DNA of 64,000 nt from Lactobacillus kefiranofaciens (GTDB lineage: Bacteria > Bacillota > Bacilli > Lactobacillales > Lactobacillaceae): contig NZ_FMXC01000001.1 of the NCBI RefSeq assembly GCF_900103655.1, positions 124,001-188,000 of the forward strand, written 5' to 3'. The position numbers and the translations under genes are program-made. The notes under the pieces are model-generated. The model was given only the letters and a program-made list of their open reading frames with translations, ran no database searches and was not told the DNA's origin. Numbering within the stretch: position 1 is the first letter of the stretch; the number at the start of each line of letters is the position of its first letter. Below are positions 1 through 64,000 of the stretch, one piece after another.

Positions 1-3
1 AAC

Positions 4-12
4 GAGTGCTAA
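4..12 (+). promoter_or_regulatory. Right half of a CIRCE operator (HrcA binding site)
   Basis: The bases GAGTGCTAA match the right arm of the CIRCE inverted repeat (TTAGCACTC-N9-GAGTGCTAA). The left arm lies before the window. It sits 17 bp ahead of the hrcA start, so the operon probably has the usual HrcA autorepression. A GTG at position 6 lies inside this operator and is not a credible start. Confidence 0.85.
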
Positions 13-29
13 AAGTGAGGGCGATACTT

Positions 30-1079
30 ATGTTGACCGAACGTCAAGAATTAATATTAAAAACAATTATTCAGGATTTTACTCATAAGCATGAGCCTGT
101 TGGTTCTAAGACAGTGATGAAGCAACTTCCAATTAAGGTTTCAAGTGCTACTATTCGTAATGAGATGGCAGTACTTGAAGATCAAGGCTTAATTGAAAAG
201 ACACATTCTTCGAGTGGTCGTGTTCCTTCAAGTGAGGGATATCGTTATTACCTTGATAATTTGGTTGAGCCGCTTCAACTTCCTGAATCAGTTTATAATC
301 AAATAGTTTATCAATTAGATCGACCATTTCATCAAGTTAATGAAATAGTTCAAGAAGCTGCCAAGATTCTTTCGGATTTAACTAATTATACAGCATTTGC
401 GGAAGGACCTGAGAGTCATGATGTTACTGTAACTGGTTTTAGAATTGTTCCTTTGTCTAACAGACAAGTAATGGCAATTTTAGTAACGAGTGATGGAAAC
501 GTTAAGAATCAAGTCTATGCGTTACCACATAATATTCATGGGGATGAGATTGAAAAGGCAGTAAGGATGATTAATGATGAGCTAGTAGGCAAAAGCTTAA
601 AAGATATTTCGCCAACTTTGCTCAAAAGTCTTACTTCACACCAGATTGGTGGAGAGCATTCAAGTGAACTGCTGGATTTAGTAGAAGATGTTTTAAAGGA
701 TGCAGCTAGTGAACAGATGTATGTTGATGGGCAAATTAATCTTTTAAACAATACTTCAGAAAAGGATATTAAAGATATTCGATCTCTCTATGAATTAGTT
801 GATCAAAATGATCTAATCTCGGAATTAATGACAACTAGTCCAGTGACCAAGGATGCTAAGTTTCCGGTCAAGGTTACGTTGGGGTCGGAGTTGCCTAATG
901 ACTTACTGAAGAACTATAGCCTATTAACTGCAGAATATAGTGTTGGTAATCATGGAAAAGGAACAATTGCTTTACTTGGTCCAACTAACATGCCGTATTC
1001 ACAAATGATCGGGCTACTTGAATATTTTAGAAACGAGCTAGCCAGGAAATTGCTCGATTATTATGGAAAATTTCAATAG
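30..1079 (+). CDS. hrcA: Heat-inducible transcription repressor HrcA
   Basis: HrcA represses class I heat-shock genes by binding CIRCE. The 349-residue protein has the family layout: an N-terminal winged helix (about residues 1-70, with GSKTV and SSATIRNEM) and a C-terminal GAF-like dimerisation region. ATG 30 is chosen because the product then begins [10 protein letters not shown], as in family members; a longer reading from GTG 6 would start within the operator. It is first in the operon, 17 bp before grpE. The family is known to need GroE chaperonin for activity, giving feedback on chaperone level. Confidence 0.96.
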
Positions 1080-1096
1080 ATTAAAGGAGGTTAGCC

Positions 1097-3555
<2,459 letters not shown>

Positions 3556-3583
3556 TGGGTTTATAATTAAACATAAAGAGAAG

Positions 3584-3610
3584 AGAACTACCCATTGAGT
3601 AGTTCTTTTC
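3584..3610 (+). terminator. Hairpin between dnaK and dnaJ, attenuator-like
   Basis: AGAACTAC at 3584-3591 pairs with GTAGTTCT at 3599-3606, followed by a T-rich stretch. dnaJ has no obvious promoter of its own after it. The hairpin could therefore be a partial terminator or an mRNA-stability element that lowers dnaJ relative to dnaK. Confidence 0.6.
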
Positions 3611-3638
3611 TTTTGAAAACTATAAGGAGTTCAATTGA

Positions 3639-4796
3639 ATGGCACAAGAAGATTATTATAAAGTGCTTGGCGTGGATCGTAACGCCAGTGAACAAGAAAT
3701 TAATAAAGCATATCGTAAGTTAGCCAAGAAGTATCACCCTGATTTAAATCATGCTCCAGGTGCAGAGGAAAAGTATAAGCAAGTTAATGAAGCTTATGAA
3801 GTTCTGCATGATAAGCAAAAACGAGCTCAATATGATCAATTTGGTTCAGCTGGCGTCAATGGTCAAGGTGGCTTTGGCGGTGGAGCTGGCCAAGGCTTTG
3901 GTGGTGCTGGTTTTGACACATCAGGTTTTGGTGACTTCAGTGATATTTTTGGCGATATCTTTGGCCAAGGAGCTCGCCAGCAGCGTGTAGATCCAACTGC
4001 ACCTCAACGTGGGCAAGATTTAGATTATACTTTGACGATTGACTTCATGGATGCAGTTAAAGGCAAAAAGACTCAAGTCAGCTATACTCGCAGTGAAAAG
4101 TGTGAAACCTGTGGTGGTAATGGTTGTGAAAAGGGTACTCATCCAATTACATGTGATAAATGTCACGGTACTGGATATATGACTATTACTCAAAGATCAA
4201 TGCTTGGTGTAATTCGTCGTCAGACAACTTGTGACAAGTGTAATGGTCGTGGTGTAATTATTGAACATCCATGTAAGAGTTGTGATGGTAAGGGTACCGT
4301 AGAGCGCAAGAATACAATTGAGGTTGATATTCCAGCAGGTATTGATAACGGTCAACAATTGCGCTATCAAGGACAAGGCGAAGCCGGTATCAATGGTGGT
4401 CCATATGGTGATTTATATATTAATTACCGAATTAAGCCATCTAAGATTTTCCAGCGTCGTGGACAAAATATTTATACTGATGTTCCAATTTCATTTGCTC
4501 AAGCCACATTAGGGGATGAGATTACTGTTAAAACTGTTCATGGTGATCAAAAGCTAAGTATTCCAGCAGGTACGCAACCTAATAAGAAATTTACTTTACG
4601 TGGTCAAGGTGTACCGTATCTTCGTGGCAATGGTAATGGTGATCAAATCGTTACAGTTAATATTGTGATTCCAAAACATATCAATGAAAAGCAAAAACAA
4701 GATTTGACTGATTTTGTTCATGATGGTGGCGGAGATATTACGCCAAAAGAAAAAGGCTTTTTCGAACGACTTAAGGATAAACTGAGCGGAGAATAG
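3639..4796 (+). CDS. dnaJ: Chaperone DnaJ (Hsp40)
   Basis: DnaJ is the co-chaperone that delivers substrates to DnaK and stimulates its ATPase. In order, the 385-residue protein has a J domain (1-70, HPD at residues 33-35), a Gly/Phe-rich linker (about 75-125), four CxxCxGxG-type zinc motifs (about 147-215, starting [12 protein letters not shown]) and the C-terminal substrate-binding domain. This is a full-length class A DnaJ. A ribosome binding site AAGGAG precedes ATG 3639. It is the last gene of the hrcA operon. Confidence 0.97.
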
Positions 4797-4811
4797 TTTA
4801 TATAAAAGTAA

Positions 4812-4850
4812 AAATAGCAGATTGCTAAATTATGATGCAGTCCGCTATTT
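4812..4850. terminator. Bidirectional terminator after dnaJ
   Basis: A 14-bp stem (4812-4825 with 4837-4850, one mismatch and one G-U pair) has A-rich and T-rich flanks on both sides. It lies between the convergent dnaJ and the minus-strand gene at 4868-5533. Confidence 0.8.
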
Positions 4851-4867
4851 CTTTTGTATTAAGTAAA

Positions 4868-5533
4868 TTAGATATTGTGATATTGTACTTTTTGCTTAGC
4901 ATACAGGTCGTCTTGGTAACCCCAGAAGTGTTTCAAAACTCTTTTAACAATGCGATCTTCTTTTAAAATATCTGGGTTATCGTGAGCACGCATCTCTAAA
5001 TAGTCAATTAATGGGCGTCCATCACCGTCTACGTATGCTTGAGCTACTTGACAAATGTGCTTCATGTGGTGAAGATCCTTTTCCATTTGATCAGGTAAAG
5101 CTTCTTCTTGGCGCCGTGTTCTAAGCAATTGCTCCATAAAGTAAAGATTTAATTGACGAGTCTTTTCAGCTACGCTCATAATTAAAACTGTTTGATCATT
5201 AGTGTTTGGCAGCCAGGAGTGACCAAAGTGAATATTCATTTCGTTTTCATCAAGATATTCACGTTTCCAATATTGCCAATAAACTTGCTGCATTGAACCA
5301 CTCTCAGAAATGCTGAGGTAGTCATCAACTAGACTATCGGTTGAATTGCCTTGTAATTGCTCCGCAATTTTTTCTTTAATATTAGAGTCTAGTTCTTTTT
5401 GAAAATGGTACTCAGTGACTTCACCAATACCACAGTCAATTACCCGGTCTCCTCTTAATACAAAGATTGCCATGTGTTCTCTACCAAAAGGTAATGAATA
5501 TTCTCTGGTTTGTAAGCTATGTTCTTCGTTCAT
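4868..5533 (-). CDS. Conserved hypothetical protein, possibly catabolite-regulated
   Basis: I do not recognise this 221-residue protein. It has no signal peptide or membrane segment and is acidic and Gln/Glu/His-rich, so it is probably a soluble cytoplasmic protein. Its composition has nothing foreign about it, and it looks like an ordinary coding gene with an AGAGG ribosome binding site before ATG 5533. It is a single-gene unit between the dnaJ terminator and the divergent lepA. Its promoter overlaps a good cre match, so expression probably responds to CcpA and carbon source. The function is unknown. Confidence 0.75.
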   Translation of the reverse strand: MNEEHSLQTREYSLPFGREHMAIFVLRGDRVIDCGIGEVTEYHFQKELDSNIKEKIAEQLQGNSTDSLVDDYLSISESGSMQQVYWQYWKREYLDENEMNIHFGHSWLPNTNDQTVLIMSVAEKTRQLNLYFMEQLLRTRRQEEALPDQMEKDLHHMKHICQVAQAYVDGDGRPLIDYLEMRAHDNPDILKEDRIVKRVLKHFWGYQDDLYAKQKVQYHNI

Positions 5534-5604
5534 TTTTATGCCTCTAGTTCTACAAACTAAATTTTTGCTTATGACATTAGAAGTTTAGATCTTCTATAAA
5601 ACAG

Positions 5605-5632
5605 TATATACACTTTTTTAGCAAATAAGCAA
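5605..5632 (-). promoter_or_regulatory. Predicted promoter of the hypothetical gene at 4868-5533
   Basis: On the minus strand TTGCTT (5627-5632) and TATATA (5605-5610) are separated by 16 bp. The -35 hexamer overlaps the cre site at 5628-5641. The leader is about 70 bases long. Confidence 0.5.
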
Positions 5633-5641
5633 GCGCTTACA
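5628..5641 (-). promoter_or_regulatory. Candidate cre site (CcpA)
   Basis: Read on the minus strand, TGTAAGCGCTTGCT matches the cre consensus TGWNANCGNTNWCA at all but the last position. It overlaps the -35 of the minus-strand gene. Repression is more likely than activation at this position. Confidence 0.6.
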
Positions 5642-5756
5642 TAAAAATATAGTATTAGTTGTAAAATACTTAAAATATTTTTCTTGTTTTAGATATTTTA
5701 TGAAATCTCCTGGCTTTGCTATAATAATTAAGATAGCAAAGGGTGAGAACAATTTT

Positions 5757-7595
5757 ATGGATATAAATAAACTTAAAGATTATCAAAAACACATACGTAA
5801 TTTTGCGATTGTAGCTCACATTGATCATGGTAAGTCTACGATTGCTGATAGAATTTTGGAATTAACCGATACAGTGAGTGAACGCCAACTCAAGAATCAA
5901 ATGCTTGATGACATGCCGCTTGAGCGTCAGCGTGGGATCACCATTAAAATGAACTCGGTTGAAGTAAAATATCACGCTAAGAATGGTGAAGACTATATTT
6001 TTCACTTAATTGACACGCCGGGACACGTTGATTTTTCTTATGAAGTTTCACGTTCCTTAGCTGCCTGTGAAGGTGCATTAATGGTAGTAGATGCAACCCA
6101 GGGGGTACAAGCACAGACTTTAGCTAATACATACTTGGCAATTGATGATGATTTAGAGATTTTGCCCGTCATTAACAAGATTGACTTGGCTTCTGCTGAT
6201 ATTCCTAAGACTAAAGAAGAGATCGAAGAGATGCTGGGCTTAGATGCTTCTGAAGCTGCTGAAGTCTCTGGCAAAACTGGTGAAGGCATTCAGGATATGC
6301 TGGAAAAAGTCGTTACAGATATTCCAGCACCAACAGGAGATTTAACTGCTCCACTTAAGGCCTTGATCTTTGATTCAAAATACGATGATTACCGCGGAGT
6401 TGTCATGTCCGTAAAGATTGAAGACGGAACGGTTAAGGCTGGCGACAAGATAAAGATCATGAATACAGGTAAGGAATATGAAGTTACCGAAGTTGGTGTT
6501 TCAAGTCCACAGCCTGTTAAGAAAGATATTTTAGTCGCTGGGGATGTAGGCTATTTAACCGCCAATATTAAATCGGTTCGTGAAACTCGTGTAGGTGATA
6601 CCATTACTTCTGCAGTCAATCCGACTGAAGCACCACTTTCAGGTTACCGTCAGATTCCACCAATGGTTTATTCTGGGATGTATCCAGTTGACAACCGTGA
6701 TTATGACGATCTGAAAGAAGCTCTGCAAAAATTGCAGTTAAATGATGCAGCCTTGGAATTTGAACCTGAAACTTCGACTGCTTTAGGTTTTGGTTTCCGT
6801 TGTGGATTTTTAGGCTTATTACATATGGATGTCGTGCAAGAACGATTAGAGCAAGAGTTTGATCTTGATTTAATTATGACTGCTCCTTCTGTTGACTATC
6901 ATGCGATTATGAATGATGGCTCTACTAAGGTTATTGATAACCCATCTGATTTGCCAGATGCTGGCGAATATAAAGAAGTACAAGAACCATATGTTAAAGC
7001 TGAAGTAATGGTTCCTAATGATTTTGTTGGACCAGTAATGGAACTCTGTCAGAAAAAGCGGGGCGAGTTTGTCACGATGGATTATCTTGATAAATATCGT
7101 GTAAATGTTATTTACAATATGCCATTAGCTGAAATTATTTTTGATTTCTTTGACGATTTAAAATCTTCAACTAAAGGCTATGCATCCCTTGATTATGAGA
7201 TTACCGGTTATCGAGCAACTGATTTAGTTAAGATCGATATTTTGCTTAATAAAGAGCCAATCGATGCCCTGAGCTTCATCGCATATAGAAGTGAGGCACA
7301 AGACCGCGCTCGTCAAATGACTTCGATGCTTAAGAAATTAATTCCACGGCAAAACTTTGAAGTTGATATTCAGGGTGCTATTGGGGCAAAGATTATTTCT
7401 CGTGCAACCATCAAGCCATACCGTAAGGATGTTACCTGGAAGATCCATACCGGTGACCCTGATCGTCGGGCTAAGCTTTTGGAAAAGCAGAAGCGTGGTA
7501 AAAAACGGATGAAGGCTGTCGGCAAAGTTGATGTCCCTCAAGATGCCTTTATGGCTGTTCTTAAGATGAATGATGATGACATCAAGGGGAAATAG
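5757..7595 (+). CDS. lepA: Elongation factor 4 (LepA)
   Basis: LepA is a ribosome-associated translational GTPase that acts on stalled or back-translocated ribosomes. The 612-residue protein has the G1 motif HIDHGKST (21-28), a DTPGHVDF G3 motif, NKIDLASAD as G4, EF-G-like domains and the LepA-specific C-terminal domain with [28 protein letters not shown] 5757 gives the usual start and follows a GGGTGAG ribosome binding site. A TATAAT at 5720-5725 is the likely -10 box; its -35 is weak. srtA follows after 2 bp. Confidence 0.96.
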
Positions 7596-7597
7596 CT

Positions 7598-8290
7598 ATG
7601 GCAACAAAAAAGAAGCAAAAGACTAGCCTTAGTACAATCCTCATCCGAGTTTTGGCCGTTATCTTGTTAATTGTGGGATTAGTACTCATCTTTAACAAGC
7701 AAATTAGCAATCAGATGATCAGCCATAACCAAAAATCAACGTTGACGACATTAACTAGAAAGAAAGTCGAACAGAATCAAAAGAAAAAAGGAATGTTTGA
7801 TTTTAATAAGGTGAAGTCAATGGATGCCGCCCGAGCTACTAAGTCTCAGATTAGCAAGACTTCAGGTGCGATCGGAGCCTTGGCAATCCCTGATGTTAAT
7901 ATGCATTTACCAGTAATGTTGGGGATGTCCGATGATGCGATGTCCACTGGTGGTGGTACAATGCGAGCTGACCAGAAGATGGGACAAGGCAATTATCCTT
8001 TGGCTGGACACTATATGACGGCTAAAGGTATCCTGTTTTCACCGCTTGAGGATGTAAAAAAAGGTGAGTTAATTTATCTCACTAACCTGAAGAAAGTTTA
8101 TACTTATCGGATTTACATGAAGAAAGTTGTTGATCCATCAGCAGTTTGGTTGGTTAACAATACAAAAAAGAAAATTGTAACTTTGATTACCTGTGCCGAT
8201 GGTGGCGCTAACCGTTGGGCTATCCGTGGTAATTTGGTTAAAACCGAAAAGGCAACTAATCAAAATTTGAAAGTCTTTCAGCTAAAATAG
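7598..8290 (+). CDS. srtA: Class A sortase
   Basis: Sortase A is a membrane-anchored transpeptidase that attaches LPXTG-type surface proteins to peptidoglycan. The 230-residue protein has one N-terminal membrane anchor (about 12-33) and the catalytic domain with His138 (LAGHYM), Cys199 (TLITCAD) and a conserved Arg in NRWAIRGN (206 or 210). The TLxTC motif and N-terminal anchor fit class A, the housekeeping type. It starts 2 bp after lepA, so the two are co-transcribed, and a hairpin terminator follows. No LPXTG substrate is encoded in this window. Confidence 0.93.
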   Translation: MATKKKQKTSLSTILIRVLAVILLIVGLVLIFNKQISNQMISHNQKSTLTTLTRKKVEQNQKKKGMFDFNKVKSMDAARATKSQISKTSGAIGALAIPDVNMHLPVMLGMSDDAMSTGGGTMRADQKMGQGNYPLAGHYMTAKGILFSPLEDVKKGELIYLTNLKKVYTYRIYMKKVVDPSAVWLVNNTKKKIVTLITCADGGANRWAIRGNLVKTEKATNQNLKVFQLK

Positions 8291-8352
8291 CAGACATCAA
8301 TCTTTTATGAAGATTCGATTTGCGTTAAAATGATAAATAGAATTTTTCAATT

Positions 8353-8379
8353 AAAGACACTCATTTGTGAGTGCCTTTT
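8353..8379 (+). terminator. Terminator after srtA
   Basis: AAAGACACTCA (8353-8363) pairs with TGAGTGCCTTTT (8368-8379) across a short loop and runs into T-rich sequence. It ends the lepA-srtA unit before recJ. Confidence 0.75.
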
Positions 8380-8414
8380 AATTTTTAGTAATGAATGCAG
8401 GGTGTTTTTTAGTA

Positions 8415-10688
8415 ATGAAATGGCAACAAAGAACAGCAGAGCAATTGGCCCCAGACTTGATAGAGAAGTATCAATTAAGTCCATTGGCAGCTCAGCTTTT
8501 TGCATTGCGCGGGATCAATACGGATGAAAAGTTGGATTTTTGGTTTAACGCAACCGAAGAAAATTTAGCTGATCCTTTATTGATGCATGATATGGATAAA
8601 GCAACTGAGCGAATTAATCAGGCAATTGACAAGGGCGAAAAGATTACTATTTATGGTGATTACGATGCAGATGGTATCACTGCAACGACCATCATGACAG
8701 AGACGTTAGGGATCTTAGGTGCTGATGTTCATTACTTTATTCCTGATCGTTTTAGAGATGGCTATGGCCCTAACCTTGAACGCTACAAGGACATTATTGC
8801 AGACGGCACGAAGCTGATCATTACGGTTGATAATGGTGTAACTGGTATTGAAGAAGTTGAGTATGCCAAAAAACATGGTGTTGATGTGATTATAACTGAT
8901 CACCATACTTTTCAAGAAAAAAAGCCAGCCGCAGCTGCAATCGTTCACTGTAATTATCCAGGACAGAAGTATCCGTTTGATGATTATTGTGGTGCAGGGG
9001 TTGCTTATACTATTTGTCGTAATTTAATGCAAGATACTATGCCAGAATTGCTTGATTTAGCGATGATTGGTACGATCGGCGACATGGTCAAAATTACTGG
9101 TGAAGGGCATATTATTGTTAAACGTGGTTTAGAAGTCTTGAATCAGACGTCACGACCTGGTTTACGAGCTTTAATCAAAAATGCTGGTTTAAGTTTAGGT
9201 TCAATTAATGAAACGGATGTTGGCTTCAATATTGCTCCACGCTTGAATGCAGTGGGGCGCCTAGCTAATGCTAACTTAGCAGTAGAATTATTGTTATCTG
9301 ATGACGATATTGCCGCTCAAAAAATCGCGGATCAGATTGAGGAATTGAACAGTCAACGCAAAGAACTGACTGCGAAGGTTTATGATCAATGCATAAACCT
9401 GATTCGGGAAAATAGTTGGCAGCGGCAAAATACATTAGTTTTATATGATCCTGATTTTCATGAAGGCGTATTAGGATTAGTAGCTAATAAGATTGTTGAA
9501 AAGACGCATAAACCTACTATTGTGTTGACTAAAAATGAAGCAGGCGAAGTCAAGGGATCTGGACGTTCAATCATCGGTTTTAATTTGTTTGCTGCGCTTA
9601 ATCCGCTAAAAGATAAACTGTTAACTAAATTTGGTGGACATGATTTTGCTTGTGGTTTGTCAATGAAAGAGGAGCAAATTAAGGCGTTGCGTAAACAGTT
9701 TGAAGAGAGTTTTCATGTTGAAAATGGATTAGAAACCAAAGATTATGACATGGAATTACCACTTAATGGATTGACGCTTCAGACGCTGGCACAGATTAAT
9801 CAAGTTGGTCCATTTGGCACTGACGATCCGCAACCGATTTTTAGCATCTCGGATCCAACAATTACTCATTTCTTAAAAATTGGTAAAGACAAAAATCACG
9901 TTAAGCTAACAGTCAATAAAAAGGGCGGAAGTTTGTCGCTTATAGGTTTTGATAAAAGTTTTTTGAATAATAATTTATTGCCATTTATTAGTAAAATATT
10001 TATCCAATTATCCCTTAATACTTTTCGTAAACAGGTATCCTTACAAGGGATCATTGAAGGTGTCGATTTTGCTTCGCCTAAGCTGGCTGTACCAATACCA
10101 GTCATTGATTTGCGTCAAGAAAGATACGTGATGGGGTTTGCAGATAGATATTTATTGTTTGATAAGAAAAATATCCCGGTTGTCAAAAATAGATTACAGA
10201 TTGATGATCATAAAATTAGCTTAGTTAAGGATTATGAGCAATCTGGTGAAACCGTAGCACTGCTTGACGTGCCGCGTAATCAAGTAGAATTTAATTCTGC
10301 ACTTGAAAAGAATTATCAGCAAATTTATTTACGCTTTTTGCTTGATCAATTGCCAGTTGAACAGATTCCGGCTAAAAGCTACTTTGGCAAGGTATTAAAA
10401 TATATTTATACTCATCCTTCTTTAGAGCCAGAGGACTATCGTACTGTAGCGCCATACTTAGGACTTGATTATGCCAATGTTTTATTTATTTTGCGAGTTT
10501 TCTTTGAACTAGGCTTTGTTAAAATGGATGGATCAAAGTTGGTAGGTGAAGCTAATCCACAAAAGCGGCCATTGACTGATTCCAAGTACTTGATGGCTAC
10601 GGCCTCTCAAATTAAGTTTGTCAGACAGTTGAGAACCATGCCAACTCAGAAACTAATCACATATGTTAATAATATGGCAAATAATTAA
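8415..10688 (+). CDS. recJ: Single-strand-specific exonuclease RecJ
   Basis: RecJ is a 5'-3' single-strand DNA exonuclease used in recombination and base-excision repair. The 757-residue product has DYDADG (82-87) and DHH (162-164), the metal-binding motifs of the DHH family. The DHHA1 domain with GSGRS and GGHDFACG, an OB fold and the extra Firmicute C-terminal region follow. ATG 8415 (MKWQQRTAEQL) is preferred over an ATG 24 bases upstream because an AGGGTG ribosome binding site lies between them. apt follows after about 100 bp and may have its own promoter. Confidence 0.95.
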   Translation: MKWQQRTAEQLAPDLIEKYQLSPLAAQLFALRGINTDEKLDFWFNATEENLADPLLMHDMDKATERINQAIDKGEKITIYGDYDADGITATTIMTETLGILGADVHYFIPDRFRDGYGPNLERYKDIIADGTKLIITVDNGVTGIEEVEYAKKHGVDVIITDHHTFQEKKPAAAAIVHCNYPGQKYPFDDYCGAGVAYTICRNLMQDTMPELLDLAMIGTIGDMVKITGEGHIIVKRGLEVLNQTSRPGLRALIKNAGLSLGSINETDVGFNIAPRLNAVGRLANANLAVELLLSDDDIAAQKIADQIEELNSQRKELTAKVYDQCINLIRENSWQRQNTLVLYDPDFHEGVLGLVANKIVEKTHKPTIVLTKNEAGEVKGSGRSIIGFNLFAALNPLKDKLLTKFGGHDFACGLSMKEEQIKALRKQFEESFHVENGLETKDYDMELPLNGLTLQTLAQINQVGPFGTDDPQPIFSISDPTITHFLKIGKDKNHVKLTVNKKGGSLSLIGFDKSFLNNNLLPFISKIFIQLSLNTFRKQVSLQGIIEGVDFASPKLAVPIPVIDLRQERYVMGFADRYLLFDKKNIPVVKNRLQIDDHKISLVKDYEQSGETVALLDVPRNQVEFNSALEKNYQQIYLRFLLDQLPVEQIPAKSYFGKVLKYIYTHPSLEPEDYRTVAPYLGLDYANVLFILRVFFELGFVKMDGSKLVGEANPQKRPLTDSKYLMATASQIKFVRQLRTMPTQKLITYVNNMANN

Positions 10689-10793
10689 GCCAAATATCAA
10701 GATTTCAGTGCTTTTGTTTTAAAAGTTTGGTAAAATAGACAGGTCAAAAGTGTTTGAATACAAACGCAAAGAGTTTTGGAGGTTTTTCTTCTT

Positions 10794-11321
10794 ATGGCAG
10801 TTGATTTTAGTAAGTATATTGCAAGTGTTAAGGATTTTCCCAATAAGGGCATAGTTTTCCGTGACATTACGCCAATTCTGCAAGATGGTGAATTATATCG
10901 TCAAGCTACCCATGAATTAGCTGAATATGCTAAGAGTAGACATGCAGATGTAATTGTTGGGCCTGAAGCACGTGGTTTTATTGTAGGTTGCCCTGTAGCA
11001 ATTGAGTTAGGCTTAGGTTTTGTACCTGCAAGAAAGCCTCATAAGTTACCACGAGAAGTTGAACGGGCTTCATATGATTTGGAATACGGTTCAAACAGCT
11101 TGGAAATGCATAAGGATGCAATTAAGCCAGGTCAACGAGTTGTTGTCTGTGATGACTTAATGGCTACTGCAGGTACTTTAAGAGCTTCTAAGGAATTAAT
11201 TGAGAACTTAGGTGGTAAGCTGGTCGGTGCCGCATTTTATATTGAATTGCCTGATTTGAAGGGTAGAGAAAAGTTGCCAGATGTTGATATTTACTCACTT
11301 GTTCAATATCATGGTGCTTAA
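10794..11321 (+). CDS. apt: Adenine phosphoribosyltransferase
   Basis: Apt salvages adenine by joining it to PRPP to give AMP. The 175-residue length is typical. The sequence shows FRDITPIL near the N-terminus, the GPEARGFI and LPREV substrate loops, and the PRPP motif [17 protein letters not shown] 10794 follows GGAGG after about 12 bases; the upstream TTG lies in the ribosome binding site. The recJ-apt order is common in Firmicutes. A strong terminator follows. Confidence 0.96.
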
Positions 11322-11354
11322 TAAAGTAAATAGTTAAATTTAGCTAAATAAGTC

Positions 11355-11389
11355 AAAAGCTTTGGTGCAGTAAGCATTAAGGCTTTTTT
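11355..11389 (+). terminator. Terminator after apt
   Basis: A 14-bp stem with three wobble pairs (11355-11368 with 11374-11387) has a five-base loop and ends in a run of T. Confidence 0.85.
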
Positions 11390-11496
11390 ATTTTGTTATC
11401 TTTTTTATCTATTAGTACTATTATTCTACTCAATCGAAAGAAAACGGACAAAAAATGAACAAAAAATAAATATTATTGTTTAATAAGCAGTATTTG

Positions 11497-11525
11497 TTGA
11501 CATTAATTCAGAATTATACGATAGT
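11497..11525 (+). promoter_or_regulatory. Predicted promoter of PEP synthase
   Basis: TTGACA at 11497-11502 is a consensus -35, followed 17 bp later by GATAGT (11520-11525), a weak -10. The cre site at 11538-11551 then covers the region just after the start of transcription. Confidence 0.5.
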
Positions 11526-11537
11526 AGGTGTGTAAAA

Positions 11538-11551
11538 AGAAAGCGCTTACT
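11538..11551 (+). promoter_or_regulatory. Candidate cre site ahead of PEP synthase
   Basis: AGAAAGCGCTTACT contains the core GAAAGCGCTTAC of the cre consensus and differs only at its outer bases. Its place downstream of the -10 fits repression on glucose, as expected for a gluconeogenic enzyme. Confidence 0.6.
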
Positions 11552-11576
11552 ATAATTTTCAGAAAGTGTGAATTCT

Positions 11577-14024
11577 ATGAAGGAAACTAATATTCCGAAT
11601 ATTGTTGTTAATGATGATGTTGGTCAGTTAACCGATGAAGATCGGAAGAAAGCATTTGTTCTGTGGTTTGATCAATTACGTCGTGAAGACGTTAACTTAG
11701 TAGGTGGCAAGTCATCTTCGTTAGGTGAATTAACTTCTGGTACGGATGTTCCAGTACCTTATGGTTATGCGACAACCTCAACCGCTTACCGCTACTTTAT
11801 GAAAACTACGGGCTGTCGTGAAAAGGTTGATCAGCTTTTGGCTACTTTGAAAGATCCAGAAGATTCAGATGAATTACATCGTGTAGCATCAACAATCAGA
11901 AAAGTAATTAAGAGTGCTAAAATGCCAGAAATTTTGGCAACGATTATTGGTGATTCATATGATCAATTAGCTAAGAGAATGGGGCAAAATGAACCTTACG
12001 TAGCTGTTCGTTCTAGTGCGACTGCAGAAGATTTGCCAAATGCAAGTTTTGCCGGTGAACAAGATACTTACTTAAACGTTCATGGTCGGGACAATGTTAT
12101 CCGTAAAGTGCAAGATTGTTATGCTTCACTGTATACTGATCGTGCAACTTATTATAGAATTAAGCAACACTTCCCTGAAGAAAAGGTTGCCTTATCTGCG
12201 GCTATTCAAATGATGGCCTTTTCAAAAGCTGCTGGTGTAATGTTCACAGTTAATGTAGCTACTGGTGATGACACTAAGGTAATGATCGAAGGTTCATGGG
12301 GCTTAGGTGAATATATTGTTCAAGGTACTGTAACGCCAGATAACTACGTTGTTGATAAAAAGACGATGACCATCTCAAGCAAGACAATTAACAATAAAAA
12401 TATTGAGTTAATTCGCCTGCCAGGTGGTGGTGTCGAACAAAGAGATGTACCAGAAGATATTGCTAAGAAGCCAGCTTTAACTGATGAGCAAATAATTGAG
12501 CTTGCAGGCTATGCAGAGCAAATCGAAAAGCACTATGGCTGTTATATGGACATGGAGTGGTCACTAGATCAAAATGATAAGTTATGGTTAGTCCAAGCCC
12601 GTCCTGAGACTGTTTGGTCACAGCGTAAGAAGAATGAAAAAGATGAAAGCTCATCAACAAATGAAGTTGCTATTACTAAAGACCACAAAGTTTTATTAAA
12701 AGGTTTGCCAGCTAGCCCGGGTCTTGCTGCAGGCAAGGTTCACGTAATTGACGATCCAAAGGATATTAGCGAATTCAAGAAGGGCGAAATCTTAGTAACT
12801 CTGATGACTTCACCAGACTGGGTGCCTGCAATGAAGAAAGCCAGCGCAATCATTACTAATAATGGTGGCATGACTTGCCACGCTGCTATTGTATCTCGTG
12901 AAATGCAAATTCCTTGTTTGGTTGGTACTACAAGCCGTGGCACGGCAGCAACCAAAGCCTTGAAGACTGGTCAAATCGTAACTGTTGATGCTAAAGATGG
13001 TGTCGTTTATGAAGGCAAGACTGAAGAAGTGGCTAAGCCGAAGGCAACTACTCAAGCAGCACCACAAGTTGCAGAGTATTTTCCACCAACAGCAACCAAA
13101 GTTATGATGAATTTAGGTGATCCAGATTTAGCTGAAAAATACTCAAGCTTGCCAGCAGATGGTATTGGTTTGATGCGGGAAGAATTTTTATGGACTACTT
13201 ATATTCACCAGCACCCACTATATTTAATTGAAACTGGACATCCAGAAAGAGTAGTAAATGAGTTAGCTAGTGGTATTAGCAAAGTCGCTCGTGCAATGGC
13301 ACCGCGTCCAGTTGTTTTGAGATTTTCAGACTTTAAGTCAGGTGAATATCGCAACTTAAAGGGTGGAGAAAAGTATGAGCCACATGAACCAGCTGATCTA
13401 TTAGGTTGGCGTGGAGCTTCACGTTATTATGATCCGAAGTACATTAATGCGTTCAAGCTAGAATTAGAAGCAGTTAAGAAGGTACGCAATGATTATGGTT
13501 TGAAGAACTTGAATGTCATGATTCCATTCTGCAGAACCGTTGATGAAGCACGTAAAGTTACTGATATTATGCGTGATCAAGGTTTGGTTAGAAATGCCGA
13601 CTTTAAAGTCTACATGATGGCTGAAATTCCATCCAACATTATTTTGGCTGATCAATTTAACCAATATGTAGATGGATACTCAATTGGTTCAAATGACTTA
13701 ACTATGTTGATCCTTGGCTGTGATCGTAATAATGATACGGTTTCTAGTTTATTTGATGAGCGTAATTTGGCAGTTAAGCGTGCAATTCGCCATTTGATTA
13801 AAGTTGCACACAAGGATGGCAAGACAGTTTCAATCTGTGGTCAAGCTCCATCAGAATATCCAGAATTTACTGAATTCTTAGTTAGAAGTGGGATCGACTA
13901 TGTATCTGTCAACCCAGATATGGTGAAGGAAACCAAGTTGAATGTGGCCCATTATGAACAAAGAATTTTATTAGATCATGCAACTGGACTAGGTCGTCAA
14001 GATCCAACTGATTATGAATGGTAA
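11577..14024 (+). CDS. ppsA: Phosphoenolpyruvate synthase (pyruvate, water dikinase)
   Basis: The enzyme makes PEP, AMP and phosphate from pyruvate, ATP and water, allowing growth on C3 compounds. The 815-residue product has an N-terminal ATP/pyruvate-binding domain (VGGKSSSLGEL, YVAVRSSATAEDLPNASFAG), the swivelling phosphohistidine domain with GGMTCHAAIVS (His435, Thr433) and the C-terminal TIM barrel ending GSNDLTML. Thr two residues before His is the residue modified by PPSR-type regulators, and one is encoded at 37920. ATG 11577 is preferred; GTG 11568 is possible. It is a single-gene unit with its own promoter, cre and terminator. Confidence 0.93.
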   Translation: MKETNIPNIVVNDDVGQLTDEDRKKAFVLWFDQLRREDVNLVGGKSSSLGELTSGTDVPVPYGYATTSTAYRYFMKTTGCREKVDQLLATLKDPEDSDELHRVASTIRKVIKSAKMPEILATIIGDSYDQLAKRMGQNEPYVAVRSSATAEDLPNASFAGEQDTYLNVHGRDNVIRKVQDCYASLYTDRATYYRIKQHFPEEKVALSAAIQMMAFSKAAGVMFTVNVATGDDTKVMIEGSWGLGEYIVQGTVTPDNYVVDKKTMTISSKTINNKNIELIRLPGGGVEQRDVPEDIAKKPALTDEQIIELAGYAEQIEKHYGCYMDMEWSLDQNDKLWLVQARPETVWSQRKKNEKDESSSTNEVAITKDHKVLLKGLPASPGLAAGKVHVIDDPKDISEFKKGEILVTLMTSPDWVPAMKKASAIITNNGGMTCHAAIVSREMQIPCLVGTTSRGTAATKALKTGQIVTVDAKDGVVYEGKTEEVAKPKATTQAAPQVAEYFPPTATKVMMNLGDPDLAEKYSSLPADGIGLMREEFLWTTYIHQHPLYLIETGHPERVVNELASGISKVARAMAPRPVVLRFSDFKSGEYRNLKGGEKYEPHEPADLLGWRGASRYYDPKYINAFKLELEAVKKVRNDYGLKNLNVMIPFCRTVDEARKVTDIMRDQGLVRNADFKVYMMAEIPSNIILADQFNQYVDGYSIGSNDLTMLILGCDRNNDTVSSLFDERNLAVKRAIRHLIKVAHKDGKTVSICGQAPSEYPEFTEFLVRSGIDYVSVNPDMVKETKLNVAHYEQRILLDHATGLGRQDPTDYEW

Positions 14025-14133
14025 AAGTAGTTGTCAATTATTTTAAGTTGGCTATTGATCTAATAATGAAAGATGGCTATACTAAAGGAAATATTATGTC
14101 ACCGCTGGTGATATAAGATCAACAGAAATGAAA

Positions 14134-14178
14134 AAACTACCCCTAACAGGAATATCTTGCTAGGGGTAGTTATTTTTT
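14134..14178. terminator. Bidirectional terminator between ppsA and the MupG-like gene
   Basis: AACTACCCCTAACAGG pairs with CTTGCTAGGGGTAGTT over about 16 bp (14135-14150 with 14156-14171), with A and T runs on the two sides. The stop codon of the minus-strand gene (14160-14162) lies inside the stem. Confidence 0.85.
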
Positions 14179-15272
14179 TGCCATTTGCTAGTTAGTTTGA
14201 ATTTGGTCCAAGGTTTGATAAAGTCAAGCAAGAATAATTCATCTGCTTGAATTGAACCAATTTTATTCTTTCTAGGTTCTTTATGTGGTTGAAGAATGAT
14301 TTGCAGTTCATTTTTGTAAATGCCAAAATTATCATTGCCAATTACGATATCTCCACGCTGAAATTCTTCATTATTATCATGAGGAGTATTCGTGATATCC
14401 TTATAAGTTACTCGTGGAATGGTTGACCGGATAACAGCTTGGGTCATATCTCCGCGACGAAAATGCTGCGTTTCTTCTACAATCGTTTTTTCAATGTCAG
14501 AAATGTCTTTTACATAGTCAACATGTAGCATTAATTGGTAACGATTAACTTTTGCTAAGGCTTTAAGTTCAGTTTCACTTGCATAGGCATTACCAATAAT
14601 TACGTCATCAATCATATTAGAAGCAAAAAGATGCATTGCTTGAACGTCGATAGGCAAATCTCGATCTTCTTCCAAGGTAGGTAATCCATCTTCCACATTC
14701 CAAGGTCCAATTTTTCCCGTTTGGCTAGAAACAAAGGCGGCAGTGTGAATACCGAATTTTTTAAAGCGCTGACTGCATTTTAGAAAAAAGTCATAGGGAA
14801 GAGCAGTACCTCGTTGAGGATAAAAATTATGGCAACCATAAATAAATGGGGTATTAGCTTGGTAAGAAATAATATTATTTAGGTAGTCAACATCATTACT
14901 CATATTAAGTTCAATGATTAAACCATATGGATTAAATGACAGCATTGCTTCAGTTGCACCGTCAAAAGCTTGATCCAAGCGAATTCCTGCTGCTCCAGTT
15001 TCTGCAAAAAATTTTAAGTCAGAATAGCTAATGTTTAACTGATCAAATAATTGTGGTGATACATCTAAAAAGGTTTGGTAGCCTAATTGATTACCGTATT
15101 TAATAATTTTTTTATATTTTGCTTGGGTCTCAGCAAGACTTCCTTGCACTTCTAGCATGCTCATAAAGATGCGACTAAAGCCATATTTGTGTCCTAATTC
15201 TAAGTAACGGGCATTGTCTTCAAAATTGCTGTGGTCTGGATAAATTGACAGACCTAAAGATCTCATTGTCAT
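14160..15272 (-). CDS. MupG-like TIM-barrel protein (DUF871)
   Basis: This 370-residue protein belongs to the DUF871 family. Its characterised member MupG is a 6-phospho-N-acetylmuramidase that splits MurNAc-6P-GlcNAc during cell-wall recycling. Family-typical parts are the start MRSLGLSIYPDHS, the barrel segment GAAGIRLDQAFDG, CHNFYPQRGT and a C-terminal cyclophilin-like domain with RGDIVIGND. The ATG at 15272 follows GAGGT by seven bases. No MurNAc PTS or MurQ-like gene is nearby, so the substrate is inferred from the family only. Confidence 0.85.
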   Translation of the reverse strand: MTMRSLGLSIYPDHSNFEDNARYLELGHKYGFSRIFMSMLEVQGSLAETQAKYKKIIKYGNQLGYQTFLDVSPQLFDQLNISYSDLKFFAETGAAGIRLDQAFDGATEAMLSFNPYGLIIELNMSNDVDYLNNIISYQANTPFIYGCHNFYPQRGTALPYDFFLKCSQRFKKFGIHTAAFVSSQTGKIGPWNVEDGLPTLEEDRDLPIDVQAMHLFASNMIDDVIIGNAYASETELKALAKVNRYQLMLHVDYVKDISDIEKTIVEETQHFRRGDMTQAVIRSTIPRVTYKDITNTPHDNNEEFQRGDIVIGNDNFGIYKNELQIILQPHKEPRKNKIGSIQADELFLLDFIKPWTKFKLTSKWQKNNYP

Positions 15273-15352
15273 TAGGAATACCTCATTTCATATGTGTCTA
15301 TACCAATTATAGCGAACATTTGAATAAAGGTCTAGTCCAATGGTCAAAAACA

Positions 15353-15381
15353 AAATGGATGAACTTAGCGTCCATCCATTT
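15353..15381 (-). terminator. Terminator after cysK
   Basis: AAATGGATG (15353-15361) pairs with CATCCATTT (15373-15381). Read on the minus strand the stem is followed by a T-rich tail. It ends the metA-like/cysK unit. Confidence 0.75.
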
Positions 15382-15391
15382 GCATTTACTT

Positions 15392-16321
15392 TTAAGCTTT
15401 GAATAAAGCAGTAGAAAGGTAACGATCTCCACCGTCAGGAACAACAGTAACCACGTTATGACCCTTACCCAATTCTTTAGCTAATTTGATTGCACCGTGA
15501 ATATTTGCTCCAGCTGAAATGCCTGGTAAGAAGCCTTCATTTTTGGCAACTTCGCGTGCAGTATTCATTGCCTCATTTGTTGAGACTTCAATCACACCAT
15601 CATAAACGTTTTTATCCAAATTCTGAGGAATAAAGCCAGCGGCAATACCTTGTATACCATGTTTGCCTGTTTTACCGTCTTTTAGAAGAGGCGATTCAGC
15701 GGGTTCTAAGGCGTAAACCTTGGTGTTAGCATCTTCACGTTTTAACGCACGACCAATGCCTGAGAGAGTACCACCAGTGCCTACTCCAGCTACAAAAGCA
15801 TCAATAGGTTGCCCAATAGCATTCATTGCACTGATAATCTCAGGTCCAGTAGTTAATTCATGGATATTAGGATTTTCGGGATTATCAAATTGCATTGGCA
15901 TGTAATAGCCTTTTTCTTTAACTAGTTCTTCTGCCTTAGCGATCGAGCCTTTCATGCCGTCACTACCAGGAGTTAGGATAAGTTCAGCACCATAGCCTTT
16001 CATTAATTTACGTCGTTCAACACTCATTGTCTCTGGCATAACGATAATGATATGATAGCCTTTAGCTGCGGCAACCATTGCTAAGCCAATACCAGTATTG
16101 CCTGAGGTTGGTTCAATGATCGTTTGATCTGGTTTTAAATTACCGTCACGTTCAGCTTTTTCAATCATAGCTAAGGCAATTCTGTCTTTGATAGAACCAG
16201 CAGGATTTTCAAATTCTAATTTAACATAAACATTAGCTGCGTCTTCTGGAACTACCTGGTTTAGTTTTAATAATGGCGTATTGCCCACTAACTCTGTAAC
16301 TGAATTAAATACTGTATTCAT
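15392..16321 (-). CDS. cysK: Cysteine synthase (O-acetylserine sulfhydrylase)
   Basis: CysK is a PLP enzyme that makes cysteine from O-acetylserine and sulfide. The 309-residue protein has GNTPLLKL near the start, the PLP lysine in [10 protein letters not shown], the substrate loop [12 protein letters not shown] and the phosphate-binding [12 protein letters not shown]. It lies 15 bp after the MetA-like acyltransferase on the same strand. This places the acyl donor step and the sulfhydrylation step in one operon. Confidence 0.94.
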
Positions 16322-16336
16322 AATTTTACCTCTTGT

Positions 16337-17125
16337 TTATTCTAAAACTAATTTGTTTTGTTTAACTTGTTTAAGCCCGTTAGTAAAAAATATTTGCTGT
16401 GTGTTCCGCCATTGAAAGAAGGGAGCAGCCATATTATAGTTTGCCGGCTTTTTGTAATTGCGCTCTGGGTGAGCAGCTACTTCTCGTTGATACTCATCTT
16501 TTAAGCCGTTTTGATCGTATTCGATATGAGAAAAAATAAAACTTTGCTCAGGCTTGTCAGGATTAGAAACCATAAACAAATGTCCATTATCGTCTACTGC
16601 ATTGATTACTAAATGTGGATTTTGCAGGATTTGTTTTTTATCCATTTCTGCATAGCGTGCATGAGGAGCGATAAATCCTTGACTAAGTCTATCTAATAAA
16701 GGATGTGGTGCGATAATTAGATGTGGATAAATTCCAAAGATTTTTTCGGATAAGATTTGTTTTTGAATTCCATAAAAATGGTTAAGAGCAACCATTGCAC
16801 CCCAACAGAAATACAACTGTGGGATTTTTAATTGATTAAGTTTATTAAGCAAACATCGAATTTCCTCGATATAGGTCACATCTTGAAATTTAATTTGATC
16901 GATAGGTGAACCTGTGATAATAAAACCATCTAGGGTATTAATTTGTTCTAAATTGAGTGGTTTGGAAGTTTGAGCAACTTCATTAGGTACTAATCGATTT
17001 AGATAATGCATGCGCGGATAGAAGAATATCAATTCGGTATTAGGTAAGACAGAAGCAAATCTTCTTTGCGTATCTAATTTATCATGCATTAGGTTCAAAA
17101 TGCCTATTTTTAATTGCTTAGTCAA
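16337..17125 (-). CDS. MetA-family homoserine/serine O-acyltransferase
   Basis: The protein belongs to the MetA family, which acylates homoserine. It has Cys107 in YFCWGAM (the acyl-enzyme nucleophile position), ITGSPID, APHARYAE and SHIEYD, equivalent to the family HPEYD motif. At 262 residues it is shorter than typical MetA (about 300). Because it precedes cysK, it may in practice acetylate serine; I recall that role being reported for lactobacillus homologues but cannot verify it here. It starts at TTG 17125 behind AAGGAGG. Confidence 0.82.
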   Translation of the reverse strand: MTKQLKIGILNLMHDKLDTQRRFASVLPNTELIFFYPRMHYLNRLVPNEVAQTSKPLNLEQINTLDGFIITGSPIDQIKFQDVTYIEEIRCLLNKLNQLKIPQLYFCWGAMVALNHFYGIQKQILSEKIFGIYPHLIIAPHPLLDRLSQGFIAPHARYAEMDKKQILQNPHLVINAVDDNGHLFMVSNPDKPEQSFIFSHIEYDQNGLKDEYQREVAAHPERNYKKPANYNMAAPFFQWRNTQQIFFTNGLKQVKQNKLVLE

Positions 17126-17160
17126 GTTTTAACCTCCTTACTTTTTATCAGTTATAAGTA

Positions 17161-17188
17161 TTATATAGCTTATTTAAAATAAGTGAAG
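17161..17188 (-). promoter_or_regulatory. Promoter with embedded palindrome ahead of the metA-like/cysK operon
   Basis: On the minus strand TTCACT (17183-17188) and TATAAT (17161-17166) are 16 bp apart. A perfect 15-bp palindrome with one central base, CTTATTTAAAATAAG, fills 17170-17184 between the two boxes. That is a good position for a repressor operator. The regulator is not evident. Confidence 0.55.
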
Positions 17189-17206
17189 AAATTAAGCTTA
17201 AAAGAA

Positions 17207-17225
17207 CTGGCAATTTTTGCCAGTC
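17207..17225 (-). terminator. Hairpin after the cls pseudogene
   Basis: ACTGGCAA (17207-17214) pairs with TTGCCAGT (17218-17225) and is followed on the minus strand by TCTTTT. It is a moderate intrinsic terminator. Confidence 0.65.
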
Positions 17226-17235
17226 GGAAAAAGTT

Positions 17236-18724
17236 TTAGAAAATAGGTGAGAGCAAGCGAGAAAAGTATTGTTTGAACTTCAGCCACGATGATTGCTTGT
17301 CAAAATAGTCTGTGGTTAATAATGTACAATCAGCTAGATCTTTTTCAAAAATCTTCTTTAGTTGCACAGTTAATGCTTCATTATAATTAAATGAGTTAAC
17401 TTCAAAATTAAGAGTATAGCTACGGAAGTTTTGATTAGCTGAACCAACTGAAGAAATATTAGAACCACTCACTACAGTCTTAGCATGGATAAAACCATTA
17501 TTATATTTATAAATTTTTACACCGTGAGTTACTAAATACTTAGCATAGTATTCGGTTGCGCGGTAAACAAAGGGATGATCAGGCATGCAAGGGATCATGA
17601 TTCTAACATCAACGCCACTATTGGCTGCAATGATTAAAGCCTCTAGCACTGAGTCTTCCGGAATTAAGTAAGGCGTTTGGATATAGACATATTTTTTTGC
17701 ACTAGCGATAATTCCTTCATAGCCGCGCCGGATGCCATAATGTTCATTGTCTGGACCAGAAGATACGATTTGCATAGCGACATTGTTGTTTTGATTCATG
17801 CTATTACGATTGACTTTAAATTTTTCAATTCATCAAGTTTGAATTTAGGTAAATTTGTTCTTCTAGTAGAGGTGTTCCAGTCCATGGCGAAACGCACTTC
17901 CATTAAAATTGGAGCTTGACCAACAACCCGCAGATGTGTATCGCGCCAGTGTCCAAATTTTTCAGAACGATCAACATATTGATCTCCAATATTAAAACCA
18001 CCAATGTAACCGACATTATGATCAATAATAACTAATTGCGGTGCAAGTGATAATTCATTCTAGGAGTAGTGAACCAATGCTTTTTAGAAGTAGATAAGAA
18101 AGGCTGAGCCTGTCCACCTAATTCTCTTAGATGATCAAAGAAAGCGGGCTTAGTGCCACGTGAGCCAGTACTATCATAAATTACTCTAACTTTGACACCA
18201 TTTTTTGCGGCCTCTTCTAGCGCGGCTAATATTTGTTTACCTAATTGATCATCAAAAAAGGTATAAAATTCTAAGCTGATAGATTCTTTAGCATTCTTAA
18301 TATCCTGAATCATGCGTTTGAACAATTCCGAGCCCTTGATAAAAACTTTTACTTGATTATCAAAGGTCATAATAGCATCGTCATTGTTTAAATTCAGTTC
18401 CGTTAGCATCCGAGCCCTTGTCATATGCTCTTCTTTAGGTAAAAGATCCTCGTCTTTAAGCATTTTTCGTTGCTGTCTTAAATAATGCTCGCGAACCTCT
18501 TTCTGTTCTGCTTGCAAAGCGAAGATTTCATCATGTGATAATTGTCTACCAAAGAAGAGATATAAGATAAATCCAACTCCTGGTAAGACACTTAACACCA
18601 ACATCCACGCCCAGGTAGCCACAACACTGCGGCGACTTCTAAAGACTGTCCATACTGCAAAAAAGATGTTGATTAACCATAAAACTTCAATAGTGCGACG
18701 AATAACGTCCCAAGTTAAAACCAT
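17236..18724 (-). pseudogene. cls: Cardiolipin synthase, two frameshifts and a lost catalytic residue
   Basis: Cls joins phosphatidylglycerol molecules into cardiolipin at the membrane. The N-terminal part (from ATG 18724, MVLTWDVIRR) has two membrane segments and PLD domain 1. It stops at 18032 inside the first HKD motif: adding one base near 18035-18038 restores HRKLVIID. The middle part reads on in a second frame (GYIGGFNIGDQY) until a second one-base loss in the T5 run at 17821-17825. The last part holds HKD motif 2, which reads HAKTVVSG, so the Asp is replaced by Gly, and the following ANMD is ANQN. Repaired, the product would be about 496 residues. The missing Asp suggests genuine decay. 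Confidence 0.85.
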
Positions 18725-18811
18725 AATTACTCTTCCTTTCTTACTAAATAATTTTAGCAGATTTTGTATAGAAAATTTTATTAAAAAGTATCGCAAAAAT
18801 AGGGTATTTTT

Positions 18812-18820
18812 TGTTAAAAT
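18812..18820 (+). promoter_or_regulatory. Extended -10 of the SLAP-protein gene
   Basis: TGTTAAAAT is an extended -10 (TGn plus TAAAAT at 18815-18820). No good -35 is visible. It lies about 40 bp ahead of ATG 18862. Confidence 0.45.
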
Positions 18821-18861
18821 AAAGCTGAAGACAGAATAAACATTGCGAGGGGGTAGATATT

Positions 18862-19353
18862 ATGAAAAAGATTATCTATGTAGCAGGTGTAATGTTAGCT
18901 AGCATGACTTTGGCTAGCACAACAGCTCCAGTTGTTAGTGCTGTATCTTCCAATCCAATCAGACAGGGTAAAAAGTTAAACTTAACCCGCGGTGCCGGTG
19001 TTTATAACAGGAAAGGCATTAAGGTTGGTCATTTGAAAAAAGGCAAGGTTTATAAGGTTCGTGCCATTAAGATAATCAATGGTAATACCTATGTTAAAAT
19101 TGCCAAGAATAGATTTGTGAAAAAAGAAGCTTTCTTACCATATTCTGAATCAACTATTAAGGTAATGAATAAAATTAAGAAACCATCATTTGTTTATGAT
19201 GAAAAAGGTGAAAAAATTCCTGGTAAGTTTTTGAGAAGAGGTACTAAGGTTCATTACTTGGGACACAAAGAGATTGAAGAGAAGCCATTTGTAAAAATTG
19301 GTGCTGGTGAATATGTTAAGGCTATGAACGTTCTGACTACATTGATGAATTAA
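18862..19353 (+). CDS. Small secreted protein with S-layer-type (SLAP) repeats
   Basis: The 163-residue protein has a Sec signal peptide (about 1-27, ending VVSAVSS) followed by two copies of a basic repeat. The copies run from about 35 to 95 and about 105 to 160, each with a 'VY(N/D)..G.K..G..L..G..V' pattern. This matches the SLAP domain that binds S-layer and S-layer-associated proteins non-covalently to wall polymers in the acidophilus group. It is almost only the wall-binding part, so it probably coats the cell surface. It starts behind GAGGGGG. A terminator follows. Confidence 0.8.
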   Translation: MKKIIYVAGVMLASMTLASTTAPVVSAVSSNPIRQGKKLNLTRGAGVYNRKGIKVGHLKKGKVYKVRAIKIINGNTYVKIAKNRFVKKEAFLPYSESTIKVMNKIKKPSFVYDEKGEKIPGKFLRRGTKVHYLGHKEIEEKPFVKIGAGEYVKAMNVLTTLMN

Positions 19354-19361
19354 GTGTAAAT

Positions 19362-19396
19362 AAATAACCTAGGATTGAGATTTTCCTAGGTTATTT
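19362..19396. terminator. Bidirectional terminator between SLAP gene and ATPase
   Basis: A perfect 13-bp stem, AAATAACCTAGGA (19362-19374) with TCCTAGGTTATTT (19384-19396), has A and T flanks on both strands and separates convergent genes. Confidence 0.9.
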
Positions 19397-19408
19397 TTCT
19401 GTATTTAG

Positions 19409-21682
19409 TTATCTATTTTTCATGATTGGTTGATAGACTAGATCGATCAATATAGCTGCAATTAAAGCAACAACAACAGTAATTAAAAGATTTTGCCAAC
19501 TAATTTGCATCATTGCTAACCCGCAAAGAGCCAAAATAAAGGTTAGAATAACGTCAGCAATTTGAACGATACCAACTAACTTCGACGGATAATCCTGCCA
19601 GAAGAATTTACGAGTTCTAGTAATCAATACGATTAGCATGGCACTTAGGACTAAGTAAATATAAACCATTGTTGAAATGCTTCCATGACGCCAACTATTG
19701 GTATTTAAGTACCAAACGAAGGCAAAACCTATCAAGGTCCAGCCAGCTGCTAAAGAAAAGGCAATCTTAGCTAACTTAGCCATATTCCAATTCTCTGGTT
19801 TGTAGGTAATATGAGTTCGGTCGGTGCCGATCATCATTGTAACCATGTTGTTCATGATCGTGTAAATAACCATAGCATTGAGAGCCATTGGAATATAATT
19901 GAAAAATAAGTAGCCAAAGGTCAGTAACATAGTCAATTCGGCAGTTCTAGCTAGTTTAGTTAAAGACCAAGTAGTCATTCGTTGGTAGACGCGATGCCCA
20001 GCATCAAGAATCTTTACGATTGAGCTTAAGCCGTCATCCAGTAGAACCATCTTGCTGGAACGTTTAGCTACATCGGCTGCGTTAGAAACGGCGATTCCAA
20101 CTTCAGCTTGTTTTAATGCAGGCGAGTCATTCACACCGTCACCAGTCATTCCTACAATGTAGCCTTTTTCTTGAAAGAACTTGACCATTTTGAGTTTATC
20201 TTCGGGTAAAACATCAGCGATTCCTGCTAATGAATCGATATCAGTATTTTCATTAAAGTCATGAATTGAGATGACTTCACCAGCTAATTCAACCTGTTTA
20301 GCTACTGCAGCAGCTGTACGCTGATTATCACCAGTTAACATGATTGGACGTACGCCACGTTTTTTGAGTTCTGCTAAGGCTGCTTTAGAATCATCTCTAA
20401 CCTTATCTTGTAAAATAAAGACACCAGCTAGCCGATCATCGATTAATACGGCAACGGAACGACCGGCGCGGAAATTAATGCCCGCAATTTCATTATTGGC
20501 ATTAGTATCAATGAGTGATAGCTGTTTAAATGAACCTAATTTGACATTGTGCCCATCTATTTCAGCCATTGAATAGCCTGTATCTGATGTAAATGGAGTA
20601 AATTTGGTGGCGTCGATCACAGGGATGCTATTTTGAGTTAAAAATCCAGTGATTGCAGTATCGATAATTCCTGGATTTCTCTTGTCAGTAGCTGCCCCTA
20701 TTAAAGCTAGAACATCTTTGTCAGGCAGATTGCTTAAGTCGCTCCAGCTGGCCACTGCAGTTTTATTTTCGGTAATTGTTCCTGTTTTATCAAGTAAAAG
20801 CAGGTTTAGATTGGCTGCATCTTGAATTCCAGTTAAATCGGCTGTTAGAACGCCTTCTTTACTTAAGCGAGTTGCTTCAAATGAGTTAGATAAAGCAAAT
20901 GTTGATGGCATGGCTACTGGAATCGAAGCGATAAACATCATTGCTAAAAATGGCAGCATATTGATCAAGGTATTGAAATTACCACCCTTGAAGAATGAAG
21001 CAATGATAATAATTAAAGTAAGCACACCGTCAAGCAAACAAAGATAGTAAATAATTTTGGTCAAAAGTTGCTGTAAATGACCAGGTGCAGCAGAATTATT
21101 GATCAAGTTAATGGTCTTACCACTTCTTGAATCTTTACCAGTGGCAGTAATAACAGCTAAACCATCGCCTTCGACAACTGTTGTACCTGCATAAGCAGTA
21201 CTATCTATTTCTTTTTTGACGGGTTTGGATTCACCGGTAATTGAGCTTTCATCGCAAGCAATTTTACCATCAACTAGCTTAACATCAGCTGCAAGGACAT
21301 CTCCACGTTGTAAAGAGACCAAGTCGCCTTTAACCAATTGCTTAGAATCGATTTTGATCCATTTGCCGTCACGCTCTACAGCGACTTTCGGCGTTAATTT
21401 ATGCGAGATGCTGTTTAACACGCGTCGTGATTGTTTCTTCTTGGAAGCACCATTAAAGGCAGCGAAAAGCAGCATTAGTAAAACAAATAATGATTGAATC
21501 CATTTGCCTAAGATGCATTCGAGAATTAAGGCAGCCTCAAGGATCCAGGCAGATAGATTCCAAAGTTTTGATAAAAATTCCTTAAAGAAATTATATTCTG
21601 GCTCAGGGACTTCGTTTAAGCCATCTTCTTTAAGACGCTTGTCAGCCTCAGCTTGACTTAAGCCGTGAAATTTTTTAGACAT
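19409..21682 (-). CDS. P-type ATPase, proton-efflux/cation type
   Basis: The 757-residue membrane ATPase has the N-terminal LSQAEADKRL region, a paired membrane segment, the actuator motif CDESSITGESKPV, the phosphorylation site LLLDKTGT, the hinge MTGDGVNDSPALKQAEVGIAV and C-terminal membrane helices. The overall pattern resembles the plasma-membrane H+-ATPase (type IIIA) group, so proton or another cation is likely exported, possibly for acid tolerance. ATG 21682 is set by a GGAGGG ribosome binding site. It faces away from the arc operon. The ion cannot be settled from sequence alone. Confidence 0.85.
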   Translation of the reverse strand: MSKKFHGLSQAEADKRLKEDGLNEVPEPEYNFFKEFLSKLWNLSAWILEAALILECILGKWIQSLFVLLMLLFAAFNGASKKKQSRRVLNSISHKLTPKVAVERDGKWIKIDSKQLVKGDLVSLQRGDVLAADVKLVDGKIACDESSITGESKPVKKEIDSTAYAGTTVVEGDGLAVITATGKDSRSGKTINLINNSAAPGHLQQLLTKIIYYLCLLDGVLTLIIIIASFFKGGNFNTLINMLPFLAMMFIASIPVAMPSTFALSNSFEATRLSKEGVLTADLTGIQDAANLNLLLLDKTGTITENKTAVASWSDLSNLPDKDVLALIGAATDKRNPGIIDTAITGFLTQNSIPVIDATKFTPFTSDTGYSMAEIDGHNVKLGSFKQLSLIDTNANNEIAGINFRAGRSVAVLIDDRLAGVFILQDKVRDDSKAALAELKKRGVRPIMLTGDNQRTAAAVAKQVELAGEVISIHDFNENTDIDSLAGIADVLPEDKLKMVKFFQEKGYIVGMTGDGVNDSPALKQAEVGIAVSNAADVAKRSSKMVLLDDGLSSIVKILDAGHRVYQRMTTWSLTKLARTAELTMLLTFGYLFFNYIPMALNAMVIYTIMNNMVTMMIGTDRTHITYKPENWNMAKLAKIAFSLAAGWTLIGFAFVWYLNTNSWRHGSISTMVYIYLVLSAMLIVLITRTRKFFWQDYPSKLVGIVQIADVILTFILALCGLAMMQISWQNLLITVVVALIAAILIDLVYQPIMKNR

Positions 21683-21806
21683 ATATTTCCCTCCAATTTC
21701 TACCTTATTAAAATAGCACATAAACCATTGAGATGAAAATACTAAATGTAAAAGATCGGAGACGCAGTTATACGTTCTTCAAAGAGAATGATTTCTTATA
21801 ATCACA

Positions 21807-21835
21807 TTGTAACTATTAGCTAATTGTTACATAAT
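21807..21835 (+). promoter_or_regulatory. Predicted promoter of the arc operon
   Basis: TTGTAA (21807-21812) and CATAAT (21830-21835) are separated by 17 bp, 37 bases before arcA. A cre site starts four bases after the -10. Confidence 0.6.
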
Positions 21836-21838
21836 ATA

Positions 21839-21852
21839 TGTAAGCGATTGCA
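21839..21852 (+). promoter_or_regulatory. cre site (CcpA) of the arc operon
   Basis: TGTAAGCGATTGCA agrees with the main cre positions TGTAANCGNTNNCA. Its location over the transcription start fits repression by CcpA. Carbon-source repression of arc genes is known in other lactic acid bacteria. Confidence 0.75.
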
Positions 21853-21871
21853 TTAAGAAAGAAGTGATTAG

Positions 21872-23101
21872 ATGGCTGATTTTATTCATGTTTATTCAGA
21901 AATTGGTAAATTAAAAACAGTGTTGCTTCATCGACCAGAAAAAGAATTGGAGAATTTATCTCCTGATATTTTGAATCGAATGTTAATTGATGATATTCCT
22001 TATTTAAAAATTGCTCAGGAAGAACATGATTATTTTGCCGATACTTTAAAAAAGCGGGGAATCCATGTAGTGTACTTAGAAGATTTATTGGCTGCTTCTT
22101 TAATTAATAAAGAAGTTCGAATAAAGTTCTTAGATCGATTACTTGAAGAATCAGGGATTAAGAATAATGATCCACTGCATCAACTGCTAATGGATTATTT
22201 GTTAGACTTGCCAGTCAAGCAAATGGTGAGCCAGATTATTGCAGGCGTTAAAAAAGCTGAAATTAAAAATGTTAGACCATCTTTAGCTGATTTAGCGGAA
22301 GATCCAAGTTATCCATTTTATCTTGATCCTATGCCTAATGTTTATTTTATGCGTGATCAGCAGGCCGCCATCGGCAATGGAATGACCATTAACCGGATGA
22401 CTTTTAGAGCAAGAAGACGTGAATCATTATTTATGGAGAGCGTTTTGCAGAATCATCCTGATTTTAAAGATAAGCAAATTCCTGTTTGGCGTGATCGTTA
22501 TACCCATGGTCGACTTGAAGGTGGCGATGAACTGGTATTAAATAAGCATGTTTTGGCTATTGGGATTTCACAACGAACATCGGCTGCCGCAATTACGGAT
22601 TTAGCTCATAGCTTGTTCGGTCATTCTAGTTATGACACCATTTTAGCCATTAAAATTCCGCATAATCACGCGATGATGCATCTTGATACAGTGTTTACTA
22701 TGATTAATTATGATCAGTTTACTGTTCATCCCTTTATTTTAGATAAAGCAGGAGAGATTGAGATCTATGTCTTACAATTAGGGAAAAATGGCAATATCAC
22801 GATTACGCCAAGACATAATTTGGTCAAAACATTGAAGGAATATTTGAATTTATCGGAAATTGACTTAATTCCAACAGGTGGTGGTGATTCGATCGCTGCA
22901 TCGCGAGAGCAGTGGAATGATGGCTCGAACACTTTAGCCATTGCTCCGGGTGAAGTAGTGACCTATGACCGTAATTATGTGTCTAATGATTTATTGAGAA
23001 AGCATGGCATTTTAGTTCATGAAATCCGTTCTAGTGAATTGTCGCGTGGGCGTGGTGGCCCAAGATGCATGTCCTGTCCTCTTGTTCGGGAAGATTTATG
23101 A
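21872..23101 (+). CDS. arcA: Arginine deiminase
   Basis: ArcA hydrolyses arginine to citrulline and ammonia, the first step of the ATP-yielding and acid-protecting ADI pathway. The 409-residue protein has MRD in [16 protein letters not shown], the catalytic His region [11 protein letters not shown] and the nucleophile Cys402 in MSCPLVRED. All expected catalytic residues are visible. It starts at ATG 21872 behind AGAAGTGA. arcB follows after 13 bp. No ArcD antiporter or ArgR/ArcR-type regulator is in the window. Confidence 0.97.
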
Positions 23102-23114
23102 TAGAGGTATAAAA

Positions 23115-24155
23115 ATGAAATATTTGCAAAACGTTTTTCAAGGCAGAAGTTTCTTAGATTGTAAAGATTATACTCCAACAGAGATCAATTACTTGATTGA
23201 TTTTGCCTTACATTTAAAGGAATTAAAAAAGGAGCATATTCCGCATGAATATTTAAAGGGTAAGAATATTGCTCTACTATTTGAAAAATCATCGACTAGA
23301 ACGCGTTCAGCTTTTGTAGTTGCCTGCAATGATTTAGGTGCTAATCCAGAGTATATGGGTGCAGGTGAGATTCATTTAGGAAAAAAGGAAAGCGTTAAGG
23401 ATACAGCCAAGGTTTTAGGTAGCATGTTTGACGGAATTGAATATCGCGGTTTTGCTCAAAAAGATGTAGAAGATTTGGCTAAGTATTCCGGCGTTCCCGT
23501 TTGGAATGGATTAACAGATAAGTGGCATCCAACCCAAATGCTAGCAGACTTTATGACTATTAAAGAAAAGTTCGGACATTTAAAGGGACTTACCTTAGCC
23601 TATATAGGTGATGGTCGTGATAATGTTGCCGACAGCTTGCTGGTAGCAGGCAGCATGCTGGGCGTAAATATTCACATTGTTACTCCACAACCTTTATTTA
23701 CTCATCCTGACGTTCAAGCAATTGCGGATAAATTTGCTAAAGATTCAAGTTCCAAAAATTTAATTACCGCAGATATTGAAGAAGGCGTTAAAGGCGCTAA
23801 TATCATTTATACTGATGTTTGGGTATCAATGGGTGAAAATGACTGGAGTGAGCGAATTAAGCTTCTAAAGCCATACACGGTGACTATGGAAATAATGAGA
23901 AAAACGGGTACGCCGGATGATCAATTGATTTTCATGCACTGTCTGCCAGCCTTTCATGATCGTAGTACCAATGTTGGTGAACAAATTTATGAAAAATATG
24001 GCTTAAGTGAGATGGAAGTTACTGATGAAGTTTTTAATTCAAAGTATGCTTGGCAATTCACGGAGGCAGAAAATAGGTTGCATTCAATTAAGGCTATTAT
24101 GGCTGCTACTTTAGGTAATTTGTTCATTCCATCAGTTGATGAAAGAAGTGAATAA
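23115..24155 (+). CDS. arcB: Ornithine carbamoyltransferase, catabolic
   Basis: ArcB splits citrulline with phosphate into ornithine and carbamoyl phosphate. The 346-residue protein has the carbamoyl-phosphate motif SSTRTRSAF, the motif HPTQMLAD, and HCLPAFHD with the catalytic Cys. ATG 23115 follows GAGGT and gives [15 protein letters not shown]; an in-frame extension upstream would overlap arcA and lacks support. arcC follows one base after the stop, so the genes are tightly coupled. The arc context indicates the catabolic role. Confidence 0.96.
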
Positions 24156-24156
24156 A

Positions 24157-25089
24157 ATGAAAAAGATAGTTGTAGCTTTGGGTGGTAACGCAATTCAAGC
24201 TAAAGATAATAGCGCAGCTGCCCAGCAAGAAGCTGTTAGCAAGACGACGAAAGTAATCGCGCAAATGATTGAAAACGGCGATCAAGTGGCAATTACTCAT
24301 GGCAATGGTCCCCAAGTAGGCAATCTCTTGCTACAGCAATATCAAGACTCAAGCAAGTCTAATCCTGCTATGCCGCTGGATACGATTAGTGCCATGACCC
24401 AAGGCAGTATCGGCTATTGGATGCAGAAAGCTTTGGATGATCAATTGCACCATGATCATTTTCCTAGTCAAGCGGTCACGCTGATAACGCAGACAATTGT
24501 TGACGCTAATGATCCTGCTTTTGAGAATCCAACCAAGCCAATTGGCCCATTTTATAACTTTAATGAGATGCAAAAGCAAAAAATCTATCATCCTGATTAT
24601 GTTTATAAGCAAGATGCTGGTCGCGGTTATCGCCAGGTCGTTGCTTCACCTGAGCCGCAGGAAATTGTAAATGCTCCAATTATTAAACATTTGCTGGAAC
24701 AAGACTTTGTACCGATTGCAGCCGGCGGTGGTGGCATCCCTGTAATTGTGCGAGATAATCATTTGCAAGGCGTAAGCGGGGTGATTGATAAGGATTATAG
24801 TGCCACAAAGCTAGCTGAGGATATTGAAGCGGATCAGCTAGTCATTTTGACTACGGTAGATAATGCCTATTTGAACTATAATCAGAATAATCAAAAAGCA
24901 ATTGGCAAAGTTAAAGTAGATGAGTTAAGAGAATATCTTGATCAAGGTCATTTTGCAGCCGGCAGTATGAAACCAAAAATTGAAGCTGCAATTGAATTTG
25001 TAGAAAAAACAGGCAATTCTGCGATTATCACTTCACTAAAAAATGCTGATGAATTAGATACTGGTGTAGGTACAATCGTTTATAATTAA
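24157..25089 (+). CDS. arcC: Carbamate kinase
   Basis: ArcC transfers phosphate from carbamoyl phosphate to ADP, giving the ATP of the ADI pathway. The 310-residue protein belongs to the amino-acid kinase fold, with KIVVALGGNAIQ at the start, THGNGPQVGN, GGGGIPVI and AAGSMKPKIEAA near the end. ATG 24157 is preferred over an in-frame ATG at 24136 that would lie inside arcB. AGAAGTGA in the arcB tail is the ribosome binding site. Confidence 0.96.
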   Translation: MKKIVVALGGNAIQAKDNSAAAQQEAVSKTTKVIAQMIENGDQVAITHGNGPQVGNLLLQQYQDSSKSNPAMPLDTISAMTQGSIGYWMQKALDDQLHHDHFPSQAVTLITQTIVDANDPAFENPTKPIGPFYNFNEMQKQKIYHPDYVYKQDAGRGYRQVVASPEPQEIVNAPIIKHLLEQDFVPIAAGGGGIPVIVRDNHLQGVSGVIDKDYSATKLAEDIEADQLVILTTVDNAYLNYNQNNQKAIGKVKVDELREYLDQGHFAAGSMKPKIEAAIEFVEKTGNSAIITSLKNADELDTGVGTIVYN

Positions 25090-25102
25090 TTACGGTGATT
25101 AG

Positions 25103-25639
25103 ATGAATATTTTTAATGAAGGTAATTCTCAAACTATTAATCAGGTTTTAGCTGCTAAGGATCAACGAGTAGCTTTGCAACAGGCAATTTTCAAAAAATA
25201 TCCAGCAGATACGTTAGTAGATGTTAATTTAAATATTCCTGGACCAATTAAAAATAATCAGTATTTAGAAAAATTGTTTCAAACAGGGATTAAGCAATTA
25301 GAAAATGAATGGCAAGAATTAGGATATCCTTATAAACTGGTTTCAGCGCTAGATCAAGATACGGGCAGTGAGAATTTTTATATTCTTGCTTTACCAATTA
25401 AAAAAGTTAAATTGTCAACGGTTGAATTTGAAGATCAAACTCAATTGGGGCGTTTATTTGATGCAGATGTGTTAGTTAAAGATCAAGCAAGAGCAATTTC
25501 GCGCAAAGATTTGAGACGAAAAGCGCGGCAATGCTTTTTGTGTTCACGTCCGGCTAAAGAATGTGCACGTTCACGACGTCATTCAGTTAGCGAGATGCAA
25601 GAATATATTTCTAATTTATATACTAAATACGTAAAATGA
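25103..25639 (+). CDS. citX: CitX-type holo-ACP synthase (phosphoribosyl-dephospho-CoA transferase)
   Basis: CitX attaches the phosphoribosyl-dephospho-CoA group to the citrate lyase acyl carrier subunit CitD. The 178-residue product carries the family signatures GRLFDADVL and RQCFLCSRPAKECARSRRH, with the Cys pair and the CARSR block. It follows arcC after 13 bp with no terminator between, so it is probably expressed with the arc genes. No citrate lyase (citDEF), citC or citG gene is in this window. Either those genes are elsewhere or this copy is orphaned or has another target. Confidence 0.85.
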   Translation: MNIFNEGNSQTINQVLAAKDQRVALQQAIFKKYPADTLVDVNLNIPGPIKNNQYLEKLFQTGIKQLENEWQELGYPYKLVSALDQDTGSENFYILALPIKKVKLSTVEFEDQTQLGRLFDADVLVKDQARAISRKDLRRKARQCFLCSRPAKECARSRRHSVSEMQEYISNLYTKYVK

Positions 25640-25725
25640 AAATTAAATGATCAAAATTCTATAATTGGGATAAAATGATAATGAATGAATTAATAGATAT
25701 ATATATTTTTAATATAGGGAAAAGT

Positions 25726-26889
25726 ATGAAATTAGAAAAGAATTCAGACAATCTTAAGCAAATTGCCGCATTAATTAAATATGCTTTTTTGAAAAAGAAA
25801 GATCTAACTAAAGATGCTAACTTCATGAGTCGTTATCAACATAGCGAGGGTTATGGCTATTTTGATCAAAAACTGACTAGCTACATTATGGTAAATAAGT
25901 TTAAGAGTGAGGTCTTTGGACATCATTTAAAGATGGCAGGAATTGGCTATGTTGCTTCTTATCCGGAATATCGCGGACAAGGTCACATTTCTCATTTAGT
26001 GCAAGAAGTACTGCAAGACCTGCATCAACAGCAGGTACCATTTGCTAATCTAGCACCGTTTTCTGAGAGCTTTTATCGTCATTATGGCTTTAGCAATAGT
26101 ATTTATCAAAAAGAGTATCGTTTTGCAAGTAATGTTTTGCAAAGTTTCTGTTTACCTAAGACGGGAAGAATTATTCGGGGTAAATGGAATGATCTGAATG
26201 TGCAAAATGGTGTCATTCAGTTATATGAACGTCAACTTCATACTGATGATGAACGTAATACGGTAATCCGTGAAGCATGGTGGTGGAATCGACTTGATTC
26301 TTATTATGCTCATAGAAATTTTGCCGTTTATTTTGATGCTGATGGACGACCGATGAGTTATCTCATCTATCGAATTGAGAACGACCGCTTTTTAGCGGAT
26401 GAACTTTATTCGATTACGCCAGCTGGAATTTTAAGTATGTTAGGGTTTATGGGTTCGCACGCCGGTTCAGTTAAAGAATATCGAATAATTTTACCAGAAG
26501 ATTCTTTGTTAGCTGAGCTTTTTCCAGAGCAGCATCAATTAGATATTCGCTTGCATCCTTATATGATGAGTCGGATTATTGATTTTCAAAAAGTTCTGTC
26601 TTGTATGCGACCTATGCAAGAAGGGATATTTAACTTAGAAGTAATTGCTGATGATCTTTGTCCCTGGAATATTGGTGTTTGGCAGTTAAAGCGTAAAAAT
26701 AAAGAAGTAACCGTGACTAGAAAAGAAGATGAATTGGTTGATTTTTCCGGTTCGATTACTGCTTGGACACAGGTGCTTTTAGGTCGCTTAAGTCTAAAAG
26801 AAGCGGTTAAATTAGGGTTAATAACTGATTATCGCATTAAGAAACTGGACTTTGTTAAAGGCAGAGTTTCGTTTTATGACTATTTCTAG
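25726..26889 (+). CDS. Eis-family GNAT N-acetyltransferase
   Basis: The 387-residue protein has the Eis layout: an N-terminal GNAT domain with the acetyl-CoA motif VASYPEYRGQGHIS, a second degenerate GNAT domain, and a C-terminal SCP2-like domain beginning about residue 285. Family members acetylate amines on small molecules or proteins; the substrate here is unknown. ATG 25726 is favoured by AGGGAAAAG; earlier in-frame ATGs lack a ribosome binding site. It lies 86 bp after citX with no hairpin between and may be read from the arc promoter or its own. Confidence 0.85.
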   Translation: MKLEKNSDNLKQIAALIKYAFLKKKDLTKDANFMSRYQHSEGYGYFDQKLTSYIMVNKFKSEVFGHHLKMAGIGYVASYPEYRGQGHISHLVQEVLQDLHQQQVPFANLAPFSESFYRHYGFSNSIYQKEYRFASNVLQSFCLPKTGRIIRGKWNDLNVQNGVIQLYERQLHTDDERNTVIREAWWWNRLDSYYAHRNFAVYFDADGRPMSYLIYRIENDRFLADELYSITPAGILSMLGFMGSHAGSVKEYRIILPEDSLLAELFPEQHQLDIRLHPYMMSRIIDFQKVLSCMRPMQEGIFNLEVIADDLCPWNIGVWQLKRKNKEVTVTRKEDELVDFSGSITAWTQVLLGRLSLKEAVKLGLITDYRIKKLDFVKGRVSFYDYF

Positions 26890-26905
26890 AAAGGTAGGCA
26901 TTAAG

Positions 26906-27064
26906 ATGAGCAGACAAAAGAAACTGAACTTATTGAAAGCAATCAGTATCGTAATTAGTGGTATTAATGCAATTGTCTCTTTAATGATTATGCTTAATAA
27001 ATATCAGATTAAAAAAGACAAAAAGAGAATAGCTGCCGAGGGTCACGCACCGCTAAATGAATAA
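26906..27064 (+). CDS. 52-aa single-pass membrane peptide
   Basis: This small ORF starts at ATG 26906 behind a good AAAGGTAGG ribosome binding site. It has a basic N-terminus (MSRQKKLNLLK), one hydrophobic helix (about 11-33, AISIVISGINAIVSLMIML) and a charged Lys-rich tail. It lies 16 bp after the acetyltransferase gene and overlaps the next gene by eight bases, so it is part of an operon. I do not recognise the family. A membrane-anchored regulator or a modulator of its neighbours is possible, but this is a guess. Confidence 0.65.
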   Translation: MSRQKKLNLLKAISIVISGINAIVSLMIMLNKYQIKKDKKRIAAEGHAPLNE

Positions 27065-27671
27065 GATGAATGAATTAAAGGTGGCTTATTTTAACCAGTT
27101 AGGTCAAATAGAATTGAAACAAGCCAAAAGAAAATTTGAACGGAAATATCCTGACTGTACAATAAAACTAATTGCAACAGGCTATGACGCAGTGTTTGAA
27201 AAATTGGCTGATCAAGAAGTAGATCTAGGGATTTGCGATTTGCGTGATGAACAAAATGACTATCACCAAACTAAGCTTGCTCGTTTAGGAATTAAAGCGG
27301 TTTTGCCTAAGGACAGTTTTCCTAATGGCATGCAGATGATTGATAAAGCTGAATTAGCTGATTTACCTTGCTTTATTGTTGCTAAACCAGAAGAAGAAGT
27401 TGTGGAACTGCATTTGTTCAAGGATTTATATCGTCTTCCTAGTCATTTTATTGCTGCTAATTCAGTAGCAGAAGCTGCACTGCTGGTAGCATCAGGATCA
27501 GGGTACTTTTTGCTGAATGAAAATACGGTCAAATCAATCCGTAGTGAAGACCTACAAAGTTTATTTTTGTTGGACCATCAGCAACAATTATGGCAGACAA
27601 TTATGGCATTTTATCCAAAAGAAAGTACATTAATCTATAATTTTTTAGCCATTTTACAAAAAGAATATTAA
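27057..27671 (+). CDS. LysR-type effector-binding domain protein without HTH
   Basis: The 204-residue sequence begins LKVAYFNQLGQIELKQAKRKFERKYPDCTIKL, then GYDAVFEKLADQEVDLGI. This is the pattern of the substrate-binding half of LysR-type regulators, a periplasmic-binding-like fold. The N-terminal DNA-binding helix-turn-helix is absent and the upstream sequence is another gene, so this looks like a stand-alone ligand sensor rather than a truncation at a damaged site. It overlaps the membrane-peptide gene by eight bases. The ligand is unknown. An alternative ATG at 27066 is possible. Confidence 0.7.
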   Translation: MNKMNELKVAYFNQLGQIELKQAKRKFERKYPDCTIKLIATGYDAVFEKLADQEVDLGICDLRDEQNDYHQTKLARLGIKAVLPKDSFPNGMQMIDKAELADLPCFIVAKPEEEVVELHLFKDLYRLPSHFIAANSVAEAALLVASGSGYFLLNENTVKSIRSEDLQSLFLLDHQQQLWQTIMAFYPKESTLIYNFLAILQKEY

Positions 27672-27674
27672 GAT

Positions 27675-27704
27675 TTGCCTTTGGTTGTGAAATTATTGTA
27701 AAAT
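27675..27704 (+). promoter_or_regulatory. Possible promoter of the secreted-protein gene
   Basis: TTGCCT (27675-27680) and TAAAAT (27699-27704) are 18 bp apart. The -35 overlaps the end of the intergenic space after the LysR-like gene. A second TATAAT at 27732 has no -35. Confidence 0.4.
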
Positions 27705-27710
27705 TAACCG

Positions 27711-27724
27711 TGAAAGCGAATACA
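27711..27724 (+). promoter_or_regulatory. Candidate cre site ahead of the secreted protein
   Basis: TGAAAGCGAATACA fits the loose cre consensus TGNAANCGNWNNCW. It lies six bases after the predicted -10, a typical repression position. Confidence 0.45.
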
Positions 27725-27752
27725 ATGACGCTATAATCTGGAGATGATTAAA

Positions 27753-28289
27753 ATGCTGAAGAGAAAATTATTACCATTGACTTCTATGGTCTTTGTTCTT
27801 GGACTGAGCGGACTTCTTAGTCAGGCTGGCACGGTTCAAGCTGCGTATGGCAATGATGGGGTAGTTACTATTCCTAAGCAAATGCGTGGCGTTTGGTATT
27901 CATATGACCGTGACGCGCATAATGGACGTAAGCTTATTTTTACTGCACATAGTTTTAATGGCAAGCCAGTTTATTCTCAAAAAAGTAGTATAGTTAGTGA
28001 TTACTTTAATGGAAAGGTTAAGAAACAACAAGCATTTGATCAAGTTACTAAGAACTGGATGTCGGGTAAGACTACGAAGCTTAAGGGCGATGTTTTCTAT
28101 GAGATTGACCCATGGATTAGTTTTGAAAATTGGAGCCTGTATCAGGTGGTGTTCCAGATAATTAATGGCAAGAAGCATTATATCTTAATTTATTCTAGTA
28201 GATATGATGGTGGTAACTATTATAGAAGTAAAAAGCTAGCTAAAAAAATGAAAAATTATAAATTTGCAAAAGTAAATTATACGATGTAA
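27753..28289 (+). CDS. Secreted hypothetical protein
   Basis: This 178-residue protein has a clear Sec signal peptide (MLKRKLLPLTSM, then a hydrophobic core, cleavage near VQA-AY at about residue 31). The mature part is basic and Tyr/Trp/Lys-rich, with MRGVWYSYDRDAHNGRK at its start. This resembles the many small secreted lactobacillus proteins of unknown role. ATG 27753 is chosen because CTGGAG ends just before the earlier ATG 27744, which is therefore too close to it. It has a possible cre-regulated promoter and its own terminator. Confidence 0.75.
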   Translation: MLKRKLLPLTSMVFVLGLSGLLSQAGTVQAAYGNDGVVTIPKQMRGVWYSYDRDAHNGRKLIFTAHSFNGKPVYSQKSSIVSDYFNGKVKKQQAFDQVTKNWMSGKTTKLKGDVFYEIDPWISFENWSLYQVVFQIINGKKHYILIYSSRYDGGNYYRSKKLAKKMKNYKFAKVNYTM

Positions 28290-28318
28290 AAAGATGCATT
28301 CGTCAGGGATGCATTTTT
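28290..28318 (+). terminator. Terminator after the secreted-protein gene
   Basis: AAAGATGCAT (28290-28299) pairs with ATGCATTTTT (28309-28318) around a nine-base loop, with one G-U pair and a T tail. Confidence 0.8.
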
Positions 28319-28419
28319 ATTACTTTTAATATTATAAATTATGTTAAATAAATATTTTGATTTAAATTTTCAAAGAATCAATTATAATTAATGTAAAAAT
28401 TATTCGTGAGGATTTGAAA

Positions 28420-29088
28420 ATGAGATTAGAAAAAGTACCTATTTTACGTTTAGCTAAATTAGAAATTAATCCAGAAGACCATATTAAATTCGCTCAAGCA
28501 AGTGAACAGTATATGTCAGCCTCGGTTAAACAAGAAGAAAGTACTCTGTTTTTGCTGACTGGTCATGAAGATGAAGCGGGCTACAAGAATTATGCGATTT
28601 CTTGCTTCCAAGATAGAGCTGGATATAAGAAGCACAATGAATCTAATTCAACTAAAAAATTTAAGGATATAGCAATGCAATTATTGACTAATCATGTAGA
28701 AGTGGAGTTGCAACCAGAGTTTATCTCGACTAAGCCGGATAAGTTAATGGTCGGCAACCAAAACGATTATGTTGTTTACTTCACTGAAATTGGCGTACAG
28801 TTAGGCAAAGGCGATGAATTTGCTAACGGTGTGTTACGTGAAATGAAAACGGCTGTAGAAAAAGAAGAAGGTATTATAGCCATGATTGCGGGGACGATTC
28901 TGAATCAACCTAATGAATGGCTGTCGATTGAAGTTTATCAAAATGATGTTGCTTATCAGCAACACCTGAAGACTAAGCATTTTAAACGTTATCTGGAAGC
29001 AACTAAATACTGTGTAGAAAGCAAGGGGCTTCATTTGTTAAAACCAGATTGCATTGCAGATCAGAGCGAAATTTTTTATCGTCCATAA
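28420..29088 (+). CDS. Two-domain ABM-type (antibiotic biosynthesis monooxygenase fold) protein
   Basis: The 222-residue protein looks like two tandem ferredoxin-like ABM domains (about 1-100 and 105-220). The pattern 'EESTLFLLTG...NYAISCFQDRAGYKKHNES..TKKFKD' in the first is echoed by 'EEGIIAMIAG...WLSIEVYQNDVAYQQHLKTKHFKRY' in the second. The fold is used by quinol monooxygenases and haem-degrading enzymes; no haem ligand or specific substrate can be assigned. ATG 28420 follows GTGAGGA by seven bases. It is a single-gene unit with a strong terminator. Confidence 0.7.
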   Translation: MRLEKVPILRLAKLEINPEDHIKFAQASEQYMSASVKQEESTLFLLTGHEDEAGYKNYAISCFQDRAGYKKHNESNSTKKFKDIAMQLLTNHVEVELQPEFISTKPDKLMVGNQNDYVVYFTEIGVQLGKGDEFANGVLREMKTAVEKEEGIIAMIAGTILNQPNEWLSIEVYQNDVAYQQHLKTKHFKRYLEATKYCVESKGLHLLKPDCIADQSEIFYRP

Positions 29089-29093
29089 GAAAG

Positions 29094-29133
29094 AAAATCC
29101 AAACTATTCTAACTATTGAATAGCTTGGATTTT
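29094..29133 (+). terminator. Terminator after the ABM-domain gene
   Basis: A 16-bp stem with one mismatch (29094-29109 with 29118-29133) ends in a run of six T. The opposite A-run also makes it usable on the minus strand, for the small ORF at 29163-29291. Confidence 0.85.
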
Positions 29134-29162
29134 TTGTGCGAGAAAAGTTTTAAACGTCGTTA

Positions 29163-29291
29163 TTAATTATGATAATTATGAGATCTTCTTATTTTTACAG
29201 GAATTGGCTTAATTGTAGGAAGCTTGCTTAAAGCTAAAGTAATGGCTACTAAGCCGGTAATTAGTAAAGCGATTAAGAGTAGAATGATCAT
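29163..29291 (-). CDS. 42-aa membrane peptide (small ORF)
   Basis: Minus-strand ATG 29291 opens a 42-codon frame with a GGAAAGGA ribosome binding site nine bases upstream. The peptide is one hydrophobic helix (MIILLLIALLITGLVAITLA) followed by a basic tail (KLPTIKPIPVKIRRSHNYHN). The layout resembles small membrane toxins and stress peptides, but I see no match to a named family. It lies alone in a 472-bp intergenic space, with a terminator usable downstream at 29133-29094. It may be missed by gene callers because of its size. Confidence 0.55.
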   Translation of the reverse strand: MIILLLIALLITGLVAITLALSKLPTIKPIPVKIRRSHNYHN

Positions 29292-29486
29292 CGATATACA
29301 TATCCTTTCCATTGAATGTTTAAACTATAACAAGCAATTATTAAGAATTTTTAGATAAATGTTTAGGGATTGATTAAGAAAATAAAGCTAGGCAAAGTAG
29401 AATTAAGCAAGTAAAATATAGTTAGAGTCAAGTCTAATGTTGAAGACATTGGTTGATAGTAAATAATCAATAAATTAATTCAATCT
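29292..29486. other. Intergenic stretch without a recognised gene
   Basis: I see no ORF with a ribosome binding site, tRNA or riboswitch here. It is AT-rich and must hold the promoter of the minus-strand 42-aa ORF near 29300-29350. The plus-strand part from about 29380 to the terminator at 29487 could be a short RNA, but there is no positive evidence. Confidence 0.4.
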
Positions 29487-29512
29487 AAAAAAGCTCATTT
29501 TTGAGCTTTTTT
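29487..29512. terminator. Bidirectional terminator after lysC
   Basis: AAAAAAGCTCA (29487-29497) pairs perfectly with TGAGCTTTTTT (29502-29512). It would end lysC on the minus strand and any transcript reaching it on the plus strand. Confidence 0.85.
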
Positions 29513-29560
29513 GTTTTATGTGCAATTGATTCATATAATAATTATTATGTTAAATTATGC

Positions 29561-30916
29561 TTATGCATTGAAATTATCATAGATAGTTTTAATCACTGCT
29601 TCTTCATCTTGGCGTCTTGTGCCGATCATAATTGAGATTTGTGATGCCCCTTGATTGATCATCTGAATGGAGATGTTCTTTTTACCCAAAGGGTAGAGGA
29701 TACTAGCACAGAGCGTCAGTTTGTCCTTCATTCCTTCACCTACTACCATGGTAATAGCATAATCATCGATCCATTGCATTTGATCTGGATTAAGACTAGT
29801 TTGAATCTCATTACAGATTACATCAATTAGTTGATCACTTAAGGCATCTTTTTTGAAGATAATCGTTAAGTCGTCAATTCCAGAAGGCATATGTTCATAT
29901 GAGACGTGATGCTTATTGAAGATTTCCATTAACTTTAATGTGAAACCAGATCCCTTGTTAAGCATGTATTTTCTCAAGTACAAGGCGGCAAAATTCTTTC
30001 CGCCAGCAATACCGGTAATTGTTCTTTGAGGAACAAAGTTATCTTCAGGGACAATTAAGGTACCAGGCTTTTCAGGAGCGTTCGTATTTTTAACATTAAC
30101 TGGAATTTCACCTTGAATTGCAGGAATTAACGCCTCATCATGAAAAACGGAGAAGCCAGCATAAGATAATTCTCGCATTTCTTGATAGGTCATCTTTTTG
30201 ATTGGTTTAGGGTGATCGATAATGCTGGGATTGGCGGAGAAGATCGCGTCAACATCCGTAAAATTTTCATATAAATCCACATTGAAGCCGCGAGCCAAAA
30301 TTGCACCTGTAATATCAGATCCACCACGCGAGAAGGTAGCGATATGTCCGGATGGAGTGATACCGTAGAAGCCAGGGAAAATGATTCGCTCATCCGTTTG
30401 GAGCTGAATCCGCTTTAAATTAATATAAGTTTCTGGATTGACCTCTGCATTGTTAGGCGTGCCGGTGACGATTAAGCCAACATCTTTAGGCTCTAAAAAG
30501 CGCGCTTTGATTCCTTGATGTTGTAGAATCTTTGCTGTTAGCATTGCGTTAAGTCTTTCACCATGAGCTTTAAAGGTAGCCATGCGATAGTCCGCGTTAG
30601 GATAGTCAAGCTTAGGTAAAGCAAATAAAAGTCGCTTAATCTCCGCCAATTCTTTTTCGGGTAGATCGAAATATTGTGCGATTAATTCATAGCGCTTAAA
30701 AATTTTGTTAGCAATATTGTCATAGTTGTTGCTTCTTAAGCTAGTGTAGGCATAAGTAATTAATAAATCAGTTACCTTAATATCAGCGGCATTTCTTTTC
30801 CCAGGAGCGGAAACCACAATAATTTTACGGTCTGGATCACTTTTAATAATATTGAGTGCCTTATCAACATTATTGCCACTAGCTAAGGAAGATCCACCAA
30901 ATTTTACAACTTTCAT
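29561..30916 (-). CDS. Aspartate kinase
   Basis: Aspartokinase phosphorylates aspartate, the entry to threonine, methionine and lysine/diaminopimelate synthesis. The 451-residue monofunctional protein starts MKVVKFGGSSLASG (ATP/aspartate site), has FSRGGSDITGAILARG and two C-terminal ACT regulatory domains with VVGEGMKDKL, so feedback control is expected. It lies 17 bp after thrC on the same strand and opposite hom-thrB. This grouping suggests a threonine-dedicated isozyme. The gene could be named lysC or thrA; I leave the symbol open. Confidence 0.93.
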   Translation of the reverse strand: MKVVKFGGSSLASGNNVDKALNIIKSDPDRKIIVVSAPGKRNAADIKVTDLLITYAYTSLRSNNYDNIANKIFKRYELIAQYFDLPEKELAEIKRLLFALPKLDYPNADYRMATFKAHGERLNAMLTAKILQHQGIKARFLEPKDVGLIVTGTPNNAEVNPETYINLKRIQLQTDERIIFPGFYGITPSGHIATFSRGGSDITGAILARGFNVDLYENFTDVDAIFSANPSIIDHPKPIKKMTYQEMRELSYAGFSVFHDEALIPAIQGEIPVNVKNTNAPEKPGTLIVPEDNFVPQRTITGIAGGKNFAALYLRKYMLNKGSGFTLKLMEIFNKHHVSYEHMPSGIDDLTIIFKKDALSDQLIDVICNEIQTSLNPDQMQWIDDYAITMVVGEGMKDKLTLCASILYPLGKKNISIQMINQGASQISIMIGTRRQDEEAVIKTIYDNFNA

Positions 30917-30933
30917 ATTTATCCCCTTTTAAA

Positions 30934-32424
30934 TTATTTCAAATTTAAAATAGTACTAATCATCTTTTCCATATCGGCTGGTTCGATTATCTTTTCCGCA
31001 TGAGGTTCGCGGTCAGACAAAGCACGTACGCCGATTGCTAATTGACCCCCAAGTTTCTCATGTAATTTCTTAATAGCTGGGATGCCAGTTTGAGGACATT
31101 CACGACCAGTAATAGCCTCATAGACGGTTTCAGGAAACTTATAAGGACTAGCAGTAGAGATGATTATCATTTTAGTGGTGTCACTAGTTTGTTTTTGATA
31201 TTGGTGAGCAACATAAGAGCCGACTGCGGTATGTGGATCGATGACATAGCGATCATAATTATAAATCCGTTTAATTTCTGCTTGGACTTGCTTTTGAGTG
31301 GCGAAGCCAGCAGAAAAGATATGCTTTAATTGGGTGAAGATCTGCTTATCTATTTGATAATGACCGCGCTGGGTTAATTGATTCATTAGACTAGCAATTT
31401 GCTGGTTGTTTTCATCATAAAGATCAAACAATAATCTTTCCAGGTTGCTGGAAACCAAAATATCCATTGCAGGTGCATTAGTCACATGGAATTTACGCCG
31501 CTTGTCATAAACGCCGTTCTCGAAGAAATCGGTTAGGACATTGTTTTCATTAGAGGCGCAAATTAGTTTTTTTATTGGCAAACCCAATTTTTTGGCATAG
31601 TAGCCAGCTAAAATATCACCAAAGTTGCCAGTGGGGACTGTAAAGTTTACCTCGTCGCCTAATTTAATTTCTTGCCGACGAACTAATTGCCCGTAAGTGT
31701 AGAGATAATAAGAGATTTGTGGCACTAAACGACCAATATTCATGGAATTGGCAGAAGAGAATTGAAAATCATTTTGAATAAGTCGCATTTTGAAGTGCTC
31801 ATCATTAAAGATTTTTTTGACTTCGGTTTGAGCATCATCGAAGTTGCCTTTAATAGCAATAGCCTGCAAATTTTTGCCACGTTGGCTGAGCATTTGCTTT
31901 AATTGAACTGGACTAACACCGCCTTCAGGATAGAAGACAATCACATCTGTTCCTGCTTGGTTAGCAAAACCACGCATTGAAGCAGTTCCGGTGTCTCCAG
32001 AAGTAGCCGTCAAGATAATAATTTTATGATCAGTCTGTTCAATTTGGACAGCACGTGTCATTAACTGTGGCAGCATTTGCAAGGCGATGTCTTTAAAAGC
32101 TAATGTAGGACCATGAAAGAGCTCCATGTAGAAGTTATGGTCATGCTTTTCAATTGGCACAATACTACGATCATCCCATTGTTCACTGTAAGCATTAATA
32201 ACTGCGGATTTAATTTGCTCTTTTGAAAAATCATCGAAAAATAAACTAATAATCATAGCGGCAATTTGTTTATAAGAAAGTTTAGGTAAGTCTTCTAATT
32301 TAAAATCAGCTTTTGGAAACTTTACCGGTACGTATAAACCGCCGTCTGGGGCCAATCCTTGAATAATTGCAGCGGGTGAATTTAAAGTCTGATTTTTGGA
32401 ACCGCGAGTACTACGATATTGCAT
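30934..32424 (-). CDS. thrC: Threonine synthase
   Basis: ThrC is a PLP enzyme that converts O-phosphohomoserine to threonine. The 496-residue length and features such as MQYRSTRG at the start, FHGPTLAFKDIALQ with the PLP lysine, LTATSGDTGTA and TVPTGNFGDILAGYYAK place it in the longer subfamily. It leads the thrC-lysC minus-strand operon, divergent from hom-thrB over 112 bp. Together with hom and thrB in the window, and the aspartate-semialdehyde dehydrogenase needed from elsewhere, the threonine branch is nearly complete. Confidence 0.95.
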   Translation of the reverse strand: MQYRSTRGSKNQTLNSPAAIIQGLAPDGGLYVPVKFPKADFKLEDLPKLSYKQIAAMIISLFFDDFSKEQIKSAVINAYSEQWDDRSIVPIEKHDHNFYMELFHGPTLAFKDIALQMLPQLMTRAVQIEQTDHKIIILTATSGDTGTASMRGFANQAGTDVIVFYPEGGVSPVQLKQMLSQRGKNLQAIAIKGNFDDAQTEVKKIFNDEHFKMRLIQNDFQFSSANSMNIGRLVPQISYYLYTYGQLVRRQEIKLGDEVNFTVPTGNFGDILAGYYAKKLGLPIKKLICASNENNVLTDFFENGVYDKRRKFHVTNAPAMDILVSSNLERLLFDLYDENNQQIASLMNQLTQRGHYQIDKQIFTQLKHIFSAGFATQKQVQAEIKRIYNYDRYVIDPHTAVGSYVAHQYQKQTSDTTKMIIISTASPYKFPETVYEAITGRECPQTGIPAIKKLHEKLGGQLAIGVRALSDREPHAEKIIEPADMEKMISTILNLK

Positions 32425-32467
32425 AAATAATCTTCCTATCTTATTTGAAATATAAATATATTAACTA

Positions 32468-32497
32468 TTGTAACTTGTTTTGTCCCTGTGGTACAAT
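32468..32497 (+). promoter_or_regulatory. Predicted promoter of hom-thrB
   Basis: TTGTAA (32468-32473) and TACAAT (32492-32497) are 18 bp apart, about 40 bp before hom. It lies in the divergent thrC-hom space, so the two operons may share regulation. No T-box or attenuator structure is seen in the short leader. Confidence 0.55.
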
Positions 32498-32536
32498 CAT
32501 AAAAATAAGAAAATCATTAAAAAGAGGAATAGTACA

Positions 32537-33772
32537 ATGGCAATCAAAATCGCATTACTTGGTTTAGGAACCGTAGGCTCCGGTGTTTTAAAAATTATTA
32601 AAAATAATCAGAAAAAAATTAAACAAACAAGCGGAGAAGAGATTGTAATTAAGAAGGCCTTAGTACGTAATCCCGCTAAGCATCAGAATTTAGCTAATGA
32701 AGTTGAATTAACTACGAGTTTTGATGAGATTCTGCATGATTCTGAGATTAAGATTGTGGTTGAATTAATGGGTGGGTTGCATCCAGCTAAGGAATACATT
32801 ACCGCAGCTCTGAAAGCTGGTAAGAATGTGGTTACAGCTAATAAGGATTTAATGGCAACTTTTGGTTCAGAATTAATTTCTTTAGCGGCTAACCAGCAGT
32901 GCGATTTAATGTATGATGCTAGTGTAGCTGGCGGGATCCCCATTTTACGTACGTTGAGCACCTCTTATGCTAGCGACATTATTTCCGAGATTCAGGGAAT
33001 TATCAATGGTACGACTAACTATATTTTGTCGCAGATGAGTGAGAAAGGCTTAAGCTATGAGGCTGCATTGAAGATGGCACAGCAGTTAGGTTTTGCTGAA
33101 GCTGATCCCACTAATGATGTTACAGGTAAAGATGCAGCTTATAAGATTGTTATTTTAAGTAAATTTGCTTTTGGTACCAAGATCGGCATTAATGATTTTA
33201 CTATTGAGGGTATCAATAACTTGCAAGATTTTGATATTAGACAAGCTAGCCGGATGGGCTACGTAATTAAGTTAATCGGTATCGCCAAGAATATTGCTGG
33301 TAAATTGTTTGTAGAAGTAGCTCCTTGTCTTTTACCTGAGAACGCCATTATGGCTCATATTAAAAATGAGCTTAATGCATTGCAGATTAAGAGTCAGAGC
33401 TTGGGAACAGCAATTTTTACTGGTCCAGGAGCAGGTAGTTCTGCTACTGCTAATTCAGTTATGAGCGATGTGATTGCCGAAACTAGCAATTTTGTCAAAC
33501 AGATTAATGGTAGACCCTTTAGTAACTTCTCCAGAATAATGAAGCTCACTTCTTCAGAGGATGTAAAATATCCTTATTATTTATCTTTTGAGGCTGAAGA
33601 GACTTTATTCGCGCTGAGTAAGTTACTATCTAAGTTAGAAATTCCAATTAGAGAGATTAAGCGAATAGACAAGAAGACAGTAGTTGTAACGGAAGATATT
33701 AGTCGACGGCAATTACAGGATTTGGCTATTCAAGATTCATACTTACGGGCTAACTATAAGATTTTGCAGTAA
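32537..33772 (+). CDS. hom: Homoserine dehydrogenase
   Basis: The enzyme reduces aspartate semialdehyde to homoserine. The 411-residue protein has the NAD(P) motif ALLGLGTVGSG, the domain sequence VVTANKDLMA, and the catalytic block ASVAGGIPILRTL with INGTTNYILS and GFAEADPTNDVTGKDAAYK. The C-terminus carries a short regulatory extension with an ACT-like pattern. ATG 32537 follows AAAGAGGAA; an upstream in-frame start lacks a ribosome binding site and overlaps the promoter. thrB follows after 12 bp. Confidence 0.95.
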   Translation: MAIKIALLGLGTVGSGVLKIIKNNQKKIKQTSGEEIVIKKALVRNPAKHQNLANEVELTTSFDEILHDSEIKIVVELMGGLHPAKEYITAALKAGKNVVTANKDLMATFGSELISLAANQQCDLMYDASVAGGIPILRTLSTSYASDIISEIQGIINGTTNYILSQMSEKGLSYEAALKMAQQLGFAEADPTNDVTGKDAAYKIVILSKFAFGTKIGINDFTIEGINNLQDFDIRQASRMGYVIKLIGIAKNIAGKLFVEVAPCLLPENAIMAHIKNELNALQIKSQSLGTAIFTGPGAGSSATANSVMSDVIAETSNFVKQINGRPFSNFSRIMKLTSSEDVKYPYYLSFEAEETLFALSKLLSKLEIPIREIKRIDKKTVVVTEDISRRQLQDLAIQDSYLRANYKILQ

Positions 33773-33784
33773 AGAAGGAATAAT

Positions 33785-34648
33785 ATGATTATTAAAGTAC
33801 CGGCTTCAACGGCAAATTTAGGACCAGGTTTTGATTCGGTGGGGATGGCAGTTTCTCTATATTTGGAAGTAGAGGTTATGGGCGTAGCAGACCGCTTCCA
33901 AGTTGATCACGTTATGAAGGGTATTCCTCATGATGAAAATAATTTAATTATTCAAACGGCTCTACAGGTTTATCCTGGATTAAAGCCATTGCACATTAAT
34001 GTTAAAAGCGATATTCCATTAGCTCATGGCTTAGGAAGCAGTTCTAGTGCAATTGCTGCAGGGATTGAGCTAGCTGATTATTTTGGCAAATTAGGGTTAT
34101 CTAATGAGGAAAAAGTTCAAATTGGGGCAAAAATTGAAGGTCACCCAGATAATATGGCCCCAACAATCTTGGGCGGTTTAGTCGTAGGAACAGAAGTAGG
34201 GCATCATTTTGATGCAGTTAGCGCACCATTGCCACCGTATACATTAGTTGCATATGTACCTAACTATAATTTGCCAACTAAAAAGGCTCGTGCAGTTTTA
34301 CCAAAGGAGTTAAACTTTAAAACGGCAACTCACGGTTCAGCGATTGCTAATACTTTTGTTGCAAGCTTGTTTGCTCAAAAATATAATCTTGCAGGTGAGT
34401 TAATGGAGCAAGATGCGTTTCATGAACCATATCGAGAAAGGCTAGTACCAGAATTGTTACAAGTACGTGAAGTTGCTCATCAAAAGCATGGTCTAGCAAC
34501 TTACCTTAGTGGTGCGGGCTCGACAATCATGACTTGGATTGAATCAGAACATGTGAATGGATTTTTATCCGGGCTTAAGAAACATGACTTGAAAGACAAA
34601 ACGGTTATCCTGCAGCCTGATGAGTATGGTGTACAAATTATAGATTAA
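33785..34648 (+). CDS. thrB: Homoserine kinase
   Basis: ThrB phosphorylates homoserine to supply threonine synthase. The 287-residue GHMP kinase has KVPASTANLGPGFD at the start, the ATP-binding PLAHGLGSSSSAIAAG loop, GHPDNMAPTILGG and the C-terminal YLSGAGSTIMTW. It follows hom by 12 bp behind AAGGAA. A perfect hairpin terminator follows immediately. Confidence 0.96.
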   Translation: MIIKVPASTANLGPGFDSVGMAVSLYLEVEVMGVADRFQVDHVMKGIPHDENNLIIQTALQVYPGLKPLHINVKSDIPLAHGLGSSSSAIAAGIELADYFGKLGLSNEEKVQIGAKIEGHPDNMAPTILGGLVVGTEVGHHFDAVSAPLPPYTLVAYVPNYNLPTKKARAVLPKELNFKTATHGSAIANTFVASLFAQKYNLAGELMEQDAFHEPYRERLVPELLQVREVAHQKHGLATYLSGAGSTIMTWIESEHVNGFLSGLKKHDLKDKTVILQPDEYGVQIID

Positions 34649-34649
34649 G

Positions 34650-34676
34650 AAAACGACTCTGTTTTGAGTCGTTTTT
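34650..34676. terminator. Terminator after thrB
   Basis: AAAACGACTC (34650-34659) pairs perfectly with GAGTCGTTTT (34666-34675), T tail on the plus strand and A-rich on the other, so it also serves the convergent gene at 34681. Confidence 0.88.
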
Positions 34677-34680
34677 GAAT

Positions 34681-35325
34681 TTATTCATCAAATGCTTCAG
34701 CGAATGAATCGCCATCAACTAATACTCTTTTAGCATTCACAGCATACCAGTAAGGAATAATTTCTTTATCATCGTCTGTTTCAAGTTCACAATTAGCAAT
34801 ATCTAAAATTTTGTCTAGTTCTTTAGACTTAATCTTGGGATATAGTTTTAAAAAAGCCACTTTAGTTATGCCGTTTTGTGTAAAGCCACTATTAGCATAA
34901 TTTTCAGTATTAATATCCTGAAAATCAGTCAGATCATAACGTGGCTTTAATTCATCGTCAAAGTATTTGATCTCAATGTCTTCGATCTCCATAAAGGCAC
35001 CTAGTTGATTAGCCATATAGGGTAACTTATTTGCTAATTGTTCAGCAGTGTAACCAGCTTGGTTAATATTTTGCTGGTGATGCTTTTTCAGCCAAATTTT
35101 ACGAACGGCATGTGCATCATGACGCGTGCTAATTATATTTTTAACTTTTTTAATAGTCGCTTGATGATGATTGACAGCTTTTTGCCATTCAATACGGTTA
35201 GGGTAAAATTGACGATATCTAACTGGGAAGGGATGGTTAATTGTGTTAAAAATATAGTTAAGCTTATCAGTTGAATAAGACTTTAATTCATTCTCACGCC
35301 AAACTAATGTGTAATATGAACTCAT
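34681..35325 (-). CDS. Conserved hypothetical cytoplasmic protein
   Basis: I do not recognise this 214-residue protein. It is soluble, with no signal peptide or membrane segment, and has a His/Lys-rich middle and an acidic C-terminus (ELETDDDKE). It starts MSSYYTLVWRENELKSYS behind a good AAAGGTGA ribosome binding site and has normal local codon use. It is a single gene facing the thrB terminator and divergent from msrA. The function is unknown. Confidence 0.75.
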   Translation of the reverse strand: MSSYYTLVWRENELKSYSTDKLNYIFNTINHPFPVRYRQFYPNRIEWQKAVNHHQATIKKVKNIISTRHDAHAVRKIWLKKHHQQNINQAGYTAEQLANKLPYMANQLGAFMEIEDIEIKYFDDELKPRYDLTDFQDINTENYANSGFTQNGITKVAFLKLYPKIKSKELDKILDIANCELETDDDKEIIPYWYAVNAKRVLVDGDSFAEAFDE

Positions 35326-35492
35326 GTAGATTCACCTTTCTTTTTATGCATTATAGCGTTTATTGAGGTCAAAGGATACTTTACATAATTTTTATTATTA
35401 AACATTTAAGTTATATTATTAGAAATTTATGAGATACGTTGTATAATATCGATAAGCAGGAAAATTCAAAGAAAATGGAGGATTTACCAAGA

Positions 35493-36062
35493 ATGACAGA
35501 GAATAACAAGCAAGTTAAAGCCATTGATACCAAGGCAAAAGCCCAATATGATACGGCTATCTTTGCCGGCGGTTGTTTTTGGTGCATGGTGGAACCATTT
35601 GATACAGTAGACGGCGTGGAAAAAGTGATTTCAGGTTATACTGGTGGACACGTTGCTAATCCTACTTATCAAGAAGTATGTACTGGTAAAACCGGTCATA
35701 CTGAAGCAGTAGAAATTATCTATGATCCAAATAAAATTTCCTATGAAAAGCTATTAGACTATTATTGGCAAGTAACGGATCCAACTGATGCAATGGGACA
35801 ATTTCAAGATCGTGGTGACAATTACCGTCCTGTAATCTTCTATAACTCTGAAGCTCAAAAGAAAGCAGCAGAAAAATCTAAAGCGGATTTAGCTAATAGT
35901 GGTCGTTTTGATCAACCGATTGTTACCAAAATTGAAAAAGCACAGCCATTTTATCCAGCAGAGGAATATCATCAAGAGTTTTATAAAAAAGATCCAGCAA
36001 GATATGCTCTTGAAGAAGCAGGGGGTCGCACTGACTTTATTAAAAAACACTGGAAGAAATAG
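35493..36062 (+). CDS. msrA: Peptide methionine-S-sulfoxide reductase
   Basis: MsrA repairs oxidised methionine in proteins and defends against oxidative damage. The 189-residue protein has the catalytic GGCFWC motif, [18 protein letters not shown] and [14 protein letters not shown], all standard. ATG 35493 lies 11 bases after GGAGG; an upstream frame exists but lacks a site. A TATAAT at 35442-35447 is the likely -10 of its promoter. The YitT-type gene downstream is 82 bp away. Confidence 0.95.
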
Positions 36063-36144
36063 ACTTTTTCTATTGGTCCTGCTCTTAACTTTTGTTAAAC
36101 TTAACATGTTCACAAAAGTGTATTTGATTGAGGATTGATATATT

Positions 36145-37023
36145 ATGGATCAATTAGACAAATTCAACAGGCGTTATAATTTTATTTCTAAATTGTCTGC
36201 CGCATTCTTCTATTCGATTGCAGTCGCTATTGCCTTGAACTTCTTTTGGACGCCAGGGCACATGTATTCATCAGGAATTACAGGGTTTGCGCAGTTGATT
36301 AACACTGTCAGTGAGAGATTTTTGCCTTTTACTTTATCAACTTCATTGATGTATTTTGCCTTGAATTTTCCTCTGTTTATTTTGGCATGGTTTAAAATTG
36401 GTCATAAGTTTACATTCTTTACCATTGTTGCCGTTGCCTTGGGTTCGATTATGATGCATGCAATTCAGCCATGGCAGATGCATCTTGATCCGGTAGTTTG
36501 TGCAATCTTTGGTGCATCAATTAACGGGATCGGAACTGGCCTAGCTTTAAAAAATGGTATTTCGACTGGTGGACTTGATATTTTAGGAATTGTAATTAGA
36601 CAGAAAACTGGCATTAGTTATGCTAAGTTTAATATCTTTATTAACTTAATTATCATTGCTGCCGCTGGATTTATGTTCGGTTGGACACGTGCCCTTTATT
36701 CAGCCTTAACTATTTTTATTAACGGGCGTGTGATCGATGCAGTTTACACGCAACATCAAAAAATGCAGGTAATGATTGTAACGCAACATCCGCAACATAT
36801 TATCGACGGCATTCAAAATCGAATGCACCGTGGAATTACGATTCTACATGATGCTGAGGGTGCATACAGTCACATTGAAAAAACTGTGTTAATTACGATT
36901 ATCGATAGATACGATATGTATGACATTAGGCAAATCGTTCAACAAGCTGATCCTTACGCTTTCATGAGTGTTGGTGAAGTTGAAAAAGTATACGGGCGGT
37001 TTAAAGAACAAGAAATTGTATAA
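36145..37023 (+). CDS. YitT-family integral membrane protein
   Basis: The 292-residue protein has five or six predicted membrane segments in its first 200 residues (YitT/DUF161 region, with NGIGTGLALKNGISTGGLDILG). A cytoplasmic C-terminal DUF2179 domain with HRGITILHDAEGAYSH follows. The family is common in Firmicutes; its transport substrate is unknown. It has a separate start behind GAGGAT and a terminator directly after the stop codon. Confidence 0.88.
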   Translation: MDQLDKFNRRYNFISKLSAAFFYSIAVAIALNFFWTPGHMYSSGITGFAQLINTVSERFLPFTLSTSLMYFALNFPLFILAWFKIGHKFTFFTIVAVALGSIMMHAIQPWQMHLDPVVCAIFGASINGIGTGLALKNGISTGGLDILGIVIRQKTGISYAKFNIFINLIIIAAAGFMFGWTRALYSALTIFINGRVIDAVYTQHQKMQVMIVTQHPQHIIDGIQNRMHRGITILHDAEGAYSHIEKTVLITIIDRYDMYDIRQIVQQADPYAFMSVGEVEKVYGRFKEQEIV

Positions 37024-37026
37024 TCC

Positions 37027-37058
37027 AAAAAACGCGCTGGTTAATCCAACGCGTTTTT
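37027..37058 (+). terminator. Terminator after the YitT-family gene
   Basis: AAAACGCG pairs with CGCGTTTT, extended by TGG/CCA past one mismatch (37029-37057), and ends in T5. Confidence 0.8.
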
Positions 37059-37083
37059 GTTTACTATTGAAAATACAATTTAA

Positions 37084-37707
37084 TTACTTTTTATAATGCT
37101 TTTTAATGACATTAATTGGGTTTAACCACGTGCCGTTATTAACGTTCCAGTTATTGCAAGGAAAGCCATGTTTGTTGATGTACTTTTTGGTAGTCTTAGT
37201 GACGCCTAAGTGAAGGTGAGAACCAGTTAAACGACCAATTTTTTGACCAGCCTTGATCTTTTAGCCCTTTTTAACGTAGATGTCACTCTTTTTATTAAAA
37301 CCCTCTTGATAAATTTCTACATATTTATCTGGGCTAATTACCCAAATGAACCAGCCTAGTCCGCTACCATAAGCAACTTTTTTAACTTTACCGGCATGAA
37401 TAGCGTATACAGGTGAGTAGCCAACTTCCGAATGACCAAAATCCCAGCCATCATGAAAATAAGAAGGCGGATTAACTGAACGTAAATAGTCGGTCATTCC
37501 AAAAGTTTGAGCATTGGACATTGGTCGGACACCGTATTTGTCACACGCCTTAAATGGGTAAACCCATTTGTTGTCCTTAATTTTTTCAGTAATTAGTGTA
37601 GTTGCTTCGTCAATGGTATCGGCTGAGGCGACTGCACTAGTCATGTTTAAGCTTGAACCTACTAAAACTGCACTTAATAAAGCAATAATTGGTTTGCATA
37701 ATTTCAT
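37084..37707 (-). pseudogene. Secreted M23 (LytM-like) peptidase, nonsense-mutated
   Basis: The frame starts at ATG 37707 with a Sec signal peptide ending ASA-DT (about residue 30) and the M23 start with HDGWDFG. Codon 149 is TAA (37261-37263). Past it the same frame continues without further damage for 58 codons, including GSHLHLG, the HxH metal motif. The intact paralogue at 50794 has CAA here in VKKGQKVKLGQKIG, so a single C-to-T change made the stop. The truncated product would lack one metal-binding His pair and be inactive. Wall hydrolysis is the inferred ancestral role. Confidence 0.85.
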
Positions 37708-37812
37708 ATATCTATATTAATCAGGATGTGCCTGATATATCTTCTCTCTATCAATTGACCTAGACCATTGTAACGCACTTATTTTACGAGACAGTTACAA
37801 AAACGTTTCTAC

Positions 37813-37870
37813 TAACAAAAAGTCAGCAAAAAAGGACTAAATAACAAAAAGTCAGCAAAAAAGGACTAAA
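37813..37870. repeat. Tandem duplication of a 29-bp unit
   Basis: Two identical 29-bp copies (37813-37841 and 37842-37870) lie head to tail beside the terminator of the PPSR gene. Each carries the sequence AAGGACTAAA that forms one arm of the terminator. There is no spacer, so this is not a CRISPR array. Replication slippage is the likely origin. Confidence 0.9.
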
Positions 37871-37889
37871 ATTTTATTTTTTAGTCCTT
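37861..37889 (-). terminator. Terminator after the PPSR gene
   Basis: AAGGACTAAAA (37861-37871) pairs with TTTTAGTCCTT (37879-37889); on the minus strand a run of T follows. The upstream duplicate supplies a second copy of one arm. Confidence 0.8.
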
Positions 37890-37919
37890 CGTATGATTGA
37901 TTAATTATTTTACTTTAGA

Positions 37920-38726
37920 TTAGTTAGCTTGATTGTCGATTCCTAGGTGTTCTAGAATAAGAGCAGCGGTTTCTTCAATTGAACGGTGAGCTACGTTGAT
38001 GACATAGCAGCCAAGTTCCTTATACAATTTTTGTGCTGATTCAAGCTCTTTGTTAATTGAATCCATATTGGAGTAGGCAGTATCTGGATTTAGTCCATAA
38101 GAAATCATTCTTTGACGTCTAATTTCGTTTAAAACAGATGGGTCATTAGTCAAACCGATAATCTTCTTAGGATCAATTTCATAAATTTCCTTTGGAATAT
38201 GGGTTTCTGGAACAAGTGGTAAGTTGGCCACCTTCAAGTTCTTGTTAGCTAAGAATAACGAAAGTGGTGTCTTAGAAGTTCTTGATACACCTAACAAAAC
38301 AACGTCTGCTTCAAGGAAGCCTTTAGGATCTTTACCATCATCGTACATTACGGCGAATTCCATTGCAGAAATTCGGTCAAAGTATTTTTTATTCAAACTG
38401 TGTTGTGCACCAATCTTTTGGTTAGGTTTTAAATGAGTTATTTGTTGAATTGCTTCTACTATTGGTGAAAGTATATCAACACATTGGATTTGATGCTCGC
38501 GTGCAAATTTTATAATGGGCATTTGCATTTCATCTTTGACTAAACTGTAAATAATTACGAGGTTAGGGTATTTTTCAATTTCCTGGAAAACTTCGTTTAA
38601 TTTCTTTTGATCAGTAATAAATGGATAACGACGATAGTTGATCTTTGCATCAGGAAATTGTGCAGCAGCTGCAGCAGCATCGGAAATGATGATAATATTT
38701 AATTCTTTGTTATTTGTTTCTGCCAT
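37920..38726 (-). CDS. PEP synthase/PPDK regulatory protein (PPSR, DUF299)
   Basis: Members of this family are bifunctional: they use ADP to phosphorylate, and then dephosphorylate, a Thr near the catalytic His of PEP synthase or pyruvate phosphate dikinase. The 268-residue protein shows the P-loop-like GVSRTSKTP (146-154), LANLPLVPE and IGLTNDPSVLNEIRRQRM. Its expected target is encoded at 11577 (motif MTCHAA with Thr433/His435), so the pair is probably functional although not adjacent. A good ribosome binding site AAAGAGGT precedes ATG 38726. Confidence 0.88.
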   Translation of the reverse strand: MAETNNKELNIIIISDAAAAAAQFPDAKINYRRYPFITDQKKLNEVFQEIEKYPNLVIIYSLVKDEMQMPIIKFAREHQIQCVDILSPIVEAIQQITHLKPNQKIGAQHSLNKKYFDRISAMEFAVMYDDGKDPKGFLEADVVLLGVSRTSKTPLSLFLANKNLKVANLPLVPETHIPKEIYEIDPKKIIGLTNDPSVLNEIRRQRMISYGLNPDTAYSNMDSINKELESAQKLYKELGCYVINVAHRSIEETAALILEHLGIDNQAN

Positions 38727-38850
38727 ATGTTAGTACCTCTTTCTTTTAGATAAATTATACTATTAATGAAAGCGGATTAACAACTAAAACATAATCAATC
38801 TAAAAGTGGGAAAAATCTAGAAACTTTTTTAAAAAATATTAGAAAATGCA

Positions 38851-38878
38851 TTGACCCAAAAGATTAGTTTGGTATAAT
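38851..38878 (+). promoter_or_regulatory. Promoter of rpsU
   Basis: TTGACC (38851-38856) and a perfect TATAAT (38873-38878) are 16 bp apart, about 50 bp before rpsU. This is one of the strongest promoters in the window. Confidence 0.75.
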
Positions 38879-38927
38879 TTAAATAAATGTATGGCGTAAC
38901 GCCAAGAAATGGAAGGAGGGATCACAC

Positions 38928-39104
38928 ATGGCTAAGACAATCGTTCACGAAAACGAGTCTATTGATGATGCTCTTCGTCGTTTCAAGCGTTCCGTTTCTA
39001 GAAGTGGTACTTTACAAGAATACCGCAAGCGCGAATTCTACGAAAAACCTAGTGTTCGTAGAAAGTTGAAGTCAGAAGCTGCACGTAAGCGTAGACATTA
39101 TTAA
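38928..39104 (+). CDS. rpsU: Ribosomal protein bS21
   Basis: The 58-residue very basic protein begins [20 protein letters not shown] and ends AARKRRHY, as in Firmicute bS21 of the 30S subunit. An AAGGAGGG site precedes ATG 38928. The conserved partner in many Firmicutes, yqeY, follows, but here an IS110 element lies between them. Confidence 0.96.
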
Positions 39105-39118
39105 TAATGTCTGCAAGG

Positions 39119-39147
39119 AGCTTGCCCAGAAATGGGTAGGCTTTTTG
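39119..39147 (+). terminator. Terminator after rpsU
   Basis: A 10-bp stem with two wobble pairs (39119-39128 with 39133-39142) has a GAAA tetraloop and T5. Confidence 0.85.
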
Positions 39148-39224
39148 TTTTCTACCCAAAGTCAAGGGTTATCAGTAGTTTAAAAAGAATTTTTTGCTTG
39201 TTATAGTGGTGCGAATAAGGCCAG

Positions 39225-39300
39225 ATAAAAACATAACAAGATGTGATAGGAAACACAAGTATCACAAAGAAGCCTATGATGTCTTGTAGTTTTTTCATAG
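39225..39300. other. Structured non-coding end downstream of the transposase
   Basis: Two interlocking inverted repeats are visible: GTGATA (39243-39248) with TATCAC (39260-39265), and an outer pair ACAAG..ATAGG with CCTAT..CTTGT. They could be an RNA fold or recombination-end structure of the IS110 element. No ORF lies here. Confidence 0.4.
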
Positions 39301-39333
39301 ACTGTTATACTGAAACTGATCATTTGATTTCAA

Positions 39334-40563
39334 CTAAAGTCTTTGATTATCTGTGGCTATGTTGTAATCATACAATTGATCATGTTTGATAAGAGCAAAC
39401 ATTGTGCGTATCAGTTTGTGGACTGATGCAATGGCGATCTTCTTATAGCCTTGGCTATTTGAAGATCGTTTTTTCTTATCATAGTAATCAGTGATATGAC
39501 AAGGCTGGGTAGTCTTTGTCGTCTCCATTTGAGTAATCGTTCGATAAAGAATTTTTCTGGCAATATGATTGCCATGCTTAGTGATGCCTAAATGACTGTC
39601 TTTTTCACCTGATTGATATCTTCCTGGATCAATACCAACGAAAGCATCAATTTGAGCTGAGGTATCAAAGCGTCTTAAGTTTCCCAATTCTGCTACTAAT
39701 CTAACTGCAGTAGTTTTGGCGATACCAGGAATACTTTCATAGATAGTTAAAGACCGTGCGTTTAGCTGTAAGACTAATTTCTCCATGTAATTAATCACAT
39801 TATTTCTTTCCGTACTTAAAGAAAGCAGATTGGCAATGTTACGCTGAATTGCGCGAATAGTAATACTTTTTTCAGTGTCGTACGGATATGCTTGTCTGGC
39901 TAAAGCATAGAGTCTAGTCGTTAAGTATTGTGCTCTTTGTCTGCCAATGCTTGAAATGGCTAACAGACTTTGAAAGACTTGAGTTTCATTGCGATTCAAG
40001 ACATATTGAGCATGTGGAAACAGACTGGCAATTGTCCAGTAAACTCTGCCAGACGGGACTGAAAGCAGACTTTCTAGCTGAGGAAAGGTTGACTGCAAAT
40101 TGCGATGAAGCTGGTTCTTATTAACCACTAAGGCTCGGGTAAGTTCTTCATAATAGCGACTTGCATTTTGTAGTTCATGGTACTCTCTAGATTGCGGCTG
40201 ACGCAGCTTCTGTGGCGCATTAAATTGAATTAAAGCTAAGCGATAAGCATCCACCTTATCGGTTTTATTATGGCGTAAATTGTTGTCCATCAGCTTTTTA
40301 GCTTTTAAAGGATTAAGCTTCAAGTACTTAATATGATAATCCTCTAAAAAAGCCTGCAGACTAAGCGAATAAACACCCGTAGCTTCAAAAACAACTAAAG
40401 GCGTGATCAAGTATTGATTTAAATGATCCAGCAGCTCCTGATAGCCGAATGAATCATTAGTAATCTTAAAAGTTTTGCCTTGCTTAACACGATCGATTAC
40501 TACACAAACTGTAGAAGATTTACTGCTAACATCAATGCCAAAGATAATATTTTGTTTCATCAT
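39334..40563 (-). CDS. IS110-family transposase (DEDD recombinase)
   Basis: The 409-residue enzyme has the N-terminal RuvC-like DEDD residues D11 (GIDVSS), E60 (VFEATGVY), D102 and D105 (TDKVDAYRLA). Its C-terminal domain has Ser318 in IDPGRYQSGEKDSHLGITKHGN, the conserved serine of the family. This combination is required by known IS110 recombinases, which act with an element-encoded bridge RNA. All motifs are intact, so it is probably active. It starts at ATG 40563 behind GGAGGTTAG. Confidence 0.93.
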   Translation of the reverse strand: MMKQNIIFGIDVSSKSSTVCVVIDRVKQGKTFKITNDSFGYQELLDHLNQYLITPLVVFEATGVYSLSLQAFLEDYHIKYLKLNPLKAKKLMDNNLRHNKTDKVDAYRLALIQFNAPQKLRQPQSREYHELQNASRYYEELTRALVVNKNQLHRNLQSTFPQLESLLSVPSGRVYWTIASLFPHAQYVLNRNETQVFQSLLAISSIGRQRAQYLTTRLYALARQAYPYDTEKSITIRAIQRNIANLLSLSTERNNVINYMEKLVLQLNARSLTIYESIPGIAKTTAVRLVAELGNLRRFDTSAQIDAFVGIDPGRYQSGEKDSHLGITKHGNHIARKILYRTITQMETTKTTQPCHITDYYDKKKRSSNSQGYKKIAIASVHKLIRTMFALIKHDQLYDYNIATDNQRL

Positions 40564-40599
40564 TCTAACCTCCAAGTGAAGATAAATAGTTTTATCAAC

Positions 40600-40817
40600 C
40601 TACTAGTTCTCATTTTCTGAACTCGGCATCAAGTGCCCACAGACTTCGAAGAGACTTATAAATAGGCGGTAAAGCAGTCCGTTTTGCTTACGACATCAAG
40701 TGTTGAAAAAAGCGAAGACTTTATTTGCTTTATTTTCACTTTCTATTTTAAACAAAAAGTGCCAGATCATGAATCCGTCGATTCACGATCCAACACTAGG
40801 TTAGTATGTTTTGCTTG
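40600..40817 (-). ncRNA. Candidate IS110 bridge RNA region
   Basis: The 250 bp upstream of the transposase start hold no ORF but good structure. There is an 11-bp hairpin with a GACG loop at 40765-40790 (GATCGTGAATC arm, minus strand), a bulged hairpin at 40667-40692, and the 9-mer CATCAAGTG twice (40627-40635 and 40694-40702). In characterised IS110-group elements the bridge RNA is encoded upstream of the recombinase. The assignment here is inference; I cannot map the guide loops. Confidence 0.4.
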
Positions 40818-40885
40818 ATTATCAATTAAGAATACTAATCATAAGTTTTTTATTTCGGTTTAAATAAAACAAATAACGGATTGTT

Positions 40886-40894
40886 TGCTATAAT
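40886..40894 (+). promoter_or_regulatory. Extended -10 promoter of yqeY
   Basis: TGCTATAAT is an exact extended -10 (TATAAT at 40889-40894). No good -35 is seen. It is the likely promoter of the yqeY-phoH-ybeY-era-recO operon and lies just outside the IS element. Confidence 0.6.
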
Positions 40895-40930
40895 ATGATT
40901 GGATTTCTAATGGAAGGAAGGATGCACAAA

Positions 40931-41374
40931 GTGAGTTTGTCAGATAAAATCATGGCTGATATGAAATCAGCTATGAAGAATCACGATAAGACTACTCTTA
41001 ATACTGTTCGGATGATTAAGTCGGCTTTGATGAATGAAAAAATCAAGGCAGGTCACGACTTAACACCGGATGAAGAATTAACAGTTCTTAATCGTGAGAA
41101 GAAGCAAAGAGAAGAATCAATCGCTGAGTTTGCTAAAGCTAAACGCGATGATTTGGCTGAGGAAACTAAGAAAGAATTAGCAGTAGTTGAAAAGTACATG
41201 CCTAAGCAAATGAGCAAGGATGAACTTGAATCTGCCGTTAAGGAAACGATTGATGAAGTTGGTGCCAAAGGCAAGTCCGATTTCGGTAAGGTGATGAAAG
41301 CCCTAATGCCTAAAATTAAGGGACGTGCTGATGGTAAAGCTGCTTCACAAGCAGTGCGTGATCAGCTGAATTAG
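40931..41374 (+). CDS. yqeY: YqeY/GatB-domain protein
   Basis: The 147-residue protein matches the YqeY family, a stand-alone GatB/YqeY domain that may bind tRNA or assist aminoacyl-tRNA amidation; its exact role is unknown. It contains LNTVRMIKSALMNEKIKAG, VEKYMPKQMSKDEL and FGKVMKALMPKIKGRADGK. GTG 40931 is preferred because the AAGGAAGG site at 40914-40921 touches the in-frame ATG 40922 and is well spaced from GTG. phoH follows after 22 bp. Confidence 0.9.
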   Translation: MSLSDKIMADMKSAMKNHDKTTLNTVRMIKSALMNEKIKAGHDLTPDEELTVLNREKKQREESIAEFAKAKRDDLAEETKKELAVVEKYMPKQMSKDELESAVKETIDEVGAKGKSDFGKVMKALMPKIKGRADGKAASQAVRDQLN

Positions 41375-41396
41375 TAACAAGAAGGAGCGGGTCTTT

Positions 41397-42350
41397 TTGG
41401 CTCAAACAACTTTTATACCTCAAAAGCCAGATAATATTCAAAAATTAGTTGGAGTTAATGATGAAAATCTAAAGCTTCTTTCTGAAGGCTACGATTTGTC
41501 TGTATCAGATACCGGTAATGAAATTGTTATTGCAGGTGATGATGAGGCAAAGATCAAGAAAACTGTTGCTGTTTTAAAAGCATTAGACAGTGTTGTGAAT
41601 ACCGGCGTTAACGTTGGTGCGCCCGACACTGTCAGCGCAATGAAAATGGCAGACAAGGGTACGACTGAATACTTTGCAGATCTGTATAAGAAGGTTTTGA
41701 TTCGGGATGCTAAAGGTAGACCGATCAGAGTGAAAAATATGGGTCAAAAGCGTTACGTTGAAGCCATTAATAAATCAGACGTTGTTTTTGGAATAGGACC
41801 AGCTGGTACTGGTAAGACTTTCTTGGCAGTTGTCTGTGCAATTGCGGCTTTCAAAAAAGGTGAGGTTTCTAGAATTATTTTAACTAGACCGGCTGTAGAG
41901 GCTGGTGAGTCACTTGGATTTTTACCTGGAGATTTGAAGGAAAAAGTTGATCCATATTTGAGACCAATTTATGATTCTTTATACGCTATTCTTGGCAACA
42001 ATACGACTGATCGTTTAATGGAACGAGGTGTAATTGAAGTCGCTCCGTTGGCTTATATGCGTGGACGGACATTAGATGATGCTTTTGTAATTCTAGATGA
42101 AGCTCAAAATACTACAGATTCGCAGATGAAGATGTTTTTGACTCGTCTTGGCTTTAATTCCAAGATGGTCGTGAATGGAGATATGACTCAAGTCGATTTA
42201 CCGGGACGACAGCATAGCGGTTTAATTGATGTTAGACATATTTTGAAAAATATCGATCAAATCAAATTCATTAATTTTTCTGCTCAAGACGTTGTACGTC
42301 ATCCTGTAGTTGCTAAGATTATTACTGCTTATGAAAAAAGAGGACATTAA
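41397..42350 (+). CDS. PhoH-family ATPase
   Basis: The 317-residue protein has an N-terminal KH-like region (about 15-75) and the PhoH ATPase core with Walker A GPAGTGKTFLAV, RPAVEAGESLGFLPGDL and Walker B AFVILDEAQN. Family members are RNA-related helicase or nucleotide-binding proteins of uncertain role. It starts at TTG 41397 behind AAGGAG and lies nine bases before ybeY in the usual phoH-ybeY-era order. Confidence 0.93.
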   Translation: MAQTTFIPQKPDNIQKLVGVNDENLKLLSEGYDLSVSDTGNEIVIAGDDEAKIKKTVAVLKALDSVVNTGVNVGAPDTVSAMKMADKGTTEYFADLYKKVLIRDAKGRPIRVKNMGQKRYVEAINKSDVVFGIGPAGTGKTFLAVVCAIAAFKKGEVSRIILTRPAVEAGESLGFLPGDLKEKVDPYLRPIYDSLYAILGNNTTDRLMERGVIEVAPLAYMRGRTLDDAFVILDEAQNTTDSQMKMFLTRLGFNSKMVVNGDMTQVDLPGRQHSGLIDVRHILKNIDQIKFINFSAQDVVRHPVVAKIITAYEKRGH

Positions 42351-42359
42351 ACACTAAAG

Positions 42360-42884
42360 ATGGATCCAATTGAGATTACTTATAATGATGAAGTTGGCTT
42401 TTTAGATGATAAGAAGCGTAACTGGCAAGACTGGATTATGAAGCTTTTGCTTTTAGCAAAAAAAGAAATTGGCAAAGAAAATAACTTAGAAATGAGTATT
42501 AATTTTGTCGATGAAGATCGCAGTCATGAGATTAACTTGAAATATCGTGATAAAGATCGTCCGACAGACGTTATTTCTTTTGCAATTGAAGATGGTGAGG
42601 ATTCAATTGATATGGCGTCTTTCGAAAATGATCCCGATTTTCAAGAAGATATTGGAGACTTGTTCATGTGTCCTAGCGTAATTAAGCGTCATAGCAAGGA
42701 GTATGGTACGGGCTTTAATCGAGAGTTTGGATATACGGTTGTCCATGGCTTCTTACACCTGAATGGATACGATCACATTGATCCTAAGGAAGCAAAGGAA
42801 ATGTTTGGTATTCAAGGTAAGGTGCTTGAGGATTATGGCTTGCCGCTTTATCCTGATCAATTAGATGAAGGCAGAGGTAAATAA
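42360..42884 (+). CDS. ybeY: Endoribonuclease YbeY
   Basis: YbeY is a metal-dependent RNase involved in 16S rRNA 3'-end processing and ribosome quality control. The 174-residue protein has the substrate-contact [13 protein letters not shown] and the metal motif [11 protein letters not shown] (three His). The stop codon overlaps the start of era (TAATG), so translation is coupled. Confidence 0.95.
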
Positions 42885-43789
42885 TGAAAGAAAATAAATT
42901 TAAATCTGGCTTTGTAGCCTTGGTTGGTCGACCAAATGTAGGAAAGTCAACCTTGATGAATTATTTAGTTGGTCAAAAAGTAGCAATTACTTCGAGTAAG
43001 CCTCAGACCACGCGCAATCGCATTTCAGGCATATATACTTCCGATCAAATGCAAGTAGTGTTTGTTGATACACCTGGTATTTTTAAACCACATTCTAAGC
43101 TTGATGATTACATGGATAAAGCTAGTCTTTCTAGTTTAAATGATGTTGATTTAGTTTTATTCATGGTTGAGCCAGAAGATATTGGCAAGGGTGATCAATA
43201 TATTGCTAGCTTGCTCAAAGAAGTCACAGTTCCTGTATTTCTAGTAATTAATAAGGTTGATCAAATTCATCCTAATAAGCTTCTGCCAATTATAGATTCT
43301 TATAACAAGTTGGATGGCTTTAAGGAGATACTACCAATCTCGGCCACTCAAGGAATTGGTATTGAGGATCTGCTCAAAACGATTAAGCAATATTTGCCAG
43401 AGGGACCACAATATTATGGGGCTGATCAGATCACAGATCGTCCAGAATATTTTGTAGTTGCAGAACTAATTCGTGAACAGATTTTACGGCTTACTTCGCA
43501 AGAAGTACCACATGCTACTGCAGTTGCCGTTGATCAAATGAATAAACACCAAAATGGTAAATTATTGATTGAAGCGACCATCTATGTTGAAAAAGATGGT
43601 CAAAAGGGCATTATCATTGGAAAAGCTGGTAAAATGCTAAAACAAATTGGCATTAATTCTCGTAAAGAAATAGAACATTTACTAGGTGAAAAAGTCAATT
43701 TGCGGCTCTGGGTTAAAGTTCAACATAACTGGCGCTCAGATCCAAGCTTTTTGAAATTAATTGGCTACGATCAGAAGGAACTTAATTAG
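42884..43789 (+). CDS. era: GTPase Era
   Basis: Era binds the 16S rRNA 3' end and is needed for 30S maturation. The 301-residue protein has the G1 motif GRPNVGKST, the G2 region TTRNR, the G3 motif DTPGI, the G4 motif NKVD, and a C-terminal KH domain with [14 protein letters not shown]. Its start overlaps the ybeY stop and recO follows without a gap. Confidence 0.97.
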
Positions 43790-44542
43790 ATGGTACGTGA
43801 ACTTAAAGAAGTTCAGGGTATTATTTTTAAAAGGCAAAAATATAAAGAAGCAGATTTATTAGCTAAAATCATGACTAAAAATGATGGCATTATCACGTTA
43901 ATTGTCAAGGGCGCGCTTCGACCCAAGTCACGCCTAAGTGCAGCAACGATAAATTTTTCGGCAGGAACCTATGTCATTTATACTAACGGTCATGGTTTAA
44001 GCAATCTGCGTACGTATAAAGAAGTAAAGCAATTCGATGGTTTATATCAAGATTTAACTAAGAATGCTTATGCTTCTTTTATTTTTGATTTAATTGATCA
44101 TGCGTTTGTCGAATACCAACCATTAGGTAGATATTACGACTTAGCCATGTTTGCCCTGAAGAAAATAAATGATGGCGTTGATAGCGAAATGATTACTCAA
44201 ATTGTACAAATGAAACTATTAAGCGCGTATGGAGTAGAACCGCAATTAGCTCATTGTGTTATTTGCGGCAAAGAAAAAGGAATCTTTGATTATTCTATTA
44301 AAATGGGTGGCGTTATTTGCAATGATCATTTTGGTGTGATAACTAGCAGGATGCATTTGAAGCCTAAAGAAACAGCGGTCCTAAGGACAATTGGATTATT
44401 GCCAATTGAACGATTAGGAACTATTAAAATAAGTGAAGAAACTAAAAAAGCTACTCGTAAGGCAATTGATCGAATATATGGTGCGACAATTGATTTGAAT
44501 CTTAAAACGAAAAAGTTTTTAGATGAATTAAAGCTATTTTAG
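43790..44542 (+). CDS. recO: DNA repair protein RecO
   Basis: RecO anneals single-stranded DNA and loads RecA with RecF and RecR. The 250-residue protein has an N-terminal OB fold ([33 protein letters not shown]) and a C-terminal zinc-type region with [11 protein letters not shown]; later Cys residues are sparse (GVICNDH), as in several Firmicutes. It directly abuts era and ends the operon before the T-box leader. Confidence 0.94.
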
Positions 44543-44578
44543 TTGAGTAAAAATCTGGTTTATCCCTAATTCCTGTGT

Positions 44579-44584
44579 TAAAAT
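44579..44584 (+). promoter_or_regulatory. Promoter of the glyQS operon
   Basis: TGTTAAAAT (44576-44584) is an extended -10 with TAAAAT at 44579-44584. Transcription would start near 44591, just ahead of T-box stem I. Confidence 0.5.
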
Positions 44585-44590
44585 AAAAAG

Positions 44591-44775
44591 CGTATTTGGC
44601 AGTGATGAGGATTTAGAAAAGTACTAGTTCAGCGAGTGTCGTTTGATGAGAGGACACCTAGGAAAAGGCCCCTCTAGCCATGTTCAATTAAGGTGCAGGA
44701 AGAACACTTCCTGAATTAGGGTGGAACCGCGAGATATTTCGTCCCTATGCAAAATTTTGCATAGGCTTTTTTTAT
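44591..44775 (+). promoter_or_regulatory. T-box riboswitch for glycyl-tRNA
   Basis: The leader has the T-box signature AGGGTGGAACCGCG (44718-44731) in the antiterminator bulge region. A competing terminator stem CCTATGCAAAA/TTTTGCATAGG (44744-44765) is followed by a T run. It lies directly ahead of glyQ. Uncharged tRNA-Gly should favour read-through. A GGC glycine codon at 44667-44669 is a possible specifier; I could not confirm the loop. Confidence 0.92.
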
Positions 44776-44804
44776 GGCCTAGCGCAGGAGGAGAATTAAG
44801 GAAA

Positions 44805-45722
44805 ATGGCAGATAAGAAATTAAACATTCAAAATATGATCTTTAAGCTGGAACAATTCTGGTCCTCCAAAGGTTGTATGATTATGCCTTCATATGATGTG
44901 GAGAAGGGTGCAGGTACGATGAGTCCTTACACATTTCTTCGTGCAGTTGGTCCAGAACCATGGGCAGCTTGCTATGTAGAGCCTTCAAGAAGACCTGCAG
45001 ATGGACGTTATGGTAAAAACCCTAACCGGTTATTCCAACACCACCAATTCCAAGTTGTTATTAAGCCAGCTCCTAAGGATATTCAACAATATTACTTAGA
45101 TAGTTTGAAGGTATTAGGTATCGATCCTTTGGAACACGATATTCGTTTCGTAGAAGATAACTGGGCTAATCCATCAATGGGTTGTGCCGGTGTTGGTTGG
45201 GAAGTATGGCTTGACGGTATGGAAGTCAGCCAGTTTACCTACTTCCAAGTTGTCGGTGAATTGGACGTTAAGCCAACTATGAGTGAAATTACTTATGGTG
45301 TTGAAAGACTTGCTTCTTACATTCAAGATGTCAACTCAGTTTTTGATCTTGAATGGGGTAACGGTGTTTTATACCGCGATATATTTAAGCAACCTGAATA
45401 TGAACACTCTAAATATGCCTTTGAAGAATCTGATCAAGAGCAATTGCTTAAGTTCTTTGACATTTATGAATCAACTGCTAAGCGTCTATTAGATAAGAAT
45501 CTTGTTCATCCAGCATATGACTACATTTTAAAATGCTCTCATACATTTAATTTGCTTGATGCACGTGGCGCTGTATCAGTAACGGAACGTGCAGGTTACT
45601 TGTCAAGAATTAGAAACCTGGCCCATGAAGTTGCTGTTAAGTTTGTTGAAGAACGTGAAAAGCGTGGCTTTCCATTGCTTAAAAGCGCAGAAGATAAGAA
45701 GGCGGGGGTAGAAAATGGCTAA
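44805..45722 (+). CDS. glyQ: Glycine--tRNA ligase alpha subunit
   Basis: GlyQ is the catalytic alpha chain of the alpha2-beta2 glycyl-tRNA synthetase. The 305-residue protein begins [21 protein letters not shown] and includes [33 protein letters not shown] and FQVVIKPAP of the class II core. ATG 44805 is preferred; an in-frame start within the T-box would read the terminator stem. glyS overlaps it by eight bases. Confidence 0.96.
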
Positions 45723-47778
45723 AGATTATTTATTTGAAATTGGTACTGAAGAAATGCCAGCTCACGTTGTGCCACGCAGCGTTAAGCAATTAGCTGACAG
45801 AACTAGAAAATTTTTAAAAGAAAATGGCTTGAAGTTTAAAGATATCAAGACCTTTTCAACTCCACGTCGTTTAACTATCTTAGTTGAAGACTTAGCAGAA
45901 AAGCAAGATGACATCGATGAAGTTAAAAAAGGTCCTGCTAAGAAGATTGCTCAAGATAAAGATGGTAATTGGACTAAAGCTGCACAAGGTTTTGCTCGCG
46001 GCCAAGGAATGACTACTGATGATATTTATTTTGAAGAGCTTAAAGGCACCGAATATGCTTATGTTCATGTGCAAAAAGAAGGTAAAAAGGCTAGCGATAT
46101 TTTACTTGGCATGAGTGACATCGTTAAGGCAATGACCTTCCCAACTAAGATGCGCTGGGATTCTAATGATTTTGAGTTTGTTCGCCCAATTCATTGGCTT
46201 GTTTCATTATTTGGCAATGATGTAATTCCAGTTAAGATTTTGGATATTACTGCAGGTCGTAAGACTGAGGGACATCGCTTTTTAGGTGATTCAGTTGTTT
46301 TGGCTAACGCTGATGATTATGAAGATGCATTGAAGGATCAATACGTTATTGCGGACGCTGAAGAGCGTAAAGATATGATCGTTAACCAAATGAATGAATT
46401 GGTTAAGCAAAATAATTGGGAAATTAAGCCAGACCGTGACTTACTTGAAGAAGTAACCTACTTGGTTGAATATCCAACTGTTTTTGCTGGCTCATTTGAT
46501 AAAAAGTACTTAAATATTCCTGATGAAGTATTAATTACTTCAATGAAAGATAATCAACGATATTTTGAAGTTTACGATGAAAATGGCAAGTTAATCAATC
46601 ACTTTATTGCTGTTCGTAATGGTAACAAGGATTATCTTGATAATGTTATTTCTGGTAACGAAAAAGTCTTGGTTGCACGTCTAGATGATGCTCAATTCTT
46701 CTATGATGAAGATCGTAAGTATCCATTAAGTCATTTTGTTGATCGTTTAAAGAATGTTTCATTCCATGATAAGATTGGGTCAATGGCTGAAAAGATGCAA
46801 CGTGTACGTATGATCGGTGATTACCTTGCTAAGCGTTGGAATTTGCCTGAAAGTGTAATTACTGACTTTGATCGTGCAAGTGAACTTTACAAGTTTGACT
46901 TAGTTACACAAATGGTTGGTGAATTTGCGGAACTCCAAGGTGTGATGGGGATGCATTATGCACGTCTTGCAGGGGAAAATGAAGATGTAGCAGTAGCTAT
47001 TAAGGAACATTACATGCCAACGACTGCTGAAGGCGAATTGCCAACGACTACGGTTGGCTCACTTTTGTCAATTGCTGATAAGATTGACACAATTGTCACT
47101 TTCTTTGGTGCAGGAATGATTCCTACTTCATCTAATGATCCATATGCACTTCGTCGTTATGCTTACGGTATTGTTAGAATTTTGCTTAATGAAAAGTGGT
47201 CATTGCCATTTAATGAAGTGTTACCAGAAATTATTAAGATGCTTAATGGCGTAACCCCAGCTAAGTTGCCTAAGGGTGATGCCGACCAAGAAATTGCGGA
47301 CTTTATTCGTGATCGTGTAAAGCAATACTTACAAAAGAATAAATTCAAATATGATATTATTGATGCTGTTCTTGCTTCAAGTCAACAAGATCCAAGTCAA
47401 ATCTTAGCTGCAGCCAATGTATTGCAACTTCATCATGATGATGATGAATTTAAGCCAGTCGTTGAAAGCTTGACTAGAATTGATAATATTTTAAAGAAAG
47501 CTAAATTCAAGGGTGGCATTGAAGTTGATGAAAGTCTATTTGATGACAACAGTGAAAAAGAACTCTATGTTGGAGTACAAAACTTGCAGGATATTGAAGA
47601 TCTAGCAGATTTGTACCAAGGCTTCGTTCAATTACAACCAGTAATTGATCAATACTTCGATACTAATATGATTATGGCTAAAGATGAGAATGTTAAAAAT
47701 AATCGTTTAGCTCAGTTATCTGTTGTTAGTGAATTAGCTGATCGTTTAGGTGATTTGAGTAAACTAGTTATTAAGTAA
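45715..47778 (+). CDS. glyS: Glycine--tRNA ligase beta subunit
   Basis: GlyS is the tRNA-binding beta chain of glycyl-tRNA synthetase. The 687-residue protein starts [18 protein letters not shown] and has the HD-like segment [15 protein letters not shown] and the C-terminal anticodon-binding domain. It overlaps glyQ by eight bases, which supports equimolar translation. dnaG follows after 23 bp. Confidence 0.96.
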
Positions 47779-47801
47779 TTTAGATAGAAAAGGTGATTCA
47801 T

Positions 47802-49616
47802 GTGGCTGGACGAATTCCGGAGGATTTTATTTCTGAAGTTCGCAGTAACGTCAATATTGTCGATGTGATCAGCCAATACGTTTCACTTGAAAAGAAAGGC
47901 AAAGACTATATTGGTCTTTGCCCTTTTCATCAAGAAAAAACGCCATCGTTTACTGTAAATGAAGACCGGCAATTTTTTAAATGCTTTGGTTGTGGTAAAG
48001 GCGGCAATGTTTTTAAATTCCTAATGTATAAGGATGGGTTAACTTTTCCTGAGAGCGTTCAACGAGTTGCAGAATTCGCACATATTCCAATGCCAGCAGG
48101 ATTTGGTGATAATCCAGTTAGTGGCAAGCTTAGCCCTTTGTTGAAAATTCAGCAAGAAGCGGTTGATTTTTATCACCGAGTATTACTAACTACTAAAGCT
48201 GGAGAAAGAGGAATGCAATATGCTCAAAAACGTGAATTAAATAATGACATTTTAGAGCATTTTAAAATAGGTTACGCTCCTAAGGAAGACAACGTTTTAA
48301 TCACCTACTTGCGTGGAAAAGGTTATCAAGATGATGATTTGGCGGAAAGTGGTTTGTTTGTTCAAGCTAAAGATGGTCGCCTGTTTGATCGTTTTCGCGA
48401 TCGATTGATGTTTCCATTGGACAATGAGCATGGTAGAACCATTGGTTTTTCTGGACGTCGAATTTCAAATGATAAATCTGAAGCTAAGTATATGAATAGT
48501 CCTGAGACCCCTATTTTTACTAAATCTAAGGTATTATTTCATTTTGCGGAAGCTCGAAAGGCAGCGCGTAGTGAAGGACACCTTGTTCTTTATGAAGGTT
48601 ATATGGACGTTATTGCTGCATATAAAGCGGGTATTAAAGCAGGTATTGCATCCATGGGTACAAGTTTAACTGATGATCAAGTTTATATGCTTAGAAGAAT
48701 TACGCCTAATATTATTGTTAATTATGATGGTGATGACCCAGGTGTCCATGCAGAAGAGCGTGCGGCTAGAATGTTCAATAAGGATGGTAATTTCAATTTA
48801 GGAATTGTTGTTTTACCAGAAAATCTTGACCCTGATGAATATGTTAAAAAGTACGGGACTAAGAAATATCAAGAAGAAGTAAGTGGTGCCTTAACACCGA
48901 CTGACTTTTTCTTAAAGAGGTTAGCACAAAAATATAATCTCGATAATGATCGTGAAAAAATTACTTATTTGGCTGAAGCGATTAAAGAAATTAGTCAGGT
49001 ACGAAATCCTGTTGAACAGGATATGTATGTTGAAAGGTTAGCTAGATCTGCTGGCGTTTCAATTGATTCATTAAAGGCGAATTTAGCGCGTGAGCGAAGA
49101 CGTAATAATCGAGCGCGTAATCATATAAGACGTAACTATTCAGATGAGTTAGTCGATAATACACCACCTATTTCTGAAAAATTAACTACACCGCAAACTG
49201 AAGCAAATAAACATCCAAGTCAAACTCGTTTATTATATTTTTTTATTCATTCAACAAGCGCACAAAAGTATTTATTAGAGCATGATTTTCATTTCCCTAA
49301 TGATAATTTTGAAAGTTTAGCTCAACTTTGGTTAAAATATCAAGAAACTCATGATAATTTACAAATTGCCGGTTTCTTAGATTTTATTCCAGACCAACTT
49401 CAAGGTATAATAGTAGATGCTGAAGCAACACATATACCAAAAGATTGTACAGTTCAAGAAATCAATGAGTATATCAGAGCTATTCAAACACGCAGCATTT
49501 ATTCCAAGCTGAATGAGCTCCAAAATCAATTACAGGATGCCAAGCGCAAACAGGATGGACTTGAAATAATAAAGATTACTCAAAAGATTATTGAGTTGAA
49601 GAGAATCTTAGGTTAA
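47802..49616 (+). CDS. dnaG: DNA primase
   Basis: DnaG makes RNA primers at replication forks. The 604-residue protein has an N-terminal CHC2 zinc finger (CPFH...CFGCGKGG), a TOPRIM domain with YEGYMDVIAAYKAGI and DGDDPG, and a C-terminal helicase-interaction region. GTG 47802 is preferred because a GTG nine bases earlier lies in the AAGGTG ribosome binding site. It is followed after 15 bp by rpoD, the classic macromolecular-synthesis pairing. Confidence 0.95.
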   Translation: MAGRIPEDFISEVRSNVNIVDVISQYVSLEKKGKDYIGLCPFHQEKTPSFTVNEDRQFFKCFGCGKGGNVFKFLMYKDGLTFPESVQRVAEFAHIPMPAGFGDNPVSGKLSPLLKIQQEAVDFYHRVLLTTKAGERGMQYAQKRELNNDILEHFKIGYAPKEDNVLITYLRGKGYQDDDLAESGLFVQAKDGRLFDRFRDRLMFPLDNEHGRTIGFSGRRISNDKSEAKYMNSPETPIFTKSKVLFHFAEARKAARSEGHLVLYEGYMDVIAAYKAGIKAGIASMGTSLTDDQVYMLRRITPNIIVNYDGDDPGVHAEERAARMFNKDGNFNLGIVVLPENLDPDEYVKKYGTKKYQEEVSGALTPTDFFLKRLAQKYNLDNDREKITYLAEAIKEISQVRNPVEQDMYVERLARSAGVSIDSLKANLARERRRNNRARNHIRRNYSDELVDNTPPISEKLTTPQTEANKHPSQTRLLYFFIHSTSAQKYLLEHDFHFPNDNFESLAQLWLKYQETHDNLQIAGFLDFIPDQLQGIIVDAEATHIPKDCTVQEINEYIRAIQTRSIYSKLNELQNQLQDAKRKQDGLEIIKITQKIIELKRILG

Positions 49617-49631
49617 TAAGGAGGCTTTTTA

Positions 49632-50744
49632 GTGGCAGAAAAGGGAACTACACAAAAACTATCTTTGAATAAGATGGTTAAAAAAGTTGTAAAAGACGTT
49701 AAAAAGGACAAGTCAATTACTGAAAAGGATTTCACTGCTCGTCTGATTAAGCCGTATAACTTACAAGGTAAGGCTGTTGATCAACTGGTTCAAGAGTTTG
49801 AAGATAACAGAATCAGTATTGTTGACGAGAAAGGTGAACCTTCGAAGTTAGCCTTAAAGAAACAAAAAGATGTTGAAAAAGAAGAATTAAAGGATATGTC
49901 TGCTCCTTCAAGCGTTCGAATGAATGATCCCGTTCGGATGTACTTGAAGGAAATTGGACGTGTACCTCTACTTACAGCTGATCAAGAAATTTCGCTTGCT
50001 AAAAGAATTGAAAACGGAGATGAAGAAGCTAAGCAAGAATTAGCTGAAGCTAACCTTCGTTTAGTAGTTTCTATTGCTAAGCGTTATGTAGGTCGTGGGA
50101 TGTCTTTTCTTGATTTAATTCAAGAAGGTAACATGGGGTTGATGAAGGCGGTAGATAAATTTGACTATCGTCTTGGCTTTAAATTCTCAACTTATGCAAC
50201 TTGGTGGATTAGACAGGCTATTACTCGTGCAATTGCCGATCAAGCTCGTACGATTAGAATCCCTGTTCACATGGTAGAAACCATTAATAAGTTGATCAGA
50301 ATTCAACGTCAATTGTTGCAAGATTTGGGTCGTGAACCAACTCCAGAGGAAATTGGTGCTGAAATGAATATGCCAACTAATAAAGTGCGGGATATTTTAA
50401 AGATTGCACAAGAACCTGTTTCCTTGGAGACCCCTATTGGTGAAGAAGATGATTCTCACTTAGGAGACTTTATCGAAGATAAGGAAGCAACTAGTCCAGA
50501 GCAACATGCTTCTTATGAGATGTTGAAAGAGCAACTAGAGCAAGTACTTGAGACTTTAACTGACCGTGAAGAAAATGTCTTACGTTTGCGTTTTGGTCTA
50601 GATGATGGTCGTACTCGTACTTTGGAAGAAGTGGGTAAGGTATTTGGCGTAACGCGTGAACGTATTCGTCAGATTGAAGCTAAGGCATTACGTAAATTGC
50701 GTCATCCGAGTCGTTCGAGTCAATTACATGATTTTATGGATTAA
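49632..50744 (+). CDS. rpoD: RNA polymerase primary sigma factor SigA
   Basis: The 370-residue housekeeping sigma factor has an acidic/basic region 1.1, region 1.2 ([21 protein letters not shown]), region 2 with [17 protein letters not shown] (2.3-2.4), and region 4.2 with [23 protein letters not shown]. It starts at GTG 49632 behind AAGGAGG. It closes the glyQ-glyS-dnaG-rpoD operon with a terminator directly after it. Confidence 0.97.
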
Positions 50745-50758
50745 TTTTCAATATACTA

Positions 50759-50790
50759 AAAGAGCTAAGCATAAGTTTGCCTAGCTCTTT
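50759..50790. terminator. Terminator after rpoD
   Basis: AAAGAGCTAAGC (50759-50770) pairs with GCCTAGCTCTTT (50779-50790), 12 bp with one mismatch, with a T-rich tail on plus and A-rich flank for the convergent M23 gene. Confidence 0.8.
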
Positions 50791-50793
50791 TTC

Positions 50794-51465
50794 TTATTGA
50801 ATTGGGTCTTTACCAGCTTTACGCAAATCATTTTCAATAATCTTCATTGGATTAAGCCAAGTGCCATTATCTTTCCAATAATATTTGCATGGAGTATGAT
50901 CGTGTTTCTTATCAATGTAGTCTTTATCAGTTTTGGTAATCCCTAGATGAATGTGTGAGCCTGTAAGTTTACCAATCTTTTGACCTAACTTAACTTTTTG
51001 ACCTTTTTTAACATAAATATCCGTAATACTCAGAAAGCCTTCTTGATAAATTTCAACGTAGCCATCATCAGAAATTACCCAAACGTATAGGCCTAAACTG
51101 GGAGCGTATTTTACTCGGTGGACTGTCCCAGCGTGAACGGCATAAACTGTAGAGTGGCCAACTTCACTAAAACCGAGGTCATAGCCGTCATGAAAATAGC
51201 TCTTGGTGGGATAGTAACGTCTAATAACGTCTGTTTGACCAAATTTTTGTCCAGATTTAAATTTGATCTTTTTTTCATATAAACGTTTGAAAGGATAGCC
51301 CCAAGTCACCTGGTGGATTTCCCTTTTCTTAGTTTTTTTCTTTTTGACTACATGCGTCTGTGTTCTGGCAGAATTTAAATCAATGTGCCATAAGGGAATT
51401 GACGCAAAGAGGATAATGGCAATTAATGCAATACATAGTGATAGTTTGCTTTCTGCTTTTTTCAT
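50794..51465 (-). CDS. M23 (LytM-like) peptidase, membrane-anchored
   Basis: The 223-residue protein has one N-terminal membrane segment or signal anchor (about 8-26), a Lys-rich linker (40-50) and an M23 domain. The metal motifs are complete: H92...D96 (HDGYDLG) and H171/H173 (GSHIHLG). It probably cuts peptidoglycan cross-bridges or acts as a wall remodelling factor. It closely resembles the broken gene at 37084-37707, especially over YFHDG...VYAxHAG...VEIYQEGF...DIYVKKG. Its ATG overlaps the stop of the Nudix gene on the same strand, so the two are co-transcribed. Confidence 0.88.
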   Translation of the reverse strand: MKKAESKLSLCIALIAIILFASIPLWHIDLNSARTQTHVVKKKKTKKREIHQVTWGYPFKRLYEKKIKFKSGQKFGQTDVIRRYYPTKSYFHDGYDLGFSEVGHSTVYAVHAGTVHRVKYAPSLGLYVWVISDDGYVEIYQEGFLSITDIYVKKGQKVKLGQKIGKLTGSHIHLGITKTDKDYIDKKHDHTPCKYYWKDNGTWLNPMKIIENDLRKAGKDPIQ

Positions 51466-51905
51466 TAAAATAATTCATCTCGTTTTCCGTCAAGCATGTG
51501 CTCACTAATACTAGAATTAAAAAAGACAGGTAAATCATGATCAAAATTATATGCTAATTGATGATGCTTTAATTCATCTTGCGTCATCCAATTTAGTTTA
51601 CCTTCGTTCGATTCTTTTATTTTACCAGTAAAATGAGTTGCAATATAAAAGAAAACTAGATAGCGTTGATCATTTCGATCATAGAATTGTTTAATTCCTA
51701 CAAGTTTAGGTTTAGTAATATCTAATCCAGTTTCCTCTTTAACTTCTCGAATGACTGAATCATTGAAAGATTCGTAGGCTTCTACATGCCCGCCAGGGAA
51801 GGTAAGTCCTGGCCAAATCGGATCAGTTCGATTGAGAACTAAGATTTTATCCCTTTTTTTAATCATACACATATTAGTTAAAGTTACAGGTTCAGTTCTA
51901 CTCAT
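51465..51905 (-). CDS. Nudix hydrolase
   Basis: The 146-residue protein has the full Nudix box from G39 to L61 (GHVEAYESFNDSVIREVKEE then TGL), matching Gx5Ex7REUxEExGU, so it should hydrolyse a nucleoside diphosphate linked to another group. WPGLTFPGGHVEAYES is the pattern seen in 8-oxo-dGTP diphosphatase-like members, but the substrate is not fixed by sequence. It is translationally coupled to the M23 peptidase. Confidence 0.9.
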   Translation of the reverse strand: MSRTEPVTLTNMCMIKKRDKILVLNRTDPIWPGLTFPGGHVEAYESFNDSVIREVKEETGLDITKPKLVGIKQFYDRNDQRYLVFFYIATHFTGKIKESNEGKLNWMTQDELKHHQLAYNFDHDLPVFFNSSISEHMLDGKRDELF

Positions 51906-52008
51906 AAAAATAAAAACCTACTTTCTGTGACGATTATAGCAAATAGTGACCAAATAAACCTGAAAAAATGCTAAAATTTGATTAAACCTACTCTTATTTG
52001 GAGGCAAA

Positions 52009-52695
52009 ATGAACTTAAGATTAAATACTTTGGCAAAGATGGTTGATCCTAACAGTCGTCTGGCGGATATTGGAACAGACCATGCTTATTTGCCGATTGA
52101 ATTAGTTAAAAATGGTAAAATTCAGTATGCGATTGCGAGTGATATCGCGCCTGGACCACTTGAAAATGCTAAGACAGACATAGCTGAAGCGGGTTTAACT
52201 AGTCAAATTGAAACGCGTTTAGGTAGCGGGTTAGAAACGGTTAAGCATGTTGATCAAATTGATACTGTTGTAATTGCTGGCATGGGTGGTAAACTAATGA
52301 CTAATATTCTTGATGCTGCATGGAATCGGGATTATCATTTTAAGACCCTGGTGTTAGAGCCCAATATTGGGGAAGCAGGTGTACGTAATTGGCTGATGAT
52401 GCACAATTATCAGATAGTTGATGAAAAACTAATCGCTGAAGCCGGCCATACCTATGAATTAATCAAAGCCAGATTAACTGAGGATAGACATAACTTGACT
52501 GAAAAGGAAATTTTCTTTGGCCCGTTAATTTTACGAGCAAAGAATCCTGTTTTTTATCAAAAATGGCAGGGTCAATTGGCTTATAATCAAAAATTATTGC
52601 AAAATTTGAATAAAGCTAGAAAAAAAGATGAAAACCGTATTAATGAGGTTGAGCATCATATTGAATTAATTCAAGAGGAAATTAATAATGACTAA
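52009..52695 (+). CDS. trmK: tRNA (adenine(22)-N(1))-methyltransferase TrmK
   Basis: TrmK methylates A22 of tRNAs using SAM. The 228-residue protein has LADIGTDHAYLPIEL (SAM loop), IAGMGGKLMTNIL and LEPNIGEAGVRNWL, typical of the family, and a C-terminal coiled coil. It follows GGAGGC, overlaps the next gene by eight bases, and stands in the usual sigA-trmK-Nif3 order. Confidence 0.93.
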   Translation: MNLRLNTLAKMVDPNSRLADIGTDHAYLPIELVKNGKIQYAIASDIAPGPLENAKTDIAEAGLTSQIETRLGSGLETVKHVDQIDTVVIAGMGGKLMTNILDAAWNRDYHFKTLVLEPNIGEAGVRNWLMMHNYQIVDEKLIAEAGHTYELIKARLTEDRHNLTEKEIFFGPLILRAKNPVFYQKWQGQLAYNQKLLQNLNKARKKDENRINEVEHHIELIQEEINND

Positions 52696-53485
52696 AGTAA
52701 AAGATATCGTAACACGTTTAAGAGAAGACTTCCCTGAGGAGATTGCTTCACAAGGTGATCCTGTAGGGATGCAAATTGGCTCAATGGAAGCAGATGTAGC
52801 TAAGGTTATGACAACTTTGGATGTTCGCCCACAAGTAGTCGATGAGGCAGTAGAAAAAGGAGTTAACTTCATTGTTAGTCATCATCCCGTAATGTTTCGT
52901 CCAGCTCATAATTTAGACTTTGCTAATCCGCAAAATGCAATGTATGGCGCTATTATTAAAAATGGCATTACTGTTTATTCTATCCATACCAATTCTGACA
53001 AAGCACAAGACGGTTCTGCCGATTGGCAAGCCGAAGAATTAGGTTTACAAGATGTTGAACCATTTTGCTTAGATGATGATGGCATTGCGATGGGACGAAA
53101 GGGCAAGTTGCCTAAGACAATGTCCGCATATGATTTTGCTTATTATGTTAAAGAAAAGATGGGCATTAGGATGGCACGTTTAATTACAGCAGATAATGAT
53201 AAGCAAATTTCTACTGTTGGTTTTATCTGCGGTGATGGCGGCAAGTATTGGACTAGAGCCTTAGATGATAAGCTTGATGCCTTTATTACAGGCGATGTTT
53301 ATTACCATGTTGGTCATGACATGATTTCTTCAGGACTTACAGTAGTTGATCCAGGTCACTATACTGAAAAGTTATTTAAATATAAGGTTTATGACCGTCT
53401 TAAAAAATGGAATAAAGAGAATAACTGGAATGTTGGGGTTGAATTATCAGAGGTTTCAACTAATCCATTTCAAGATTTGTCCTAA
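52688..53485 (+). CDS. Nif3-like dinuclear metal-binding protein
   Basis: The 265-residue protein belongs to the Nif3/YqfO family, which forms toroidal hexamers with two metals per subunit; the biochemical role is unclear. Metal-binding patterns are visible in NFIVSHHPVMFRP and YSIHTNSDKAQDG and in TGDVYYHVGHDM. It overlaps trmK by eight bases, as in other Firmicutes. pepT follows after 20 bp. Confidence 0.9.
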   Translation: MTKVKDIVTRLREDFPEEIASQGDPVGMQIGSMEADVAKVMTTLDVRPQVVDEAVEKGVNFIVSHHPVMFRPAHNLDFANPQNAMYGAIIKNGITVYSIHTNSDKAQDGSADWQAEELGLQDVEPFCLDDDGIAMGRKGKLPKTMSAYDFAYYVKEKMGIRMARLITADNDKQISTVGFICGDGGKYWTRALDDKLDAFITGDVYYHVGHDMISSGLTVVDPGHYTEKLFKYKVYDRLKKWNKENNWNVGVELSEVSTNPFQDLS

Positions 53486-53505
53486 ATTAGAAAGGAAAAA
53501 TATCC

Positions 53506-54748
53506 ATGGAATACCCAAATTTATTACCAAGATTTCTAAAATACGTTAAGGTCAACTCACGTTCAGATGAACATTCAGATCGTTTTCCGTCTACTGAAAG
53601 AGAAGAAAACTTTCAAAAGAATATCATTATGAAAGATTTGGAAGAACTAAGTTTAAGTGATATTCACTACAATCAAAAAGCTGGTAGCTTGATTGCTGAA
53701 ATTCCTGCTAACGTTGATTATGATGTGCCCGTAATGGGCTTTTTAGCACATTGTGATACTGCTGATTTTAATTCAGAGAATGTTAAGCCACAAGTTCATG
53801 AAAATTATGATGGTGAAAGCAAGATTCAATTAGGTGATTCAGAATTTTATTTAGATCCCGCAGTCTTTCCAAATTTGAAGAATTACAAAGGCCAAACAAT
53901 TATTACTGCTTCAGGTGATACTTTGCTTAGTGGGGATGACAAATGTGGCATTTCAGAGTTAATGACTTTTGCGGAATATTTGATGAATCATCCAGAAGTT
54001 AAGCATGGTAAGATTCGTTTAGCTTTTACGCCTGATGAAGAAATCGGTACCGGTGCAGAACACTTTGACGTTAAAGACTTTGGCGCTGACTTTGCCTTTA
54101 CTGTAGACGGCGAAGCTCCAGGAAAACTTGATTGGGGGACTTTCTCTGCTGCCCAATTTAATCTTGATATTCAGGGGGTTAACGTTCACCCAGCTGTTGC
54201 TAAAGGCCAAATGATCAATGCCATTCAAGTTGGGATCGATTTTCATAATCAATTGCCTGAACATGATCGTCCAGAGCATACTGAAGGACGTGAAGGTTTC
54301 TCCCATCTGTCACACTTTGATGGTACAGTTGATCATGCGCACTTGGATTATATCATTCGTGATTTTGAAAGAGATGGCTTAGAAGAGCGGAAGAATTTAG
54401 TTAAATCAATCGTTAAAAAGATGAACGATGAGTTCGGCACTGAACGCATTACCCTTAAGATGAATGACCAATACTACAATATGGCCGATGAATTAAAGAA
54501 GCATATGGATATTGTCGACTTGGCTAGGGAATGCATATAAGGCTGAAGGGCTTAAAGTTAATGAAGATCCTGTTCGTGGTGGTACAGATGGTTCACAATT
54601 GACTTATATGGGACTTCCTTGTCCAAATATTTTTGCTGGTGAAGAAAATATGCATGGACGCTATGAATATGCTGTACTGGAATCGATGTGGAAAACCGTT
54701 GATGTCATGCTTAAAATGGCTGAATTAAATGCTGAAAGAGCCAAGTAG
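53506..54748 (+). pseudogene. pepT: Peptidase T, frameshifted
   Basis: PepT is a zinc tripeptidase of the M20 family. The frame starts at ATG 53506 and carries LAHCDTADFN, SGDDKCGISE, TPDEEIGTGAEHF and TVDGEAPG, then shifts at GGG 54527-54529. Removing one G reads LARNAYKAEGLKVNEDPVRGG to the end at 54748 for a 413-residue product, a normal PepT length. The distal part includes FAGEENMHGRYEY with the last zinc-ligand His, so the truncated form (344 residues) should be inactive. It may be real decay or a sequencing error in the G run. Confidence 0.85.
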
Positions 54749-54875
54749 TGAAACAAAATTTTAAAATACTATAAAAATATAGAGTTTTATCATTAGTCAA
54801 GAAGCTTTAATATCAGTATCTTAATCTTGCTTTTTAGTCAACTCAAAGTTATACACTAATACTATTTCTACTAAT
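54749..54875. other. Gap after pepT with no gene seen
   Basis: No ORF with a ribosome binding site is present. A weak imperfect hairpin (CAAGA/TCTTG near 54799-54834) is followed by a T run and may act as a first terminator for pepT. Confidence 0.4.
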
Positions 54876-54921
54876 AAATAAGCGATAGATCTTGTTATAA
54901 AAAGATTCATCGCTTATTTTT
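54876..54921 (+). terminator. Strong terminator in the pepT-gntR gap
   Basis: AAATAAGCGAT (54876-54886) pairs with ATCGCTTATTT (54909-54919); the stem continues inward with GATCTT/AAGATT, about 18 bp in all, and has a T tail. Confidence 0.85.
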
Positions 54922-54974
54922 TATTTAAATTAATTGATTTTCATAAGTGTGAAACAAATTATTTTTAATAAGAC

Positions 54975-55035
54975 TTGAAAAACGATTTAAAACTAGGTAA
55001 TATTATTAGTGTAATAGAGAAATAATACAGTATTA
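54975..55035 (+). promoter_or_regulatory. Promoter and operator-like palindromes of the gntR operon
   Basis: TTGAAA (54975-54980) and TAATAT (54998-55003) are 17 bp apart. Two palindromes follow directly: TATTAGTGTAATA (55004-55016) and TAATACAGTATTA (55023-55035, six-base arms with one central base). Their place just after the -10 fits autorepression by the GntR protein. Confidence 0.55.
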
Positions 55036-55053
55036 AATACAGAAGGTGAGTAA

Positions 55054-55425
55054 ATGGAATTTAAGGACAACATTCCCATTTATTTTCAAATTGAGCAATA
55101 TCTTTACCGTCAGATTGCCATGGGCAAATTAAAGGCAGGCGAGAAGATACCCTCAGTTAGAAAACTAGCTTTAGAGTTAACTGTGAATGTCAATACAGTT
55201 CAGCGGGCTTTGCAGGAAATGAATGCGCAGCAGATTTTGTACACAAAACGTGGTGAGGGTAATTTTGTTACTGAAGATACAGAACTGTTAGCTAAGACGA
55301 AGCAATCGCTGATTGATAATGAGCTGGATGAATTTGTACAAAATATGGAGAAGTTAGGAGTTAAAAGACAGAATTTAGCTTCCACTCTCGAGGATTATTT
55401 AAAACGGAGTAAGGATCATGAGTAA
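55054..55425 (+). CDS. GntR-family regulator, YtrA subfamily
   Basis: The 123-residue protein has the GntR winged helix (about 8-75, with IPIYFQIEQYLYRQIAMGKLKAGEKIPSVRKLA in pieces and VNVNTVQRALQEM) and a short helical C-terminus, the YtrA type. These regulators usually repress their own ABC operon and respond to wall or lipid stress. It starts at ATG 55054 behind GAAGGTGA, overlaps the ATPase gene by eight bases, and leads the operon. Confidence 0.9.
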   Translation: MEFKDNIPIYFQIEQYLYRQIAMGKLKAGEKIPSVRKLALELTVNVNTVQRALQEMNAQQILYTKRGEGNFVTEDTELLAKTKQSLIDNELDEFVQNMEKLGVKRQNLASTLEDYLKRSKDHE

Positions 55426-56125
55426 ATTACTAACTGTTAAGGATTTAACTTATAAGAAAAATCAAAAGACAATTTTAAAAGATGTGAATTTGAACCTGAC
55501 TTCTGGCAAAATTGTTGCTTTGCTCGGTGAAAACGGAGCAGGTAAGACTACACTGATGCGAATTATCGCCGGTGTAGCTAAAAATTATAAGGGTACCGTT
55601 AACTTAGAAGGTGCTACTAAAGAGGACGAGAGAAAGGCAAAATTGTCCTTTACAGATGGGTTAACAGGCTTTAGTGACTCAACTAAAATTAAAGAAGTAG
55701 ACAGATTTTATGCTACTATTTTCCAAGATTTCGATGAAAATGAATTTACAGAATTACGTAAATTCATGCATCTTGATCCTGAAATGAAACTTAGTCAGTT
55801 GTCACGTGGGATGCGAGAAAAGCTGATTATTGCCTTGACCTTTGCTCGTAAAACCGATTTGTATTTGCTTGATGAGCCGTTTGGCGGTATTGATGCAATG
55901 GCCCGCAAGAAGATTATTAATTCAATTATTTTATGGAAAGATGAAAAATCTACAATTTTGATTTCAGACCACTTTGTTAACGAAATTTCATCTTTGCTTG
56001 ATGAAGTAGTAATTGTTAAAGACCATACAGTTTTAGAGCATAAATCCGCTGAAGATGTTCGTCAAAATCACAAGACCATTGAAGAATACTACGAAAGTTT
56101 TTATACAGATGAGGATGATGAATAA
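55418..56125 (+). CDS. ABC transporter ATP-binding protein
   Basis: The 235-residue ATPase has Walker A LLGENGAGKTT (about 36-45), an atypical signature LSRGMREKL (near 128-135), and Walker B LYLLDEPFGG with the switch His in ISDHF. It overlaps gntR by eight bases and abuts the first membrane gene (ATGA overlap). It is the only ATPase for three membrane proteins, so they probably share it. The layout resembles YtrB-type export systems. Confidence 0.92.
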   Translation: MSKLLTVKDLTYKKNQKTILKDVNLNLTSGKIVALLGENGAGKTTLMRIIAGVAKNYKGTVNLEGATKEDERKAKLSFTDGLTGFSDSTKIKEVDRFYATIFQDFDENEFTELRKFMHLDPEMKLSQLSRGMREKLIIALTFARKTDLYLLDEPFGGIDAMARKKIINSIILWKDEKSTILISDHFVNEISSLLDEVVIVKDHTVLEHKSAEDVRQNHKTIEEYYESFYTDEDDE

Positions 56126-56955
56126 TGACTAGTTTCAATACATTGTTCAATCGGATGTTTCAAGAAAAAAGCAGGACGGTTTATTTAATTTTCTTGATTC
56201 AGGTTTTTGCTAGTTTCTGTTTTACAATCTTTGCTGCTTTTTCTCTTCATGGTGACTTTAATGTTGTTAATGATACAGCTAAAGAAGCAATTAACCCCAT
56301 CATCGGTTCTCTAGCAATTTTTGCGTCAATAGTCTTGGTAACATCGTTTCCTGCTAATTTCATCTATTGGATTGTTTCATCAATCAGAAATGAAAAAATC
56401 AATCGCAGTCAAACTTGGCGTTTAATTCCAATTAGCGATACCAAGTTCTTACTAAGCAATTTTGGTACAGCTTTCTTGTCATATATTTGGCTTGAAATTC
56501 TGGAATTTGTGATTGTTGCAATTACGGCTCTACCGCTATTCTTATCTAGTGGTGAGATAAAGACTGCCTTAGGACACGCAAATTGGAAAATTGATGCTCA
56601 GAGTTGTTGGCAAATGCTGGGTGCATTAGTGCTAATTATTTTGTTAGGCTATGCCTGGTATGCAATTGTTAGTTTACTCAATTTAAGCAGCCGCAGCATT
56701 ATTGATTTTTTGCCTAATGGTTCCAACAAGTTTTTAATCTTTGTGGTTAGAGTAATTACCATCGTTGTAGTTATTTGGCTTTTAGGCTATGCAGGTAATG
56801 CACTTATCGGTGCTACTAATCAAATTTTATCACTTAATATTAGTGAAAATATGGGAATGGGCCCGGTATTAATTCAATTCTTAGTGTTTGATGCAGTGCT
56901 AACTTTAATTGATATCTTTTTATTAAATAAATTTGTAGAAGCTAAGCAGAATTAG
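56125..56955 (+). CDS. ABC transporter membrane subunit 1
   Basis: The 276-residue protein has about six hydrophobic segments and the cytosolic loop NEKINRSQTWRLIPISDTK between segments 2 and 3. That loop is shared with the two following proteins, so the three are paralogues. No substrate can be assigned; no large extracellular domain is present. Its start overlaps the ATPase stop (ATGA), so translation is coupled. Confidence 0.85.
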   Translation: MTSFNTLFNRMFQEKSRTVYLIFLIQVFASFCFTIFAAFSLHGDFNVVNDTAKEAINPIIGSLAIFASIVLVTSFPANFIYWIVSSIRNEKINRSQTWRLIPISDTKFLLSNFGTAFLSYIWLEILEFVIVAITALPLFLSSGEIKTALGHANWKIDAQSCWQMLGALVLIILLGYAWYAIVSLLNLSSRSIIDFLPNGSNKFLIFVVRVITIVVVIWLLGYAGNALIGATNQILSLNISENMGMGPVLIQFLVFDAVLTLIDIFLLNKFVEAKQN

Positions 56956-56964
56956 GAGGTTTAT

Positions 56965-57807
56965 ATGACAGGTTTTAAGCCTTTATTTAAGCAAATGTTT
57001 TTACAAAAAGTTCGCTATGCTCACCTAGTTTTACTAGTACAGACTTTTGCCGTTTTGTTCATGACGATCATTAGCTGGTTAACCAACGATGAAGGAAATA
57101 TTTTTATCTTTTTCTATAATCCACGAGATTATAATCTTTTTGATCTTATTCTGGGATTAGGCTGGGTAACAACAATTTTTGCGGATATTGTTTTTGTAGC
57201 CTTATTGTGTTGGCAAAATGAGAAGATTAATCTAAGTCAGACTTGGCGGTTAGTTCCAGTTTCTAGCATTAAAATGTGGTTAATTAATATCTTTTCTAGC
57301 TTAATCCAATGTGTTTATATTTTTGTAATTCAATTAGCTATTGGCTTTGTTGTTTTATTATTAGATTTTCTCAGTTCACATGAGAATTTAGCTCCAGAAA
57401 TTAAAAGCTTTTTCGGACTCTCAAGAGGCTATTCTTGGTCCGATTTTTGGCCATTTTTAGAGTTTCTCTTATATCTAGTTGGAATTTGTTTGATTATCTT
57501 TACTTTTGTCAGCTTTGCCGATTTATTAACTAGAACAATTACCGATCAGTTACCTGGTAAGAATACTACAGGAATAAAGATCTTAGTAATGGCAATCTTA
57601 GTAATCGTTGCTGTAATTATTGCTTTCAGATTTAATGATCAAATGACCGTGATGTATATTCGTCACGCTATGAAAAACGGCAATGAGGGATATGTAGATA
57701 TTATTGCAATCGCAATTGCGGAATTCTTCGGTGGATCAGTTTTATTAGGGATCATCGATTCATATTTAATGCATAAATTTGTTGAACCGAGAATGGTTAA
57801 CCGTTAA
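56965..57807 (+). CDS. ABC transporter membrane subunit 2
   Basis: The 280-residue protein has about six hydrophobic segments and the shared loop NEKINLSQTWRLVPVSSIK. It lies nine bases after subunit 1, behind AGGAGG. Both proteins end in a segment of the form '(L)..I...L..KFVE', which supports tandem duplication. The function is unknown beyond being part of an ABC complex. Confidence 0.85.
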   Translation: MTGFKPLFKQMFLQKVRYAHLVLLVQTFAVLFMTIISWLTNDEGNIFIFFYNPRDYNLFDLILGLGWVTTIFADIVFVALLCWQNEKINLSQTWRLVPVSSIKMWLINIFSSLIQCVYIFVIQLAIGFVVLLLDFLSSHENLAPEIKSFFGLSRGYSWSDFWPFLEFLLYLVGICLIIFTFVSFADLLTRTITDQLPGKNTTGIKILVMAILVIVAVIIAFRFNDQMTVMYIRHAMKNGNEGYVDIIAIAIAEFFGGSVLLGIIDSYLMHKFVEPRMVNR

Positions 57808-57822
57808 AAAGGGGATGATAAT

Positions 57823-58650
57823 TTGACTAACTTTGGACAGTTATTTAAGCAAATGTGGAGTCAAAAGTGGAAGTATTTATATCTAATTTTTTTGATTAAT
57901 CTTTTCGCAGTAGTTTTTATTTCTGTATTTGCTTTAATTACTAAGAATTATAATTTATTTTTCTTTTATTCTACTGATCATGATTTAGGTCATTTTTGGC
58001 AAAGCAACTTCATCAATCTGACAATGCTATTTGATCTGGCTTTTTGTGCAACGATGTGTTGGCAAAATGAGAAGATTAACACTAGTCAGACTCGGCATTT
58101 AATTCCGGTTGATGATCGTAAGATTTATATAGCCAATATTACCAGTAGCTTAATAGCTTGTGGGGTTTTCTTTTTCTTGCAGCAAGTAGTAAACACTATC
58201 TTGCTTATTCCGACTCAAGGGATGCAAAGTTTAGCCTATGTTTTCCAAGGATTTGGCTTGTATCCTAGAACGTTTCCTGGCATAACTAATTCTTCTCAGA
58301 CTTCGTTTATTTTCTATTGGTTCTTCATCGTCTTGATAATCCTATCAATTTATTTCTTTGTGAGCTTGATTAATTTTGTTTCCAAGATCATTTCTGATGA
58401 ACTGCCGTTCAAAAGTACTTTATGGATTAGATTATTGATCATTGCGGTTTTAGTTATTACTGGTGTTTATCTCGCTTCAATTATTTTGCCTCATTTAGAG
58501 AATTTTATTGATGCAAAGCAACGAACTTTACAGATATATGATCCGGTCTGGCTAGATGATATTTTCCTTGTAGGAATTAATATCATAGTCGGCTTGCTTG
58601 ATCTATGGCTAGTTAAAAAATGGATTGAACCTAAAATTGTGAATAGATAA
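57823..58650 (+). CDS. ABC transporter membrane subunit 3
   Basis: The 275-residue protein has about six hydrophobic segments and the shared loop NEKINTSQTRHLIPVDDRK. It starts at TTG 57823 behind AAAGGGGAT and ends with 'LVKKWIEPKIVNR', very close to the 'MHKFVEPRMVNR' end of subunit 2, so 2 and 3 are the closest pair. A strong terminator follows and closes the operon. Confidence 0.83.
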   Translation: MTNFGQLFKQMWSQKWKYLYLIFLINLFAVVFISVFALITKNYNLFFFYSTDHDLGHFWQSNFINLTMLFDLAFCATMCWQNEKINTSQTRHLIPVDDRKIYIANITSSLIACGVFFFLQQVVNTILLIPTQGMQSLAYVFQGFGLYPRTFPGITNSSQTSFIFYWFFIVLIILSIYFFVSLINFVSKIISDELPFKSTLWIRLLIIAVLVITGVYLASIILPHLENFIDAKQRTLQIYDPVWLDDIFLVGINIIVGLLDLWLVKKWIEPKIVNR

Positions 58651-58653
58651 TAC

Positions 58654-58690
58654 AAAAGGCTTCATCCCAATTAAGGGATGAAGCCTTTTT
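58654..58690. terminator. Terminator after the GntR/ABC operon
   Basis: A perfect 15-bp stem (58654-58668 with 58675-58689) with a six-base loop has A4 and T5 flanks, so it works on both strands. Confidence 0.92.
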
Positions 58691-58707
58691 CAAAACTAAA
58701 TTATCAA

Positions 58708-58896
58708 TTAAGCATTAGTTGACATGTAATCGTAAAGTTGGTTGACCTCTTCATTAGTGAATTCACCTTCACCAGTTTTCATTGCATGAACCTTTTCAAC
58801 TGAAAGGTGACTAGCGAAAGCCAAGTTGGTATCATTTACATGATGCTTAACTTGAAAATCAATAATTGCATCAGACAATTCTTCTTGCTCATTCAT
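58708..58896 (-). CDS. Small acidic protein, LBP_cg2779-like
   Basis: The 62-residue acidic protein (MNEQEELSDAIIDFQ...) has a helix-turn-helix-like pattern in LAFASHLSVEKVHAMKTGEGEFTNEEVNQL but few basic residues for DNA contact. It resembles short lactobacillus proteins that I recall as the LBP_cg2779 family; I cannot verify this. An AAGGAG ribosome binding site precedes ATG 58896. Its role is unknown. Confidence 0.7.
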   Translation of the reverse strand: MNEQEELSDAIIDFQVKHHVNDTNLAFASHLSVEKVHAMKTGEGEFTNEEVNQLYDYMSTNA

Positions 58897-58968
58897 AATA
58901 ATTTCTCCTTACACTTTAATTTTAAATCAAAACAGTGCCAAAAATAAAATTTTTAACTGTTTAATTTG

Positions 58969-59538
58969 TTAAAATGTTTTCCATTGATTGAATGGCCAAT
59001 AACGGAAGACAACTCGTCCAATTAACGCCTTACGCTTAACAAAGCCAAAGTAGCGAGAATCCTTAGATACGTCTCTATGGTCACCCATGACAAAGTATTC
59101 ATTCTTGGGTACTCGCTCTTTTAGGGTGAAATTATTAGTGTAAAGTTCGCCTAATTTATGTGCTTGTTTTTCGTAGCGATTGTTCAAATAAGGTTCTGCG
59201 ATTTGTTTATCATTAATGTAAAGCTTATCATCTTTAGAAGTAACCATATCGCCTGGGGTGCCGATTACTCGTTTAATATAGAGGGCACCTTTTTGATCTG
59301 GTGCTTTTAAAATTACGATATCATTTCGTTTAGGATCGAAATGGCGCACGGTAATTAAACGATCACCATTTTCAAAAGTTGGCTGCATCGAAGGACCTGA
59401 AACTGTTTCATTTGAAAGGAAAAAGCTAAAGACAAAATAGTAAATCCCCATCAAAACTGCAAACATAATAATGATATCAAGAACGAAGCGGCCTACGCTT
59501 TCTTCGTCTTCATTTTTCTTCTTGGTTTTTTCTGCCAT
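58969..59538 (-). CDS. lepB: Signal peptidase I
   Basis: The enzyme removes signal peptides from exported proteins at the outer membrane face. The 189-residue protein has one N-terminal membrane segment (about 20-42), catalytic Ser50 in SGPSMQPTF, catalytic Lys89 in YIKRVIGTPGD, and the box VMGDHRDVSKDSR. AAAGGAGA precedes ATG 59538. It would process the secreted proteins encoded in this window. Confidence 0.95.
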   Translation of the reverse strand: MAEKTKKKNEDEESVGRFVLDIIIMFAVLMGIYYFVFSFFLSNETVSGPSMQPTFENGDRLITVRHFDPKRNDIVILKAPDQKGALYIKRVIGTPGDMVTSKDDKLYINDKQIAEPYLNNRYEKQAHKLGELYTNNFTLKERVPKNEYFVMGDHRDVSKDSRYFGFVKRKALIGRVVFRYWPFNQWKTF

Positions 59539-59621
59539 AAAAAATCTCCTTTACTTGCTGTTTTTATTATAACTGATTTATCCGTCTTTGAATGGTAAAA
59601 TCATTAGTAAGGTATCAAGAT

Positions 59622-60374
59622 ATGACAAAATTTTTAACAAAATTAACCAATTTAGACAAAAAAATTAGTGACCCATTGGTTCATAAACAAGTTGAAGAGA
59701 TAACAAGGATAGATAATTATGTACAACAGGGTCGGCCGTTGCCTAGAGCACCACGCAGGCTAGGCTTATTACCAGATGAATTTGAAAACATTTTGGTTAA
59801 AACTGACGCCGCAAAAAAAGAAGAATTAACGGTTATGAATAATTTACTCAATAATTTTAGACAGTATTTATCCCTAAAGTATGGTATTTGGTCTGTAGCT
59901 AACTTAAAAACTGCTAAGTTGATTAAAGAAAAGCTAGAGGTAAATTCTGCTTTAGAGATTATGGCGGGTAATGCTTATTGGTCAAAGGCCTTAGCAGAGG
60001 TTGGCATTAACGTAATTAGTACTGATTCGCTAGAGTGGGCTAAAACTTCCACTACGGGAGCTCAACCATTTTATCCAGTAATTGATCTGCCAGCCCAAAA
60101 TGCTGTTCAGCGTTATGCTAAGGTTGACTTGATTATTTGCTCCTGGTCGCCAAATTTTGGACATAGTGACTTGGATGCAATTCAGGCATGGAAAAAGTAT
60201 AACCCTAGTAGTCATTTGCTTTTTATTGGCGAAAAGAATGGGGCTACTAATTCGCCGGCTTTTTGGCAGCGAAACCATTTTATTAAGAATGCTGCGTTAG
60301 CTGAAATTAATCAGTCTTTTCAAAGTTTTGATTTTATAAATGAACAGGTATTTGAAATAGATAATGAATTATAA
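59622..60374 (+). CDS. SAM-dependent methyltransferase-like protein
   Basis: The 250-residue protein has a Rossmann-type region from about residue 108, with ALEIMAGNAYWSKALAE (motif I), ISTDSLEW (motif II) and VDLIICSWSPN. The N-terminal 100 residues are helical and basic and of unknown function. The substrate cannot be named. ATG 59622 follows AAGGTA; an upstream frame lacks a site. It overlaps the next gene by 11 bases. Confidence 0.78.
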   Translation: MTKFLTKLTNLDKKISDPLVHKQVEEITRIDNYVQQGRPLPRAPRRLGLLPDEFENILVKTDAAKKEELTVMNNLLNNFRQYLSLKYGIWSVANLKTAKLIKEKLEVNSALEIMAGNAYWSKALAEVGINVISTDSLEWAKTSTTGAQPFYPVIDLPAQNAVQRYAKVDLIICSWSPNFGHSDLDAIQAWKKYNPSSHLLFIGEKNGATNSPAFWQRNHFIKNAALAEINQSFQSFDFINEQVFEIDNEL

Positions 60375-61341
60375 AAAGATTTTATTATTGCTTTTACCCT
60401 TAATTGCCTTTTTAGGGATGGGAACGATGCTTTCTAATATTGAGTCTGGTTATGCTGACGAATTATTGGAAGCACATGGCTTAACCAACAATACACGTTT
60501 TTTTAGAACTGATAGTAGTCAGAGTATTAGTTCTTTTTTGCAATATTTGAATAAAAAATATCGCCATCATCAAATTCAATTACACTTTGATAATAATTAT
60601 GAAAAAGATCAAGTTTTAGTATGGGCTAATCATTCAGTAAGAAGTTTGCCGACGGAAACTGGACGCTATTTCTCACCAGATGATTTTGAAGGGCATATAT
60701 CTTTTGCCGTATTAGGACCGGCCACTAAGGTGGATTTGTTAAATGTTCAAAATAATAAATATATTGTTTTAGGCCAGAATTATTATTCAGTAATTGGCGA
60801 ATTTAAGAATTATCCGCAAGTGAAAATGAATAAGTACTATCTAAGTACAGGAATTGATCAGCCTACAGCTAAAGGGCAATTAAAAGATTATCGCATTGTA
60901 GTCGATGGTACGCCTAATGTCATTAATAAGATTGCTAGACATTACAGAGCTAAAGTTCATATTCCTTCTTTTGTTCAAAAGCATCATAAAGCACGTTGGT
61001 CAGTTTTACCAGATATTTTGCTTTGCCTAGCTTGTTTATTATTTGGTGTAGTGGGGAACGTTTTACTAGCTATTGTAATTAAGCGTCAAGCCACTTTAAC
61101 TCGCTTACACGGAGATTTATTACGCAATTGGGTAATTAATCGCAGCGTACGTTTAATAATGATAGAAGGCTTGTTAGCCTTATTAACGTATCTATTTTTT
61201 AGATGGCATGCCTTCTACTCAACTTATGGTTCATTAATTGCTGTGCTTATTTTGGGTTGGATTATTTGCGTGATTATGTTTGGGATTACGCTGTGGCACT
61301 CATTTAGAAAGGATAAAAAAGTTGTTGAAATTACCGACTAG
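60364..61341 (+). CDS. Membrane protein with MacB/FtsX-like topology
   Basis: The 325-residue protein has one N-terminal helix (about 5-23), an extracellular domain of about 190 residues and three C-terminal helices (about 214-239, 264-279, 289-311). This is the arrangement of MacB/FtsX-type subunits. I see no ATPase partner nearby, and the sequence similarity is too weak to name a family. It overlaps the methyltransferase gene by 11 bases and the rsmF start by about 20, so it is translated in the same operon. Confidence 0.75.
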   Translation: MNYKKILLLLLPLIAFLGMGTMLSNIESGYADELLEAHGLTNNTRFFRTDSSQSISSFLQYLNKKYRHHQIQLHFDNNYEKDQVLVWANHSVRSLPTETGRYFSPDDFEGHISFAVLGPATKVDLLNVQNNKYIVLGQNYYSVIGEFKNYPQVKMNKYYLSTGIDQPTAKGQLKDYRIVVDGTPNVINKIARHYRAKVHIPSFVQKHHKARWSVLPDILLCLACLLFGVVGNVLLAIVIKRQATLTRLHGDLLRNWVINRSVRLIMIEGLLALLTYLFFRWHAFYSTYGSLIAVLILGWIICVIMFGITLWHSFRKDKKVVEITD

Positions 61342-62704
61342 TTTTAAGGATAAATATAATAAATTATTGGGAACTGAAAAAGCCCAGGACTTATTTAAAG
61401 CAATGAACGAGGACAGTAAAAAAGCATTTAGAGTTAATTCTTTAAAAGCTGAACAAGAGATTTCATATAATTTGACTCAACCTGTTCCTGATATTAGCAA
61501 TGCATATTACGGTGAAGTTGCAGGTGAGGATCCCGAATGGGTAAGTGGCTATGTTTATTCTCAAGATCCGGCAGCAATGTTCCCGGCAGCAATTAGCGGC
61601 GTGAAACCAGGAGATAAAGTACTAGATCTGTGTGCGGCTCCAGGTGGTAAGACTACTGCGTTGGGAGAACAATTAAAAAATGAGGGTTTATTGGTTGCAA
61701 ATGAGATTTCTGCTACGCGAAGCAAGGCATTAAGAGAAAATATTGAGCGTTGGGGTATTAGTAACACCTTAATTACTAATGAAAGTCTAGAACGCTTAGC
61801 GCCTGTTTTTCCAGAATTTTTTGATGTAATCTTGGTAGATGCACCATGTAGTGGTGAAGGAATGTTTAGAAAGAATCCTGACGCAATTGATTATTGGTCG
61901 CTAAATTATTTATTAACTTGTCAGCAACGCCAAAAAGATATCTTAGCAGAAGCGGTAAAAATGCTTATGCCGGGAGGCCGATTGGTTTATTCGACCTGTA
62001 CTTTTTCGCCTGAAGAAGATGAACAAATTGTAAGTTGGCTGGTTGGTCAATATCATTTTTCTATTTTAAAGACAGGGATTAAAGACGAACGGATTAGTTT
62101 AGGTCATCCTGAATGGGCTGATGATAATCCAGAGTTAGTTAATACTTTGCGTTTTTGGCCTCAAGACGGGATAGGTGAGGGGCAGTTTGCGGCCGTTTTA
62201 CAAAAATCAAATACAGCTAGTGTACCAAAAATTAAGAAAAAGCATCGCAAAAAGAAAGGAAACAGGGCTGCCACATGTTTAAGTCAAAATGAACAAGAAT
62301 TGATAGCTAAAGTGCTAGATCATTATAGTTTACCAGTCGGATTAATTGATTGGCGTAAAAAAGCGTTGGTTAGAAAAGATCACGTTTTTGTCCCTGTCAT
62401 TAGTTTACCGGTAAGAAGTGACCTTCATATTTTAAATAATGGAGTAGAGTTAGGGATTTTAAAGAAAAAGCGCTTTGAACCTAGTCATCAATTAGCGGAG
62501 GTGTTAGGCCAAATAAAACAGGAGCGAGTTGTAGACTTGTCAATAGAAGATTATCGAAAGTATCTACATGGCGAAACGGTTAAAGTTAAAAGTAAATTGC
62601 GGGGCTTTATTTTAGTTAGCTGTCAGCGGCTAATTTTTAGTTTTGGCAAAGTGGCTAACAACGAAGTTCTAAAGAATTTTTATCCTAAGGGGTTGAGAAA
62701 ATGA
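61322..62704 (+). CDS. rsmF: RsmF/RsmB-type rRNA (cytosine-C5)-methyltransferase
   Basis: The 460-residue protein has the SAM motif VLDLCAAPGGKTTAL, the two catalytic Cys in DAPCSGEGMFRKNP and STCTFSPEEDE, and a C-terminal RNA-binding extension rich in Lys. It fits the NOL1/NOP2/Sun family member that modifies 16S rRNA; which cytosine is not visible. The start is TTG 61322 or 61325, eight to eleven bases after AAAGGA; it overlaps the preceding gene. Its stop overlaps the HAD gene start. Confidence 0.88.
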   Translation: MLKLPTSFKDKYNKLLGTEKAQDLFKAMNEDSKKAFRVNSLKAEQEISYNLTQPVPDISNAYYGEVAGEDPEWVSGYVYSQDPAAMFPAAISGVKPGDKVLDLCAAPGGKTTALGEQLKNEGLLVANEISATRSKALRENIERWGISNTLITNESLERLAPVFPEFFDVILVDAPCSGEGMFRKNPDAIDYWSLNYLLTCQQRQKDILAEAVKMLMPGGRLVYSTCTFSPEEDEQIVSWLVGQYHFSILKTGIKDERISLGHPEWADDNPELVNTLRFWPQDGIGEGQFAAVLQKSNTASVPKIKKKHRKKKGNRAATCLSQNEQELIAKVLDHYSLPVGLIDWRKKALVRKDHVFVPVISLPVRSDLHILNNGVELGILKKKRFEPSHQLAEVLGQIKQERVVDLSIEDYRKYLHGETVKVKSKLRGFILVSCQRLIFSFGKVANNEVLKNFYPKGLRK

Positions 62705-63489
62705 TTAAATTAATTGCTACAGATATGGATGGTACTTGGCTGACAGATGAAAAGCAGTATGATCGACAACTATTTTTGCGTGAATTTGAAGAAATGCAAA
62801 AACGCAATATTAAATTTGTTGTAGCTAGTGGAAATCAGTACGCCAATTTAATGACTCGTTTTCCCGAAGTATTAAACAAAATATATTTTATTGCGGAAAA
62901 TGGAGCTCTGGTAGCAAAGGGTAAACAGATTTTGCATATTGATGCTTTAAGCCGAGAACTTTATCAAACGTTAATAAAGATCGCGTCGAATTATCATTAT
63001 CCCGCAATTGTAATGGGTTTAGTTAGTGCTTATGTTAAAGATACCAATTCTAAAGCTTATATCAAAGAAATGAGAAAGTATGTTGAACATTTGGAATTAG
63101 TTAAATCTTTTGCCGAAATTAATGATCAGATTTTTAAGGTTAGCTTGACCGTACCCGAAAATAAAATGCTAACTATCTTGCAGGAACTACAAGAGAAATA
63201 TCCTAATATTGGTTTTGTCTCTGGTGCCGCTGATTCGATTGATATGCAAACTAAAGGAATGAATAAGGCAGTAGGACTGGAATACTTAAGTAAAAAACTG
63301 GGTATTAAATCTACCGAAATGGTTGCTTTTGGTGATAGTGGCAATGATGTAGGGATGCTGAAGTATGCAGGTCGGAGTTTTGCAACCGGGACAGCTCTGG
63401 TTGAAGCAAAAAAAGCCGCAGATCAGATTATTGGTTCAAGCAATGAAAGTGCTGTTCAAAAAGAAATATTAAAGTTGTTAAATATCTAA
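62701..63489 (+). CDS. HAD-superfamily phosphatase, Cof type
   Basis: The 262-residue protein begins MIKLIATDMDGTWLTDEK with the nucleophile Asp motif DMDGT. It ends with MVAFGDSGNDVGMLKYAG, the metal motif of the Cof/IIB HAD phosphatases that act on sugar phosphates or flavin precursors. The substrate is not predictable. It overlaps the rsmF stop by four bases (ATGA), so it is the last gene of the operon before the terminator. Confidence 0.9.
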   Translation: MIKLIATDMDGTWLTDEKQYDRQLFLREFEEMQKRNIKFVVASGNQYANLMTRFPEVLNKIYFIAENGALVAKGKQILHIDALSRELYQTLIKIASNYHYPAIVMGLVSAYVKDTNSKAYIKEMRKYVEHLELVKSFAEINDQIFKVSLTVPENKMLTILQELQEKYPNIGFVSGAADSIDMQTKGMNKAVGLEYLSKKLGIKSTEMVAFGDSGNDVGMLKYAGRSFATGTALVEAKKAADQIIGSSNESAVQKEILKLLNI

Positions 63490-63502
63490 AATTATGTAAA
63501 AT

Positions 63503-63525
63503 AAAAAGCACTTTAAGTGCTTTTT
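63503..63525. terminator. Terminator between the HAD gene and fni
   Basis: AAAAAGCACT (63503-63512) pairs with AGTGCTTTTT (63516-63525) around a three-base loop; it works for both convergent genes. Confidence 0.85.
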
Positions 63526-63530
63526 AAATG

Positions 63531-64000
63531 TTAAATTAGTTGATCAATTTGATTCTTTAAAGAAAAATCATAATATTTTTTTATTTCAGTTAGGGAAGCT
63601 AAATCATGCTTCCCATAGATGGCAATTAAACCTGCTAAATCCTCTTTCCATGCTCTAATTAATTGTTGTAATCCAATTAGGCCGTGAAGGTTGAATTGCT
63701 GTAAAAAGACATTAGAAATTCCTACGTATTGTCCACCTAAGGTTAAAGCTTTTAAGATATCTAAGGGATTTCTTATTCCACCTGAGACGATAAAATTGAC
63801 GTTTTCTTTTTTAGCCATTAATGCTGAAATGACAGTAGGTAAGCCTAAATTTTCGAGATAGGAAACATCGTGTTGATTGCGAGCATTTTCAATTTTGGCA
63901 AAATTAGTTCCACCGCTACCCGCAACATCAAAATAATCGATTCCTTCTCGTTTTAATAAATGAATGCTGTTTTGATCTAATCCCATTCCTACTTCTTTGA
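63531..64000 (-). CDS. fni: Isopentenyl-diphosphate delta-isomerase type 2, C-terminal part
   Basis: The enzyme interconverts IPP and DMAPP with FMN and NADPH. Only the C-terminal 156 residues lie in the window; the N-terminal half is beyond position 64000. The reading begins KEVGMGLDQNSIHLL and holds DVAGSGGTNFAKIENAR, FIVSGGIRNPLDILKAL and LGGQYVGISN, the FMN-phosphate motifs of the family. The ATG at 63986 is internal, not a start. In lactobacilli, which use the mevalonate route, this is the usual isomerase. Confidence 0.9.
   Translation of the reverse strand, partial: KEVGMGLDQNSIHLLKREGIDYFDVAGSGGTNFAKIENARNQHDVSYLENLGLPTVISALMAKKENVNFIVSGGIRNPLDILKALTLGGQYVGISNVFLQQFNLHGLIGLQQLIRAWKEDLAGLIAIYGKHDLASLTEIKKYYDFSLKNQIDQLI

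What the first reader, a model, noticed from the sequence alone, without database searches (positions are those of the whole stretch)
40564..40817. Structured non-coding flank of the IS110 transposase may encode a bridge RNA
The 250 bp upstream of an intact DEDD/Ser recombinase carry an 11-bp GACG-loop hairpin (40765-40790), a bulged hairpin (40667-40692) and a repeated 9-mer CATCAAGTG 67 bp apart, and no ORF. IS110 relatives are known to use an upstream bridge RNA whose loops pair with donor and target. The target here would be the rpsU-yqeY gap.
Basis: partly seen in the sequence, partly recalled or inferred. Interest (0 to 1): 0.6.

Follow-up and report, generated by a model that had tools for sequence, protein, structure and literature searches.

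The report
Reversed-order bridge RNA of jumping gene
A Lactobacillus jumping gene carries, just upstream of its recombinase, a guide RNA whose loop follows the DNA on either side of where related copies have landed, often at transcription stop signals of the host; its guides stand in the order known from a sister group of elements, so it is a mixed type within a known RNA-guided family.

Summary
The finding holds. The flank of this IS110-family element (ISLhe4-like, 39149-40811, tnp on the minus strand) encodes a predicted bridge RNA of about 200 nt (40598-40797). RNAalifold on 15 related left ends gives 49 pairs, 21 with compensatory changes. Target guides follow each copy's own site: left guide 4.12 of 6 bases against 2.59 shuffled (57 insertions, 21 guides, 0 of 20,000); right guide 0.55 against 0.34 (38 insertions, 14 guides, 1 of 20,000). 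The window copy fits on its left guide, not on its right. Unusual is the order: right guide, stem-loop, left guide. That is the reported IS1111 order (read here in ISEc11), although the RNA lies upstream of tnp, the IS110 position; ISEc21 shows the opposite order. Right flanks are enriched for hairpins (21 of 48 against 48 of 407 A-tract sites); the window copy abuts the rpsU terminator. One sister lineage (4 of 4 left ends found) sits inside the donor guide of relatives' bridge RNAs. Expression and activity are untested. A new variant of a known kind.

The parts
39149..40811 (-). IS110-family element (ISLhe4-like), including one AAA core copy at each end
   Evidence: Ends defined by related copies; best hit among plasmids annotated 'ISLhe4 family', protein 91.7% identical
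39334..40563 (-). DEDD/Ser recombinase, 409 aa
   Evidence: Pfam; alignment with IS621 and ISCro4
40598..40797 (-). Predicted bridge RNA, about 200 nt
   Evidence: Covarying consensus fold of 15 left ends; exact 5' and 3' ends inferred
40758..40797 (-). 5' stem-loop, 18 bp, GACG loop, followed by a T-run
   Evidence: 8 of 18 pairs with a change on both sides
40717..40732 (-). Target-binding loop, basal stem, 5' strand
40705..40714 (-). Right target guide (RTG), CGCTTTTTTC
   Evidence: The same place in related copies tracks right flanks; in this copy no match beyond the A-run in register
40692..40704 (-).
   Evidence: Covariation
40681..40690 (-). Left target guide (LTG), TAAGCAAAAC
   Evidence: 5 of 6 bases equal the left flank; set-wide test 0 of 20,000
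40670..40679 (-). Target-binding loop, basal stem, 3' strand
40637..40645 (-). Right donor guide (RDG), AGTCTGTGG; AGTATGTTGG in relatives, complementary to AACATACT at the left end
   Evidence: Complementarity read; donor ends barely vary, so no covariation test
40625..40637 (-). Donor-binding loop, apical stem-loop GGCACTTGATGCC (other copy of the 9-mer)
40611..40621 (-). Left donor guide (LDG), TTCAGAAAATG, shares AGAAAA with the right end GTAGAAAA
   Evidence: Read
40809..40811 (-). AAA core at the left end (followed by CATACTAACC)
   Evidence: Alignment of left ends
39149..39151 (-). AAA core at the right end (preceded by GGGTAG)
   Evidence: Alignment of right ends
39160..39165 (-). Conserved TTGACT in the right end: candidate -35 of a promoter formed at the circle junction
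   Evidence: Conserved in otherwise diverged right ends; function inferred
40798..40803 (-). TAACCT in the left end: weak candidate -10 of the same promoter
   Evidence: Inferred from position; weak match to consensus; no promoter scan was run on the junction
39120..39146 (+). Target: rpsU terminator hairpin and T-tract, abutted by the element's right end
   Evidence: uninterrupted rpsU terminators with GCTTTTTGTTT(T) in relatives L074, L076, L077

Best explanation
The 5' flank of this element is the gene for a bridge RNA (seekRNA) that, bound to the adjacent DEDD/Ser recombinase, brings donor and target DNA together. Its first loop carries, 5' to 3', a right target guide, a 13-nt stem-loop and a left target guide; its second loop carries a right donor guide, a similar stem-loop and a left donor guide. 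The right guides pair with the top strand, the left guides with the bottom strand, each with the core at its 3' end, and strands exchange within a shared AAA. Shown here: the conserved fold, the guide-target matching across copies, the order in the target loop, the ends, the enrichment of hairpins at the target. Inferred: the donor pairing, transcription from the rejoined ends of a circular form, binding to the protein, and the recombination itself. The order is that of IS1111 elements, while the position upstream of tnp is that of IS110 elements. The right guides of many lineages read 'A-tract then G', a sequence found at the edge of intrinsic terminator hairpins, which would steer insertions to a harmless place.
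For: Fold: 49 pairs, 21 with double changes; 22 pairs with changes on both sides against 14.2 shuffled, 96.0% of cells paired against 30-44% when slid. Guides: LTG 4.12 of 6 against 2.59 +/- 0.19, 57 insertions, 21 distinct guides, 0 of 20,000; RTG 0.553 against 0.341 +/- 0.047, 38 insertions, 14 guides, 1 of 20,000. In a scan over all positions the LTG is the only strong peak for left flanks (z 8.5; next 3.5). Another species: in a Lactiplantibacillus plantarum plasmid (L167, protein 48% identical) CCTTAAAAC stands in the guide and at the left junction, and AAACTTCTT (read as the complement of the guide) at the right junction, 9 nt each counting the core and end bases, in the same order. Controls: in ISEc21 a script places the left match before the right one; in ISEc11, read by eye from the sequence with the target given in PMC11187229, CAGTATTTT - GGGCTTGAAGTCC - GTGAAAAT is RTG, 13-nt stem-loop, LTG. 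Both orders agree with that paper's statement (passages and section 5 part 1 read). Terminators: 21 of 48 right flanks begin a hairpin against 48 of 407 AAAAG sites (p=3e-7); 14 of 48 pass a stricter hairpin plus T-tract test against 12 of 219 NAAAAG sites (p=1e-5).
Against: The window copy's own right guide fails in register: beyond the A-run the guide reads GCG and the flank CAAAA (0 matches). In the scan over all positions the right guide was not the top peak (z 3.2; a same-strand position scored 3.3), perhaps because A-run length blurs the register. 9 of 58 copies match the left guide at 3 or fewer of 6 bases (L009 outer end, L015, L028, L045, L048, L070, L123, L129 outer end, L140). The donor guides could be judged only by complementarity, and the window lineage's RDG has mismatches to its own left end. 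The ISEc21 left match is only 5 nt. No expression data; the candidate -10 box is weak.
Confidence: 0.86

Rival explanations
1. The flank is a structured 5' leader that regulates translation or transcription of the transposase (attenuator or read-through terminator) and does not guide integration.
For: The 5' stem-loop of 18 bp is followed by a T-run, like an intrinsic terminator on the tnp strand, and the region lies directly upstream of the tnp start.
Against: A leader gives no reason for two short segments to follow the flanks of each copy's insertion site (0 and 1 of 20,000 shuffles). Both roles could coexist.
Confidence: 0.06
2. It is an ordinary IS621-type bridge RNA with left guide first, and the reversed order is a misreading.
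For: A GCTTT segment lies 3' of the left guide and could be taken for a right guide matching AAAGC (my own first reading).
Against: That segment barely varies and is the 3' strand of the basal stem (4 of 6 pairs never vary, one has A-U to G-C exchanges). The varying segment that tracks right flanks lies 5' of the stem-loop. The same reading gives the published order in ISEc21 and ISEc11.
Confidence: 0.05
3. Terminator preference reflects survival only: insertions elsewhere are lost, and the guides have no tuning to terminators.
For: 27 of 48 sites show no hairpin in the automatic test; the right guides specify an A-run and a few bases.
Against: Enrichment remains against control sites with the same A-tract plus G (12-13%), though that control cannot remove selection against insertions in genes.
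Confidence: 0.4

Closest known systems
IS621 / IS110-group bridge RNA systems (Durrant 2024, Hiraizumi 2024)
   Same: DEDD/Ser recombinase, RNA upstream of tnp in the long left end, 5' stem-loop, target and donor internal loops, guides for top and bottom strands
   Different: IS621 has LTG-stem-RTG and LDG-stem-RDG and a CT core (PMC11208160: sections 6 and 43 part 1 and passages read; PMC11208158: passages); here RTG-stem-LTG and RDG-stem-LDG, core within AAA, recombinase 409 aa against 328
IS1111-group seekRNA systems (ISEc11, ISPa11, ISKpn4; Siddiquee 2024, PMC11187229)
   Same: Guide order RTG then LTG; in ISEc11 around a 13-nt stem-loop with a CTTGA stretch; end extensions of 7 bp left and 3 bp right of a subterminal repeat (paper's passages)
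   Different: IS1111 RNAs lie mostly downstream of tnp, repeats are usually 11-13 bp and near perfect, proteins 330-350 aa; here upstream, a short imperfect repeat (CTAACC / CTACCC), 409 aa
ISLhe4 (Lactobacillus IS110 element, by database annotation)
   Same: Transposase 91.7% identical to a plasmid copy annotated as ISLhe4 family
   Different: Only the annotation was seen; the listings showed no guide analysis of it (one paper of 17 names it in a genome description; not read)

Membership tests
IS110 family (DEDD/Ser recombinase) | DEDD_Tnp_IS110 domain plus Transposase_20 domain with SG motif | tested here: met
   (GIDPGRYQSG; D, E, D, D positions align)
IS110 group (IS621, ISEc21 type) | Long non-coding region upstream of tnp | tested here: met
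   About 248 bp upstream, about 185 bp downstream
IS110 group (IS621, ISEc21 type) | Bottom-strand guide (LTG) precedes top-strand guide (RTG) | tested here: not met
   RTG was read 5' and LTG 3' of the stem-loop in all 57 scored copies, and that frame beats shuffled pairings on both sides; the ISEc21 control has the opposite order
IS1111 group | Top-strand guide (RTG) precedes bottom-strand guide (LTG) | tested here: met
   ISEc11 read by eye the same way
IS1111 group | Long non-coding region with the RNA downstream of tnp | tested here: not met
   Bridge RNA lies upstream; exceptions are reported in PMC11187229
IS1111 group | Subterminal inverted repeats of 7-17 bp, with 7-bp and 3-bp extensions | tested here: inconclusive
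   Extensions fit (AAACATA / AAA) but the repeat is short and imperfect (CTAACC / CTACCC)
IS1111 group | Transposase groups with IS1111 transposases | tested here: inconclusive
   Tree of 16 rows: Lactobacillaceae clade of 10 (98/99), ISEc11+IS4321 (100/99), their relation unresolved, long branches
Bridge RNA / seekRNA | Conserved structured RNA with a target loop whose guides match the target | tested here: met
   in the window copy itself only the left guide fits
Bridge RNA / seekRNA | Donor loop whose guides match the element's own ends | tested here: inconclusive
   Complementarity only; no variation to test
Bridge RNA / seekRNA | RNA expressed and bound to the recombinase | not testable with these tools
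   No transcript or binding data
Bridge RNA / seekRNA | Promoter formed at the circular junction of right and left ends | not tested
   Conserved TTGACT in right ends and a weak TAACCT in left ends noticed; junction not scanned or measured

The most novel reading that the evidence does not exclude
A Lactobacillaceae lineage of bridge-RNA elements has an IS1111-type guide order in an RNA placed upstream of tnp, so the two described groups are joined by an intermediate. Its guides have settled on the A-tract and hairpin edge of intrinsic terminators as a genome-wide safe harbour, and one lineage has been re-aimed at the nearly invariant left donor guide of its relatives' bridge RNA genes (4 of 4 left ends found are nested there), disabling competitors while its own donor guide differs by 2 bases and is spared: RNA-guided conflict between transposons.
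Probability: 0.4. Interest if true: 0.8.

Novelty: new variant of a known kind. Interest (0 to 1): 0.62.

Why it matters
Guide order was reported to differ between IS1111 and IS110 elements, with the suggestion that their mechanics differ (PMC11187229, passages); an upstream RNA with the IS1111 order shows that order and position are not tied, and adds a natural design for programmable recombinases. A guide that leads to terminators would be a natural solution to harmless insertion, and the lineage nested in its relatives' guide loops makes RNA-guided competition between transposons directly testable in harmless lactic acid bacteria.

Tried and rejected
Rfam search of the window at gathering scores: no match. 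First reading took GCTTT 3' of the left guide as the right guide; rejected because it barely varies and is a basal-stem strand. A family-wide pattern search (397 genomes, 2 with a match) was written wrongly (it ended in KT and could match only one subtype), so it says nothing about spread; the corrected pattern was run in the genus only (26 of 75 genomes), and a longer one over genome contigs gave 18 stretches. A scan for the right guide over all positions gave no clear peak. The Enterococcus faecium element (26.9% identity) shows a clear left guide (TTTCCTCCT, 9 nt) but its right guide could not be placed, so its order is unknown. The transposase tree did not resolve which described group is nearer. 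IS4321 was fetched but its guides were not worked out. No structure prediction, covariance-model search or promoter scan was run. Rows dropped before counts: one spurious row (L142) of 47; one row (L129, inner end, no stem-loop call) of 58; these 58 are the rows with a target loop among 78 left ends, so 20 left ends (cut, diverged or without an RNA) were not scored. The terminator controls come from the window's own host DNA only; some of the 48 sites share a genome or lineage, and one (L162) abuts another element end; the 48 differ slightly from the 48 (L167 searched too, nested right ends left out). The window's own site scores negative in both automatic hairpin tests, because a C interrupts the A-run there.

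Full report
What is there. The window lies in a Lactobacillus genome (G000; probably L. kefiranofaciens, inferred because its second copy scores 1868 bits, as does one on an L. kefiranofaciens plasmid). The protein has both Pfam domains and aligns with IS621 and ISCro4 over the catalytic positions. The flank upstream of tnp holds no further ORF of 50 aa and matches no Rfam family at gathering score.

Ends and core. A search of 75 genomes of the genus found matches, many of them partial, in 38. Copies in different places share left ends AAACATACTAACC and right ends TTGACTT..GGGTAGAAA, with small variations. The base before AAA varies with the target. Two nested insertions with both flanks known (L043, L044), read against uninterrupted relatives (GTTTAGAAAATTAGA), imply a donor junction GTAGAAAACATAC and exchange within a shared AAA with no other duplication (arithmetic by hand). 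Applied to the window this gives an empty site GGCTTTTTGTTTTGCTTGATT on the plus strand, which agrees with the uninterrupted rpsU terminators GCTTTTTGTTTTC / GCTTTTTGTTTTA of relatives L076 and L077.

Fold. An alignment of 15 left ends folded without guidance gives a 5' stem-loop of 18 bp, a target-binding loop with basal stem and apical stem-loop, and a donor-binding loop with its own apical stem-loop. Of 49 pairs 21 keep pairing through changes on both sides; the covariation score is 0.413 against 0.213 for shuffles and 0.02-0.10 for slid versions (the structure was derived from the same alignment, which favours it over slid versions).

Guides. The left target guide follows the stem-loop of the target loop; the right target guide precedes it. 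In 46 insertions of 23 loop types the left guide matched its own flank at 4.35 of 6 (15 distinct guides) against 2.26 for shuffled pairings, and the right guide 3.31 of 5 against 1.94 in 10 types, none of 20,000 shuffles reaching either. In the enlarged, partly overlapping set of 57 insertions the values are 4.12 against 2.59 (0 of 20,000) and 0.553 against 0.341 (1 of 20,000). Lineages with several scored copies show it plainly: eight copies in G010 with left guide TAAAAG all lie after AAAG; five in G005 with TAAGCA all lie after AGCA; six in G049 with TAAATA all lie after ATA. The scan over all positions finds only the left guide as a strong peak; the right guide does not stand out there. 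9 of 58 copies match the left guide at 3 or fewer of 6. The window copy matches on its left guide (5 of 6) and fails on its right guide in register. The donor guides are complementary to the ends (RDG of relatives AGTATGTT to AACATACT; LDG AGAAAA to GTAGAAAA) but the ends hardly vary, so no covariation test is possible, and the window lineage's RDG has mismatches.

Order. In IS621 and in ISEc21 the left, bottom-strand guide comes first (PMC11208160 sections 6 and 43 part 1 and passages; PMC11208158 passages; PMC11187229 section 5 part 1 and passages). In the IS1111 elements studied the order is reversed (PMC11187229). The DNA of ISEc21 (by script; left match 5 nt, right match 8 nt) and of ISEc11 (by eye) reproduces both orders. 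The element here has the IS1111 order, with a 13-nt stem-loop like that of ISEc11, yet its RNA lies upstream of tnp. The end extensions (7 and 3 bp) are IS1111-like, the subterminal repeat short and imperfect as reported for IS110 elements, and the protein length (409) fits the subgroup of IS110 itself (395-455 aa). The tree leaves the affiliation open. The same order holds in a Lactiplantibacillus plantarum element (48% protein identity) with 9-nt matches, core included, on both sides.

Targets. Of 48 distinct right flanks, 21 open a hairpin at the junction, against 48 of 407 AAAAG sites, 23 of 188 AAAAAG and 7 of 55 AAAAAAG sites of the window's host DNA (p=3e-7, 4e-6 and 4e-4); with a T-tract required, 14 of 48 against 12 of 219 NAAAAG sites. 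Many bacterial terminators read A-tract, GC-rich hairpin, T-tract (established knowledge), so guides for A-tract plus G lead there; insertion at that edge keeps the hairpin and could end the element's own transcript. Whether this is aim or survival is open.

Nested lineage. Four left ends with left guide TTTTAG (one with a base missing) lie after GTTTAG or GTTGAG in the left donor guide of other elements' bridge RNAs, in G005 (three) and G028 (one); two have readable right ends, which continue with the rest of that guide. That this disables the host element is inference.

Literature. The listings of searches (23 of 24 shown; 20 of 451; 2; 20 of 22; 15 of 17; 1), and passages of PMC9208149, showed no report of an upstream bridge RNA with the IS1111 order, of terminator targeting by IS110 elements, or of guide analysis for ISLhe4. 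Nested insertion into bridge RNA guides was not searched for. PMC11187229 does report IS1111 relatives with upstream non-coding regions and IS110 relatives with downstream ones, so position exceptions are known; their guide order is not given in the parts I read. Figures and supplements were not available, so the six extra examples of PMC11208160 could not be checked; the order found here may stand among them.

Conclusion. It is a new variant of a known kind. Transcription, protein binding and activity remain to be shown.

Noticed in passing
L043:646, L044:2254(-), L124:2326(-), L129:2014(-): A sister lineage with left guide TTTTAG and right guide matching AAATTAGA sits, at all 4 left ends found, inside the left donor guide (GTTTAG^AAAATTAGAT or GTTGAG) of other IS110 elements' bridge RNAs; right flanks confirm it in the two copies with a readable right end (L043, L044). 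Its own donor guide reads AAAATAAGAAT, two mismatches to its right guide.
   Followed up: partly
window 40750-40797 (minus strand): The 5' stem-loop followed by a T-run resembles an intrinsic terminator; it could stop read-through transcripts entering an integrated copy, while a start inside the stem from a circle promoter would escape. Speculation.
   Followed up: no
L121:1118-1183: Two left ends facing each other form a near palindrome around the 5' stem-loop, with no transposase seen: a solo or MITE-like remnant.
   Followed up: no
L169:575-620, and the same place in L175-L178: An Enterococcus faecium IS110 element (416 aa) lies beside CAT...TTTCCTCC or similar, i.e. what look like gene starts with ribosome-binding sites read in reverse, and its upstream region (L169) holds the matching 9-mer TTTCCTCCT.
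   Followed up: partly
L003:11-90 and 1236-1260 (G000 contig C30): Two further left-end fragments of a related lineage in the window's own genome, one at the contig end.
   Followed up: no
L109, L112, L114, L117, L120: The same left-end motif occurs in records named Faecalicatena, Clostridium and Avigastranaerophilus; whether transfer or contaminated assemblies was not checked.
   Followed up: no
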